Shown one piece after another: positions 1 to 64,000 of a stretch of DNA of 64,000 bases. The stretch spans positions 806,001 through 870,000 of the forward strand of contig SDOX01000006.1 of NCBI GenBank assembly GCA_004565275.1. Direction: 5' to 3'. Origin of the DNA: Nannochloropsis salina CCMP1776. Taxonomy: Eukaryota > Sar > Eustigmatophyceae > Eustigmatales > Monodopsidaceae. The translations under genes and the position numbers were made by a program. Each line of letters begins with the position of its first letter. Position 1 is the stretch's first letter. A model generated the notes under the pieces. It worked only from the letters and a program-made list of their open reading frames with translations. It made no database searches and was not told the DNA's origin.

Positions 1-431
1 TCTAACATACGTCATTTCGATCTTGCGTGACGTCCATCATCAGGAGATGGATCGCCTCGCAGCGCAGAATGAAGAACGAAAACGCAAGACCAACCGTTTG
101 ATGGTACAAAATCCACAAGAGCAACTTCGACAAAGCATTGGCCTGTCGCAAACGTCCATCGCCCCTAGTTTCACCTCTCTTCCACTCGCTCAGCCAGCTT
201 CAAACGCTTCGGCTGGTTTCTCTTCCTTCTTACCTTCAACTTCCGCGTCAAGCAACACGTGAGTGATAAGTCACTAGTCGTGTGCATTGATATCAAAGTA
301 CTGAGTTTCTTGTTCCTGTAACTTGTAGCACATCAGGGACTGGCGGCGGAACATTTAATCCTTTCGCTTATTCTAGTCAAGATGCAGTGGACAGGTCAGA
401 GAAATCTGCCAAGACAAAAGCACGACGATAA
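1..431 (+). CDS. C-terminal part of an unrecognised protein
   Basis: Partial gene; the 5' part lies outside the window. The reading frame is open from the left edge. Exon A runs to 258, a GT-AG intron covers 259-328, and exon B runs 329-431 to a TAA. The visible C-terminus begins with a charged helical stretch (ILRDVHHQEMDRLAAQNEER and then a Lys/Arg-rich run), followed by a Ser/Ala/Pro-rich low-complexity tail with Phe spacing and a basic end (KTKARR). The charged stretch resembles in style the region C-terminal to the Plus3 domain of Rtf1, but this is too weak for a name. The splice junction restores the frame exactly (AC|C, Thr), which supports the exon pair. Tail-to-tail with the next gene. 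Confidence 0.55.
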
Positions 432-1162
432 ATTAATGCTTAAATGCGCGATCTCGAGATAAATTTTGTATCAAAACAGGTGTATCTGGTTTTTCCATTA
501 TTTCTCTGTTTTTTACATATCACACATTTCGCTTCATCACCACGCCGCGTCCCACATTCTTTTCCCTCTGCTTCTCGACTGCATGTATGAACCGGGTATA
601 GAATACTGAGCTTCCATCCTCAAACACCATCACTGGCACACAAACTTGAAGTTTGGTTTGACGTGAATGCACGCATAGCGTTTTCTTCTTTTGTTTAAAA
701 AGCTCATCCCGCCTCGTTCTTTACATCCTCGGTATGTGTGGACGTGATGCTGATGGACGTGCATCCAAACGGAAAGAGGGGAAAGGCTACATGGCAACGA
801 CGACTGTTAATTTGTCCAGTAAGTAAAAAGAACTATCTGAAAAAAGAGAAAGATGTTTCCTTGTCAGCTACTCCTATAAAACTGAGCTGCTTGCAACATA
901 CGTTCTCCATTTCGTCCTCAACCGCATGCGACGGGTGTGAAGATTTCTCCCAAGGAAATTGATGACAAAGGGAGGCATTTCCATGATGCAGGGATCCCTC
1001 CCTGAGACTTGAAGGCTCACAGCCCCAAAGTCAAAGAAGAGATTAAAAAGCACGAGACAACGAGTTAGCGATGTTTGCACACTTCTTTTTGCATCATCTA
1101 TCACAGCAATTAGTCTACCGAGCAACCCGTCCATGTCCTTCACTCCACGAATCCTGTCAATT
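432..1162. other. Intergenic, no gene seen
   Basis: About 730 bp between the stop codons of two convergent genes. Short open frames exist on both strands (for example 738-962 plus and 874-1221 minus), but they lack splice support, family similarity or a sensible composition. It probably holds the two 3' untranslated regions. Confidence 0.5.
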
Positions 1163-3079
1163 CTACCCCTCAAGGCCAGAAGAGGTACCTGAAGAGGTAG
1201 TTTCTGCATTCGTTGATGCATTTGGCGTGTATGATTGCGGATCCGGCTTCTGACTTTCTATTTTGTCCTCCTTCGGATCATGCGCTTCTTGTCTTTTCCT
1301 TTCCACATTAACATCTCCAGGGACGGCAGGCTCGGGGGCCATCTTGATCTCGTGTTTGAAATTCTCTTTCCAACGAGAAAAAGCTGCCTTCGCTTGCACT
1401 TGAATCTCTGACTGTGCATGTTTACGTAGACCTTTAACAACCTGTCCTACGCCTTCAATGTGAAGAATATAGGAATAGGTGAGCGCCGAGCATCTGAAGC
1501 CCGCAGAAAGTTGATGTCGACTTACCACTTTCTGTCAGCTGCTCGATGGTTACCGTCATAGCAGAGAGCTTCTCCTACGAAGAACGGAAAATGATGGGGG
1601 GGAAAAAACATGAGACCGTCTGAAGTTTGCTGTGGTGAGTCAGCTTCCCGCCTCACCAAAGTGCTGCAGATCTTTGGCACATTCAAAATCTCATCCTCCA
1701 GCATGATTTGAAGGTTGCGGGATAAGCGATTGAATCGGTCTTTTTCGCTTTCCCGCTCAAAATCTTTCTTCCACTTCTTAACCCCCTGGGCAGCTCCTCC
1801 AGATGGGCGTGCCCCGGAGCCGTCCTCATCCGCGTACAAACGCTTCTTTTTCTTTCCCTTCAAAGCTAACGCAGGGATGAAGAAGAAAAGGGAAAGGGTA
1901 AGAGGGGTTTGGAATTGGTCCCGACATGTATTTGATACACGATTATGCTCCCATCACAGCGATCCTGCTATTAGGGGGCCATGGTGGACCCGGTCAGGAG
2001 GCCTCACCTTCGTGCGTCTCTTTTATCCGCGACGTTTCCGATGTCAAAAAAGACTTTTGCTTGTTCGACGTTCCCTTTCGTAGGGCATTTTGCCCTCCTT
2101 GTCCACTTTGCTTCACTTCTTCACGAGCACGCTCTCTGACACTCTTCAAGTCCAGCGGCCCCGGGGATCGCTCTGCCATCGGTCTGGCAGCATCCTCCTC
2201 TGCTAAATGAATGGCCTCCGGAATTTTGTCCTTGAATCGTTTCGACGCCTTTCCGAAAGCCTCCTTGCTCTCCTTCGTCCAGGGCTCGATGTTCTTGAAG
2301 GGCACTGAGTCTGTGAAATGGGAGCGCGAAAATCAGGAAAGCTCATGGAATCACCTACTTTCAAATGTCGCCCTGAAAAAGCACCCAGCATTAAGTGGTT
2401 CTGACATCGACAGCATGACTAACCGAAAGCATTTGGTCCGTAATTATAATAGAAGATTATGTGATGCGTACTGGGACCCTCCTTGGCCTTTGCACTGGAG
2501 TAGCAGCTTCTACGCAGGTCATCCCTGACGTCACTATCATAAAGACCATGAAAAAAACGAATGAGTACAATATCATGATACATAACAACTTTAGAGTACT
2601 GCATGCGCTTGCCACAGGCTTAGTGTACTGAGGTGAGAGGGGAGGATACACGGATCCGCGACAAACGATACAGGTCTAACTTACGCGGGATGATAGATAA
2701 AACCAGGCCAGTGAGAGAAGCCCGCACTCTTTGCCCAAACGACTTGCTTCAGTCGTGCTTTCTCGTCCTCCGGCATTCCCACCACGAGAGCTGCTCGCAG
2801 AGCTGCCTCCTTCTCCTCGTTATCGATGTCGTCCTCACCTTCCACTTCGACGTCTTTACCACAACTGACGTCTCCGCCTGCGCTACCCTCGTCCTCCAAA
2901 GCGTCATCATCGATGTCTTCTTCCTCTCCTTCTTCATCAGTCTTCTTGACCTCCGACGTCTCCCGACTTTCGGCGTTTTCCTTTTCCTCCTTTCCCTTTC
3001 CGCACGTCCCCTCGTCCCTCATGACAGGACCGCCGCTTCCGGATGGAGGCGCGAGGACTTCCTTACTGGCATCTGACAT
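1163..3079 (-). CDS. PWWP + integrase-binding-domain (LEDGF/HDGF-type) chromatin protein
   Basis: Seven exons on the minus strand: 3079-2685, 2533-2424, 2372-2355 (18-nt microexon), 2310-2008, 1865-1657, 1574-1526, 1452-1163. The lengths sum to 1374 nt, giving 457 aa. After a long acidic N-terminus comes a PWWP domain opening with VVWAKSAGFSHWPGFIYHP and continuing HHIIFYYNYGPNAFG. PWWP domains read histone H3K36 methylation. The C-terminal third contains a TFIIS-N-like helical bundle (around DRFNRLSRNLQIMLEDEI, then STLEKLSAMTVTIEQL and a downstream FSRWKENF) that aligns with the integrase-binding domain of LEDGF/PSIP1, the family's docking site for transcription factors. PWWP plus IBD is the diagnostic layout of HDGF2/LEDGF proteins. 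The start was placed at MSDASKE; an in-frame Met 24 codons upstream is possible. Nuclear chromatin tether is the inferred role. Divergent with the AAGAB-like gene, 270 bp away. Confidence 0.85.
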
Positions 3080-3349
3080 GCTGAGCTTGAAAAGCCTGTG
3101 TTGTTTGAATGTTATCAATCGACGCATGCGTTGTGGCGCTTTGTTTTGCAACCCGCGGATGCTGCCGGGACCTCGCGGAGAGGGCGGGAGTCGCGTTTTC
3201 CGTGCTTCTCGCTAACCTCCTGCCCCCTCCACCCCCCCGGCTCTAGCTTGCCCTTCCCACCCGCTTGTCTGCCCCACGGTATGCATCATCAGCTCAGCCC
3301 TCACGTCGTACTTATGTTTCGCTACCCATTTTGAAGTTGTGAGGCGGGA

Positions 3350-4598
3350 ATGGACAGTGCGCCTGCGAATGAGTTGCTAATCCTTGGCCTTCGAGGTAAT
3401 GAGAACACATGCTCAGGTAGCATGAAGCACCCTATGAGAGCGTACCTCACCAATATTTTGGCTCATACAATGTTTGATTTGGAGATCAATGCAGAAGAGG
3501 CGAAGCGAACAGGTAAACCATTCTCGGATCTTCATCCCCTAGCATAAGACTTGGTGGCATTGAACTTTAAAGCTCACATATTTTATAATGCTTGTTTCGA
3601 TGTCTTAGTTTCTGACGGTGGAGAAGTTATCATGTGGACGCTTGACACCAAATACTATACGGCTAATCTCGCTGTACGAGTGACGGACATGGATGCCCCC
3701 CCCACTGTTGGGGATAGAGGAGGTCAGGATTCCCTCCTGCTTGCTGAGCGGGGAGCAGCCTCGCAAGGAGTCATTTTAGTTTTCCTTGACGACCTGCTGC
3801 CTGGGGAGGATACCAGCTCGAATTTAGCCAAGATAGAGCCATGGTAAAGTTGTCTTTGGCCAAATAAGCGCGGCTCGCGCTCAATTGACTCACGTACTAG
3901 TCACTCACGAGCAGGCTGCGTGCTGCCCATTCCCGAGAGGATCTGGAACTCCGCTTAGTCGTAGGCGTGGCCGACGGCAACCCATGCGCGCGCGGATTGG
4001 CCGAAAAGGAGGAAGGAGAGGAACTGCAACACAAACGCGCTGTTTGGTAAGGTTTGTCTTACGGGGATATCAGTCTGAACACGGTATTGCTGTTCTTTTC
4101 TCAACCTTTTTTTGTGGCAGGTGCCTTGAGTACGGCTTTGAGTACGTGCACCTTGACGATGCGCAGCAAATGCTAGCAGAGAAGGCAGAATTGCGAGACA
4201 GGAAAGGATTGCAACGAGTTCGCGAGTGCATAGAGGCCACCACCTGGCGACACGTAAGCACACGCTCCAGAGACGTCATTGGACCGCGCAATAAGGCGCA
4301 GACAGAGAAGGAATCGGGGCGTAAGCACCTGAATGAAGGGGCGTTAAAGACCCTTTCCTCAGCCGGAACACGACAGGGAATAAAAAGGGCATTACTGTGT
4401 GGACTTGTAGATGCTAAAGTGGCGGGATATAAAGGCGGCTCCGACGAAGAGGACGAGACGGCTGTGGACGAGTTGTTTGACATGCTCCATGCCGTCAAGA
4501 GCAGTGCGGGACAATACAGCGACACTGATCGACGGGCACGGGCAGCTGATGTGGCACTAAGGTTTGCTCAATCTCTAGGGATTTTTGATGACGAGTGA
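3350..4598 (+). CDS. AAGAB: AAGAB (p34)-like alpha/gamma-adaptin-binding protein
   Basis: Four exons: 3350-3512, 3609-3843, 3915-4046, 4121-4598; 1008 nt, 335 aa, all GT-AG. AAGAB is a chaperone for assembly of AP-1 and AP-2 clathrin adaptors, with a Rab-like pseudo-GTPase domain and a C-terminal helical dimerisation domain. Family signatures seen: WTLDTKYYTANL (human has WTIDNKYYSADI), WCLEYGFEYVHL (human WCIKHGFELVEL), and a C-terminal segment from ETAVDELFDMLHAVK to ALRFAQSLG that matches the human C-terminus. The N-terminal stretch ANELLILGLRGNENTCSG sits where a P-loop would be but lacks GxxxxGK[S/T], as in the family. Splice phases are consistent at every junction; the Trp codons at two junctions are both rebuilt by splicing. 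Cytosolic. Another adaptor gene, AP-4 mu, lies 1.7 kb downstream. Confidence 0.88.
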
Positions 4599-5558
4599 CA
4601 CACAAAAGAAAGCCAGAGCGGTGGGGCATTTCTCAAAGCGTGTCGTCCTGGTTAGGGCCCCTGAAATGCGAACTAATTTTACATTTTTCGATTTTTCCAC
4701 TGACCTCGCTGAAGTTTTAAAAGCTAGTTTCTAATTTAACTGTCTTTACATCTCTCGCTTTCACGACAAGTCTGGCAAAATTAATTCATTAGGTACTTTT
4801 AGCGGTCAGTCTTTCTGAAGTTGCCACACGAACAAGCGTATTTAATTGTGCTGCATGAACACTTTCTGTAGTAGAAAGTCGAATATAAGACGAGATGCGG
4901 ACTACACCCCTTGAGCTTCTCATTTTTTCTTCACGTGGCGCTCAGTTGAGCGCTCAATGAGAAATCGCTCTACGACATGACCATTGGCCGGGTCACAATA
5001 TAATTGAGCGAGAGCTTACGGATGGGCATCAAGTATTTAATCCTAGTCATCTACCAAGAAGGGTATTGAAAAGGACATCCGAATCGGCAATGTTTAAATT
5101 TTATTTTTTTCTTGCACCGAAATACACATAGTCTATATACGATCCCACCACGTGTCAGACTTTTCTTGACGCCCTACGAGCGATATTCACGCACTTGTAC
5201 CTGAACACATCGGAAGATGGAGCGAAAGCGGTTCGGAACAAAAGTCTATGAAAACGAGATTTGCGGTCACCACGGATTTAAATGTTTGTTTTGACACACT
5301 GAACCTGCAGTCTCAGGCCCGAGGATAGGATGCGGTCTCTGCGGCCGACGGCGTGTGATGTCTTGAACAGGCATGCCTGCACACAGCCTCCTGCTGTCTC
5401 GCTGTTAGTCTATGTGCAAGCGTTTCCTTGTGTAAATTGTGGCTTAACTTGCTTCCACCATGCCTACTCACTGTAATTTTTCATCGGTACTTCAAATTTA
5501 GAGGAAGTCATCCCGAGCACGTCAGTTGCGCTTTCTGGGTTGGGCGGGTTTCCTGACC
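4599..5558. other. Intergenic, no gene seen
   Basis: About 960 bp, AT-richer than the flanking genes, with several poly-T stretches. It probably contains the AAGAB-like 3' UTR and the promoter of the next plus-strand gene. No open frame with family similarity or good splice sites was found. Confidence 0.5.
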
Positions 5559-6191
5559 ATGCACCCCCGTCATCCGTCTCAAAACAGCCTTCAGCTCCCC
5601 TCGAGTAATACCCTCCACTCCTATTCATTGCATCCCTCGGTGTATCCGCGGGCCCAAAGCGTGCAACATGGGGTCCCACTTCATCCATCGTCCTTACCGA
5701 GAGGCGCATTGCCGCCTCAAGGAGCTCAGGCCGTGCTTCCCAATAACAATAACCCGCAAACATTGATGCACTATGAACACCTTAGGCCCGTGAAGACCTG
5801 GGTCGACTCTCGACGAGACTCCCCGTGGGGCAAAGGGTCACAGCGAGGTGGAGGAAGAGCTGGCAAGATTGATGCAAGCAGTGTTTATGGTGGTAATAAG
5901 GGAGGTCGGGGTAGAAAACGGCCCTACGACGGACGAGACAAGCTCAATCACCGCAGTCAAGCGGGTGAAGGCGGTGAGCAGTGCGTGGGATATTATAGAG
6001 CAAGCTTTTTGGAAGATCCATGGCTGCCTTTGATGCGCGAAGAGGTGTGTAGGCGAGACTGGGGCCTCCCTGCGCAGGGCCTGTCTGAAGCCTTCGACCC
6101 TGGGGATGAGCACAAGAGAGGGGAGAGTAAACAAAGTGTTGAGGCCGGAAGCGTAAAAGATGAGGCAGAAATCGACCTGGAAAATCTGTGA
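5559..6191 (+). CDS. Unrecognised basic, low-complexity protein
   Basis: Single-exon frame of 210 aa. The ATG at 5559 is the first after an in-frame stop near 5500. The N-terminal half is rich in His, Ser, Pro and Gln, the middle is rich in Gly, Arg and Lys (RGGGRAG, GGRGRKRP), and the C-terminal part has a more ordered segment YYRASFLEDPWLPLMREEV followed by an acidic tail ending DEAEIDLENL. No signal peptide or membrane segment. The composition suggests a nuclear or RNA-associated protein, but that is only inference. Other frames through 5840-6300 are also open, so this frame is chosen on composition and on the SFLEDPW segment. Its stop is only 61 bp from the stop of the convergent AP-4 mu gene. 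Confidence 0.5.
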   Translation: MHPRHPSQNSLQLPSSNTLHSYSLHPSVYPRAQSVQHGVPLHPSSLPRGALPPQGAQAVLPNNNNPQTLMHYEHLRPVKTWVDSRRDSPWGKGSQRGGGRAGKIDASSVYGGNKGGRGRKRPYDGRDKLNHRSQAGEGGEQCVGYYRASFLEDPWLPLMREEVCRRDWGLPAQGLSEAFDPGDEHKRGESKQSVEAGSVKDEAEIDLENL

Positions 6192-6252
6192 AATGAAAAG
6201 CAAATACCAAAGGCGGCCGTATTCCCCGGTTTTTTCCAACAAGTTTTTTTTT

Positions 6253-8419
6253 TCATCTTTCGGATCCGGTGCCAACACGACAGACAAAGCTTGAAGCCTG
6301 AGTCACGTAGCGAACCCATCTGTACGGATTGTAAGACTTTTGCTGCTCCGAGATCCTAAGATACCGCACTTGCAGGTTTGACACATTGTACATGGGGATT
6401 TCGAAGCTCATACTCACGGGGCCTATCTCTTTCCGAGCACTCCCAATAAGCTGGCCCGGTGGGGGGGCCGTTCCACCTGCACTCATGCTCCCTGTGCTGC
6501 CGCTGTTAACAAGACTACCGCCACTGCTGCTAGTGCTGCTGCCACCTACTCCGCCTCCAGCTAGTGTAATCTAAAAAGCGTGGAGTTAAGGGAAAGGAAG
6601 CTATGAGGCGGCCCGGCTAGATGGGGCCAAGCGACGCCTAATCCGCACTCACCTTAATGCTTAAAGTTTGCTCTGTCGCGCCCGGAAACTTTTTAATGTT
6701 CCAAACGACCCGCTTTTCGCTTGCGTTGTACTCGGACGTCTGGGTGTAGGGCGCGATGTCGTGTGCGGGAGCGCAGTGAAATCTCTGTCAAAACCTGTCT
6801 CACGCCTGTACACACGTGCCCGCCTTCCTTACCTGACCCGAGGCTGCCAAGGCGCCTGAAGCTAACCCCGCGCCCCCCCCCCAGCTATCTCGGTGGTGAC
6901 AGCGATGGCAGAACGAGGCATGGGGACTCGAACTTGCACGTTGGCGCCGTAGTTCGACTCTGGTATGTCGGCACGAATCATCAGCGTCATCTCCACCTGG
7001 TGGGAGAATAAAGGTGGAAACTTTAAAGAGTCGGTTGGCAAACGTCCTTATGGCGTGTCAGTCGCAACAAGTGTGCTTTATATTCAGCATCTGCCTCCGC
7101 GGGCATTGTCATGCAAGCAGACGCACCTTGTACGGCGAAACTTCGTCAACAGTGGGAAAGATTCGAAACGGAGCCCGAAATTCGCCCGTTATCCGATAAT
7201 TGAGCAGAATGAATTCTCCATCTGGGGGAAAAAAGGAGAGAGTCCGCGAGCTTTCGAACTCGTCAAGCCGGACGCACTCGTGGAAGTTGCAGTCATCCAG
7301 CACAACCGCACCGTATCCACCACCACCTGTCGAGTGGGAGGCAATCAGAGTAACTCGAAAAACGATACATCAAGCGCACGACCTCTACATATCCACTCAT
7401 TGATCTCTCCTTGCGACTACGATGCGCTCTCACCCTTGCCGATGACGAGATCGCTGTTCAGGGCTAGCTTGAGCTCCGGATTGCCGGACAAGTAGCTCTT
7501 CATTTGAATGCACCCGTCGATGGTGGAGTTTATGATGTACCCGCTGCCGGAGAATAGGACATTCAAACGCTCTAAAATGTCTACGAATATTTCATTTTTT
7601 TGTTTACCGCCTGATTGTGCTGTCGATCACAGGAAGTACAAGAGGAAAGTGTCGATATGGGTTCTGTGCGCGTCTAAGGGGAGCAATGCGTATCCCTCCT
7701 TAGCTCACCAGATATAGTGATTGGCTTGTGCACCGCAGTTGAAGGTGTGGTCTTGGAATTAATTTTAGGCATGCGTAAATTTGACTTGGCGGACTCCACG
7801 ACTATCGGTTCGTTGTAGACATGGTTCTTCAGGCTCTCCGTCGAAGTGGCCTGAGCATAGCCAAAATCCATCATTTCGTCCAGTAATTCGTACACGAGAA
7901 TAAAATTCTTACGAATCGATTCCTATCAAAAGAGAGAGTCAGTCGACTCAAAAAAAAAATCACTCAAGGAGAAAGAAAGGAGCCCAAAGCCGGAGAGTCC
8001 GATGAGAAAAGGGCCCCCATGGGATGAGAATTGAACGAACCTCGCTCAGAACGCCACAATAATCTTTGAAGACTTTGGCCATCCGATTCAAGAGCTCAAC
8101 AGTCGTAGATGGTGATACATTAAAGCGCGTTGTAGCACCAAAAAGTAAACCATTTTTGCGCACATACACGAAGTTCAGGCCATCCAGGTGAAATACGGGA
8201 GGAGCGTCTCCTTTGTCCCAGAACTTCACCTTCCGAAACAGAAGCTCAGCTGCATTGGGCAAAGAATCTCCGCGGAAGTCCTGTGTGTGGTTCCATGTTT
8301 CAATCAAAGCTGTTTTGTCGCCCCAAACTTAAACGAGGCTTCGCGCCGGCTCTTACCCGACTTATGATGGTGTCCCCGCGCGGTGATAAAATGAAAAAGG
8401 ACGACATAGCCCCAGACAT
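6253..8419 (-). CDS. AP4M1: AP-4 adaptor complex subunit mu
   Basis: Eight exons: 8419-8357, 8280-8041, 7922-7709, 7610-7434, 7326-7127, 6996-6833, 6784-6653, 6570-6253; about 502 aa, close to plant AP-4 mu. The N-terminal longin-like domain starts SSFFILSPRGDTIISR and carries FRKVKFW and ATTRFNVSPS. The linker has YELLDEMMDFGYAQATSTE. The cargo-binding mu-homology domain has LDDCNFHECVRLDEF, PPDGEF and the terminal block SYNPYRWVRYVTQAS, all near-identical to plant AP-4 mu. AP-4 sorts cargo at the trans-Golgi network. Exon lengths sum to 1508, one base short of a multiple of three. The break falls at a run of ten C (plus strand 6873-6882) in exon 6, where the frame otherwise hits a stop; downstream exons are perfectly conserved. 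An ATG four codons downstream (8407) is an alternative start. Confidence 0.92.
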
Positions 8420-8909
8420 GGTGCTGAAAATTTTCTGCAGTACGATCCCAGAGTTGCACTATGCCTGAAAATACAATGATGCGACGTATGCTGTTAAAAT
8501 TGAGCTGACTGCAACGGTATTGTTGCGTCGAAGGCAAGTTCAGGAGACGTCTTCCTCTTGGCGAGAACGTGGAGGCGGCTGCCTCTGCCCTTACTATCCG
8601 CCCCAAGACACGAAATCAGTCATCACGTATCAATGGTCCGGATATATGTCCCGGTACTAAGCCAACAGTGTGTGTTCGCGCTGTCGGCGTAGACGACCTG
8701 TTAGTACTTTTTGCGTCGGGATACGTGCTCTATCGGAGCCACTGGAGAGAGTAAACTGATACCCGGCATGCTCGCACATCTCCCAATGAAGGTATTTTAA
8801 TGTTGACGCTGTGGTCGTGTCACATTTGAACACATCAAGTGCCACAAATTATTAGGCGCATACAGCATCGGAGGGCGGCTTACTGCCAGTGGGGTGAGAG
8901 TTGTCGATC
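8420..8909. other. Head-to-head intergenic region
   Basis: 490 bp between the start codons of AP-4 mu (minus) and the HIBCH-like gene (plus). It must hold both promoters. I see no clear TATA box or other named element. Confidence 0.45.
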
Positions 8910-11529
8910 ATGATGCGCTCGAAGCTTGCCAAGCTCGCTCTGGAGGCCAAGAAACTCAAGACAGCTCCGCTTAAGCCCCAAGAGGAATCAGGGATCAAGA
9001 CCATGAACATGGGCAGCAGGGTTTCAAGCACTCACTACCGCATTCTAGAATCTCCAGGCTGTCGTCGCGTGGTTTTGACCGGACCCACAGGTCGCTTGGA
9101 TCAGAGGGCGGCGGAGTCATTAATTTGGAAGGTACGATTCGTCTCAGATGACTGCGCGCATGTCATTGGTCTTACCTCGCGAATTTGTTTCTTCAATTAC
9201 ACAGCTGCAGGCTTGGGAGACAAACTATTTAATTCAGGTATGAGAGTGGAGCTTTCCCCTCCCCCCGTGCCAGCGGACTGCTCATCTCTCTTATCACTTT
9301 ACATCGAGGGCAGGCCGTCATGCTCCAGGGTAGACCCGGGAAAGCCTTCAGTGCGGGTTGGATGTGCGGAGAGAGTATCACACGGCACTCTTCGGAACCC
9401 AGCACAGCCTTTCGCCGGTATTGTCAGCTCTCTTACTTGCTGGCAACGCTCCGCAAGCCCACAATTTCCTGGTTCTCGGGTGACGTTGTGGGAGGAGGGA
9501 TCGGACTGGGCCTCGCCCGGTATCGGATCTCAACCGAGAAGTCGACATTCCGTGTGTCGGGGCCTGCCAAGGGGTGGATCTTGGACGGTGGCCTATCCTA
9601 CCTCCTCTCACGGCCCCAGGCGGGATCGAGGAGCCGAAATCAAGCCTTCGCACGCTACCTGGCCTTGACAGGCGCCGTCCTTGCCGGAGAGGGCATGCTG
9701 GCGGCAGGGATATCCACGCACCATATGAAGGACAGCATAGCGGGCAGTCTGCACAAGAGGCTGGCTGACCTCACATTCGAGCCTGACTTCGTAGTGGAGG
9801 ACGTTCTGAGCGAGCACGCTAGCATGTTCTACAGGCAGGACCCCTCCCTCAACCCTCCGCCTTACCGAGAACTATGGGCTGAGTGGGCGAAGAATGATGA
9901 GAACCGTGAGAGGTAAGTACATGATACATGGACTTGTTCACATGTGGTGCGACGGTGGAATGACGGGTTGCTCTTCGCTTATGAGACCGCTGTCTGCTGA
10001 TTGCCTAACACCACAGGGCGAGGAAGCGCGCAGAGGGTTCTGGCTCAGGATTTGACACTGACGGTAGATGGGAAAACAACGATGAAGACGTTTGGGAAGA
10101 TGCCGAGCGAGATGGGGATGCCACGGACTTCAACAGCGAGGAGGAGGCGGCCATGGAGGCATTCGCGGAGGAGGTGGGCGTGTGGGGTGGGTGTCATGCT
10201 GCAGGGGCGCGAGGACCTGTATTAAGATCTCATGTTAGTCGTCCACGCGCCTCCATTTATGCGTACACAAATTGTTACAGGGAGAGGAAGATCCTGACAT
10301 TCGCTCGACTTTGGGTGATATGGAACCTTTGTTCAATGTTTTTCTGGCGCAGTACCCAGAGTTGGGCCCCGAAGAGGGAGACTTGGCTGGCAGAAGCGGT
10401 CAGAGAAAGAATGCGCAGGTCGGCAGATGGAGCGTATTAGTACGATATGTGTGTCTGTCTTGGGTCGACTCATGCATATATTTGATCCTCATTTCACATG
10501 TACAGTCATCCCTGCCGTCAGATGCTGAAGGGTCTCTGTGGTGGCACCGCAATTTTGCTCGGGGTGACGAGGCCCTCTTCCAAGCATTGTGGGAATCAAC
10601 CGAGTGAGTTGTATTGCGACAGGATAAAAATGTGGGAATGTAACTTGAAGGAAAATTGGTGTCCAACTGTTTCCTCTCCATGTCCATGTTAGAGCTCGCA
10701 TCAAGAAACGGATTGAGGAAGAGGGGATGGAAAGCCTTGCAAGTATCAGTGAAAAGTTCATTGATCGGTTTCCAGAGTACATCAGCTATCCGGAGAGGAC
10801 GCGCCTCGTTGATTCAGACCAGGTAAGGGGGAGGCGAATCTCCTCACTCGCTTGTCGTCCTCGTTTTTATACGCACGTAACTGACGTCGACGTGTGTACT
10901 CCCTACCGAAAAGGCGCTACTCTCCCCTTGGAATTGTTCAGTGGATCGAGCGAAGCAGTTTTCCGAGTTTGAAGAGCTTGTCCAAAGGGTAGCATCTTGT
11001 TTTAAAGGAGATACATTGGAGGAGGTTATTGAGAACTTGCGCATGGATAACTCAGAATGGGCGAAAAACTGTTTGCAGCGAATGGACAGGATGTCGCCTT
11101 TAAGGTGGGTCCAGTCCCAACAAATACATCGAAGGATCTGGAGGGCATTCAACCCTTTAGACGCTTACATCTGACCCATTTCATATCTATGCTTTACCAC
11201 ACAGTCTCAGGATCGTATTTAAACAGCTGGAGGAGGCGAAAGATTGCGACATTGAAGACGCGTTTCGAATGGATTACCGAGTGGGCCAGCGCGTGCTTGC
11301 CCTCAATGCCTCCCACGATTCTTCAGTCACGTCTACTGGCCTAGCGGGTTTGAAAGACTTGTCGAGTGATCACGTGGCGAGTTTTTTCCAGGCTTTTACC
11401 TGTGTCACAGAAGAGCTGCGCCTGCCAGAAAAAGAGCGGGTCGGCGAGAATCAGCCAGATCGCCGTGATATCGATATGGAATTGAAAAGAAGGTTTGGCA
11501 GGACAAGTACAACAAGAGGATCGATATAA
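8910..11529 (+). CDS. Diverged 3-hydroxyisobutyryl-CoA hydrolase-like (crotonase fold) protein, possibly mitoribosomal mS47-like
   Basis: Nine exons: 8910-9131, 9205-9237, 9314-9912, 10017-10173, 10281-10418, 10506-10603, 10693-10822, 10914-11104, 11205-11529; 1893 nt, 630 aa against about 385 for HIBCH. The crotonase core includes VVLTGPTGRLDQRAAESLIW, GKAFSAGWM and VVGGGIGLGLARYRISTEK. The helical C-terminal module has IVFKQLEEAKDCDIEDAFRM and DYRVGQRVL, the counterpart of HIBCH's VFRQL...MEYRLSQR. Where active HIBCH reads MPETAIGLFPDVGG, this protein reads VSGPAKGWILDGGL: the catalytic Glu is replaced by Gly while the Asp is kept. An acidic insertion of roughly 130 aa separates core and C-terminal module. 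HIBCH homologues are known as small-subunit mitoribosome protein mS47 in several lineages; that role would fit loss of catalysis but is inference. The N-terminus (MMRSKLAKLALEAKKLK) is basic and could be a mitochondrial presequence. Confidence 0.78.
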
Positions 11530-11726
11530 TGACCGTAAGGGTGTTAAGAATGAGGTCATTCACACCAAAGACAAAACATCCAAAAAAAAATTAAGTTTTG
11601 TGTCTTCAACATATCGACATGGCCTTTTCTTTCACAATCATATCGATTTACTATTTGCTCGCGAAAATGGATGGAATGTGCATTCTTAAAGGAAAAAGGA
11701 GATGAACTGTGTGACCTTACAAATCG

Positions 11727-14700
11727 TCAAGATTTACTTCCCACATCACTTTGAACTATGCGATTCAGCCGGGGAACACCCCCACTCTTGCCGGGATCCA
11801 AGTCTCTCCAAGCATCATTCCAGGCCCGCTGGATCTGGAATATGCGGAAGCAATTCCGACCAATGTTGTTGCTGGGACGGATCGGGTCTTCAATGTACAA
11901 CGGATCAAATTTGTAAGGATTCTCCAGAAATGAGGCCCCTGCAGGGCGGACCTGTTGCTGCTGGTGGACATAATAATTAGATAAATGTACATCGCCCGCG
12001 CCGCCAAGGCTTACACGTCGGTTGGAGCCAAGCGGTGGCATATTTTGCTGATGGTGTTGATGGTGTTGATGATGGAGATGGCTCTGTTGATTGCTGCGGC
12101 TAAAGTAGCAGCGCTGGTTCGTGCTTATGCCCATGCTGCGCGGATCAAAATGATTACTGTAGAAATCTAAAAATCCTAGCAGGAGCGCTCCTGTATCCAT
12201 GGCATTTGATTGCTCCTGTAGGTAACGCGCAACCATCAAAACGAGCCCATACGACGAGAGACCCCCAGAGTAAGATTCCATGAGCCCTCGCTCTTTCATG
12301 AATTGCTTCAAAACCAACACCAAAGGGCGAAGTGCAAAATTTTCTCCGAGAAGCTTAGCAATGACGCGATTCGCCAGGAGCCCGTTGTGCTGACCACCTT
12401 CAATTGAGACGTCCAGGTGCACCCCGTATTCGACTGTCCACCCCATATTTAATGCGACACCTTCCGGTTCCGCTGACAAATCTGCCTCATTCCGACAAGA
12501 ATGCGGACGCTGGCTTGCAGCTGCCATTTCCGAGTCTTGACCTGAAGCTACCGTTCCTGTCCCCCCTTCGACTGATGATGTCGGACGCGGCGATGCCGGA
12601 CTGGGCCTTGGCTGCGATTCCACTGTCATTTTAATAACTGGGATCGCCGTATGCGAAATTATCTTGATACTTGCCGGGTTCACCCAGGATGTGGCTCGCA
12701 GCCGTCGAGCTAACTCTTGCTGCCAGGTTTCCTTTATGGCATTGCGGCCCTCCAGGACTCCGGGAGCCTGGGCAGGAGCGTCTCGCCGGACATTTGGCAG
12801 ACAAATAATGAGATCAACGTCACTAGAGGGCAAAGCCAATCCTGAGACAAAAGAGCCGAATGCTTTCACTTGTGCGCGGGGCCATAGTGACTGAATGACT
12901 TGTCGACAGCGATTAATGGCCACCGTTTGCTGAGGGAGACGCGAGCCAGTACATACAGACACTCGCTCGACAAATGCTGCAATGTCATCGCACAAGCGCG
13001 AACGGATGTCGAGAGGAATTTGACGCAGAGTGAAGCCAGAGCACACATGTGCCGATGATTGGCACGGCCCGTTTTCACTGTGCCGAGACCATTCTCCGCC
13101 CGCATGGAGTGCAGGAATTTCACACTCAGTCGAATTAGCATGAGCCACACCTGGCGTAGAGAGAGATGAATGCGCACAGACGTCATCTCCTCCGAGCGAG
13201 ACAGATGCCGAAAGCGCATGCCGTGACTGCCGATGGTCCTGTGAAACGTGATTTCGCTGAGGCTGCTGAATCGGATTGATGAGGGGCTGTCTTTCTCCCC
13301 ACACATGCAGAGGACCAGAGGGATTCCGAGGAATCGAGACTTCAAAACTGCTTCCGGTACGCTTTCCATGAACACATTTCCGGGTTGAAGCAGCAGCAGC
13401 TATACTCAGGACGGGCTTGTCTCCATCACCAGGATACAAATTTTCTATGCCGCCGTTTGCAGCAAAAGGGCTGACCGCACTCAATGCTACATGATGGTGG
13501 GAACCTTCTCCAAACCAAGCTGCTGTAGCTGTGCCATCCGCTCCACCCCCGCGGCCGTCATCACTCATTATCTCCAACTGATGCAGTTCGCTCCTCTGAA
13601 GGAATGGATGTTGGTACGGAGGAACATGCTTTGTATGCAAAGGAGCAGAATCGAATCCATACGATGGAAAAGCTAAGCTGTGCGTGTATGATGTGTGTAG
13701 ATTACCGCTCCCTGAGGAAATTGCCTCTCTCTGAGCCGCCAGGACCCCTCTCAGCGTGGCAACCTCCGCTTCTAGTTTCAAGCAGAGGTCTTTCAGGACT
13801 GTGTCGTTGGATGAGACACTAGTTACCGCCCCGCCCTGCCACAATGAATTATCCGGCGGAATATTTTCCGTATCTGTCACAGATTCATCTTGTTGACCAT
13901 CGCATGTCATCGACGACCCGTCTCCGTCTACATCCTCGTATTCTGCACGGACCTCATCTTTTTCCTCGCACTTCCGCGCCATCTTCTGGGTTTCAACCGT
14001 CAACGAATTCGTGTCTCTTTCCTCGTCCTTGTAGAAGCACATCACACCTTCATCCCTTTTTTTTTCGTCGTATTTGACGCATCTCGAAAGTCCCGTCGGG
14101 AGATGTTCATTCCGAGGTTTGGAATTTTCACTTTCCCGCATAACAGTTTTAGACCCAGAGTCCCTTTCAATTGAAGGTCCCTCTATCGACTTTACGGATG
14201 TGAGACACGGTGGTGAAGACAAAGCGCGTGAAAAATGGCGATCTTCGCCGTCTTTCCTCGCAATCAACTTTATTTTTCCCTGCACGTTAGTGTCACGCAA
14301 ATCCGCGGTGTGCTTCTGTTCCTCTTGCATGACAGTCCTGTGTTCGCCAGTGGCAACGTTACCGGAGAGAGTGACTGAAACTGGTGCTGGATCTGGACAT
14401 TTATTGCGGCGCTTTTGCTTTTTTTTCTTCACAGTCCCTACCGGCGTGAGAGAGGCTATCGTAGACGTAATCCCGGCGAAAGGTTGCAGAGACCCATTGA
14501 TTTTCTTTTCAATGCCTTCTTGCTCGAGCTCATCTAGCAAACGTTGCTGCTTCCAAGATGTCCTCCGCTCCATTAACTCCGCGCGAAGCAAGGCCTGGAT
14601 GTGACCACAGCGCTGCGGCTCGGAGATTGCGTCGCCTAGTTGAGCGCTGAATAGGTCGTCCAGAAAAGCTTCGCGCAAACCTTGATCTTTCGTGTCCCCT

Positions 14701-15464
14701 GTCACTAAGCATTGCAATTTCTTCTGCTGGTAGGGAAGTTGTTGTGTAGTCTCAATCATAAACTTCAACTGACAGCACCACATCTTAAAGGCGCCGTCGC
14801 CAACGACCATCTTCTCCTTCTCCTTTCGGATGACTTGACGGATCACCATGGCCATGGCGGAGAGAATACAGCGCAGTCGAGCCTGTCGATCGGACAAATC
14901 AGTGAAAAGAAAGCTTTCCAAGGCCTGACGCTCCTCCGAGTAACGAGAAAAAGAACAAATCGCTACACTTTCTGATGAAGGCTTTCTGGCCGGGCGTTTG
15001 CTCCTATCGGCATACCAGCCTTGACAGAGCAAGAGCTCTATTTTATTAGCTAGAAGCTCCCCGATGGAGTAATCTCCTCTGCAGCGAAACCAAGCGACCT
15101 CTCCGAATATTTCCCCTGTGGTCTCTATCTTCGCCAAACCTCCTCGGAGGAAGCCTCCATCGGACGCATCTTCCAGAACTTGGAAAAACTCGTCCACATC
15201 CAGCACCAGGTCTCTCGAGAAGAAGCCCGCGACCCGGGATACGGGCTCCTGCCACTGTTGATCCCTTTGAGACATTTGCGTGGATAATGGCTGAAACAAC
15301 CGCAAACTCGCCGCCAAGGTCTCCCAAGCCCGCCACGTCCTCACTCTCGTACCCACACGCACGGGGTCGCCCCACGCGCTCCGTCGGCTCTCGTCCGGCC
15401 GCACCATGAATGGCTCTTCCCGAAAGCGAAAGCAGTCCGCAGCTTCTCGAATGCCATGCTTCAT
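11727..15464 (-). CDS. Non-canonical poly(A)/nucleotidyl RNA polymerase (Trf4/5, PAPD family)
   Basis: One uninterrupted frame of 1245 aa counted from the ATG at 15464; the frame stays open 20 codons further up without an ATG. The C-terminal third is a DNA polymerase beta-type nucleotidyltransferase: AFGSFVSGLALPSSDVDLII with the metal-binding Asp pair at about residues 882 and 884, and the third Asp in GVHLDVSIE at about 1018. It is followed by the PAP core (LVLVLKQFMKERGL, SGGLSSYGLVLM) and the PAP-associated motif DPLYIEDPIRPSNNIGRN. Trf4/5-type enzymes add short A tails to RNAs for exosome decay. Between the core and the associated motif is an insertion with His/Gln repeats (about 12040-12095). 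The first 850 residues are mostly low-complexity with few recognisable parts. The true 5' end is unresolved; see the separate upstream exon candidate. Convergent with the HIBCH-like gene, 197 bp apart. Confidence 0.85.
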   Translation of the reverse strand: MKHGIREAADCFRFREEPFMVRPDESRRSAWGDPVRVGTRVRTWRAWETLAASLRLFQPLSTQMSQRDQQWQEPVSRVAGFFSRDLVLDVDEFFQVLEDASDGGFLRGGLAKIETTGEIFGEVAWFRCRGDYSIGELLANKIELLLCQGWYADRSKRPARKPSSESVAICSFSRYSEERQALESFLFTDLSDRQARLRCILSAMAMVIRQVIRKEKEKMVVGDGAFKMWCCQLKFMIETTQQLPYQQKKLQCLVTGDTKDQGLREAFLDDLFSAQLGDAISEPQRCGHIQALLRAELMERRTSWKQQRLLDELEQEGIEKKINGSLQPFAGITSTIASLTPVGTVKKKKQKRRNKCPDPAPVSVTLSGNVATGEHRTVMQEEQKHTADLRDTNVQGKIKLIARKDGEDRHFSRALSSPPCLTSVKSIEGPSIERDSGSKTVMRESENSKPRNEHLPTGLSRCVKYDEKKRDEGVMCFYKDEERDTNSLTVETQKMARKCEEKDEVRAEYEDVDGDGSSMTCDGQQDESVTDTENIPPDNSLWQGGAVTSVSSNDTVLKDLCLKLEAEVATLRGVLAAQREAISSGSGNLHTSYTHSLAFPSYGFDSAPLHTKHVPPYQHPFLQRSELHQLEIMSDDGRGGGADGTATAAWFGEGSHHHVALSAVSPFAANGGIENLYPGDGDKPVLSIAAAASTRKCVHGKRTGSSFEVSIPRNPSGPLHVWGERQPLINPIQQPQRNHVSQDHRQSRHALSASVSLGGDDVCAHSSLSTPGVAHANSTECEIPALHAGGEWSRHSENGPCQSSAHVCSGFTLRQIPLDIRSRLCDDIAAFVERVSVCTGSRLPQQTVAINRCRQVIQSLWPRAQVKAFGSFVSGLALPSSDVDLIICLPNVRRDAPAQAPGVLEGRNAIKETWQQELARRLRATSWVNPASIKIISHTAIPVIKMTVESQPRPSPASPRPTSSVEGGTGTVASGQDSEMAAASQRPHSCRNEADLSAEPEGVALNMGWTVEYGVHLDVSIEGGQHNGLLANRVIAKLLGENFALRPLVLVLKQFMKERGLMESYSGGLSSYGLVLMVARYLQEQSNAMDTGALLLGFLDFYSNHFDPRSMGISTNQRCYFSRSNQQSHLHHQHHQHHQQNMPPLGSNRRVSLGGAGDVHLSNYYVHQQQQVRPAGASFLENPYKFDPLYIEDPIRPSNNIGRNCFRIFQIQRAWNDAWRDLDPGKSGGVPRLNRIVQSDVGSKS

Positions 15465-15681
15465 TGAACTACGTGCACTTGTGTTTATAGAAAAGTGATG
15501 AATATAATCTTTCGTACCAAACACATGTCAGGTAGATACAATAGGACGTACCACGCATTAGAGCGGCTACGCCTCCCCGAAATAGAGCGTGTGGCGAGCG
15601 CGGGGACAGACTCTGCAAAAATATAGAACTTAACCATACTGGGCCGACGGCCTTGTCGCGGAGGAAGGGCGATTGCCTTAC

Positions 15682-15919
15682 TGTGAAGGAGGAGGAGGAG
15701 GTGCAGGAAGGCTGGTTCGACCACTTGGAGGAGCTGGACTCTCCGTGAGACAGACAGGCTTCTGAACCACGCTTTTAATTGCACCTTGGCATGCATTGCT
15801 GCTTTATCTCGCGCCTTATTGCTTGACGCTGATGCCTGGGTCTGCAGATACATCAAACCATCCAAAAGTTCTTGAATTTCGGGTGTGCGCCGTCGCATAG
15901 GTTGGGAGGTAGTCTTCAT
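15682..15919 (-). CDS. Possible first exon upstream of the poly(A) polymerase gene
   Basis: An ATG at 15919 opens a frame reading MKTTSQPMRRRTPEIQELLD and then a helical, basic segment ending in a Leu-rich run (EPAFLHLLLLLHS). A strong 5' splice site (GTAAGG) follows directly. The frame would have to join the large polymerase frame downstream, but no acceptor that is both strong and in phase was found between 15680 and 15460. The exon could instead belong to a short separate transcript. Composition and the good donor site argue that it is coding; assignment to the polymerase is inference. Confidence 0.3.
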
Positions 15920-16412
15920 GTTTTTTCAAATGTCGGCCTTCTTAATTGTGTTTCAGCTGTCCGAACGCTTTTGATTCCGTGTGCTCCTCCATATCGACAC
16001 CAATCCTATTTGTTTCAGGATTTTTTGCGTCAATAGTTCTTTAAAACAGACAAATATCACATGAGAAATTCTTCCTCCCCTTCGCCGCCTGCGATGATGA
16101 TCCGACCCCTGTGCTTTGTTCCACAGTACACGATAGCCAGCCTCTTTGTCTATTTGCGCTGGACGATGCCTTCACGTACGGACAGTGAATTTTGGAGTAA
16201 TTTCATGGTGGGGGGAAGGGTGTAAGTCACCGGCACTGCTCCTGTCGTGATGGATCACTGGTGAGTGCGGGCACCGAGAGTGCGGGCGCCAGGGGCTCGC
16301 CTCCCGTGGCGGAAACCAAGTCGACTCGCACATGCGCGTGCTGCCGCGATCTGAGTTCTTTGACTCATCTGCAAGTTCTACTTTCATTCTTAGGCCTGGC
16401 TGTCGAGCTAAT
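15920..16412. other. Head-to-head intergenic region
   Basis: About 490 bp between the polymerase gene's likely 5' end and the ferredoxin start. It should hold both promoters. Nothing named is visible. Confidence 0.4.
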
Positions 16413-17281
16413 ATGAAAGTGCTCCTCCTATTTATCGTCGCGAGCGCGTTGTCCACAGTGCATGGTAAGAAGAGGAAACGGAAAGATACGGGGGAATAAG
16501 ACCTGACCTGCAGAGCTAGACATCATCTTGCAAGCTCCAGGTTGATCATAGTGTAGCTTTCCAGCTATAATGGAACTTTGGTACCGTGTTGCAAACTTTT
16601 AAACAGCGCATTATTGCTTAGTGGTCGTAACTGCGGCTAGTTCGCCTGCCCAGGGAACAACTCATTTTTACTCTCACTTACATTCGTGCACACGATAATG
16701 TTTTGCTGTTCAGCTTTCCTGCCAAATTTACCAAGAGGGCTTTCAAATCATCAATCCCTCACTCGAAACGGGTTATTCGGTCACAAGGTGACAATTGAGG
16801 TACGGGCAATCTCCTACGTCAGTGAACTCTTTTCTTAGTCGGTCTTTCAGGCCAACGAAGTTATTCTTATCTCTTGCGTGCATTCGCATCGGTGTGGGTC
16901 CAAAAGCTTCATATCTGTAATATGTTGAATTTACGAACACAAGCTTGCCCCAAAAAATCGCGCTTATCCATCTGCATCTCACCATCTTTAAAGACGCTCG
17001 ACGGGAAAACTCATGAAATTAACGTGGAGTCGTACAAGTCTGTTCTTGAGGCGGCCCTGGATGAGGGCATCGAGCTTCCACATGACTGTCAATTAGGCAC
17101 GTGTCTTGTCTGCGCAGCAAAGCTCATCTCTGGCACGGTGGATCAGACAGGATCTACTTTGGATGACTCGGTCATGGAGCAAGGGTACGCACTTACTTGT
17201 TGCTCCTATCCTCAGTCTGACGTAACGATCCGCTCGATCCCGGAAGACGAGCTAATTGATGAACAGTTTGCACGCGCCTAG
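16413..17281 (+). CDS. petF: Plastid-targeted plant-type 2Fe-2S ferredoxin
   Basis: Three exons: 16413-16464, 16714-16799, 16994-17281; 426 nt, 141 aa. Exon 1 encodes a signal peptide (MKVLLLFIVASALSTVHA) whose predicted cleavage is followed by FLPNLPRG, the Phe at +1 that marks the second half of bipartite targeting in heterokont plastids. The mature part begins near KVTIETLDGKTHEI and has the plant-type cluster ligands CQLGTCLVC (Cx4Cx2C) plus a fourth Cys in LTCCSYP, with GTVDQ and LDD as in photosynthetic ferredoxins. Role: stromal one-electron carrier from photosystem I to FNR and other reductases. Splice phases are exact. The N-terminal exon is too short to be seen as an open frame and was found by reading for the signal peptide. 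Convergent with lipoyl synthase, 155 bp between stops. Confidence 0.92.
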
Positions 17282-17436
17282 TTCTTCCCTCTTCGGGAGG
17301 AGGCTTTACGTTGTAAAGATGACGAAACATATTGAGGAAGCTTCTGAAAACAAACATGCACGCTGCACGCTGTCTCGTTGCAGACATTTGCTTCGGCAAC
17401 CAGTGCCTACAATTGATTCACTTTCCATTCTTTTCT

Positions 17437-19072
17437 TTACATCCCTGCCACGTTCTGTTGCTCCCCAAGCCCGTCTTCCGCTAAACGTTGCTTGAGGACA
17501 CCCTTGAGGAAAAACTCCCCCGCCTTGTAGCTAGAGCGGACTAGAGGCCCGGAGGCCACATACTTGAAGTTTAGAGCTTCTGCCTCCGCTTGCCAAGCCT
17601 GAAATTGAGCTGGTGTGATGTAGGCTTGCACAGGCATGTGTCTCTTCGTGGGCCTCAAATACTGGCCGAAAGTAACCACGTCCACGCCGGCTGTGCGCAA
17701 GTCCCGCAGCGTGGCTCGCACATCCTCCGGCCTCTCGCCCACGCCCAGCATGAGAGATGTTTTGGTCAGAAGCTTCGGTGCACGCTTTTTGGCATGCTCC
17801 AGGACGAAAAGTGACTGCGAGTAGCCGGCCCGGTGGTCTCGCACCCGTCGCTGGAGTCGCTCCACCGTCTCAAGATTGTGTGCGTACACATCCAAACCCG
17901 ACAGGGCTACGCGTTCGACGAGACTTGCTTGGCCTCTAAAATCGGGAGTCAAACATTCCACGAGGAGCGTCGGCTTCCGTGCCTTCAATCCTCTGAAGCG
18001 AGTTTGTTTTACTTACGATGAGCTATTGAGTGCAAGATCAGCGAAAATTCTCGCACAGATTAAACTACCTTCGTCCTTACCTGACTGTTTTCGCGAAGTG
18101 CTCTGATCCTTGATCTACCAAATCATCTCGGTCAACACTAATGAAATGCAATGTCCGTAAAACCAGTGAGTCTGAGTGCGTGGATGAGGACCCTCGTCCA
18201 TCACGAGTACAAACCCGCTATCTTACCTTGTCAACACAACATAATCCAGACCCCATTCTGCGATGGCTTGGGCCACATGTTCTGGCTCCAATGGATCTAT
18301 TGTCATCAACGAATAGGTGTGAAAAATGAGGTCCGCTTCTGAGCAATACATACGATACATAGATGTTGATCAAATCACGTTTTTCTCACCCAACGGCGCC
18401 GGCGTCCGACTTGTCTTTACAGCACAAAAGCTGCAGCCTCGCGTGCAGGTGTCGCCCATTATCATGATGGTCGCAGTGGCCGTGCCGTCCTTGCCACCCC
18501 CCCAGCACTCCCCGATGTTCGGGCAGCGAGCCTCTTCGCACACAGTGGCCAACTTCAGCTTTCGTACCTTTTTTTGCAAGAAAGCAACGAGACCATGAGT
18601 TGTTGCCCAAATGTGGGTAATACTCCCACAAACCCGCCTGCTTACCGTGTTCTTCAATCGGAGATAATTCTCGCCTTCAGCGGGCACCGCCTTCAACCAC
18701 TCTGCCAGAAAAACGAGTGAGGAATACCGTAGTTGACGTCAGAGTCTTTTCAATCAAAAGCATCTCCTCCACTTTGAAGAACGTACCTGGTTTCGGCTCC
18801 GAGCGCTTACGACGTCGTGCAACGGGGAAGGTGGTTTTGAGCACCGCCTTATCAGGCAAAGCACCATGGGTGGGACAAGTCCCAGCGTGCGCAGCATCCT
18901 CTTCATTCAATTTTTCACGTAGCCGGTCAAGGCGTGGGGAGGAGGATAGGTTTTTGGTCTCATATGCCGTGAAAATACTTTCTATCCGCCAAAATGTTGG
19001 AAGAGCAGGGGCTAAATATGCTGACTGCTTCACAGCAGGCGAGATGCGGGGGGCCCGCACTAGAGCCCGCAT
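17437..19072 (-). CDS. LIAS: Lipoyl synthase, mitochondrial type (radical SAM)
   Basis: Six exons: 19072-18787, 18701-18646, 18567-18390, 18296-18227, 18137-18081, 17992-17437; 1203 nt, 400 aa. It inserts two sulfurs into protein-bound octanoyl groups to make lipoyl cofactors. Auxiliary-cluster motif [12 protein letters not shown], radical SAM motif CTRGCSFC, then [32 protein letters not shown] and the terminal [16 protein letters not shown] with the RSSY serine that ligates the auxiliary cluster. It resembles the mitochondrial rather than the plastid LipA type ([13 protein letters not shown] and KNTVRKLKL at the start of the domain). [16 protein letters not shown] is a good mitochondrial presequence. 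An alternative start at 19268 (MRAAQRVAAM) could be spliced in phase onto the codon after KQ, removing part of this presequence. Divergent with the carrier gene. Confidence 0.93.
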
Positions 19073-19576
19073 TTTACCGGCCAGGACGGGGACTATTGAA
19101 AGAAGAGACTATACGAGTAAGCAATACCTTGCGAGGCAGCCCCCTGATTCTTGAGATCGCAGTGGAGCCTGTGGGCATCGGCATTGGAGGCAGTGAGAGG
19201 GACAAAGGGGCTCCGGCGGGGCAGGGCGGGTCGAGACTCATGGCGGCGACTCGCTGAGCCGCTCGCATACGTCACCGCCCCGGGAGGAAGGACTGTCTGC
19301 CGCGCACATTTATCCAGGAGCGTGAGATGGTCAAATAAAACGGCAATGTATCTCTGCCACGCCACCTTATTGCCTGATTTTTGTGGGACCTTCTTCTGTC
19401 GTTCGCCTTGGGGTCTCAACGCTAAAGCATGATGTGTCCAATCGCCGCGTCATGTTCTCAGCCGGCCGTAGTAATTGCGAGAGCCCTATCGTGCGTTCCA
19501 TCGATTATTGTACAACCATTTTTCAGCCGACAGGCGACGCATTCCCATAAACGTAATAGAAGCTTCCAGGGAAAGG
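19073..19576. other. Head-to-head intergenic region, possible alternative LIAS first exon
   Basis: About 500 bp between lipoyl synthase and the carrier. On the minus strand an ATG at 19268 opens a frame (MRAAQRVAAMSLDPPCPAG and on) with a donor-like AAG|GTATTG, which may be an alternative 5' exon. Otherwise nothing is recognised. Confidence 0.35.
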
Positions 19577-20530
19577 ATGGTTGAAAGTAAACACACGTTG
19601 GCCGAGACAATACAGCCTTTCGCATGCGGCGGCCTAAGTGCCTGTTTCGCTAGTAGCATCATCCACCCAATCGATCTTGCCAAGGTTCGTCTGCAGCTCT
19701 TTGCCACCCTCAACCCAGGCGTGAAGCGCCCAAGTGCTGTGAGCGTGATTGTCAACCTTGTAAAGACCGATGGCATTACGGCTGCGTATGCGGGCCTGAG
19801 CGCCTCGTTGATGCGACAAGCCATCTACGGTACGGCACGAATCGGATTGCACAGAACATTTTCTGATAAACTGGAAAAAAGCACGGGCGGATCTATCCCA
19901 TTCTGGATGAAGACTCTTAGTGGTATGGCATCAGGAGCTATTGCTGTATGTATCGGAACGCCATTCGATGTGGCGTTGGTGCGCATGCAAGCAGATTCCA
20001 TGAAGCCTCTCGAGCTGCGAAGAAATTATAAAAATGTTTTTGACGCAATAGGTCGCATATTCACGGAGGAAGGGCCAATGCGACTCTATGCGGGTTTGGC
20101 ACCTAATGTGCTGCGCGGCATGTCCATGAATGTAGGTATGCTAGCCTGCTACGACCAGGCGAAAGACGCCATCTCCGCGCACGTGACCAAAGACCTCGAC
20201 CCCAAAAAGCCCTCTCTGCTCACCAACCTGCTTTCCTCCGCCGTGGCTGGCTTTACGTCGGCTTTTTTTTCCTTACCCTTTGATATGCTGAAGTCTCGTA
20301 TGCAAGACATGAAGCCAAACGCCCAAGGTAAGATGCCGTACTCAGGACTCGCGGACTGCACCCTGACGATCTTCCGTCAAGAGGGCGTCCTCGCTTTTTG
20401 GACGGGATTTCCCGCATACTACGGGCGCTGTGCGCCGCACGCCATGATTATTCTTCTCACAATCGAACAAGTGAACAAGATATATCGCTCTGTCTTCCTT
20501 TCGCCCAAGTCCGCACCACTTGTCGCGTAG
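19577..20530 (+). CDS. Mitochondrial carrier, oxoglutarate/dicarboxylate (SLC25A10/11) subfamily
   Basis: Intronless, 317 aa, the usual size of a mitochondrial carrier. The ATG at 19577 is the first in a frame that is open from further upstream. Three tandem repeats of about 100 aa carry the carrier signatures PIDLAKVRLQ, PFDVALVRMQ and PFDMLKSRMQ. The second-repeat sequence GTPFDVALVRMQAD and the GYKNVF-like RRNYKNVFDAI, with the closing EQVNK, match the oxoglutarate/malate carrier best (human GTPAEVALIRMTAD, GYKNVFNAL, LEQMNK). Six membrane helices in the inner mitochondrial membrane are expected. It likely exchanges dicarboxylates such as malate and 2-oxoglutarate; substrate is inferred from subfamily only. 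Confidence 0.88.
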   Translation: MVESKHTLAETIQPFACGGLSACFASSIIHPIDLAKVRLQLFATLNPGVKRPSAVSVIVNLVKTDGITAAYAGLSASLMRQAIYGTARIGLHRTFSDKLEKSTGGSIPFWMKTLSGMASGAIAVCIGTPFDVALVRMQADSMKPLELRRNYKNVFDAIGRIFTEEGPMRLYAGLAPNVLRGMSMNVGMLACYDQAKDAISAHVTKDLDPKKPSLLTNLLSSAVAGFTSAFFSLPFDMLKSRMQDMKPNAQGKMPYSGLADCTLTIFRQEGVLAFWTGFPAYYGRCAPHAMIILLTIEQVNKIYRSVFLSPKSAPLVA

Positions 20531-21213
20531 GTCCTGCTGCCTGCCCGGCCCCGATACACGCCGAAGAAGGAAAAAATGGTCTTAGAAATCTGATCGGGGT
20601 CTAGTGCGCGGTGACTGGTTGATGGACACAAACAGTAAGTCAAAGTGGACGCCAAGACGACAAGTGAACAAGGATTCTGAGAGAGATACTTTTTTACACC
20701 TCCCGGTGTCATGGTGTGACGAGAGAAAGTATCGAAGAACCCACGTTCGCGTCAAGGTGGTAATGACGCAGAACGCTTCATGGCTTTTTTGTAAACATTA
20801 ATCTACAAATGCACACTTGATAGCCAGGGCTGAACGTGCAGCTGACATATCGGGAGGGTGTCTCGGAAGCTACACATAATTAGTGCTGATGTGAACCTCG
20901 TTGTGCCAATTTTGTAGCAGGACGAGCAAGAATGAACCATGCAAAGAATTTGATATGCGGGTGATAACGTAGCCACAGCTTCCAATAGGATGTAGTCAAC
21001 AAAAGCTACACATCGGTTTGTACCTTTCCCCACCAAGCGAAAATATTCGTACACACCAGGATTGCTTTTATCGAAACTTGTTTATTTAATCGGAAGTGCT
21101 GCAATATTAGTATCAAGTTTCTTGAGACTACCCTCACCGTAATAAAGTGCTCTGCATCATCATAAATCATATGCTTCTTGCTACAGATGGGAACATCTCT
21201 ATGTTGACGGTCG
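20531..21213. other. Intergenic, no gene seen
   Basis: About 680 bp between convergent stops. Small open frames on both strands have no family likeness. It probably contains both 3' UTRs. Confidence 0.5.
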
Positions 21214-21888
21214 TTAGGCCTCCTCCCGCGCTTTGTCGCGATGCTTCTTGTGTTTTTTGTGCTTCTTCTTTTTGGCCTTCTTCATTTCCTTTTCAGACTC
21301 GGAATCCGACTCCGTATTATCACGGTGATCTTCCCCCTCATCCTCCCCTTTCTCAATTTTTGCTGATGTAGATGGTTTGGCGGTTTCCCCTTCAACGGCG
21401 TTTGTGGCCCCTCCGCCGCCGCCGCTCCCGCTTTGGTTGGCCTTGTAATCGGCAAGTTTGTCCTGATATAAGGTCTTCTCTTTCACGGCTAATTTTTGGT
21501 ACTTCTCCTTCTCCTCCTCATTCAAATTTTTCCAATCATTGGCCAGCACTGTCATAAGCTCTGTCATCTTGGCTTCCGGTTGCTCCGCCCGCAAAGTTGG
21601 AGTTTTCTCGCATACATACAATTGATACCCGCTTTTAGGCCGCTTGGGCAAGTCTGGATCTCGCTTCGCGGCCCTGCGCTTTTTTCCTCCATTCGTTTCC
21701 TCAGTACACTTTTCTTCGGGTAAGTTGAGCACGGCCTCAAGCGTCGCTTCATCTCCTGCAGCTAACTTAGCAAAGATGGCGGCATGCTGAGCAGCAAAGG
21801 CGGCCTGTTTCTGAAATAGCTTTGCGAAACATAGCGCAAGCTTTTGAAAGTCTAGACCATGGCCGCTCCGATCGCCACCTTCTGACAT
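21214..21888 (-). CDS. HMG-box protein with acidic and Lys/His-rich tail
   Basis: Intronless, 224 aa. A helical N-terminal region (LALCFAKLFQKQAAFAAQH) precedes one HMG box at about residues 78-148: PKRPKSGYQLYVCEKTPTLR, the Trp of NDWKNLNEEEKEKY, and a third helix ending KLADYK. The tail is Gly-rich, then acidic (DEGEDHRDNTESDSESE), and ends in a KKKKHKKHKKHR run, a likely nuclear signal. Single-box proteins of this type bind DNA without sequence specificity and bend it. No start ambiguity: MSEGGDRSG follows a non-coding upstream. Divergent with Ku70, with a possible tiny ORF between them. Confidence 0.85.
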   Translation of the reverse strand: MSEGGDRSGHGLDFQKLALCFAKLFQKQAAFAAQHAAIFAKLAAGDEATLEAVLNLPEEKCTEETNGGKKRRAAKRDPDLPKRPKSGYQLYVCEKTPTLRAEQPEAKMTELMTVLANDWKNLNEEEKEKYQKLAVKEKTLYQDKLADYKANQSGSGGGGGATNAVEGETAKPSTSAKIEKGEDEGEDHRDNTESDSESEKEMKKAKKKKHKKHKKHRDKAREEA

Positions 21889-21961
21889 GACACAGTGTCG
21901 GTTGATTAGTACCGAGTCCTTTTTTGAGGGGAAGGGAGTGGTGAGGGTATTATGGCGGGTG

Positions 21962-22069
21962 TTACAGCTTGGCGCGCTTATGATGTATGATCTTCTTGTT
22001 GTGGTACTGAGCGACAGAGGCCAAAATGCCCAGGCCCGTAAACAGAGGGACCCAAAGTCTTGAGTTCAT
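21962..22069 (-). CDS. Candidate tiny membrane protein, 35 aa
   Basis: A short complete frame reads MNSRLWVPLFTGLGILASVA, then QYHNKKIIHHKRAKL and a TAA. It has one predicted membrane helix with a basic C-terminal tail, the typical build of small subunits of mitochondrial or ER complexes. The frame begins just after an acceptor-like TGCACTTAG, so it might be the last exon of a gene whose first exon lies at about 22451-22225 (a frame starting MPHCRLRAQLKLL). No family recognised. Composition and TM pattern are the only support. Confidence 0.35.
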   Translation of the reverse strand: MNSRLWVPLFTGLGILASVAQYHNKKIIHHKRAKL

Positions 22070-22626
22070 CTTACTAAGTGCATGTGCGTGCAAATTAACT
22101 TGTGGTTCGAGCCAATGTGTGCTCCAGCGCGGCGCTTCTCGAATATCTTCAAGCCTCAGGTCCTGACTTTCCCGCCCCCGCCGGGGTATCTACGACCCCA
22201 CGACCCGGCAGTGGCCGCCTTTACGGGCCCTGGTCCATCGGCACGGCGCGGCCTCTTTTTTGCGTCCGATTCTTCCTCGCATCGCACCTATGTCCAATTG
22301 ACATCCCAAGCTTGTCGGTCGGAGTTGGCAGATTGCACAGTGATGCCATCGCTCTTGCTCCCATCGCTTCCTCCCAGCTCTTGCTCGGCCCTATCATAGG
22401 ATAACCTTTCTGCAATAACTTCAATTGGGCACGCAGCCTACAATGAGGCACGTCCTTACACGTTTTGGAGTATGATAGGGAGTTTTGCGAGCGTTGGTCG
22501 CAGAGGAAGCCGCAGAAGCATGATGGATGAAGATTAAGGGGCCCGCAGTCCTGTACTTACTGATGAATTTTACTTCAACTCTTCTCTCGGCTACTCAGGT
22601 ATTGAGGTACAAAGTCTGCTTTCATT
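22070..22626. other. Intergenic between the 35-aa ORF and Ku70
   Basis: About 560 bp. Both strands have open frames of about 100 codons (22082-22404 plus in two frames, 22221-22451 minus) with no recognisable domain. Part may be 5' UTR of Ku70 or an exon of the small minus-strand ORF. Confidence 0.4.
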
Positions 22627-24769
22627 ATGTTAGCCGAGAATGATATGGAAGTGAATGACAGTGCAGACGAGGAGAATGGATTCTCTAAGGATTTTGACGT
22701 AATTGAAGATAATCTGATGGTGCTTATTGATGCGCGGCCCCCCATGCTGGTGGAAAATGTCCAAGGCACGGTAGGTGACAGGGGGGTGCGTAGGCAGTAC
22801 CCGGGGAGGAGCAGGCCTCAGGATCTTGCGTCATCTTATAGTAGAGATAAACTTATATGATGAGACATTTAGCCAATTACCTGGTTTTACTCTTCGCTTA
22901 TAGGTGCCTTTGGTGACAGCTTTGGGTATTATTCATCATGTGCTAAAACGCAAAATTATGATCAACCAGCGGGACCACGTTGGAATCCTCCTCTTTGGAG
23001 CAGAAGCAGTGGACGAAAATGGAGAAATTGTAGGCTCGGGAAATGCAAAGTTCTCGGACATATCCTGCATGAGTCAGGTTTGGGGGAATCAGGTCCATGA
23101 GTTACAGACATTAGGACAGCCAACCGCCAAGCGGATCAAACAAATCGAACGGCTCTGCCATGAAGACACCAATATTATGAACGGGCTATGTCTCAAGCAC
23201 GCACAAAATCTCCATGGCTCTTCTACGTCGGCGGCGCTGCGGGACGGTCTTAGAGCATGTCTTCGGATGCTCGAGGGGCAGTCCAGAAAGGAATTGGACA
23301 GTCGGCGGATCTGGCTGTTCACCAATGAAGATGATCCCTCCCAGGTGAACGATCCCAGCCAGGTGATAAAGGACGCTCGGGAAGGAGGCGTCGAGATGTG
23401 GGTATGGCACTTCCCTGCGCAAGATGGTCGCGAATTTAACAGAAATAAATTTTACGAGCCCTTGCTAGCTGTACCAACTCGATTCGTCCAGGACGGGTAT
23501 GAAATAGCCGATGAAAAGGATACAGGGTCTTGTACAAAGATGATAGATGCAGGATCTGGAGATGTGAACTCGCTCCTGCTAGGAGCCCGGACACCTCTGT
23601 TCAAGAAACGCCGTTACGTGCGTACGAAATGGCACATATCTGTGGATCCACCCATTTCTCTCGATGTGGCATTCTACAAGACCATTCAACGATGTCGTAA
23701 GCCGATGCCCGTAAAACTAGCAGCTGTGTCAAACAGGAGACTGGCCACCTCCACCAAGTGGATGAGTGAGGACCTAGTGCAGTACGTGGACCCCGAGCTC
23801 GACGTAGCATGTGGCTTGGAGTTTGGAAAAGGCGGCGTCACTATTCCGCTTTACAGCGCTGCATACGAAATGAAGCAGCGCGTGTGCCAAAGAGATCCGG
23901 GCCTGCATCTTTTGGCCTTCCTTCCGGCAGAAGAGTTGGCTTGGGAGCTAAACGTGACCAGCAGTACCCTGATTTATCCAGAGGAGATGGCTCTCAAAGG
24001 TTGTACGCGAGCCTTCTCTGCTCTCCGAAAAGCCATGCTCCAGCAACATAAGATGGCTTTGGTCCGGCTCCACATCAATGCGGTGTCGTATCCACGTCTG
24101 GCTGTGCTCCTTGCACCACCTGCCACGCCCGGTCTGGAGCTGATAGTTCTACCTTTTCTTGACGATTTGCGCGCCATAGAAAGCCCACATTTGGAGAGTT
24201 TACCTACGCTGCCAAGCATGGATCAGAGAGAGGCTGCGAAAAGTGTGATTTCACGTCTAGCGATGAGGTGGGAGGAGTACTACCAAGGCTATAGCAATCC
24301 CGGTTTGCAAAAATTTTATGCCGGCTTGCAAGCCCTGGCCCTAGAGCAATCAGATGTAGACTGGAATGAGTTGGCAGACGACCGAACATGGCCGGATGAG
24401 AAAGAGTTGCTGGGACGGACGGGTGAGGCTATGCGCGGTTTGTGGGAATCAAGCCGCGATCCGGACAAGGTCCTGAACGGCGGGTCAAGTGGAAAACGTA
24501 AGTCAACAGTCGCGGGGGGGAATAGGCTTCTTTCTTTGAAAAAAGAAAAAAGGGTGGTAAAAGACTCAGGTAAGGCAGTAAAGGGCCATCATGATAATGT
24601 AAAAAGTGAGTTTGAAGCATTTGAGGGAGCTCAAACAAGAGAAGGACTTTCCAAACTGACAGTAAGGAAGCTTAAGGACCTTTGCCAGGAATTGGGATTA
24701 CACGTCTCCGGCAGGAAAAACGACCTCATCGATTGCCTTCTTTCACACAAGGGTAGTGGATTATGTTAA
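22627..24769 (+). CDS. XRCC6: Ku70, DNA end-binding subunit of non-homologous end joining
   Basis: Two exons, 22627-22770 and 22904-24769; 2010 nt, 669 aa. The N-terminal von Willebrand A domain has EDNLMVLIDARPPML, RDHVGILLFGAEAVDE and RRIWLFTNEDDPSQV, the last close to Ku70's RIMLFTNEDNP. The Ku core beta-barrel follows (about residues 260-480). The C-terminus carries a SAP DNA-binding domain, LSKLTVRKLKDLCQELGLHV followed by GRKNDLIDCLL, which identifies Ku70 rather than Ku80. A Lys-rich linker before SAP is a likely nuclear signal. Ku70/Ku80 rings load on broken ends and recruit the ligase machinery. The intron is 133 bp with clean GT-AG. Same strand as the DAHP synthase downstream. Confidence 0.92.
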
Positions 24770-25835
24770 GGCAGAAAAAATGTTTGATCAAGACTTACTC
24801 CCGTACATGACAGACAAGAAAGAGAAGTATGCTTGTAGAATTGGTCTAAAATAGCAGTCATGACTCTTCTTATGTGTAAACCGACTTGCAATGTTCAATC
24901 AACGTATTCGACGCAATATTTATCTCTTAGACATTCTGATCCTAAGGGGTTTCTGAACCTTTCCTGGACGGTTTGGTGCTGTGACCAATCATATGGTACC
25001 ATTCTTCAATATTCAATGATGCTGCGTACCCATTACAGATAGTCGGTCAATCATTTGTCCGTCACCACCACGTGATTTAGGCTGGATAGTTACTGTGGTG
25101 CCCGACGATAGTGCCAGCCTGCCTGTGCACTTAAGCTGTTTCCATGCGCCTGTGTCTCCGAGTGTCGTCCACCCGCTCCGACGTTTTTTCCGGCCCTCCC
25201 TTCGCATTGTAGCGTGGGACGTGAATACGTGTGCTTTTTTGTTTGTGCTTCACTCTCTTATGGATCCATACATGATTAATCATTTTATTTTGCGTAACCA
25301 TCAGCCTTTGTTCTGGGTCCGGAGCCCGCATTGACTTTTGTCTTCGGAAGGGTTGGGCCATACCAGGAGGTTGGCTCCAACGGCTCGAGAGCTCCCGGGT
25401 GGATGCTCGCCCGCCCCATGTCCCCTCATGCCTCAATGGTGGGAAAGCGTTCAAGACCCCCCGTGTTCCGTTGATCTCTTTTCCAGCGCATCTCCCTTTT
25501 TCTAGGCGCTCAAGTGTGCTACGCGGTATACTTACGGCTTGTAGAGAGTCATTGTTGAATGATGGCATGCACGACATCATATGTATCGCTTCCTTAGCCA
25601 CCGGGCAGGAACACTGTCATGAAGTGTTGCTTTGATTACCTTGAGTGAAATGCTTGATTGAATGGTGTTATGCATGCAATGATGTGCATGAACTCTTACC
25701 TAGTGGAGTCGAAATGCCATTTCGAGTTTTTTAATGGTACCTGTTCTTGTCCCCCTCCTCGGCCGTTGGTCTCAGGTTGAATATCCACTGCTCACCAGTC
25801 GCTCTCTTTACTGCACGAAACGTGTCCCAGAGTTA
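24770..25835. other. Intergenic, no gene seen
   Basis: About 1.07 kb between two plus-strand genes. Open frames on both strands (largest 25131-25601 minus) have no domain, no membrane pattern and an odd composition. It probably holds the Ku70 3' UTR and the DAHP synthase promoter. Confidence 0.5.
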
Positions 25836-27824
25836 ATGACTGTCAAGATGTGTTCGTGGCTGTCGGCTGCGAGCTTGGTCGCCGCACTGTTTTTCTTGGA
25901 GTTGGAGCAAGGAAGGGCATTTCTTTCAATGGGAAATCCGAAACTGGTCAGGAGCGGTCCCTCGGCGTGTGGACGTGTGCGTGGTTTTGTGAGCGCGGTG
26001 CAATCCGTGCCGCCTCCTAGTACTGCAAGCATAACTTCTTCTTCGTCATCTTTGTCGCAAAAGGCTCCTTGGTCGCCTGATTCCTGGCGCAAATTTACTC
26101 CACGCCAAATGCCTATTTATGACGATGAGGTAAGCCATTATGAATCTGTCATCAAAAATAGCCGGTATTCGGAATTTTCGCATCAATGTAGTGAGCTAAC
26201 GCTGTGTCTTATTTTTTATTATTGAAAGGAGGAACTCGTGAAAGTAGAGCATGCACTGGCTAAGTCGTCACCACTGGTGTTCGCAGGCGAGTGCCGTCAG
26301 CTTCACGAACACTTAGGTAAGGAAGAAATGCATGGCACAGCTTTCATGCTCGTGCACATGCAAAGCCCTGTACGTTATCGCTGTCTGATGTCAAAGTTCG
26401 ATGTGTTCCCACTCGATTGCCATTGAGAAAAGCTTTTAACATTTTACTTATTCGATGAGTAATGTCACCTCTCTCCGGCTGACAGCCAAAGCTGCCATGG
26501 GTCAGAGCTTTTTGCTTATGGGTGGGGACTGCGCAGAAAGTTTTAAGGAATTTCACGTCGACACTATCAGAGATACCTTTCGTGTGCTCCTGCAGATGGC
26601 ACTGGTCCTGACGTTCGGCGGGTCCATGCCCGTCATCAAGGTAGGCCGAATGGCCGGCCAGTTCGCAAAGTAAGATGAGGTTGTGAGGCCAACGATGTCC
26701 TATAGGAAAACATCTTCTCTATAAAGCATACAACAACATCGAGCCTAGTCCATCTTTGACAGTATTTGACTCATTCTCAATACTCTGCCAGGCCTCGTTC
26801 GGAGCCGCAGGAGGAGGTGAACGGCCTGAAATTGCCGAGCTACCGAGGAGACATAATCAACAGCGAGTCTTTTACTGAAGAAGCACGGCGCAACAATCCC
26901 TGGCGCATGCTCGATGCGTATCATCAGTCCACTCAAACGCTGAATATCCTCCGAGCCTTCGCGACAGGTGGCTATGCCGACATCTCGCGCCTGCACGCCT
27001 GGAACCTGGACTTTGTGGAAAAATCCGAGGAGGGCAGTCGGTATCGGAAACTGGCGTCAAAAGTCGACGAATCCTTACGATTTATGAAAGCTATCGGCGT
27101 AAATACGGAGTCTGCTACATTCAAACAGGCACAGTTTTACACTGCGCACGAATGCCTCCTGCTTTCTTACGAGCAGGCGCTGACCCGTCAAGACTCCACG
27201 ACTGGGAAGTGGTACGATTGCTCGGCGCATATGCTTTGGATCGGAGAGCGAACTCGACAGCTTGATGGGGCGCACTTGGAATTTACTCGCGGCATTGGGA
27301 ATCCTCTCGGTGTTAAGATTTCGGACAAGATTACCCCCGATGAGCTTCTGGAGGTAATTGACAACTTAAACCCCAACAACATACCTGGCCGCCTCTCCCT
27401 CATTGTGCGCATGGGCGCGGACAAGCTACGAGAACATCTTCCGGCACTTATACGAGCTGTTCAAAAGGAGGGTCGCTTTGTGGTTTGGGTGTCAGACCCC
27501 GTGCACGGTAATACGATTAAGGCGGAGAATGGTTTGAAGACACGACCCTTCGAGAAGATTCGGGATGAATTGCGAGCTTTCTTCGATGTTCACGACCAGA
27601 TGGGCACGCATCCCGGTGGTGTGCATTTAGAGATGACAGGTAAAGACGTGACTGAGTGCATCGGCGGTACCATCCAGGACATTAAAGTGGACGACCTAAA
27701 CAAGCGCTACCACACGCATTGCGACCCTCGTCTCAACGGCGTACAAGCTTTAGAGCTGGCTTTTCTAATCGCCGAACGGATGCGTTCACGCACTGGACTT
27801 CCACCCCTCTTCAACGACGCCTAA
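25836..27824 (+). CDS. DHS: Class II DAHP synthase, plastid-targeted (shikimate pathway entry)
   Basis: Four exons: 25836-26129, 26229-26316, 26486-26669, 26792-27824; 1599 nt, 532 aa. It condenses phosphoenolpyruvate with erythrose 4-phosphate. Class II (plant/AroAII) signatures: [100 protein letters not shown], and [17 protein letters not shown] ending near THCDPRLNG. The N-terminus ([20 protein letters not shown] and then GRAFLS) is a signal peptide with an AF motif, indicating plastid import by the bipartite route. MTVK at 25836 or MCSW at 25848 can be the start. All junction phases agree. Confidence 0.95.
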
Positions 27825-28409
27825 AATACCTGGAATTGAAATTCTCAAGTAGTAAGCGGAATGTGTAGCGTGTTCGATTCTCGCGGAGGAACCCGCGATA
27901 TACGACGAGGTTGATTGTGGGGACTCAAGTTACGCATGGTACTCTGATACATGCACGTACATGTTGAGCTTTTGGAAGGAGAAAGAGAACTTTAATCTAA
28001 AATAAAGGGAGGTAGAGGATGTGACTCTTAATATTCGATATTGTGTTTAAGTAGTCGATATTAAACGCAAATGTCGCGTAAGTTCACTGGCGACACCGAT
28101 CTGAGGAAGAACTCTCTTCTATCGTGTTCAGAAGTCACTATACATACATCTCTTCCTATCTTCAGAAGCCTCCTTTCTCGCTGTGGAAGGGAAGGAAAGT
28201 GAGGAAACCCGCAAGACAGCCAGCCTACAAAGAGTAAAAGTAATGACAACACGAAAATTGGCCACACCCAAGGATCAAAGGGGAGATTGTGAGTTTTCAA
28301 CCTTATGTCTAATTCTCTATGTGTTTAAAGGCCTTAGCTCGTCAGATATCTGCATAGGATTCTGTCTGTGCAGTGAGTCGGTACATTTTTGGAACGTTTT
28401 GTTGGATCT
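27825..28409. other. Intergenic, no gene seen
   Basis: About 585 bp between convergent stop codons. Nothing recognised; a T-loop-like TTCGATTC near 27873 does not fold into a tRNA context. Confidence 0.5.
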
Positions 28410-29559
28410 CTATCTGGGGATGTAAGCCCTCGGTGTCACAAACGTTGCACAGTCGGACAGTACACTTGAAAAGTGCCCCTTTCGATTGAGCGCGAAAAAG
28501 AGCGCTGCATGGTAGTACCACAGTGGACGACTGCGAAGAGGATAGCGAATCACTCTCACCACCTCCAAAATTGGAGCAAAGTCAAGTATTGGAAGGGTGG
28601 CGAGAAAGCTGCGTGTTGGTCCGGGCAGTAAATCTTCCTCTGGAGTTAAAATCCAACGAAGAAAAGGACGTTTCCACTTAACTCCACTTGATGGAGTGGC
28701 GCCAAGAATGTTTTCGATCAGTTCTAGACCGAGCAAGTGAAACTCTATCTCCACAAATATAATTGATAAAGGTACATACTGGCTACGATTGCTCGTGACG
28801 TGCAGCGATATTTTTGCTAGTTGGCCATTTATAATTGTCTTGCTCGATTGAAGACGAATGGGTAAGGGACGAACTCTGGGTTTCGCTATGTACTGTGGGA
28901 TACGTAGGGACGGTGGAATGCTGTCGGAGAGGGGAATGCTGCATACGAATCGAGGACTTGACGGCGACGCCGAGGGTACTCTGTCAATCGCCTCTAAAGT
29001 CTGATCAGGTATTGGTCGCACAAATTTTGGGTTGCATACAATGGAGGCTATCTGGGAAGTTAGGTCAACGAACTCCACTTCCATCGGATAGCTGCTCAGG
29101 GTTCGTAGACAAGCTACAGACGTGGGACGTCAACAGGACGCTTCCCTTGAGTGAAATTACGATCTCTTTCGCTTAAAAATTAATAGTGAGATCTTCCACC
29201 ATGGCGTGACTTGCATTTAAGTGTGATCGACCAGGAGTGACATTATTTTTCAAAGAGATTTTACGAGTCATGGACTTCAACTAAAAAGGCAGCGGTTCCA
29301 AACCCTCTTCGACCTAGACACGGGGATTGCGTTAAAATTCATTCAAATCCCACGATTCTTTACGAGTAGACATTTCAGCTATGTCACTTCCATGAGGCCT
29401 TGGGAGACTTCTGTCTATGTAATCGAAAAAAGAATCGAAGCCGTGCTTCCAGGTGTGCGTATTTGCTACTCGCACAGCGCGTGACCGCCCATCAGCACGA
29501 ATGATGTGGGATGTGTTTAGACGAGCACCTATAGTCTGGGATGGAAGAGGCCCGTCCAT
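28410..29559 (-). CDS. Unrecognised protein, two exons
   Basis: Two exons, 29559-29364 and 29113-28410; 900 nt, 299 aa. The donor (GTAAAG) and acceptor (GTCTGTAG) are in the same phase and the joined frame has no stop, which supports the model. The N-terminal part reads MDGPLPSQTIGARLNTSHII and RVANTHTWKHGFDSFFDYID. The middle is Pro/Ser-rich. The C-terminal 150 residues alternate hydrophobic strands (LSIIFVEIEFHLLGLELI, LATLPILDFAPILEVVRVI), suggesting a beta-rich fold; an arrestin- or trafficking-type beta-sandwich is a guess only. No signal peptide is apparent. Divergent with the THUMPD1-like gene. Confidence 0.5.
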
Positions 29560-29964
29560 ACTGCCCTCATACCTAGTCCCCGGGAAAATTAGAGCATTGA
29601 GTCTGTGATTGCTTGTTTAATTCGAGAAATTCGTCTGGAGCTTCACCCATTTCGTCTTCACGTCATACAATCTTTCCCGCGCCAAGCGTCCCGTTCCAGC
29701 ACCAAACGTTGTTGCGCGCAGTGGTTGTCATGTTCTGTCACGAAAGTGCTGACGAAAAAGCCTGCAGAACATAAAAAGGTCCGGGACGACCACGCTGGGA
29801 GCGTACGCACGTCGGACGTGCTAGAAGGCGAGGGAGCTCGAAGGCCCGAGCCCCGCCATGCCCACCCCCCGCGAACTCCTTCCTGCCCGAAGCTTTCCTC
29901 ACCATACGCCCCGCTTTTAGCATTTTAGTTTAAATTCGATTTGACAAAGACACAGTGCTGCAAC
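29560..29964. other. Head-to-head intergenic region
   Basis: About 405 bp between two divergent start codons. A plus-strand open frame (29605-29928) here has no family likeness. Confidence 0.4.
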
Positions 29965-31633
29965 ATGGCTGACAAGAGTAATGGGTCTACGAAGCGGGCA
30001 TCGGTAAGTCATCAGAGTCAGGAAAGGGGAGGAGGTTGAGCACATGCTCAGATGACCGGCAGCTCATACCTTAACCGCGTACGACATACCATCGCGACAC
30101 AGAGGAGAGGTGACGAGAAATCAGGAAGTATTGGAGAAAGGAAGCGCCCGCGTTACCAATCATCACCGTGGTCCTCATCGTTGTCAGCGGTGCGAAATGG
30201 GCAAGCCATCCTTTTTACTTGCGACGTCGGTCGGGAAGCTAAAGCGGCCAAAGAGCTGTCCATTGTACTGGAAAGGGCAAGTATCTCCTCTATGCGAGAA
30301 TAGGAACTAAGGTTTTTGGAAATTTGCCTTCCCGCTCCCGTCTGGTCGTTGCCTGTATACACGGCAGTGAACGAGAAATGAGCTCTACTCTCACTACAAT
30401 TTATTTTGTTGCTTCGTTAAACAAACTCGCAATGACAGCAACCAGTTATTTGCCTGATGGTCTCTATTCTGAAAGATGCTCTTTCAGGACGGAGTGCTTT
30501 CTCATGACACGCGTCTTGCCCTGTTTTATAATTTTACACGTAGTATGCAGAGGATGCCCGGAGTCCCAGTGGGCGCCCTCTCGGTGGGGCGTCCGACAAA
30601 GACCAAGCCTTCACAGTGGGCGCGGAAAATGTGATATTAGCTTCAGGAGATGAAGCAGGAGGGGAAGGCACCATTCGGGACACGCTTGAACAGGAAATAG
30701 CAGAGTTGAAGGAAAAAACAAAGTCGGGGGCAAGGTCGACTATGGTGCCCATAGAGACGGGATGTAGAGGCACCTGTGGAGTCAGCATTCCTAAAGATGG
30801 CCCTATATCACCCGTTAAAGCCTGCATTCGGATGCTGGAGGAAGCGAAGACTGGGCAAAGCAGTACTCGGTGAGTGTTTCGGGTTTTTGCTTCATCTTGT
30901 CTGATGGGTTAGCCTTCAAACCAACCTTTCATATTGATTTTACGAACATAGCGGCATTATCAAACTGATGCCACTGGAAAGAATTTGTTTTGGCGGAAAT
31001 TTGGAGGCACTCAAACGAGAAGCTCGTGATTTGCTATTGGAAAAAGGTCTGATAGTAGAGAATGAGGAACACGCGGAAAAAGCAACTGGACAGATGGGAT
31101 TGGAAAGTGAAAGGAAAGCTGTGGATTCAAGCAGCAGGCCAACTGTAAGTTATAAATGCATGAATGAAAGTATGTGGTATGTTCGCGTATCTTATTAAGC
31201 ATTTTTACTCACAGTACATGGTGAGTTTATGTCGACGCAACTATGCGGCGCACTCACGCGACGAGATTTTCAAGACTCTTGGAGATGTGATTGGTGGTCG
31301 TTGGAAGGTGGATCTAACCTGTCCCGACTATGTCCTCCTCGTTGAAGCCATCAAGGTCAGCAAAAGAAACATGTCTTCTCTACTTGTATGAGCCAAAAAA
31401 AATGTGCCTGCTCTATTTTATGCATGCGCTTATAACTGATGACAACGCTTTCAAGCAATCAGCTGACTTTAAGTTTCACCCACTTACTCAACGTGACGTA
31501 GGGAACTATCGGCTTCGGCATTTGCCCTCGTTTCATTGAATTAAAAAAATACAATTTACGACAGCTTCAAGATCAGGCTCGAAAAGAGGATCAGGCACTA
31601 CAAGGGAAAATTAGGGCCGGAAAACGGGAATAA
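29965..31633 (+). CDS. THUMPD1: THUMPD1/Tan1-like adaptor for tRNA cytidine acetylation
   Basis: Six exons: 29965-30003, 30103-30280, 30551-30869, 30952-31144, 31215-31355, 31502-31633; 1002 nt, 333 aa. Tan1/THUMPD1 binds tRNA through its THUMP domain and helps NAT10/Kre33 make ac4C12 in tRNA-Ser and tRNA-Leu. The N-terminal part has QAILFTCDVGREAKAAKEL, matching the family's ILVTC...E..A opening. The THUMP domain spans roughly residues 180-310: KLMPLERICFGG, YMVSLCRRNYAAHSRDEIF, WKVDLTCPDYVLLVEAIK, then GFGICPRFIELKKYNLRQL, which follows human NPQYTVVVEIIK and KYNL. The first exon is only 13 codons. The last exon (44 codons) was found by continuing the family alignment past the GTCAGC donor. 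Convergent with NMT, 206 bp between stops. Confidence 0.88.
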
Positions 31634-31839
31634 GATTTTTTCGAAGAATATCTCGAAATTTCCTGATTAGGCAAAAGACAATGCATATGCATGATTGTCT
31701 CTACCACGTTTTAATTTTTTGAGTGTAATACATCACCAGAGGCCTGGTATTTCTTGTTACGCCGATACCCAGCTTGCTTTTACTTTCCAAGTCATGTCTG
31801 TGTATATCAAATTGCAAAATAAGATGCGAGTTCCGCATC

Positions 31840-33928
31840 TCACAGAAGAACAAGCCCTACGTGCGCGGGCTCAATGTCTGCGCAGCCCCAGTTGTAGAGA
31901 TAGTAATGCAGCACTCCGTCGCCATGCCCGAATTTGAGCTCTTTCAGGAAGAGCTGGTTCTCCATCAGGTCGAGCGCGTTGAAGACGTCCACGTCTCTTT
32001 GTTTGGCTAGAATTAAGGCCTCTCTCATAAGTGACTGTGCAAGTAGAACGGGCCATCGTCATAGATCGACTGAATAAGACAAGTCCACGACTCTCGGACA
32101 TTCCTTAATTTTGTCATACGGCCCCAAAATACTTTACACTCCATGTATTGAGGGCAATGTGATGGAATAGAATACAAGAAAAGAGGAAGCACCTGCTGAT
32201 CTTTCTTACCGTAAGAGACATAGTGGTGGCTACGTTGTAGAATGAATAGACAGCGTTGAGTGAGGGGTATGCGGTATTATCAATCACGGTGGAGTGCAGG
32301 TGGTAGAAGCTGTGTGATACCAGCAATGCATGGACGGGAACATGAGCCGAGCGAGTGAACTCGAAATTGTGACACAGATACAGAGACCGAAAGACTGTTA
32401 ATCGTTATCTTTCCGCTCAGCTTTACCATACCTGCACATATCCGTGACGCAACCCTCCTTAGTAACCACGAAACTGTCGACGACATTTGGGCGTGGCAAC
32501 AGCCAATGCGCCAAGTCTGCATCATCCATGACGGGGGCCAGCTTGAAGGCTTCCAGGTAAGTGTTGAGCAGCTTCCGTGCAGATGGCACGTCTGCGGGCG
32601 TCATAGGCCGGATACCTGCAAAAAGATAACCAGGAATGTGACATTTAAATGCGCTGGATAAACAACGTAGACTTAAAATATCTGAAGTAAATAAAATGAC
32701 TCTGGGCAAATTGCTTTCCCTCTATGACGTACCACTCGCGCATACATCAGGAAGTTGATAGAGGCGTATTGTACGAGCCATTGTCATGCGTGGGGCGAGT
32801 CTTGTGAATCCAATCTCTACGAGTTTCTTGGGTCGTATCAACCTGTGATAGTACCTGCATCGAGCAACGGGCCTGGGAAGGACAACGCCCGCCGTGTAAA
32901 CGGCCTGCCACACCTGAAAATGTTTTCGTTCGAGAGATTCTAAGACAATAATGCACAAGATACGTGCATGTAAACTCTGTGAGATGAGAAGTTAGACATG
33001 CCATATGGACTCACCCCCGTCAAGTTCACCCGCCGGGTTATCTCCTTGATAAGCACAGGAGCCAAACGCTTGGAGCGTAGTTTCTTTAAGACGCACAAGA
33101 AATTTATCTCAACCATTGGCATGACTTTATCGCTAACACGCATCTGGACAGGCACGCCAGTGATAAAGCCAACGAGCTTCCGCCGACTTTTGCCCTTGGT
33201 CACAGCCGCCGCAGACGGGTCAACGCGGATCCCAACAATAAAGTCTTTTTGACTTCCGGGAGGTGTTAGTGCCCATTCCAAAAAGGCGGGAGAGTAATCA
33301 AAGCGAAACATGTTGTCGTCATCCTCCACATAGTTTTGATTTAAGAGGTCGTACACCTCTTTTGCTTCTTGCCCATCCCTCATGTCCACCTCGCACCATG
33401 TAAAGCCCTCGGGCAAATTATAAGGCTCCTGGCGCACATCTGCCGGTGTCTTTCCTGTCTCGATAGGCCCGTTCTCCTTGCGATCCTCATCTGTGGAAGA
33501 GAAGTAAGATGTTACCCAGGAAGTACGGGCTTTCACGAGGGCGACTCTTTGCCGTACCTAATCTCAATACGGGTTGGGTACTCCAGAATTTAAACTGTTC
33601 TTGCGTCTTTTCTTGAAAGGGCATCCTAAATAAGCCCGGCTCCGCGTGCAGCATCATTTTCAACTGTTGTAGAGTTCAGAGAAAAGAGGACATTGAGAGT
33701 GCCCTTTTGCCGGAGATACAGGTACACTTCTACTTCTGTCAAGGTACCTACCTGTTCCGCGGTCAAGCTTTGCCCAGCGGTCATCTCAAGAGTTTTCTCT
33801 TTTGCTGCGCGCCCGCCTTCTCCACCACCAACATGCATGTCACCAAAATGCTCAATCATGACCTCAGCATCTGTCGTATCATCGGACTGGCCACTTTTCT
33901 CACCATTTTCTTGCGCCCTGTCCGCCAT
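31840..33928 (-). CDS. NMT: Glycylpeptide N-tetradecanoyltransferase (N-myristoyltransferase)
   Basis: Seven exons: 33928-33748, 33611-33558, 33490-33015, 32913-32733, 32615-32432, 32309-32210, 32034-31840; 1371 nt, 456 aa, the family size. It transfers myristate from CoA to N-terminal glycines of cytosolic proteins. Family blocks in order: [115 protein letters not shown] and [14 protein letters not shown]. It ends at VGLVLL, where the free C-terminal carboxylate is part of the active site. All blocks align with human NMT1 without gaps of note. The N-terminal acidic, Gly-rich extension is usual. Exon 2 is short (54 nt). Confidence 0.96.
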
Positions 33929-35179
33929 TACGTGATCTGTGCGGAATCTTTATCTGAGAAGACATGATTTGGAGAAAAGAAATCTTGACAACATTTGTGA
34001 TGGAAGGCTTTCCGAGTGCAGCCTGACTGACGACAAAGTGATGATGCCCTTGCCTACCTCCTCCTCTTCGCTCGCCCAACGGCTCAACGGCCGTTAGGAG
34101 TCATAAATCTCCAAGGCGTGTAAACAAATTTATGCACAAACCTATGAAAAATTAAAAACAATCAATGATCCCTGGAAATATGCGAGGGACTGGAGAAACT
34201 GGGTCGCCTTTAAGCGGAATAAATTCGAAAAATATGGGACACCTGAAGAATCGGTTTCGTATGACAAAACACAAGCGATGCGTGTGCAAATGTATGACTG
34301 AGGGGCACAAATGCAATGTAATAATTCCATATTCATATATAGTACGCAGTCTATGTCACTTCATGATGAGCTTCCATTGACTTTTATGATTATCTTTGTA
34401 ACATCCCAGCTCATGTCGTGCGTCGGAAAGGCTACTTCCACGACGAACGAACGAAGCCTTATGATCGGGCTCATACTTCTACCGAGCCAATCCATTCTAT
34501 TTTCGATTCCTTTTACAACTTTAAAAACTCCATCCACCTTCCCGTGACATTCTCTGTCATTTTCTTAAAGTATGCCTCTATATGCTTACCTTGCTCCCTT
34601 ACTAACTTTGTGCCAGATAAAGCTTTTCAAGGGCCTTCTGTGATGCTGACACTGTGCAACATACATCATAAGAAAGAAATGTCAGGCAATTTTATAAATT
34701 ACTTGGTACATTATAGTCTCTTTTGGCATTGTTTTCCTCGGATACTTTTGCACTTACGAGTACCACGTTCAGCTTAAGGTTATGTGAACCTATTTTTTAG
34801 GCTGATGTAGGCCCAATAGAAGACAGCAAGCTTGAGTGGACTCAATAAGCATCGGCAATGTTTGAGGGTATGAGTTGATGGACAAACCAGATGTTGATTA
34901 CTTATAATTTTCATTTCTGCATGGTGCGGTGTACTTAACGGAAAGACGTCAGCGACAACCTATTTAATGTGCTCAATGATACACTTGAATGCCAGTGCAC
35001 ACAACTTGCCTCACGATACTCTCAAGCCATCACATCATGACGCCGTTCTCCTTTTACAGACGCATCTAATGTCAAATGGTTAAGAAGAAAACAAGAAAAC
35101 AATTTACTAAAGCAACGGATTTAATTCTTGGGTTAAGAAATAGGATAAGTAGACAATTGTTCCCCTCTTGCACAGGCAT
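33929..35179. other. Intergenic, no gene seen
   Basis: About 1.25 kb upstream of NMT and downstream of the PLP-enzyme gene, clearly AT-richer than the coding regions. Open frames at 34165-34777 are hydrophobic by composition but have no start context, splice support or family match. Confidence 0.5.
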
Positions 35180-36915
35180 TCAGAAATCGACGTCGATTGC
35201 ACTATTTTTGCAAAATCCCATCTGGACGAGGGCTTCCTCAAGTACTAGAGCCCAGTGTGTCCAATGTATGCAACCTTGTGAAAAAACTGTGAAGGGTTCT
35301 CGCAGAGGCCCATCCGCACTAAGCTCCAATGTACTCCCATCCACAAATGTCCCGACTGCAAAGACAACTTCATCACCGTAACCTGGCGATACGCCCGCTG
35401 TAGGCCGAATGTAAGCCCCAATCGGACTCAACCGCTGCACTTGGTGACAAAATTGTAGAACTCGGTCACGACTTCCGACTTGCACGGCTTGAATGATATC
35501 AGTCCGATAGGTGCCGGGGGCAGGGTTGCACGGGAGTCCGAATCCGCTGCCCATCACCTCTGCGAGAAGCATTGCTCCTTTCAGAGACTCTCCTACAACT
35601 GATGGCGCCATAAAAAGACCCTGAAGAAGCCAACGGTTCTGGCCAAGTGTCGCACCCCCTTCCACACCTGGCGCGCTTAGCCGCTTGAAAGCTGCGTCGA
35701 CGTAATGTTTTTTGCCAATAATGTACCCGCCTGTAGGGGCTAGCGTGCCCCCGGGGTTCTACAATGACGATAGATGTGCTATGTAAGTTTTTGAGTGCAA
35801 GATTCCTATCGTTTGATCATCGCATGCAAAGGGCCTTTCTATGAAGGCATGCATTTTGAAGCACATCTTTTTAGCTAAAGTATACGGACATCTTCGCATT
35901 TGAAACCTCTTTCTATTCGTCGCAAAATTGATGACCCCTGTCGCACCTTTATCAAAGAACCCGCTATAATATCTGCACCCACATGAGTAGGCTCCAAATC
36001 TTCAACGAATTCCCCATAGCAATTATCGACAAAAACGATGAGCTCTCGATCCGGAAAAACAGCTCGAATATGGGCAATGACGTTACCGATTTCGGCGACT
36101 GGAATTGATGGCCGCCACTGATATCCACACGAGCGCTGGATGTGCAGAACTCGGATGTTGGCATCGGCGTCTATACGTCGATCTATCTCAGAGAGATTGA
36201 AGTACTGGCCGGGATCTACGGATGGTAGAAGGTCAACCTGATCGTACGCCACACCCCACTCTTCCAGACTTCCCGTAAGAAATCGCTGATTTGGAATAGA
36301 ATTATCATCTTCACCCTTATGAGCCACTCGTGTGCCGATCACCTCCTCCAAAGTATCATAGGGCTGTCCACTTAAACCCAGCATTTTATCCCCTGGCCGG
36401 AGGACACCGAATAGAGCGCATGAAATTGCATGGGTCCCGCTAAAGATCTGCACACGGACGAGGGCGGCCTCAGCTCCAAAAAGCTGCGCGTAAATCTCTT
36501 CCAAACTGTCCCGACCGACATCTCCATGTCCATACCCATCGATGCCATTGAACATGTGTGTCCCAACCTGCTGCTTCCGGAAAGACTTGAGCACGCGCTT
36601 CAAGATACGTTGAGTACGGCTATCAACGTCGTCAAATGCAGGCCTCAACCGCGCACGCGCCTCCTCTACGATTTCTTTAGCCGAAGCATCGTTATCTAAA
36701 ACAGTAGACGATCCATGCCGCATTATAAATTGAAGGGCATGCGCTCCTCGCTCTTTTGCTCGTAGGCCCATACCATGCAGAGCAGGTGAAGGGAAACCGT
36801 ATGAAGAGGAGAAGAAACTTCTTCGGAAAAGAGGTACAGGCATGTAAGCCACACAAGTGATAAAACATGCTAATAGAAGTACAAGTGATGCTATCTTCTT
36901 TTCGTACGAAAACAT
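35180..36915 (-). CDS. PLP-dependent enzyme of the 'aluminium resistance'/methionine gamma-lyase-like family
   Basis: Two exons, 36915-35947 and 35758-35180; 1548 nt, 515 aa. This is a fold-type I PLP enzyme related to cystathionine beta-lyase (COG4100). The N-terminus is a signal peptide (KIASLVLLLACFITCVAYMP), so secretory or plastid entry is likely; the +1 residue is Tyr rather than Phe. The enzyme core has HMFNGIDGYGHGDVGRDSLE, FSGTHAISCALFGVLRPGD, HIQRSCGYQWRPSIP and FVDNCYGEFVE, and the PLP lysine in ADIIAGSLIK, immediately before the intron. Exon 2 resumes NPGGTLAPTGGYIIGKK and RLSAPGVEGGATLGQNR, then a catalytic-domain C-terminus with RPTAGVSPGYGDEVVFA. Substrate is unknown; bacterial members are annotated for aluminium resistance, which need not apply here. 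Confidence 0.85.
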
Positions 36916-37469
36916 CTGGTCCTGCAGGATGTATGAGTTGTTGAGGAAATACTGAGTCGCAGTTGCCTTTCAGTCGCAAGGTTCACACACTAGAGAGATA
37001 ATCTTACAATCGAATACTACGTTTTCCTTTATCTGCAAGATGCACATGAAGAATGTGAAATAAAAAATGCCGGAAAAGGATCAAGCTATTTATCAAGCAC
37101 CATTCGTCTCTAAAGCCTGGGACGCGTATAATTGAAGTTCCCGCAACAACTAGGATTAGGAGGCAGATTGGAAATGACTGAAGTTCTCGCAGTGCACGGT
37201 GCTTTGAACGTACGTTGGATAACATATGTCTGTATCCATTCAGCTTTGCACAACAGTATATCGCGCGAAAACTGTTAAAAATGACAGTGATACAAAATCA
37301 GGAGGGTAATTTGATGGCCAACAGTCGAGTCTACCTGCTCTGGCAGAGGCGACGGCGGGCCGGGCGGGAGGTTGGCAGGCCGGCTAAAAGCTTCTTCTTT
37401 GAAGAGGATGAAACTCACACATCATATGTACATGTTGTGTACCATTACTATGATGAATGTAAACAGGCG
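36916..37469. other. Head-to-head intergenic region
   Basis: 554 bp between the PLP-enzyme start and the TatB-like start. The frame upstream of the TatB-like ATG is open back to 37215 and contains an in-frame ATG at 37281 (MTVIQNQEGNLM, then an Arg-rich run). Whether that part is translated decides whether the protein has an N-terminal extension. Confidence 0.4.
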
Positions 37470-38474
37470 ATGTTCGATGTCACTGGTCTCGAGGTCGTGA
37501 TTTTGATTGGAGCGGCTTCCTTTCTTCTTGGTAAGGACCTCGTGTGTTTCTACTCCCATCTTTGTCCTTTTGACTCTTAAAATTTTACGCTTTTTCCAGG
37601 GAAAAAGGAGGTCCCTCAGTTAGCGCGGATAATAGGACGAGGGACAGGAAAGCTTGTGGCTTTGTTGAACACAGCACGGGAGCAATTCGTTGATGCCACG
37701 CAGAATACGCACCTTTCGAAGGCAAGTCATATGAAAGCGGGGAGATGACATATAAGCACAGCCATTTAACCACAGAGCGTTGCACATGATTTCAACAGCT
37801 TACTGATGAAGTTCGACAGAACATGAATGAGCTTAATTCAATCCGCTCGGAAGTACGGGCGGCAGGTTTGCGGCCAAGCCGACGTATGCCTACGCCAGAA
37901 GCCGTAAGCAAGCTCACCAGTCCCCTTCAGCAGGAGAAGGAGATGAGCAGCTTTCCAAAGCCTTCCGCTTCGTCATGCGGTAAGCAGAAAGGCGGCTCAC
38001 TTGTTTTAGGAAAGAGCTCGGGCAGTAAATTCTCGAAGATTGGCCTTGACAAAAAGAGTAAGCTCGGTGAGCTTGCTATCGCAGAGCTCTTGTTGCAGGT
38101 ATGGGATGTGAGCGATGTCACCATTTGTGTCTTTCCCCGGGATATGCATGATGTGCGGGAATTTATCAGGCAAAATTATTTTCATCCTATTCTCCGCTGG
38201 ATGAAAAAAAAACGACTTGCTGTGATGTTAGTTTAATTTTTTCTACATAATTCGTTCTCGACATGTACAGGAATCAGTGCTGGGAAAAGAGGGAGGGACG
38301 TTGTGTAGAAGTCAACAGAAGCTTGTCCTAAGTCCACATGCAAAGGCTGGCTCCGCTGTCTTGGATGACGTTATTTTCGAGAATTTGCTGTGGAACCAGA
38401 TGGACCACACTCTTAAGAGAAATGAGGGAGGAAAAATACCCGACGTACCACCACAAAAGGACAGTGCGACTTAA
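37470..38474 (+). CDS. TatB-like (MttA/Hcf106 family) protein, probably organellar
   Basis: Four exons: 37470-37530, 37600-37721, 37799-38098, 38271-38474; 687 nt, 228 aa. Intron 2 has a GC donor (AAG|GCAAGT). TatB is the receptor subunit of twin-arginine translocation, which moves folded proteins across inner or thylakoid membranes. The first residues read MFDVTGLEVVILIGAASFLL, then GKKEVPQLARIIGRGTGKLV. Against E. coli TatB (MFDIGFSELLLVF...LGPQRLP) the M1-F2-D3, Glu8, Gly21 and Pro26 positions coincide without gaps; the hinge Pro22 is Lys. A long amphipathic helix follows (LTDEVRQNMNELNSIRSEVR, like TatB's LTPELKASMDELRQ), then a variable Ser/Lys-rich tail. A targeting peptide is absent unless translation starts upstream at 37281. 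Mitochondrial TatB (partner of mtDNA-encoded TatC) is favoured over plastid Hcf106; this is inference. Confidence 0.72.
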
Positions 38475-38607
38475 TTTGTATCGAGTATAGCACATTTGAA
38501 GCATGTAAATTAAACAAATGAGTTGATGCAATTTGGCGTGTCGGCAGAATTCATCAGCAAAGCTTTCTCGTGTGCTGGTTGTTTGGGTAGGTAACGATGT
38601 TCTCATT

Positions 38608-39438
38608 TTAAGTGCGTTTCCATTTACTTAAACTCTCCATGAGACAACTCAATGCGAAGTGTACACCAACACTTAGCGTGTGCAGAATAAAACATGCTCC
38701 AGCTTGAACTAGGCGATAATATCGTTTAAATGGGGCAAGGGCTGGAGGAGGAGAAGTCATGGTGGCGACGTTTATGCCGGTGTAAATTCCCCATGGCAGC
38801 AGCAGCCACCAATGATAGGCTGACAACAGGAGAAAGGAAAAATAATTCCAGCTCCAACTCCGGTAAAGTGGCCGATGGACCTTGCTAACGGCGAATATGG
38901 GAGCTGACACGAGTAGTATGTGCTGCAAGTGGAAGAAGAGTACCTCCAATGGCGTAGCGGGGTAATTTGGGAAACAGAAAGCCAGAGATGGTCCCCATGT
39001 GAGCAAACTCAAAGCATGGAAACAAATAAACGAAGAATAACATGGAACAACAGTACATACGAAGTATAAAACCGTCGTGACATGGCAGGGTTGCAGAAAA
39101 TAGGCAGGATGCGATGGTAGCTTTTTGACGTCGAGTTTAAGCGGAACCTGAAGAACGAACGTCATAAGTAAGGCGTAGCTCCATAGGACTTGAAGTTTGG
39201 TAGGCGTGTATGTTATTCTCAAGGCCCGCACTTGCTTCTCCATGTTTTTCCATGCGGACAGTAGTAAAGGGCCGAATAACAAGACAGAGATAACTATTTC
39301 GACAGCGTGTTGGAAAGGCGAGGAATGCCAGCGACTGAGGTATTCGTCTCCCTCGGGGTCTCTAGAATCGAAAGAAAGTTCCGAATTCAGACTCTCCAAG
39401 AGATTTGCCAGTAATCGTACGAGAGGAAAGGTATGCAT
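38608..39438 (-). CDS. TMEM164: TMEM164-like multipass membrane protein (putative acyltransferase)
   Basis: Single exon, 276 aa from the ATG at 39438 (MHTFPLVRLLANLLESLNSE). The open frame continues upstream without an obvious better start, except a hydrophobic MHTLIAMLYPVPLLSASFVV that could be an extra N-terminal segment. About seven membrane helices. Family landmarks: WHSSPFQHAVEIVISVLLFG near the start, FLQPCHVTTVLYF (human NPCHLVTMMHIF; the Cys is the proposed catalytic residue), FPNYPATPLEVLFFHLQHIL (human FELEIYYIQHVML; the His is the partner), and YRLVQAGACFILHTL near the end. Human TMEM164 makes C20:4 ether phospholipids. Whether this alga's protein has the same acyl preference cannot be told. 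Convergent with the TatB-like gene, 133 bp between stops. Confidence 0.8.
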   Translation of the reverse strand: MHTFPLVRLLANLLESLNSELSFDSRDPEGDEYLSRWHSSPFQHAVEIVISVLLFGPLLLSAWKNMEKQVRALRITYTPTKLQVLWSYALLMTFVLQVPLKLDVKKLPSHPAYFLQPCHVTTVLYFVCTVVPCYSSFICFHALSLLTWGPSLAFCFPNYPATPLEVLFFHLQHILLVSAPIFAVSKVHRPLYRSWSWNYFSFLLLSAYHWWLLLPWGIYTGINVATMTSPPPALAPFKRYYRLVQAGACFILHTLSVGVHFALSCLMESLSKWKRT

Positions 39439-40049
39439 CGTTGCCTGTCGCGGGAAACGAGCCTGTGGGAGCCGATGAGAAGTGAAAAGACATGGGCCTG
39501 GATCAGAGGGGTTGCTTAAGATGCACCTGGCAGGAACCGCTTGTTTACAAGATAACAACGAGAATACGACAAACGACGCCGACAAGAGTGGAACGGGGTA
39601 TAACATGGCAATGAGGGTGTGCATGATCGACACGGGGATCGTGAGATGACCCGTCAACATCAGTCGCACGCGCAAGGGGCGGGCACGGTAAGTTCCCATC
39701 CGAGCATCGCCGGCGAGGCCAAGGAATCCTGGAGGCACCAGGATGGCGCCCACCCAGCCATCTGGCCGAGGTATGGCTATATCCAGTTCATGACAGCTTT
39801 TGTGGACACTCGACCCACAGTGCATACGGGGAATGTGAGGAGAAGAACAATCTTGGCACTGGTGAGAGGTTCCCCCACTACCCAACGTCAACCTCACACG
39901 ACACGACCCCGCCTGGCCTTCTCCAGTCCGCGGCCCACCACACGTGTGGGTAACACCGTGCGAGTCTTTTTCGGAGCGCTTGAGTGCGAGCATTCACGTG
40001 ACGATCTGATATGCATCCTTTTTGAAGAGCATTACGCAGGACTATCGCG
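39439..40049. other. Head-to-head intergenic region
   Basis: About 610 bp between TMEM164-like and bystin starts. The minus-strand frame of the TMEM164-like gene stays open through most of it, which may reflect an unannotated N-terminal extension or chance. Confidence 0.4.
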
Positions 40050-41857
40050 ATGGGCAAGGGGAAAAAGCGTCAACAACTGCCCCTGGCAGAGGAGGTGAGA
40101 TGGTATCCAGCTTATATCAAGAGAAAATTTCTAAGTCACTCTTTTACAGGCCCGTCCCTATCATGCCTCACATTTACTTTGTATTTACATGCAGCTCGAT
40201 GAAGATTCGAAGGAAAAGCGCATATTAGAAAGTAAGAGAAAACGAATGATACGGCGACGCGCAGAGGGTCAAGGAGATGATGGGGAGGAGTTGCTTTCAC
40301 ATCACAAAATGGCATCGGACAGAGCGGCGGGAGAAAAATCATCGACATTTCTTGATCCTAAATTATCGCAAAAGATTCTAGAAGTGGCATCCCGACAGGC
40401 AGCTGAAGAGGAGCGGAATTTTGTGTTGGCGCAAGACGACGAAGTGCACACAGGCGGAGGCAGCGCGCACGTTCACGCCGTCGCACAGAGGGGTCGGGGA
40501 AAGACGAGCGTTAAAAAAAAAGAAGATTTATTGGACAGCGATGAGGAGGACATGAAAGAGGTAGGCGATAATTTACTCTTATGGGATGAGGAAGGAAGCA
40601 TGGAATACGAAGAAGATGGAGACGGAACTGTCGAGGTCAGGGACGGGGCGGTCTACAGTGTCGATAGAGGGGGCTTATCGGAGACAGAGCACCGAGTTGT
40701 ATCCTCCTTCATGGATGTTGGCGCAGGGGAACGTCGGACATTGGCCGATATCATTTTGGACAAGATACATGCAAAAGCAGAAGACGGGGCGGCATCTGGG
40801 TTGCAGGGACAGGGGGCCGACGGGGACGGACCGGTGGGTACAACCAATTCACCAAAGGTACAAGAGGTTTATTCTGAAATTGGGAGGCTGCTAAAAACTT
40901 ACACGGCCGGGAAGCTGCCGAAGGCTTTCAAAATTTTACCTGCTTTAAGTAATTGGGAGGAAGTGATGTATCTGACACGGCCTGACGAATGGACACCGCA
41001 CGCCACGTATGCGGCTACCCGTATATTCGCCTCCAATCTCAATGCAAAACTCTCGCAACGCTTTTTCAACCTGGTTCTTTTGGAGAAGTGTCGCGATGAT
41101 ATTCTCAGCAACAAAAACCTAAACTACCATTACTACATGGGTAAGTTTTCGACAGCAAGCAGTGGGCTAGATGGGAATGCTTATAAAGGCCGGGAAACGT
41201 GTTGAAAAGAATTTTTGGTGCTTTGTTCAGCCTAAGTACAGCTAATACTACCTCCAACACCTCTTTTTATGACATCTACGCATCTTTCGGTGCACAGCCC
41301 TAAAAAAGGCCATGTACAAGCCGGGCGCTTTTTTTAAAGGGATCTTGCTGCCGCTCATTCAGTCTGGAGATTGCACTGTCCGCGAGGCCACCATCGTCGG
41401 AAGTGTGCTTGGTAAAGTCTCTATCCCTGTGAGTCACGCTGCGGTTGTACTCCTCAAGCTAGCCACCGCTAGGGACTACTCGGCCTCTTGCTCTATATTT
41501 TTAAAGGCACTGCTGAACAAGAAGTATACCTTGCCCTACCGAGTAATTGACTCGCTGGTAGAGTACTTTGTTTCGTTTGCAGAGTATGAGGGTCACAGCT
41601 TAACGGCGAGCACTGGCGCACCGATCCAAGGCGCGGACCCTGTGTTACCTGTCTTGTGGCATCAGTCTTTGCTGCTCTTTGCACAGCGGTATAAGGAGGA
41701 GATCACACGAGAGGACAAAGAGCGTTTGCGAGAGGTAATGAAGGCACATCAGCACCATCAAATTACACCAGAAATACGTCGGGAGTTGTTTAATTGTCGC
41801 TGTCGAGGCGAGAAAGATGAAAGCGATGCCTTATTGAAAAGCATGCTTCTGGAATAG
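40050..41857 (+). CDS. BYSL: Bystin (Enp1), 40S ribosome biogenesis factor
   Basis: Three exons: 40050-40094, 40195-41140, 41298-41857; 1551 nt, 516 aa. Enp1/bystin binds the pre-40S particle near the beak and is needed for 20S pre-rRNA processing and export. The N-terminus is charged (MGKGKKRQQLPLAEE, KRKRMIRRRAEG) with a long acidic section. The bystin domain begins at RRTLADIILDKIHAK and has KLPKAFKILPALSNWEEVMY, YAATRIFASNLNAKLSQRFF, then exon 3 ALKKAMYKPGAFFKGILLPL, CTVREATIVGSVLGKVSIPV and LPYRVIDSLVEYFV, all typical. It ends with a short charged tail. Nucleolar/nuclear. The 45-nt first exon is consistent with the family's basic start. Confidence 0.95.
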
Positions 41858-42406
41858 AAATGAAAGTTGTCTGCGAAATGTAAAAGAAAGAGCTATAATT
41901 AGAGCGCATTAGTCCAAAAAGACAAGGATAATATCGAAGCTCAACAAAAATCATCATGTTGTAGATTTGAGTAAACCTTATCATGAGAACAATAATTATT
42001 TCGCTCACCCTATTCTCTCAGTCCATTCATCATTCTGCGCATGTATGTATCCTCGTCTTTCCTCAAATTTTATCGCAAAGCCGGCGCTGATCATATTTTG
42101 CGAAGTCATAAAGTGTCTTTCCAGAACCGCTACCACCTGATGCTATCAGAAGGTCACTTGTGATGCATGAAAGTGGGAGGGAGCTCCTACGCGTATTCAG
42201 AGATGTAACTCGATCCGTATCCTGCCCGGGTATGTCTCGCTACGCCCCCACACGTTTTTTCACCCCTTTTACGCGGCTTCCACTTTCTTTTCCTCCCATG
42301 TCGAACCAATTGCCGCGCATGGTCTCTCTGGCGCCCCTATGAACTTCCAATTTTAGTAGAATACGACTACAACAAACTTGAGGTCAACCTATCTTGCCGC
42401 AATCAA
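41858..42406. other. Intergenic, no gene seen
   Basis: About 550 bp between the convergent stops of bystin and the 2Fe-2S protein. Nothing recognised. Confidence 0.5.
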
Positions 42407-43185
42407 TCAAGGTTTGGTCTTGACGGTCACGTCACCAGAAGCTCGCGTGCAGCATGCCAGTCTAATGTCATCCCCTTTCTTGCCACCCAAAGCTTTGACC
42501 TCGACTGGGGACTTAGGGCTGTAGTTGAGGGATGGGAAGATCAAATTGGGGTTGGACGCTCAGCATAAACACTCGATTAATTATGAATTTTGAGGAACCT
42601 GCGCAAAAATGCTTAAAATCTCATCAAGTTACACTAGTTCCCGATATACACAAAACAGCTATTTCATTTTCGACGAGGAGAGAGGATCGGGGGAGAGAGA
42701 GATGCGCAATAGAGGTCTCAACTGGGACTGCTTGGAAAGCTTCAAAAGAGGATGCTGTACATGGTGGGGAAAACAACAGGACAGGTTCCATTAAGTTCAA
42801 TAGATCTACATATCACGTACTTCAAATTCTTGGCGCCCTTTATAATTTGGATGGCGCATGTTCCACACTGTCCTCCTCCACCACAATTATAAATCTTGCC
42901 CTGCAAAGGATAGATGTCAATCTTGTTCTTCATTAGCTCCTTGCGTAAATTCACAGGAGCGCCAGCTTCGACCTCGAGTTCTGCATTTTTGTAAAATTTC
43001 TGTTGTACCGTAACAGTGAAAGTTTTCTTGTTCCCACCAGCGGACTTCTTGCCGAACATGCCCAACATTGTCATGACGCCCACCCTCCGACTTTGTTTGT
43101 GAGTGGTCAAGAGGACGGGGACAAAAAAGGCAACCGTCGTGGTTATCATGACCATAGTAATTGCGAAACACAAGATCCCCCTCAT
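42407..43185 (-). CDS. Plastid-targeted 2Fe-2S ferredoxin-domain protein (not PetF type)
   Basis: Two exons, 43185-42821 and 42518-42407; 477 nt, 158 aa. A signal peptide (MRGILCFAITMVMITTTVAF) is followed by FVPVLL, an AF|F-type heterokont plastid-targeting site. The 2Fe-2S domain has TFTVTVQQKFYKNAELEVEA, then IYNCGGGGQCGTCAIQI with ligand spacing Cx5Cx2C, and the fourth Cys in DDIRLACCTRASGDVTV from exon 2. The spacing and the GGGGQCGTC loop differ from photosynthetic ferredoxin (Cx4Cx2C, found at 16413), so a separate electron-transfer or assembly role is likely. Without exon 2 the fold would lack its last ligand, which supports the splice model. It lies head-to-head with a ferroportin gene. 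Confidence 0.85.
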
Positions 43186-43755
43186 GATTGAATGGGCTGT
43201 AAAAAATGCTTGGAGCGCCTGAATGCGGTTGATGTGGTAGAGACAGATTAGTCCATGGGTAACTCATCATGACGGCAACAGGTGAACATATAACCACACT
43301 TTGCACAATACACGAATGTTTGTGAGTCATATCATGCCAAGGTCGTTTGAATCTATGCAAGAACCAGCTGTACGGATTTTCCCCCGGACCTATGACACGT
43401 CAACAGCATGGTACGCATTCGGGAATGCCTCTCTTCCAGACACTCGGTTTCTCGGCTGCCGATCTTGCCCCTCCAGAGTCCGACCCCGCTGGCGTCACTC
43501 CTTCCGCCAAGACGCCTTGGCAACGAGTAACGTACCACCCATCTTCACAATTCTAACCTTATCATTGCCCTTTTAAGGAACAACTTCGAAGGATTTTCAC
43601 ATGGTAGCACTCATTTTATAATACATATTCTGTCGATAGTTGCCATGCTGTCCGAAACATAGTAAAATTCTGAAAGTCTACAAGAGTGAGGCGGAAGGCA
43701 AGCCATGTTAACAAACGGCATTTCTGTCGCGAGGACCTCTTAATAAAAATATTTG
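43186..43755. other. Shared upstream region of 2Fe-2S protein and ferroportin
   Basis: 570 bp between two divergent start codons of iron-related genes. Open frames at 43301-43576 in two phases lack any family likeness. No specific iron-regulatory motif can be assigned by eye. Confidence 0.4.
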
Positions 43756-45600
43756 ATGACACGCAATAAGGATGTAGCACAAAACTCATCCATTGTTTAC
43801 AAGTATGGTGCGGTAGAAGTGCCCAAAGATGCACTTTTTCATGGGGATCCGGCCAATCCCGCGGACGTCACTTCTTCTCTTTCTGATTCTTTGAAGCCAT
43901 CCTCTACGTCAACGATGCCCATGTACGACCAAAATCGCACATTGTATCGCAATTTAATCCTATCGCGGCATCTTGGCTCTGCACTCCTTCAACGTATGTG
44001 GGAGTTTTCTGTGATCATGCTCCTCACAGTCATAGGACCTTCGAATTCATTTCACCTGATCGCCACATATGGCATCACGGTAAATTTAACGATCGCACTT
44101 TTCTCTCCATCGATTGGCTCATATATTGATGAGGCAAATCGTCTTAGAGCCGTTGTGCTTGTGACCTCGATGCAAAATACCTGCGTCGTGGGATGTTGCA
44201 TTTGCTTTATCATTGTGCTTTGGGGTCATATTGCAACGGGGTGGGCGTTATCTCTCTGCGTGGGCTTGATACATGTTGGCGGAGCCCTCAACATGCTTTT
44301 TCAGGGGCTGAGCAATATTATACTAGAGCGCGAGTGGGTTGTTGTTCTTGCAGAGGACGATGATGCCTGGTTGCGGTCCATCACCACAAACCTGAAAGCC
44401 ATCGACTTATCTTCGAACGTAGTTGCACCTTTTCTCGTCTCTGTCATCCAAAGTGTGGGTAGCAACTGTGCTGTTGCCTGGACATTGAGCATCCTAAATT
44501 TCTTAATGATTTACTTGCAATATCTGGCGCTGCTTCGGATATATCAAGAGGTGCCGGCTCTGGCGAAAAAAGACAGGGGAGTTCAACGAAGCGATCATGA
44601 TGCGCAGGTCGGCGACGATGCTGTGTATTTGGACAAAACTGAAGAGGGCCTAGAGAGGGGACATACTACTGAATTGCACGTCTGTTATAAAAGGATTACT
44701 CAGAAGTTTTCACATTTTTTCGGCCTCATTGAATCGCGATTCAGTGCAGTTTTCCGCAATGGCTTCTTGCACGCGCAAATATACGCCCGGCAGCGCACTT
44801 TTCTGCCTGGTCTGGCCATGGCGATACTATATTTTACTGTTCTGACATTCCACAATACTATGTTAGCCTATCTTTTATCTCAGGGACTTAACCTAAATTA
44901 CGTCGCTATGGCGCAGGGCGGAAGCGCTGCCATGGGAGTCTTGGGCACGCTGTCTTATAAATGGGCAGCTACACGTTTTGGGACCGTAGGTGTGGGCATA
45001 GTGGGCCTCTGGCAGCAGGTTGCTTGTTTGACTGTCGCAGTTGCCGCCTTGTACGTACCACTATGGCGAAGAGATCGTCACATTTATGACAAAGACGTCA
45101 ACGTGGTATCGATCGCAACTGCTGCTTTCATGGGGAGCGTTGGACTTTCCCGACTTGGTCTTATCGCATTTGATGTCGCTGGTGCCCAACTTTTCCAGTA
45201 TCTTGTGGATGAGGAATCACGCGGCGTCGTCGGTGGTTTCCAACGAACATTAGAGTCGATGTTCGAATTGCTCATGTACTTCTTGGTTCTTTGGCGGCCT
45301 CGTCCCGATCAGTTTCCATCTTCAGCCGCATTATCGTACATCGCAGTTGTCGCTGCAGCTTTGATCTTTTCATTCTTTGCTTGCCGGGTACGCGATATCG
45401 GGTTCGTGGTGCTGAAAGGAGGATTCGAGACTGACGAAGATCGTATAATTGATCACGGGGGCAGTAGACCAGCAGCAGCTTCTTCTCCCATTCTTTCCTC
45501 CAACCACTATGACAAATGGCCTGTATCCGACAGCTTCAGGTTGGTTGGTATCAATACAGAGAGCTCCTCGCAAGAGACAGCCAAACAATTTAGGGACTGA
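43756..45600 (+). CDS. Ferroportin (SLC40A1 family) iron exporter
   Basis: Intronless, 614 aa from the ATG at 43756 (MTRNKDVAQNSS). About 12 membrane helices in two bundles. Family features: LYRNLILSRHLGSALLQRMW and EFSVIMLLTVIGPSNSFHLI (ferroportin [20 protein letters not shown]), YGITVNLTIALFSPSIGSYI followed by DEANRLRAVVLVTSMQN, and near the end FDVAGAQLFQYLVDEESRGV then VGGFQRTLESMFELLMYFLV, equivalent to the family's [20 protein letters not shown] region. A cytosolic loop of about 100 aa separates the halves. Ferroportins export Fe2+ from the cytosol across the plasma membrane or load it into organelles; in algae some sit on the vacuole or plastid. The N-terminal 55 residues are hydrophilic with no plastid signal. 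Divergent with a plastid 2Fe-2S protein. Confidence 0.88.
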   Translation: MTRNKDVAQNSSIVYKYGAVEVPKDALFHGDPANPADVTSSLSDSLKPSSTSTMPMYDQNRTLYRNLILSRHLGSALLQRMWEFSVIMLLTVIGPSNSFHLIATYGITVNLTIALFSPSIGSYIDEANRLRAVVLVTSMQNTCVVGCCICFIIVLWGHIATGWALSLCVGLIHVGGALNMLFQGLSNIILEREWVVVLAEDDDAWLRSITTNLKAIDLSSNVVAPFLVSVIQSVGSNCAVAWTLSILNFLMIYLQYLALLRIYQEVPALAKKDRGVQRSDHDAQVGDDAVYLDKTEEGLERGHTTELHVCYKRITQKFSHFFGLIESRFSAVFRNGFLHAQIYARQRTFLPGLAMAILYFTVLTFHNTMLAYLLSQGLNLNYVAMAQGGSAAMGVLGTLSYKWAATRFGTVGVGIVGLWQQVACLTVAVAALYVPLWRRDRHIYDKDVNVVSIATAAFMGSVGLSRLGLIAFDVAGAQLFQYLVDEESRGVVGGFQRTLESMFELLMYFLVLWRPRPDQFPSSAALSYIAVVAAALIFSFFACRVRDIGFVVLKGGFETDEDRIIDHGGSRPAAASSPILSSNHYDKWPVSDSFRLVGINTESSSQETAKQFRD

Positions 45601-46063
45601 TGTGATACTACCAACAACTGTTATCTTTCAAACCTTTTCGATGATCAAATGTAGACGTGAGTCACCCGTTGACAAGCATCAGGCTTGAGGTTATACCACA
45701 CGTGATTCAATTAAGGTTTGCTTCGTGTCTATGACAATTTTTTTGGTTGCATATGTATGCCGCGAGACATTTTTATCCAAATTGGATGGGAGAAACAACC
45801 ACAAACCGTACGGACCAATTACTCGTTGCAACAAATTATGCAACCAAATGCACCAAAAGAGGAAGAGAAGAAGAAGAACAATTTCGTGCCTCCTTATGAT
45901 TGCCCTTTTCGTTTTTCTTTGCCTTTAGGCAAATTAAGCGTCTCGAACTTTCCTCTTCAAATGAAGTACAGCTTTCTCATACCCCGACCTTCCCTATCGA
46001 ACTCCTCGGTCTGACATTAATAGTGCTTGCACTGGAGCATTCAGCACCCTCTGGAATCTGCTT
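45601..46063. other. Intergenic, no gene seen
   Basis: About 460 bp between convergent stops of the ferroportin and the HIRIP3-like gene. It probably contains both 3' UTRs. Confidence 0.5.
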
Positions 46064-46846
46064 TCAGTGCTCTCTTTGTTTCATCTTAGAATCACTCGAA
46101 TCTTGCGCAGATGAGCAGAAAGTGCTCGGAACATTTACTGAACTCGAAATGGTCGTAGCGCCGTCCCCCAAAACTTTATCACGGTTCGAGTCTATGCTTT
46201 GCGAAACTCTTTGCGGGCTATTGCTTGCCTGTGCAGCTTTGATCTGTTCGATAGATGGCAGATTATCGAACACTGCTCCCTTCGTCTTCAACCGGTGGCG
46301 CAACATTTTTACTTTTTCTTCGTCATCCACATCCTCTAGGCCTTCAAAAATGGCAGGCATGAGGCCCATCGCCACCGCAAGCTTTGCTAAACGCTGGATT
46401 CGAGGATCTTGCTGCTGCCGCCCAGAAGTCGTATCCTTCCCTGTGATATTTCTACCGTCCTTTAGGCTGAGTTCCTCTGTTCTTTGCTTCTTGCTTACAT
46501 TTCCTGAGTTGTCGCTGGAGTTGAATGACCGCTTCTCTTCTACTTTCTGGGCTTTGATTGCGATCTCGTTGGCTGCGGTGGATGTACTGCCTTTGGTCGG
46601 AGCCAGATGATTACCGGAGTATGCTACCTCCTCGAAGGCATGAATGACGTCCTCGATGACGCTTCGTGATTTTATTTTGAATGCGAAAGACGCAAAATCG
46701 AAGCCTGGGTGCTTATCTCCGAGCTTCTTTTCAAGTTTATTGCGAATTTGGCCCAATGTTATACCAGGATTGTAATCGTTGTTTTCTAAAAGTTTGAAAA
46801 CGACCTTCCTCATCTTCCCCGCGGATGGACCAGCGGTATCAGCCAT
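46064..46846 (-). CDS. HIRIP3/DEK-C-like candidate histone chaperone
   Basis: Single exon, 260 aa from MADTAGPSAG at 46846; the frame is open 69 codons further up but with a less likely start. Two ordered parts flank a Ser/Lys-rich linker. The N-terminal part (MRKVVFKLLENNDYNPGITL, then LEKKLGDKHPGFDF and IEDVIHAFEEV) resembles the small helical DEK C-terminal-type domain. The C-terminal part (DPRIQRLAKLAVAMGLMPAI, then DDEEKVKMLRHRLKTKG and LPSIEQIKAAQ) resembles the conserved C-terminal block of HIRIP3, a CHZ-type H2A-H2B chaperone. A GRQQQDPR/KKQRTEE stretch may be a nuclear signal. The pairing of DEK-C-like and HIRIP3-like parts is what I see; the chaperone function is inferred. Confidence 0.6.
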   Translation of the reverse strand: MADTAGPSAGKMRKVVFKLLENNDYNPGITLGQIRNKLEKKLGDKHPGFDFASFAFKIKSRSVIEDVIHAFEEVAYSGNHLAPTKGSTSTAANEIAIKAQKVEEKRSFNSSDNSGNVSKKQRTEELSLKDGRNITGKDTTSGRQQQDPRIQRLAKLAVAMGLMPAIFEGLEDVDDEEKVKMLRHRLKTKGAVFDNLPSIEQIKAAQASNSPQRVSQSIDSNRDKVLGDGATTISSSVNVPSTFCSSAQDSSDSKMKQREH

Positions 46847-47375
46847 GATACTTGCGCTTCCTTTTCGAGATAACACTTTGGGCGAAAAGCCACCCGAATG
46901 AAGGTTTCTAATTCCTAATAGGTCAACGAGATCTGAAGAGGTGGAGCAGGTTAGCATGCTATGGAGAGCAATAAAAATTAAAGGAGGTGTGTATCGTGAG
47001 CGGCCTGAACAAGAGGCAATGCTTGAATTGACTCCTTTCTCCTTGCAAGACATGAACCCACGCTCCTGATGGCGATAGCGTGGTAAGGGCTGTCATTTTA
47101 TCAGTCCCTCCAACAGGGTCGTTGGCGATACCTACTCCACTCAGGCGAGCGAGCCGTCAAGGAGGACCGGGCAAGCGGGACGCACGACGTCTAGACTTCA
47201 TTTTTTCTTAGCTTTCGACGGGAAATAACCCGATATGAAACTTTTTTTCAAACCTACATCTTTCCCTTCGGATCCTGCTTTATCCACATGAACCCTGTCA
47301 GGCACACTATCACTCACTCCACTTCGATTATTTTTACCGAGAAGTCGTCACCTACGTGGAACAACAACAAAGCAG
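46847..47375. other. Head-to-head intergenic region
   Basis: About 530 bp between the HIRIP3-like and APH-kinase starts. No element recognised. Confidence 0.4.
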
Positions 47376-48973
47376 ATGAAAGCGCATGCTATTTTCTACT
47401 TAACAACGTTCAGCTTCCTGGAGATATATGGTTTTTTGCTTCCGCAGAATCGACTTGTCATCACTCGGAACGCTTATTCTATCTGTACGACAGTCGCTGC
47501 TACAGCTGCCACATGCCCTTCTTCACCAAGCAACAGTTTTATAGGATCAGCTTTGACAGATATTCAGCTCGCGTTTGAGGCCGTGGGCAATTTTTTTGAC
47601 AGAATCGAGGGAGTTCAGTTCGAACAAACTAGTGGCGGAGTTAATAATGTAAGATCGAGTGGGTAAACTAGAGGTACTACACATTCCATTGATATACAAG
47701 CTTATGCGCAAAAGACACAAAATTACAAGTCGGGATGTAGGTCCGCTTTTTACATGGACGGCACTACGTCATGCGGTGCGTTCGCATGTCCCTTCTTCCT
47801 ATTTTCTGCTAAGGGCTCGTTCTGATAGGCGGAGATCTGACCCTCAACCACTCCTTTACTACCTCTGTATTTTTTACACGTACTTGTCTTCAATAACTCT
47901 TTTCCCACCCTACTTACTATGCTCAGCATATATAACAATGGTTTCGATCACGCAAGCGTGCTCTACGAGCATACCATCCTGCTACAATTAAATAAACAAG
48001 TACTCAGCTTCCAGGTGCCGAAAGCCCTTCAGACACGAGCAGATCCTAGTAAGACGTATGCAGTCTTAACGAATGGCGCTGATGCGTGTTTTTTTAAAAC
48101 AATACCTAGAAGCCTTCCCAAGCTGACGTGCGTTCGAGAAATTAGACGTGGGTGAACTATTAGAAGCCATCCAGAAAGTGGATGTGAGTCACTTAGCATG
48201 CCATACAGCGCCATACTCTCATTTCCATGAAGTTCATCACGCGGTATCCCGAGAATTATTTTACCAAGAAATGAATGACCCTATTCGTAAAAGCGCTATC
48301 AAGGTCGTGGCATACATTGAAGACATGGAGGAGGAGCTAAAGCTCTTCGAAGCTCGAAATTTGCCGAAATGTCTGATGCATGCTGACCTTCATTATGACA
48401 AGTAAGTACCCTAATTTTCTCAGGGCTACACGGATGCATTTGAGGTAAAGCATGATATTCCAGGCCTGCATTTGAGGTAAAGCATGATATTCCAGGCCTG
48501 CATCTGAGGTAAAGCATGATATTCCAGGCCTTTTTCCTGCATGATCGCAATCGATTTGAGTATTCTTTGGGTAAACAAGTGACTCAAGAATCTACTAATA
48601 TTACGGTGTCCTGGTAGAACATGGAAACTCCTCTTCGGGGCTCCTCGATTTTGAATTCGCAGCCGTAGATTACCGCGCAATGGAGCTTGCCGTATGTATG
48701 AGTAAGTACGCTGGTGAACTTAAGGCAAAAAAATATTTTGATGACTTTATTGAAGGCTATATGGTACACGCAAATCTCACCGATGAAGAAATAGAAGCTG
48801 TGTCAACTATCGTAGATCTGAGAATATTGAGCAATAATGCGTACTTTGTAGGGCGAAAAATTGCTGGTGAGGATGATGTAAGTTGTATCACCACACGTCT
48901 AGAAAATTATATGACTTGTGTCGAGTGGGTGTACAAAAATACTGAGTCAATTGTAAAAAAAATAGAAGTATGA
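47376..48973 (+). CDS. APH-fold small-molecule kinase (homoserine/choline-kinase-like) with signal peptide; possibly decaying
   Basis: Exons: 47376-47648, 47741-47775 (35-nt microexon), 47927-48401, and about 48607-48973; about 382 aa. An N-terminal signal peptide (MKAHAIFYLTTFSFLEIYGF and LLPQ) suggests organelle or secretory targeting. The aminoglycoside-phosphotransferase fold is shown by FEQTSGGVNN, the microexon VRFLHGRHYVMR joining IYNNG, TYAVLTNGADACFFKTIPRS, the catalytic loop LMHADLHYDN and the metal-binding LLDFEFAAVDYRAMELA. Two defects are visible. First, the frame shifts by one base between REI (about 48142) and GELLEAI (about 48155) with no intron to explain it; total length is one base over a multiple of three. 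Second, the acceptor needed for exon 4 reads GG, not AG, just after a TACTAAT branch-like site. Substrate cannot be told; homoserine kinase type II is a fair guess. These may be sequence errors or early pseudogenisation. Confidence 0.62.
48435..48530 (+). repeat. Three tandem copies of a 32-bp unit inside the kinase's third intron
   Basis: Copies at 48435-48466, 48467-48498 and 48499-48530, head to tail without spacers. The first two are identical; the third differs by one T-to-C change. The unit starts TGCATTTGAGGTAAAGCATG and ends in TATTCCAGGCC. Each copy contains a donor-like GAG|GTAAAG and an acceptor-like TTCCAG|G. The near-identity points to recent duplication. Confidence 0.95.
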
Positions 48974-50419
48974 AGTGTAGAGACAGGTCTGATAAATGGG
49001 TCATTGATGGACGATCAATTTAGCAAACAAGTATATAATAATTTTAAACGCTTCCATGTTCCCTCCCAAGAAGCATAAATATTTGAAGTGCAGCTTTGTG
49101 CACTTTATTGAATTGTTAGGATCGAATTGATAAAAAAATGCTTGCGTAAATTCAAAGGATGTGTCTTCAACGCATTTCTCGGCCTACAATTGGCAAAAAA
49201 ACAAGCTTATGTTTTCGTAACGCCTGAAACTGTCAAGGGTTCTCTTGTGGTTGCTCGGAAGGTCTAAATAGAAAGCCATCACCATACTATGAGAAACTTG
49301 GACGATTTTTTGAAAGAATTATGAGATTTTTTCCCCCCGCAAATTGTCATGAGTTGCTCAAAAAATATTATCCTAAAAGTATAACAAAAAAGACGGAGGG
49401 TTGTACTCAACATTGCTCTTGAAAAGAGCTCAAAAATCTCATCTCTGTGTCCAGGGGTGATTTCATTTTTCATCCCATCTTTTTTGAGAAGAATTTCGCA
49501 CGAGCAATTGAGGCATTCCTTTGCGTGGAACAGTTTGATTTGATTCTCTTGAGGATTGCTTGTAGATCGTAAAGTAATTTAGAAAAAGCCGAAGAGATCA
49601 TTTTGACTCCATCCTTTTGATAAGTCAGTCTGATATGCAGAGAACACTCCAAATTTATTGACATATGAACCTTGCAATGTTCTTGGAGTTGTCTTGATTG
49701 CAAAGAAAAAAATTAGGCAGTTGTCGAGTAACTCCAGTAACGAAGGGAAAACCATATCAAATTGGTCGTGAAGGTGGGGCTCCTTATGTACAGGACAAGG
49801 AAGAGCAGCTAGTCACATGCATTTTTTTCCAGTACCCTGCGTCGAGCGAAATCCTTTTCGGTCAACATAACATTTACTTTGTGTTTATTCACGGAGTTGA
49901 CCTTTTCAGAGGCGTTATCTCCATCTTTGGCACTTTCAGTGAATCGATGGCTTGAATCTTTTTTTTGACACCCTGATGTGCAACACTTTGGTCTACAATG
50001 GAACACTCTTCAGTACGTGGGTATTTCGACCGAGTGTCTGAAAAGATCAGAGAAAAGAGGACTTGCTCACATCCTCGTCTGCTTTCTCCTTTTCAGCATG
50101 CTCCTGTTATTGCCTTGCTCAACACATGTATCTACACCTGTTCACTCCCAAACTCTGTTGCAACTGTGTAGCCAGCGTTTTTAGGTCAGCACGCGCGTGT
50201 CAAAGCTGGGATATTCTACGATGCAGCATCGCATGCTGTATGCTCTTTTATTTGAATCCTTGACTTGCGTTCGAGTCTCTTTCTCATTCTCGTATTAGCC
50301 ATGCCACTTATCTGATAAGAGAGCAATAATTTATTCGATCTATTTTCAGGACTCGTCTTGCAAGGTTCTATACAGGGTAGACAACTTGCACTTTATTCTA
50401 CCACCTGCTTTGATCGTTT
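48974..50419. other. Intergenic, AT-rich, no gene seen
   Basis: About 1.45 kb downstream of the kinase. AT-rich with many short poly-A/T runs; open frames are short and without family likeness. Confidence 0.5.
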
Positions 50420-50587
50420 ATGAGCATTATCCCTACAGCCATAGGCATTACTTTACTCCCTCCTGATCAAATGGGGGGCTTTTTGCCAGTTGCCATGACG
50501 TTTGTGGCCTTTCTCATTATTGGCGTGGATCTCGCTTTATTGTTGCGGTATCAGAAGTTGACAGCTCAGCAGTATAAGGAATGGTAA
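50420..50587 (+). CDS. Candidate small membrane protein, 55 aa
   Basis: A complete short frame reads MSIIPTAIGITLLPPDQMGG, then a clear membrane helix (FLPVAMTFVAFLIIGVDLAL), then LLRYQKLTAQQYKEW and a TAA. The charge pattern (neutral N-terminus, one helix, basic/amphipathic tail) is that of real small membrane proteins. The TGG codon overlaps a donor-like G|GTAAAG, so the protein may continue in a downstream exon; a frame starting MEYQNIDDEEYTRKNAPG at 50762 ending at a GTAAGG donor is one candidate partner. No family recognised. It is the only coding-like signal in 2.8 kb. Confidence 0.35.
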   Translation: MSIIPTAIGITLLPPDQMGGFLPVAMTFVAFLIIGVDLALLLRYQKLTAQQYKEW

Positions 50588-51846
50588 AGATTTCAGAGAT
50601 CTCGCAAATTTCGATAGAGACACGGGAAGTACTCAAATTATCGAGGGATGGAGGAAGGGTGGCGACGTCGAGGAGAAATGAAAAATCGAACGTTGAAGAA
50701 AGATGATGACACAAAAAGAAAGACGAGTTATATTTTTCGAAAGAAATGGGCAGAAGGAGATGGAGTATCAGAATATTGACGACGAAGAGTATACAAGAAA
50801 GAATGCACCAGGTAAGGGGGAGGAGAAAAAACGCTGACGAAGATGTCTATTCATGCATTATCCAAGAAGGATGCTAGGGTACGCTAAAGTATAAAATCGA
50901 TGTCATGCAGGTGATCAGAACAAGATAAATTCATTCGATAGGTATATGTCTCGGGAAACCTTTGTATTTACGAAGTGCACTTTTTTTCATGCTTACACTC
51001 GGATGATTTTTTTAACTTGCTTGCATCTCGAAAGTAGGCGAGCGATCTACCCTTATGGGGATGTATTTGGCTATGACACGGCCATCTGGATCTTCTCTTA
51101 AGCATTTTGCCCGATATCAAGCTCCAGATATTTTGTATTCTAAGAGTCACCGAAGGCCTCGATTACAATCTTAGTAATGCGTGATTTGGACGGACAGCCA
51201 GGTGGATGAGATCGGCGAGTCGACACGTGTGTCGTTCCAGCGCTCGCTTGTGCAAGGGGCGGAGATAGCGCTGTCGCTGGACGGGCCTGGTAGAGCTTTT
51301 CGGATCCTCACTAGCGGTCAACGACCGTCACCATACCACGAGAATCACCGATTTGATAGGCAGTATGGCCTCGTTGTCTCAATTAGATGTTGTTTGATAG
51401 CATTTTGTTTTTATATCACAGCGACAGCGAGGAAACCAAAAACATGTGACTGATATAGCTTTGTCTCTTGCCCTTTTAAGACGCATTGTCACTGCCTTCT
51501 TCACAAGCCATGTTTATGAGGAACAGTAAGACCTTCAAAGCAGCCAACTCCAGATGACCAGACGCTCCATCACAAACAAGCACTCATGGGTGCGCTTTGT
51601 ACACAATGGACTCGATCCTGCCTGGCGTCAGCCCACAACTCTCATCTCGAGCATTCCAGAGTTAAACATAGTTTCCTGCCGACGATGAACGCGCGGGCTC
51701 TACCTTCCTTGCTTGCCCCATGACCAATTAACACACTTCCGTAATAAACCATGTGTTCAGCTTACTTCCACCTGGTTGTAGAAGAAGAAATGGCATGGAA
51801 GGGATGTAAGTCGTGAAACACGAAAGGCGATGCATCTGGATTTAAA
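50588..51846. other. Intergenic, no clear gene
   Basis: About 1.26 kb. A short charged frame around 50680-50815 might be an exon (see the 55-aa ORF). The frame at 51181-51453 has no recognisable domain. The right end should hold the Rieske 3' UTR. Confidence 0.45.
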
Positions 51847-52515
51847 TTAATTTTCCCACTTCACGTACCAAGGGGCTGTGTCCGTTCGAAAATCAGTTTC
51901 TGTCCAAGGAGTGAGGAGGACTTTCCCATCACTTTCCTTAACATGCGCCAAGGCGAGAGAGAGCGGTGCAGGGCCACGCACGACCTTCCCTGTCTTGTCA
52001 TACTGGGAGCCGTGGCACGGGCAAATAAATTTGTTTTCAGCTTTGTTCCAGGGTACAACACAGCCCAGATGCGTACAGACAGCGTTAAGACCGTAATCCT
52101 CAATAGTCTTGTCCTCCTTCACAATTAGATAGGTGGCATCGCCTTTCAGGCCCTGCACCAAGCTGCGGTCACCCGCTTGATGAGTCGACAGCCAGCCTTG
52201 CACGGTTACATCATCTCCAAGTGCATCTTTTGCTGCCAGTCCCCCACCGGCCCCACCGCCTGTGCGGGGCACAAAGAAGGCAATGTAGGGCACCGCCAGA
52301 CCCGCCACATTCAGGCCCACAGAGCCCAACAGGATCGTGTTCATAAGCTTGCGACGGTCCATATCAGGAACAAAGGGCTCTTCACCCACGGCTTCAGCCA
52401 TCTTGGTGACGATTCGCCCGCTGTTGGTGCGCGCCACTGAGGCAGAAGGGATGCCAGGCACCAAAAATCCGTGGACGCCACAGAAGAAAGTAGCGAGAAC
52501 AAAAGCAGTCTTCAT
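51847..52515 (-). CDS. petC: Cytochrome b6f Rieske iron-sulfur protein, plastid-targeted
   Basis: Intronless, 222 aa. Start chosen at 52515 because it gives a signal peptide ([16 protein letters not shown]) followed by FLVPGIPS, the GF-type heterokont site; the frame is open 19 codons further up. The transit region is followed by [20 protein letters not shown], the single membrane anchor, and a Gly-rich hinge ([20 protein letters not shown]). The Rieske domain carries both cluster motifs, [10 protein letters not shown] and CPCHGSQYD, with two Cys and two His ligands. The closing [20 protein letters not shown] is typical of PetC. It passes electrons from plastoquinol to cytochrome f in the thylakoid lumen. 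The twin Arg in DRRKLM before the anchor fits Tat-dependent insertion of PetC. Confidence 0.96.
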
Positions 52516-53479
52516 ACTTGCGCGTTGCCAAGCTGTATTAATTCGCCTGTCCCGGAAATAATGAAGAGGCATTTTAGCAACTCAAGCAAGTGAAATATGC
52601 AAAACATCGATCGACGTGATGTGCCGCTTGTAGTTTCCCAAGTGAGCTTTCGTCATAACTCTTGCTCATCTATCACTTGTGCACCATTCGTGGACCGCCT
52701 CCTGCCCGGACAAAATTGGGGCCACAACTGAAATCACTGTCAATAAGCAATTTAAAAACACCCCGCAATGCACCTGGTGTGCAAGGCTCAAATGTCATGA
52801 GGTCGAACCGGGCGAGGCCCAGCAGATTTCTGACACCACTCACAGACAATACACAGTGACGCACAGGAACGGAAGAGGGATGGGTAACCCTGTCTTCTCC
52901 ACAAAAGTCCAGTGCATCCGATGCGACAGCTTCTAAATCTCTAGACCATGCTGTCGGTGCGACGACCTTCGTTCAGTCTGGATTGACCCGATAATCCACA
53001 CCTGCGAGACCAGCGTATCTTCGACCGCCAACCAGGTGGGCGAGCTCGGGCAGTCCACGGACGATCCGCTTCCTCCTCGCCCTCGCCCCGCCCTCGCCCC
53101 TGATCCTCATCCTCCAGCGCCCCGCCGCATCGCCCATGTTCGTAAGCGCCTCACACGCCCTGTCCTAGCCTGCCTCGGCTCTTTGCTAGCCGAGCTCAGC
53201 AAGACGTCGCATGACTGTCGCGTTGACTTGTCAATTCATTTGTGTTTCCTCACCAGTGCGCTTATTAACGATTAATGTCGTGATGATGCCGTTGCTGTCA
53301 GGATCTGATTTGTGATGCGGAACTACGCAGGTCTTCGGTGCTTTACGCGTCTTTTCAGTGCCCAAGCAAAAGCTCTGAGTCGGAAAAAGTCACATGCTCA
53401 AGGAAGTTAAAAAATGGAGTTGACCTTTTGAATTTTTTCTTTCCAGAATTCCTCCCCCCCCGATAAAAGATAGCAAAAG
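52516..53479. other. Head-to-head intergenic region
   Basis: About 960 bp between the Rieske and HEAT-repeat starts, the longest divergent gap of the window. Several short open frames, none convincing. A C-rich stretch lies at about 53065-53135. Confidence 0.45.
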
Positions 53480-55630
53480 ATGGACTTTTCGTCGTCCTTG
53501 AGAGCCGCAAGCTGCCTGGTCAAGCGGCTTCGACATGAAACTACGGGTTCAGAGCTGTCGACCCTGCTGCCCGTCGCTCAACTGTTATCATCCAAACTTA
53601 TAGCGAAACCAAATTTTGTTTTGACGGACGTCGACGAACCTCTGCAGATCTTAATGACTTTGGGACAGGAGACACGGTGGGAATGCTTGTGCGTGGCATT
53701 ACTGGTCTTCAACGACGCCATAGCACGCACGGCTCCTGCCCCTGCCGTCTCGCCAGTGCTCCGCAATGCAGTTGAGACGGTGATCGCACTTCATTTGGAG
53801 CATGATGAGCCCAGGGTGCGGCGCCTGGTCGCCAAGACGCTTGGCTTGCTCTGCACCCTCCCATCCGTGGGGACGGACGCCTATACGCGCTTTTCTGGGC
53901 AATTGTGGGCCAGTGTGGATGCGAATATCACGCGGCGCATCACCGAGACGCGGCGTGCAAAGCTGGGTGTAACAAAAAACATTGCTATGGACGATGTAAG
54001 CGGCTGGTGTTCACTGGAAACCTCTCTTATGGCTTTGCGTGAGGTGGTTGAAGCTTGTGGGCCTGAACTGATTGGGCGTAATTTGCTCACTCCGGAATGG
54101 CTCGACAAGACGATTTTTATAGCAGCTGAGCACTCAAATCGTTATGTCAGAGAGGCGGCTATGGACATGGCTCGGGTGGTTGTCGATCGTTGTGTATGTA
54201 TCAGCGACAGCGCTTCTTGTGGGAAAGTCATAGATTTTAATAGGCTGGCTGCTGTCGTAGCAGGTGGCTTGGCAGATTCCTGGCCGCAAGTAGTGTATGC
54301 GGCTGTCATTGCGACTCGTAGTCTGCTTTTAACGGCTACAAACCATGTTGGTGTGGATGCCGAAGATCTTTTCGCCGAGCTCCTTCCTCCACTTTGTCAA
54401 TGCCGCTACTATACACCTGGGGGTGTTCAGGTACAAGCTCAGAACACCTGGACTCATTTGTTTGCAGCAACAAACAAAAGGAAGGATGACGCAGCCAGCG
54501 CTGGAAGCGGGCGAGAGGCTGTCGCGCGGTATGTGAAGGAAATGGTTGATTGCCATTGTCGGGCACTTCAGGATGGACGCAGCCATTTCACCCAGGTGGC
54601 CGCGTGTTATGCTTTGAAGGAGGTAATGGAAAAGATCGATGAAAAGGTAACTTCACCTTTCGCCAATCAAATATTGCGGGGGATCCTGCCCTGTTTGCGG
54701 GCTTCGCACTGGGAGCTTCGCTCGGCAGGATACGTCGCCTTTGCTCAACTTTCACAAACTTTTCCCGTGATTGTCATGTCACGACGAGAAGATGCTGTTA
54801 ACGCCTGTTTTGTTGGATTAGAAGATGAATCGTGGTCCATTCGCGAAGAGTCCGCATGGGCACTAGCCGCCATGACTCGATATGGGGACAAACCAAAAAT
54901 GCAGCAATGTCTTATCACCCGTCTTGAAGCCACACTGGATGCCGCTCGCCGTCAACCCGTGGAGACCGAAGAGGAACAGCTGCGACGCTTCAATGATGCC
55001 CAGGCTCACACGGGCGGGCCTGTGTTCGGTTGTTGTGGAGGCCTCTTACATCCTCGTGCAACTCCGTCGGGGGTCAATTTGCAGACCGACGTAGATATGT
55101 CTGCGTATCGTTACGCAGCTCAGCCCTGGGAAGTGTCTGAAGGCGCTTTGTACATCTTTCTTGAACTATGTTCAAAGGATCTCCTACCACAGATTGACGC
55201 CGTATCCGGAAGTGCATTTGCAGACAGATATTTGCCTGTCCTAGCGGAGTTAGGCGGTCTGCGTCATTTCTACAGCGCCGATCGTTTGCGCCAGAGCCTC
55301 TGGCGAATGCTACCTCGAGTGACAGAACGCTTGGGCAAGCCGACCTTGAGGCGGTACTTAGATCTCTTCACACCCGCGCTTTTCAGTGCCCTCGCCTCGC
55401 CCGCGGCCACTCCCTTGACACGGCATGCGGCTATGGTATGCATAGCTGAGCTTTGCCGACAAATGGGCCCCTCGTTATTTGTGGGTCGGCTATCAGAGGC
55501 TGAACGCCAGCTCTATTTTCGTCACGTACCTTGTTGGTCTTCATCTCACGGCATTGCTCGGGCATCGCGATCGGATGGTGGCCTAATTCCATCCCTCCTG
55601 CACTCTCAACCTGAAGTTGTCAGCATGTAG
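53480..55630 (+). CDS. HEAT/ARM-repeat protein
   Basis: Intronless, 716 aa. The whole length is made of paired helices with HEAT-like spacing: for example PRVRRLVAKTLGLLCTL, NRYVREAAMDMARVVVDRC, SHFTQVAACYALKEVMEKID, HWELRSAGYVAFAQLSQTFP and EDESWSIREESAWALAAMTR. No catalytic motif, no membrane segment and no signal peptide, so a cytosolic or nuclear scaffold is likely. It resembles uncharacterised ARM-superfamily proteins of plants, but I cannot name the family. The start MDFSSSLRAASCLVKRL follows an AT-rich leader. Convergent with the next gene. Confidence 0.7.
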   Translation: MDFSSSLRAASCLVKRLRHETTGSELSTLLPVAQLLSSKLIAKPNFVLTDVDEPLQILMTLGQETRWECLCVALLVFNDAIARTAPAPAVSPVLRNAVETVIALHLEHDEPRVRRLVAKTLGLLCTLPSVGTDAYTRFSGQLWASVDANITRRITETRRAKLGVTKNIAMDDVSGWCSLETSLMALREVVEACGPELIGRNLLTPEWLDKTIFIAAEHSNRYVREAAMDMARVVVDRCVCISDSASCGKVIDFNRLAAVVAGGLADSWPQVVYAAVIATRSLLLTATNHVGVDAEDLFAELLPPLCQCRYYTPGGVQVQAQNTWTHLFAATNKRKDDAASAGSGREAVARYVKEMVDCHCRALQDGRSHFTQVAACYALKEVMEKIDEKVTSPFANQILRGILPCLRASHWELRSAGYVAFAQLSQTFPVIVMSRREDAVNACFVGLEDESWSIREESAWALAAMTRYGDKPKMQQCLITRLEATLDAARRQPVETEEEQLRRFNDAQAHTGGPVFGCCGGLLHPRATPSGVNLQTDVDMSAYRYAAQPWEVSEGALYIFLELCSKDLLPQIDAVSGSAFADRYLPVLAELGGLRHFYSADRLRQSLWRMLPRVTERLGKPTLRRYLDLFTPALFSALASPAATPLTRHAAMVCIAELCRQMGPSLFVGRLSEAERQLYFRHVPCWSSSHGIARASRSDGGLIPSLLHSQPEVVSM

Positions 55631-55953
55631 GTGCGCGACCTCTTTCTCATTTGTCTTGTACTGCATTGCTCGAATAATAAAGATGAAGAGTTTGACTTTA
55701 GGGATACGTCCTTTAAACTAGCTCAAGCAATGTCTTACAGGCTAAGAATAAATTTCGAAGACAAAGGATGAGTTGTACCATTTATGCTTTGACTCTTGAT
55801 CCCTTTATCGTACTTAGCGCACAACGTCAGAAATATACTCTCGACAGAACAATGTGCGTGGGCCTACTTTGATTCGCGATGATCCCTCAAACTTATCGCG
55901 TGTCATATCGCGTGTCATATCTGTGTACGACTGCTCTAGATTTCATGGGCATT
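55631..55953. other. Short convergent gap with a 12-bp tandem duplication
   Basis: About 320 bp between convergent stops. It contains two head-to-tail copies of TATCGCGTGTCA (55894-55917) followed by a partial third. Otherwise nothing recognised. Confidence 0.6.
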
Positions 55954-58782
55954 CTACCATCCCTGACGAATGGTGTGATTTTCTTCCACACCTGCCCTTT
56001 CCGTAATGTCGGATGCAAGACCCAGCGTGGCAATGGTGTGCACGTGAGAATTATGACCCACACAGTCCCGGCTCTCCACCCCATCTCCTTTCCCTTCTCC
56101 CATCTCACGAAGGCCGAGGGAGCATGCAAATGAAGCGTCATGAAGATGCTGAAGATTTTCCGCTTCTCGCTCTCCCACGATGCGTAAATGATGGTCCTGA
56201 TCCTCTCCATCATCTAGGTGCATGTCCTGATGGTCGCAAGAGTTCCGTTGATCATGTACTTCGATGTGCTGAACGTGGTGTCGGAAGACGCAGCGCTGCC
56301 TCTTGTCCTCGTCCTGGGGTTTTCCATCGGTCAAGTCAACCCCAGCGCGTGGGAGCGCAACTGACTGTCGGCGCTGAAGCTGATCATACTGGTCTCGACG
56401 TTGCCAATTAGAATGTGCATCAGCTTCAAGCAACAAAAAACCGGGATCACCCTCTGCTCTCTCACCTTCTCGTCCCATCTTGTTCCTGAAGGACACAGCT
56501 TCATTCTCTGCGTTCGTTTCTACCACTCTATCATCTGCACAAATGCCTCTCTCACGTTCTCCACAAGCATCGCTTGGTACACTGTGTGTGATTGCAGCTC
56601 CCGGTGCGCCTATATTTTCCTGTTCTGTGTCCCCCAGATGGTTCAAAATCATCTCCACACCACGTGTATGTTGTTGTTGCTGACATTCGGTAGGTCCTTC
56701 TTGTACAGCCGAGACAGGCGGAGTTGATGTACTCAAAAAGCGATCTCGCAAATGCTGTATCTCTAGCTCTAGCGCATGTATGCGCGCGAGTGCCGCGTTG
56801 CGTTCTCGTGTCTTACATTCTAGGTCGAGTGTTAGTGATCTAATACGGTGTTCCATCCCTTGCTCCCTGGTTGTATCCGGTCGCTTTCTTTTGTGACTCA
56901 CTGCATTAAAAATCGGCCATTCGTGCTGCTGATTATCGAAAGTCTCCTTTTCAGCCCCGCATCTTGCGGAGTGTTCTGAAGATTGAACAACACGATTCAT
57001 CTGCCCGACGCCCGCGGCTGACTTCAGAGGACGATGAATACATGCCTTCGTCGATGTCAGTTCATGGAGTCCCTTGACTGCAGTAGGGGGATTAGTACCA
57101 ATTTTATGATCTCCCATATCTTCAGCAGCCTCATCGTCCTCGTCTCCTCCTATACCAAGCGATGAAACTGCCGGAGAAGAATGGAAGTCCTTCTCTTCCT
57201 CTTCTTCGCCATCTCCCTTATTTTCCGGTCGCCGCAAATAACGGCAAAATGCTTGTAGGCATTCATCATCTGCCTTGTCACAAATCTGTTGCAGTTCCTC
57301 TTTATGGGCGTCAATGGCCAAGCAGATATCAGCGCGGGTGAGTGGAGGCCCTCCGAACGCCTCTTGGACCCATCCTTTCCGTTTTATGACCCGCAGAATA
57401 CTTCGAGCTGCACCAACGTAACCTCGAGTGCGGGCATGTGGACAATTCGCACCCCCAGCTCCGATCCACTTTTTATAAGCTCCTCCCACTCGATCTGTCC
57501 ACTGCCTAGAATTTTTGACAATGTGATCGTCATGGTTACTCATGCCCAAAAATTCTCGAAATGACCGTAGATAGCGGTTTTTCTTAGACTGACGAACAAT
57601 GCGTTGCGCCTCTTCTTGTTGCTCATCCAGTAGCTCGATCAGCTCCCCTCTCTTTAATCCCTCCCGCCGGGGCGCAACAATCCCCGCTTCACCCCCCTCC
57701 ATTGTGACTACTTCGTTGTCTTCTGCCACTCTTAAATTGCCTTCGGAAGCCTCCTGTCCACTTCTGTCGCCGCGATAACAATATGCGTCCCCAATTGCCG
57801 AGTCTTCATGAGAAGCAAGCAATAAAATGTCGTTACCGCTTTCAATCTTGCCCTCGCTGATCCCTGCATATGACACAGGGGATGAAACCATAGAATGGTC
57901 GTGTCGCTGTGACGCTGAGAGCATTTCTTGCTGTAGCCCCTCATGTAGACATTCACGCTGCCCAGCACGAGGCTGCTGATAGGATATTTGCTGTTGATGG
58001 TGCTCCTGGTCTCGCATGGCTGATACAGCGGGCTCTTCCTGTTGTTTTCTTTCTTCTTGTCCTTCTTCTTCTTGTGACAAGTGTGATTGTGGTAATGTGG
58101 GCAGTAATGTGATAGGTATCGTGGTGGTTTGCTGCCGGCGGCTCCTATATGGCACTGGCTTCCGTGCATCTGCCAATGCTCGCAGAAGATTGTGCACAAA
58201 TGTGCAATATGACCCGCAAGTCCTCTCTTTCACGCCGCGCTCTCTCAGCCAAGTCCTGTAGTCCTTCTTGAGCTCCATGTCCCAAACCTTATTTTCGTGC
58301 TTCCCTTTTGATGCTGCCATCATTCCATTTCTCTTTCGAAAAGAATTCGGTGAAATGGATTTGTGCTTATTTGCCTCGTTCTCAAGAGCATGGACAGGAA
58401 AGCGTACCCCGTCCTCTCCCACTCCCCGTATACTGTCCAACAGCTGCTCATCTCTTCCTCTGTCGCCCGTGCATAAAGGAGCAGATGGCAGCTCTAAAAA
58501 TTCCTTAAGCAAGCGCCAATGGCTACGGCGGTCGTCTTGAGCCACAAGGCGCTCTGCTTCCTCCAAATTATGTTCGATTAATTGTCTTATTTGGCCTCGA
58601 TCTAAGTCCCCTTGCTTTTGCTTGCCCGTCATCAGGGCACGAAACAGCGTTTCAAGCCGCCAACAATAGCTATGAATAGAGGCCTTTGAGAGATTTTTCT
58701 TTGACTGAAGAAAGCTGACGTATTCATCGCGTGTGGTTATTGACCAGACGCCCATGTCATACAGACTCCGCGCTCGTGCCAT
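55954..58782 (-). CDS. Unrecognised protein with three copies of a two-part helical module
   Basis: One frame of 942 aa from the ATG at 58782 (MARARSLYDMGVW); the frame continues 24 codons up to an acceptor-like GAATAG, so an upstream exon is possible. The module has part A (Tyr/Trp, Gly, then Thr/Ser-x3-Tyr and a Leu-Leu-rich helix) and part B (ELI..LL...EEA.RIV, then YLRSFREFL). Copy 1: EYVSFLQSKKNLSKASIHSY plus LEEAERLVAQDDRRSHWRLL. Copy 2: DYRTWLRERGVKERTCGSYC, then about 190 aa of Gln/Ser-rich insert, then LIELLDEQQEEAQRIV and RYLRSFREFLGM. Copy 3: AYKKWIGAGGANCPHARTRG and EELQQICDKADDECLQAFCR. Part A recalls the N-terminal core-binding domain of tyrosine recombinases, but no catalytic domain follows. 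A coiled coil (about residues 660-700, LTLDLECKTRERNAALARIH) and a long His/Asp/Glu-rich tail close the protein. Confidence 0.6.
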   Translation of the reverse strand: MARARSLYDMGVWSITTRDEYVSFLQSKKNLSKASIHSYCWRLETLFRALMTGKQKQGDLDRGQIRQLIEHNLEEAERLVAQDDRRSHWRLLKEFLELPSAPLCTGDRGRDEQLLDSIRGVGEDGVRFPVHALENEANKHKSISPNSFRKRNGMMAASKGKHENKVWDMELKKDYRTWLRERGVKERTCGSYCTFVHNLLRALADARKPVPYRSRRQQTTTIPITLLPTLPQSHLSQEEEGQEERKQQEEPAVSAMRDQEHHQQQISYQQPRAGQRECLHEGLQQEMLSASQRHDHSMVSSPVSYAGISEGKIESGNDILLLASHEDSAIGDAYCYRGDRSGQEASEGNLRVAEDNEVVTMEGGEAGIVAPRREGLKRGELIELLDEQQEEAQRIVRQSKKNRYLRSFREFLGMSNHDDHIVKNSRQWTDRVGGAYKKWIGAGGANCPHARTRGYVGAARSILRVIKRKGWVQEAFGGPPLTRADICLAIDAHKEELQQICDKADDECLQAFCRYLRRPENKGDGEEEEEKDFHSSPAVSSLGIGGDEDDEAAEDMGDHKIGTNPPTAVKGLHELTSTKACIHRPLKSAAGVGQMNRVVQSSEHSARCGAEKETFDNQQHEWPIFNAVSHKRKRPDTTREQGMEHRIRSLTLDLECKTRERNAALARIHALELEIQHLRDRFLSTSTPPVSAVQEGPTECQQQQHTRGVEMILNHLGDTEQENIGAPGAAITHSVPSDACGERERGICADDRVVETNAENEAVSFRNKMGREGERAEGDPGFLLLEADAHSNWQRRDQYDQLQRRQSVALPRAGVDLTDGKPQDEDKRQRCVFRHHVQHIEVHDQRNSCDHQDMHLDDGEDQDHHLRIVGEREAENLQHLHDASFACSLGLREMGEGKGDGVESRDCVGHNSHVHTIATLGLASDITERAGVEENHTIRQGW

Positions 58783-59318
58783 CCCCAGTTGTTCCACCAG
58801 GCGATAAGAACGAACCAGCAAAAGGGAAAAAGCACTCAATATGGTAATATACACCTATTCTCTAGTAGAATTAAACATCTGTAAGATGCAAGAAGCCACC
58901 ATACACACATTTTATCCTCCCAGATACCTACCCTTATCCTGATAGTCGTAGGCCGACACGGCTGTTGAAGGAGTCGAAAACCTGCTACCGCTGCCAAAAC
59001 CGCTACACTACCATGCAAGGTCTGCCAACTATGAGATGATATATTCAAATATTGAAATACGACTTGAATAATTTTATTAGGCCCACACATTATCCCATCA
59101 GTACGAGTCTCACTGTCATTTGATAAGCAGGCCGGTATCTTGACCTGCGCGCTCCACCGTGGACGTGACGTGAAGTCGCCGTCAAACCTCCTGACACCCC
59201 CCTGGGTACCCTTTGTCTTTACCCCCCGAAACAAAGAATGCTGAGGCTATTATATTATGTCAACGCTTCCACTTGATTTTTTTTCTCTACATCTGTACAC
59301 TATCCTCCAGTGAAAACC
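58783..59318. other. Head-to-head intergenic region, may contain upstream exons
   Basis: About 535 bp. On the minus strand a frame (59234-58836) reaches an acceptor-like site in front of the module-protein frame; on the plus strand TATCCTCCAG directly before GTGAAAACCATG looks like a 3' splice site for the amidohydrolase. Neither upstream exon can be confirmed. Confidence 0.35.
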
Positions 59319-61407
59319 ATGCTGCTGTTAAAAAATGCCTGCTTTTGGCAATGGGATCCCGACATGCTCCCCTTATCGGGCCACTTAGCGGAAGGCTGGT
59401 GCCTGATCGACGATGTGCGGGGAGTCTTCGACACAGTGTTCTGCGAAGACAACTTATGTATAGATGATCAAAGATCGGCCTACGAGCAGGCTCAAGCGCA
59501 GGCAACGAGAATTATCGATATGAAATGCAACGAGGGCAACATCTTGCTTCCTGGCTTGATTGACTCGCATATACATGTGGGATACATGGGGGAGGCCTGC
59601 GAGTACTTGCAATTGCGTGGAACTCGTAGTCTCGATGATCTAAGTACTGCAGTCCGAAACTATGGTAAGGAAAACCCGAAGAAAAGCTGGATCATCGGTG
59701 TCGGATGGGATCAGTCAGGTTGGGGAGGTTGTTACCCTACCAGACAAGTCCTCGATGAGGCGATGCGAGAGGACAAGCGACCGCTCGTATTATACCGAGA
59801 ATGCTGGCATATCGTTGTTGCTAACACAGCCGCCTTACAACGGGCTGGAATCCGGCTCACACCGACGAATGAGGTAAGCATTCGTAATACTTGAGATGCT
59901 GACAAGAGAATCCGTGTGTTTCCCTGTCCTCTTGCCTGGACAACGCATGGCAATAATTTGTTTCAGTATATAAATAAATGGAAATAATGTAAAAATAAGT
60001 TTATGCAACCAACGTACGCGATCTCAGGCTTGTCTTATGAAGTAACTTTTAATCACATTTAAAATCACTTGAAACTACCCTTGCTTCACATCCTAGCAGC
60101 CCTTCTCAGGCGTTGACCTTGATGCCTCAGGAGTTCCGACAGGCATATTTAGAGAAACAGCTGTCCTTCTCATCACAAACCATATTGCGGAAAACAATGA
60201 AAAGTTGCGCGAAGTTTATATTCGAAATGCGCTGAACAATTGTCTCAGGGCAGGGCTAACCGCGGTTCAGACGAATGACATCAAAGCTTGGAATATCTAC
60301 CAAAATCTGGAGGCCAAGGGAGAGCTTCCATTGCGAGTTTTTTTAACGATCAACTATGAAGAGTTTGAAGAAGAAGGAAAGCAACCCAATTTCCACACCC
60401 TCAATAGCAAGCCGCCTCTATTCACCTGTCGGCGTATCAAGCTTTTTTCGGACGGTTCCTTGGGCGCTGAAACGGCCGCATTGCGTTCTCCTTATCCAGG
60501 TAGCACAAACAGGGGGCTTCTCATCCACAATGTGGAGGATCTTGCAGCAAAGATATGCCATTCCCACGAGGCAGGGTTTCAGCTAGAGGTGCACGCAATA
60601 GGGGATCGGGCTTTGTCCACTGTCCTCGAGGCGTTAAAATGGGCCCGGATTAAGCCTGATGCCCGGCCTGTGATAACGCATTGCCAGGTTCTGGGAGAAG
60701 ATCTTATAAATCGCATGGCCAAACAGGGTGTGGTTGCCAGTATACAGCCCTCCTTCGTGGGGACAGACTGTAAATGGATTCAGGAGCGTTTGCCATCCCA
60801 TGTCCTAAAGACATCTTATTGCTGGAAGAGTTTGTTGGAAAATGGAGTGCATTGTGCTGGAGGCTCAGACTCACCTGTGGAAGGGTGCGAGCCGCTAAGC
60901 GGCATATACGATGCCATGCACAGGTTGCCTCATGCTAGCAAATTGACGGCTCGGGAAAAAAAAGACACCACCTCGACCACCAGCGGTGTCGACGAAAGCT
61001 CCTTTTTACCCCGAGAATGTTTGACTTTCACCGAAGCTCTCCACTTGTATACCATTGGCGGGGCCTACGCCTGTCGTATGGAGAAACACCTCGGCCGGAT
61101 AGCGCCGGGGTATCAGGCAGACTTGGTGGTGGTAGATAGGGATGTGACGGGGCCTCGCGGAAAGGACACATGTCATGCGCTCCTTGAGGCAGCGATCAAA
61201 GAGGTATGGGTAGGAGGGATATGCCGCTTTGACAAAATGGAGGAAGAGGGCCCTCGAAGGAAGGGAACAGAGCGGGATTTAAAATTACGAGAAAACTTGA
61301 AAGGGCCTTACATTCCCGGGAAAAACGGTCCAACTAGACATCAACAGCCGATTGGGTCACTGATCCTGGGCGGCAAAAGACTGGGTATAGGTTGTTGTGG
61401 GCGGTGA
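59319..61407 (+). CDS. YtcJ-like metal-dependent amidohydrolase
   Basis: Two exons, 59319-59873 and 60097-61407; 1866 nt, 621 aa. Amidohydrolase family 3 (COG1574). Metal-binding HxH in LLPGLIDSHIHVGYM, then SWIIGVGWDQSGWGG, typical of YtcJ-type enzymes. Exon 2 has FSGVDLDASGVPTGIFRETA, KLFSDGSLGAETAALRSPYP, LEVHAIGDRA (metal His), VITHCQVLGEDLINRM (metal His), CAGGSDSPVEGCEPLSGIYD (catalytic Asp) and the closing GRIAPGYQADLVVVDRDV. Bacterial and fungal relatives hydrolyse amides or formamides; the substrate here is not known. No signal peptide from the chosen Met (MLLLKNACF); an upstream first exon is possible since an acceptor-like site abuts the start. Convergent with the next gene, 142 bp between stops. 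Confidence 0.88.
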
Positions 61408-61549
61408 GATAGCGATATGTCGAGATCGCATGCAAGAGCCCATAGCAGTGTCTTGTTTTTATGTGCTTGTACACTGAAAGTACTCTTCATCAAAGTTCAA
61501 TGATCTGTTACCCAAAATTTGATCTTGCTCGCTCTGACTTCTCTCCCTT

Positions 61550-62275
61550 CTACATTATAATGCATTTGATTGCCGTTGTGTGAAAATCCATTTGAGGTGG
61601 ACAGTCACTGATAAAGCCAGTTTTGATGCGCCGTTTTCGAGATCCCATTCTGGAAGATTCCTCCAAAGTGTAATTTTCCTGAGTTGAAATTTTCTTGAAA
61701 GGGCTCTGTGGTTGCCAAATTAGACGTGGAATCGAATGTTTCAGAGTTGTTATAATTTCATCTAGTTTAGTGTGCCCTACCCTCTTTTCTTTCACAATTT
61801 TTTTACTTACCTCGTCTTCTTTTCTGTTCACCAATTGTCGCGCCAACACCTCTTTGGATGTACTCCCTAGATTAAAGTCCCTATTGCCAGCTTCATTATT
61901 TTGGGGTCTCTGGCCCAACATGTCAGACACAATCAGCATTGGCAAGTCAGAAGACATAGTTTGAGTCCTGGGCGGCAAAACCGCTCCAACCCCTTTTTCA
62001 GTGCTCTCAGCGACATGTACCACAGATCGATTTCCAAAACTTGATTTCTCCTGAGGGAGTGGTATTGAATAGCCTTCTGACGGGGTGGATTTGGCGGTTT
62101 GAAGAGCATGGAAGAAGTGCCGATCATCACCACGATGAGGCTCTTCTTTGGAGGGCGAGACGTCCGACTCAGCTTCTCCTCCGACCAAACTCGCAAACAT
62201 GGCTGTGGCAATGTTCAAGACGGCCAAACGAGTTTGATGCACATCTGATAGAAGCATATTTTTAAGCTCTGCCAT
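61550..62275 (-). CDS. Unrecognised protein, 241 aa
   Basis: Single exon from the ATG at 62275 (MAELKNMLLSDVHQTRLAVL). The frame is open 83 codons further upstream with no ATG, including a hydrophobic Leu-rich section, so an upstream exon may exist. The N-terminal helix LAVLNIATAMFASLVGGEAE is moderately hydrophobic; the rest is polar, Ser/Glu/Lys-rich, with a basic C-terminus (SRKRRIKTGF). No domain recognised. Confidence 0.45.
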   Translation of the reverse strand: MAELKNMLLSDVHQTRLAVLNIATAMFASLVGGEAESDVSPSKEEPHRGDDRHFFHALQTAKSTPSEGYSIPLPQEKSSFGNRSVVHVAESTEKGVGAVLPPRTQTMSSDLPMLIVSDMLGQRPQNNEAGNRDFNLGSTSKEVLARQLVNRKEDEVSKKIVKEKRVGHTKLDEIITTLKHSIPRLIWQPQSPFKKISTQENYTLEESSRMGSRKRRIKTGFISDCPPQMDFHTTAIKCIIM

Positions 62276-63192
62276 GACGCGTATTTCGGGTGTCGTGCTT
62301 GATCGAATAACTGTGACATGTTCAGGCGTAGAGCACGATGAGAATAACCTCCCGCACCAAATGACGGGATAATAGAATCGCTTCAAGCGTCTTCTCGAAT
62401 AGGTAGAACGAAAAGAATTACCAGCTTTTTTGACTTTAATCGTAAAAAAGAGAAGTAAATGAACAAACAGGGACCGAGAAATGGGCCCGTCAAGGCAAGT
62501 GCAACAGCAACTTAAGAAAAGCAATCAAAAAGAGCCGACGAACCTTGCTCCCGAAACAAGATCAGGGTAACGCCTGAAATGTCGATCATGACGAGTGATA
62601 AATTCGTACGAACGGGTATGATAATACTTCCGTTGTGTAATTTCCCCCCTGACTTTGCAGTACCCATCTTCTTCTTTGTCTGTGCTAATCAATTTCCTTC
62701 AGGGCAAAAAAAAGTGGAGAGGTAGAAATATCTCTGAGGAAAATTTATTTGTCATGTTCTTCGGCCGTTTCACCCATGAAGCATTTTCCTAGCGAATATG
62801 CGTGTCACGTACGAGTGTATTGTGTTCTGATGAGGATATACCATTTAATTGGTCCTATCTGGTTGTGTAGGTTCCTGGCCAATTTTATCTGCCGTCGACG
62901 TGGGGTTACACGAGTCATCGGCCACAAAGCTGTTCTTCGATCACGTAATACATGTTCTCTGTCCAACGTATCATTCAAGTTCGTATTCATATGGTCTTTT
63001 TTACAGAAGTTTTTCATAAAAAGCCAAAACTTGTAATTTGCAGCGAAAATGTCGGGTGTCGGAGAACGCATGTAGGTCGGGGGGGTGAATCGGGGTCAAG
63101 GGTGTTCGTTTGATGCGCCTTATCGGCGACAATAATTTTTTGGAAAAGATGAATCTTATCTGGTTACGCGACAACGATATAGTAACGAGGCT
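62276..63192. other. Intergenic, no clear gene
   Basis: About 920 bp between divergent starts. Short frames on both strands, AT-rich; nothing recognised. Confidence 0.45.
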
Positions 63193-63447
63193 ATGGAAGG
63201 CGCTAAGGAAAAGATAAGCGACGCGGGGCAATCCATCCGTGAGGGTGTCTCCCGTGCTTCCGAGCGCACTGCAGCAGGGACCCAGCAGGCCACTCACCGG
63301 ATGCAGGAGGCAGGGCAGAATGCTGTGCACTCGGGGAAAGAAAGTGGGCTCGAAACAGGACACTCGGCTGAAGAGACCTACGAGCAGGCCAAACATAAGG
63401 CTCAAGAAAGCGCCCCGTCCACCCGTAGTGGTAGCAGCCACAAATGA
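63193..63447 (+). CDS. Small LEA-like (group 3 type) hydrophilic protein
   Basis: Intronless, 84 aa: MEGAKEKISDAGQSIREGVS, then repeated Ala/Gln/Lys/Glu-rich segments (ATHRMQEAGQNAVHSGKESG, ETYEQAKHKAQESAPS). It is wholly hydrophilic, without Cys or Trp, with an 11-residue-like spacing of A-x-x-K/Q, the style of late-embryogenesis-abundant group 3 proteins and of small stress-induced disordered proteins. It probably folds to an amphipathic helix on drying or on membranes. A stress role is inferred from composition only. Confidence 0.6.
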   Translation: MEGAKEKISDAGQSIREGVSRASERTAAGTQQATHRMQEAGQNAVHSGKESGLETGHSAEETYEQAKHKAQESAPSTRSGSSHK

Positions 63448-63490
63448 AGTGGAGAGTGCGTGAAGTTCACTTACTTGATTGACGAAATGT

Positions 63491-63823
63491 ATGTCATATG
63501 TATATAACTTTGGCGTCGGGACTATCCTTTTAAAAAAGAGCTTAGGGATGTTTCCATTGGGTAACAAGACAGCTATCGACGCAGTGATATCAAAAGACGA
63601 TACAGCACCATCCAATTATTTGGCTTGTCCTCTAGATAATTTTGCCTGCGATAAGGTCAAAGACATAAAAGACTTGTACGAAAAACAATTGCAGTATGAT
63701 TTCAGTGGCTATGTATCAGCACAGGATGGCTCAGAATATGTACGTGTCTCTAATTTTACCCTTCGTATACATGCAGGAGGGGTCGGTGAAAGGTACTACA
63801 CAGAGACGCTTCAATATCTGTAG
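63491..63823 (+). CDS. Hypothetical short protein
   Basis: Frame of 110 aa from the ATG at 63491 (MSYVYNFGVGTILLKKSLGM); a later Met at 63548 (MFPLGNKTAIDAVI) would give 91 aa. The composition is protein-like (NYLACPLDNFACDKVKDIKD, SGYVSAQDGSEYVRVSNFTL) but no domain is recognised. It starts 44 bp after the LEA-like stop on the same strand, so it may be the LEA gene's 3' region read by chance, or a downstream exon. Confidence 0.3.
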   Translation: MSYVYNFGVGTILLKKSLGMFPLGNKTAIDAVISKDDTAPSNYLACPLDNFACDKVKDIKDLYEKQLQYDFSGYVSAQDGSEYVRVSNFTLRIHAGGVGERYYTETLQYL

Positions 63824-64000
63824 GTGACATGGCACCGAGAGATGCTGAAGATCAGAAAGAGAAACAAGAAAGAGAAGGAAGCGTGCGATACATGACTGTT
63901 ACACGTCCAACAACCAGCTTTTGGGGATTTTTACTTTAATTTTTTTCCGTCCTACATGTAGTAGCGTCAATTTACACCACACTACAGCCAGGTTGAGGGA

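Follow-up and report, generated by a model that had tools for sequence, protein, structure and literature searches.

A probable nucleus-encoded mitochondrial TatB in Nannochloropsis salina CCMP1776

A gene of four exons within a 64,000-nucleotide stretch of Nannochloropsis salina CCMP1776 DNA (contig SDOX01000006.1, the whole of which is referred to here as the window) probably encodes a nucleus-encoded mitochondrial TatB, a reading that is given a probability of about 0.8. TatB and TatC together are the receptor for folded substrates that carry a Tat signal, and the product most likely forms such a substrate receptor with a mitochondrially encoded TatC, with the Rieske protein probably being its cargo. 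Nucleus-encoded mitochondrial TatB is already known from plants, stramenopiles, cryptists and jakobids, with this gene a further member. The type of gene is therefore not new, as the available extracts of Petru et al. 2018 (PMC6251230, stramenopiles and cryptists) and of a study of jakobids (PMC7050145) precede it; what is added to the nucleus-encoded mitochondrial TatBs is a gene model with exon boundaries. The observation in the initial annotation of this DNA, a nucleus-encoded TatB-like protein with a bacterial-type N-terminus, is confirmed, and the interpretation given there is partly supported, being mostly right and not new.

The gene lies at 37470-38474 (+) and its splice model, in which exons were deduced from splice motifs and frame without transcripts and with a non-exhaustive search of alternative splice choices, gives an open coding sequence of 687 nt for 228 amino acids and a stop. 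Exon 1 (37470..37530, +; MFDVTGLEVVILIGAASFLLG) encodes the TatB N-terminus and the transmembrane segment, with its last codon split with exon 2; the alignment to a local TatB profile starts here at residue 1, and the hydropathy maximum covers residues 6-21. It is followed by a GT-AG intron (37531..37599, +; GTAAGGAC...CTTTTTCCAG) and by exon 2 (37600..37721, +), which carries the opening part of the helical region, about residues 21-61. When 2,023 segments of the window are scored with the local TatB profile, the frame of exon 2, taken by itself, ranks first (E = 0.0029), and it reaches E = 0.033 against a stricter TatB profile. Intron 2 (37722..37798, +; GCAAGTCA...ATTTCAACAG) would be of the GC-AG type with the donor AAG|GCAAGT. 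In exon 3 (37799..38098, +) the TatB-like region ends, the profile alignment running on to residue 72-74, and most of the tail is encoded, whilst exon 4 (38271..38474, +), beyond a further GT-AG intron (38099..38270, +; GTATGGGA...ACATGTACAG), continues in frame through the C-terminal tail as far as the stop. In-frame codon scores are positive in all four exons.

That the gene is nuclear, as initially annotated, is borne out by the three introns of the model and by eukaryotic neighbour genes, which together also rule out bacterial contamination. Genes for PetC, bystin, ferroportin and a class-II DAHP synthase are among the neighbours, and the window belongs to the nuclear genome of a photosynthetic eukaryote. 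The divergent neighbour (35878-36969, -) encodes a protein of the methionine gamma-lyase family (E = 1e-80) with a hydrophobic N-terminus, and the convergent neighbour (38611-39993, -) is an open frame of 461 amino acids that on reading has several hydrophobic stretches and has no Pfam match at E <= 0.001.

Judged by sequence comparison, the product is shown to be a homologue of bacterial TatB, with similarity that spans the transmembrane helix and the helical region that follows, and not to be TatA-like. The top match in NCBIfam is TIGR01410 (tatB), with E = 1.3e-4 and 22.4 bits for residues 1-83 and E = 0.0012 and 19.4 bits for the whole protein, both scores being below the curated cut-off of 56.5 bits. 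Next in the NCBIfam results are two models named sec-independent translocase (PRK01371), again under cut-off, and a Rickettsiales TatB model matches residues 1-83 only, at E = 0.11 and also under cut-off; the tatAE model (TIGR01411) is absent up to E = 10. Pfam-A, including the TatA_B_E (MttA/Hcf106) profile, gives no Tat match even at E = 10 for the whole protein, residues 1-83 or the tail, with the one Pfam match to residues 1-83 being an unrelated DUF (E = 0.044). As a Pfam scan overlooks this gene, surveys based on Pfam alone could undercount genes of this kind. In the PDB there are two weak matches, both to TatA chains (E = 0.18 and 0.67).

A much stronger result comes from the local profile, for which 126 TatB loci were gathered (1 from a Shinella plasmid record, then 80, 6 and 29, and 10 that were found with the window protein), some of them being the same gene fetched twice and all 126 having a TatB frame. 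Removal of near-copies (at least 80% identity) and of one locus whose row starts with G (L110) left 47 TatBs, and against these residues 1-83 score 32.9 bits (E = 6.1e-9), with about 70 N-terminal residues aligning gap-free. From 5,000 shuffles made of each type, those that gave a score never reached this value, be they full (0/4,873) or segment-wise (0/4,979; 0/9,852 together). The match persists at E = 3e-7 with a profile of the 39 TatBs that remained once loci retrieved by the query, together with copies of them, had been taken out. Against a TatA profile, made of the 15 loci that fit the TatA motif among 30 fetched, the protein scores 1.8 bits, a value that 80 of 4,289 scored shuffles reach. 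TatA identity is rejected on this difference of 1.8 against 32.9 bits, and on a tree of 40 TatBs (39 together with L117, the top match in the direct search described below), 15 TatAs and the window protein, in which the TatAs split from the TatBs and the window protein with a support of 100/100. That support covers the TatA/TatB split, the branch of the window protein being very long (3.86) in a tree whose bootstrap had not settled; the small size of TatB is also said to have hampered phylogeny in the extracts of Petru et al. 2018 (PMC6251230). The TatB-like character and bacterial-type N-terminus that had been proposed thus find a significant profile match in TIGR01410 and the local profile, with the MttA/Hcf106 profile of Pfam silent.

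The coordinates and the residues initially picked out, M1, F2, D3, E8, G21, P26 and a Lys in place of Pro at position 22, are all correct under the splice model, and are presumably those that line up with E. coli TatB. Among the 47 bacterial TatBs M1 is conserved in 45, D3 in 44 and E8 in 45, and G21, P22 and P26 each occur in every row. The window protein keeps Glu8, Gly21 and Pro26 and has Lys22 where all bacterial rows have the hinge proline. Residues 25-42 are amphipathic, with a moment matched by 66 of 5,000 shuffles, whereas residues 61-80, the helix singled out in the initial annotation, are not clearly so (443 of 5,000). The region at residues 22-45 is basic, with five basic residues and one acidic, and none of the 47 bacterial TatBs has so few acidic residues here; the net charge is ordinary, with 25 of the 47 at least as positive, and the scarcity of acidic residues weakly supports its reading as the mark of an import signal. 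The C-terminal tail has no significant match in Pfam (to E = 10), NCBIfam or the PDB and is novel in this sense, as had been claimed. It may resemble the tail of plant TatB. As far as tested, the features that appear to be the protein's own are therefore Lys22, relative to bacteria, and this tail.

Where translation starts bears on how the protein would be imported. The start at 37470 is favoured by the residues MFDV, which resemble the start of bacterial TatB. Upstream of it is a candidate in-frame extension of 63 Arg-rich codons (37281..37469, +), with in-frame ATGs at 37281 and 37314 and a frame that is open back to 37182. The same mitochondrial TatB could be translated from either ATG with an Arg-rich presequence that is cleaved after import, a variant compatible with the main explanation and one to be held tentatively as a real but lesser possibility. 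The first 29 residues from 37314 contain 8 basic residues and 1 acidic, as might suit such a presequence, and the codon score of 37281-37469, at 0.184, is coding-like: 74% of 233 leave-one-out coding windows score no higher, only 2% of 107 open wrong-frame windows reach it and an open stretch scoring so well occurs in 0.18% of 20,000 Markov copies. Against this, when all open windows elsewhere are taken together, among them coding ones, 12% reach this score, and synonymous codon choice over the 63 codons gives 0.025, which 11% of wrong-frame windows equal or exceed and which is a measure on which real exons are also near zero. As synonymous choice gives no discrimination, the upstream score is one of amino-acid make-up. 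The further stretch of open frame at 37182-37280 has a codon score of about zero. The fit of M1-F2-D3 to the bacterial start, at which M1 and D3 are nearly invariant, also argues against an upstream start.

Bacterial relatives were sought directly in 289 genomes of one class, taken as Alphaproteobacteria, and 130 of these genomes have a match at E <= 0.1. Among these matches the strongest start at residue 1, but a minority of the weaker ones, toward E = 0.1, fall outside the TatB N-terminus or in large unrelated frames, and so not all 130 are TatB. The top match (L117, in genome G010) has 37% identity and E = 2.6e-10, followed by a runner-up at 2.4e-7, and the best-matching place in this search matches TIGR01410 above its cut-off. 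Of 50 TatB loci examined, 49 also contain a TatC frame within the one short locus, as judged with a TatC query that itself matches TIGR00945 at 6.4e-60, and the one exception is a locus only 1,834 bases long; within the 64-kb window no TatC match was found. An origin specifically in Alphaproteobacteria is unsupported because match rates are equal in class and phylum, with matches at E <= 1e-3 in 40 of the 289 genomes from the class and in 39 of 299 from the phylum, the two draws overlapping in some genomes. Among 72,556 plasmid records 34 match at E <= 10, and the best 20 of these 34 comprise 17 annotated as TatB, 1 as TatA/TatE family, 1 hypothetical and 1 unannotated. The last of these, from Shinella, has the lowest E (0.03); TIGR01410 identifies it as a TatB, and it adjoins a TIGR00945 TatC. 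Scans with residues 1-92, which detect close relatives only, gave 19 pattern stretches in viral contigs and 218 in the genome collection, with none of either confirmed at E <= 1e-3.

Could the protein be a plastid TatB, of the Hcf106 type, serving the thylakoid Tat pathway of this alga? In favour of this, the alga is photosynthetic and has in the window a gene for PetC, the Rieske protein of the cytochrome b6f complex, a protein for which chloroplasts rely on the Tat pathway according to extracts of a plant review (PMC5855863). However, no start of the signal-peptide-plus-transit kind is visible on reading, even with the upstream frame included, and the chloroplast TatA in the PDB is the one matching only at E = 0.67. 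It also counts against a plastid protein that the tatAE model matches a Synechococcus control genome yet omits the window protein, although this argument is weak because the TatB model matches Synechococcus as well. A plastid role is quite unlikely. The weak scores against bacterial models, the loss of the hinge proline and the long branch might point to a nuclear copy of a mitochondrial tatB that is degenerating or no longer works, but this is highly improbable given the uninterrupted coding sequence across four exons with usual splice-site ends, the positive codon scores of every exon and the retention of Glu8, Gly21 and Pro26.

A mitochondrial TatB of plants was reportedly described by Carrie et al. 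in 2016. Plant mitochondria contain TatB and TatC (PMC5855863), and the extracts of that review and of Petru et al. 2018 (PMC6251230) state that plant TatB is mitochondrial and that its loss is lethal, and that altering the Tat signal of the Rieske protein blocks its assembly into complex III. The initial annotation held the TatC partner of stramenopile mitochondria to be poorly known, yet it had already been identified, since searches that started from plant mitochondrial TatB recovered homologues encoded in the nucleus from both stramenopiles and cryptists (PMC6251230). Within the stramenopiles the extracts of that paper name oomycetes in the text and ochrophytes in a figure legend, with ochrophyte sequences plotted, and they report mitochondrial TatC in every TatB-positive eukaryote. 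An older survey credits Ectocarpus with a single nuclear TatA/B and with TatC in the mitochondrion, and for Nannochloropsis a paper on the organelle genomes has a table in which tatC seems to be entered for both organelles. The jakobid Andalucia godoyi has a nuclear TatB with TatA and TatC encoded in the mitochondrion, and other jakobids are cited there, as unpublished, for the same arrangement (PMC7050145, in extract).

The window gene is like the stramenopile and cryptist TatBs, by their description in the extracts of PMC6251230, in being a nuclear gene of TatB type with a transmembrane Glu. It is likewise like plant mitochondrial TatB in being a nucleus-encoded TatB, again by description (PMC5855863, PMC6251230), but location, TatC complex and essentiality are reported for the plant protein in these extracts whereas the window gene is known from its sequence. 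With Andalucia godoyi it shares a nuclear gene, Andalucia having mitochondrion-encoded TatA besides TatC (PMC7050145, in extract). With bacterial TatB, as in TIGR01410, it shares the start, the transmembrane Glu8, Gly21, Pro26 and the helical region after, and it differs in being nuclear and split by introns, in Lys22, in its tail and in a score under the curated cut-off.

As a mitochondrial TatB the protein would be synthesised in the cytosol before its import into the organelle. The signal for this may be internal, in the basic (22-45) and amphipathic (25-42) stretch after the transmembrane helix, for which we take the Bcs1 type of signal to be a parallel, or import might instead use the upstream presequence. 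TatB would then insert N-out/C-in into the inner membrane, where its transmembrane helix with Glu8 would bind the mitochondrially encoded TatC, and the two may act as a TatBC receptor to which folded proteins bearing a Tat signal bind. Chief among these would be the complex III Rieske protein, in line with what is proposed for plants. Counted against the mitochondrial reading are the lack of any Pfam Tat match, the TIGR01410 scores below cut-off, the weak PDB matches to TatA alone, Lys22, residues 61-80 that are not clearly amphipathic, the branch of 3.86 and the lack of preference for class over phylum.

How a mitochondrial TatBC can work in the absence of TatA is a mechanistic question still to be answered, and the plant review, in the extracts available, asks where TatA is (PMC5855863). 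It is conceivable, though doubtful, that a TatB with a Lys22 hinge and a lineage-specific tail works with TatC alone, free of TatA, so that one TatA-family subunit would provide both receptor and translocation of folded proteins in the mitochondria of this alga. TatC-only machineries failed to move the tested substrate across a bacterial membrane in a study that covered TatAC and TatC-only and not TatBC, which counts against a general transport role (PMC6251230, in extract).

The Rieske protein proposed as mitochondrial cargo has its plastid counterpart encoded in the window too. This is the product of the nuclear petC (51850-52581, -), which matches TM_PetC at E = 3.9e-20 and is the Rieske protein of the cytochrome b6f complex. 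On reading, its beginning resembles a signal peptide and a twin-Arg (RRK) precedes the transmembrane anchor, an N-terminus that probably points to an alga with a complex plastid.
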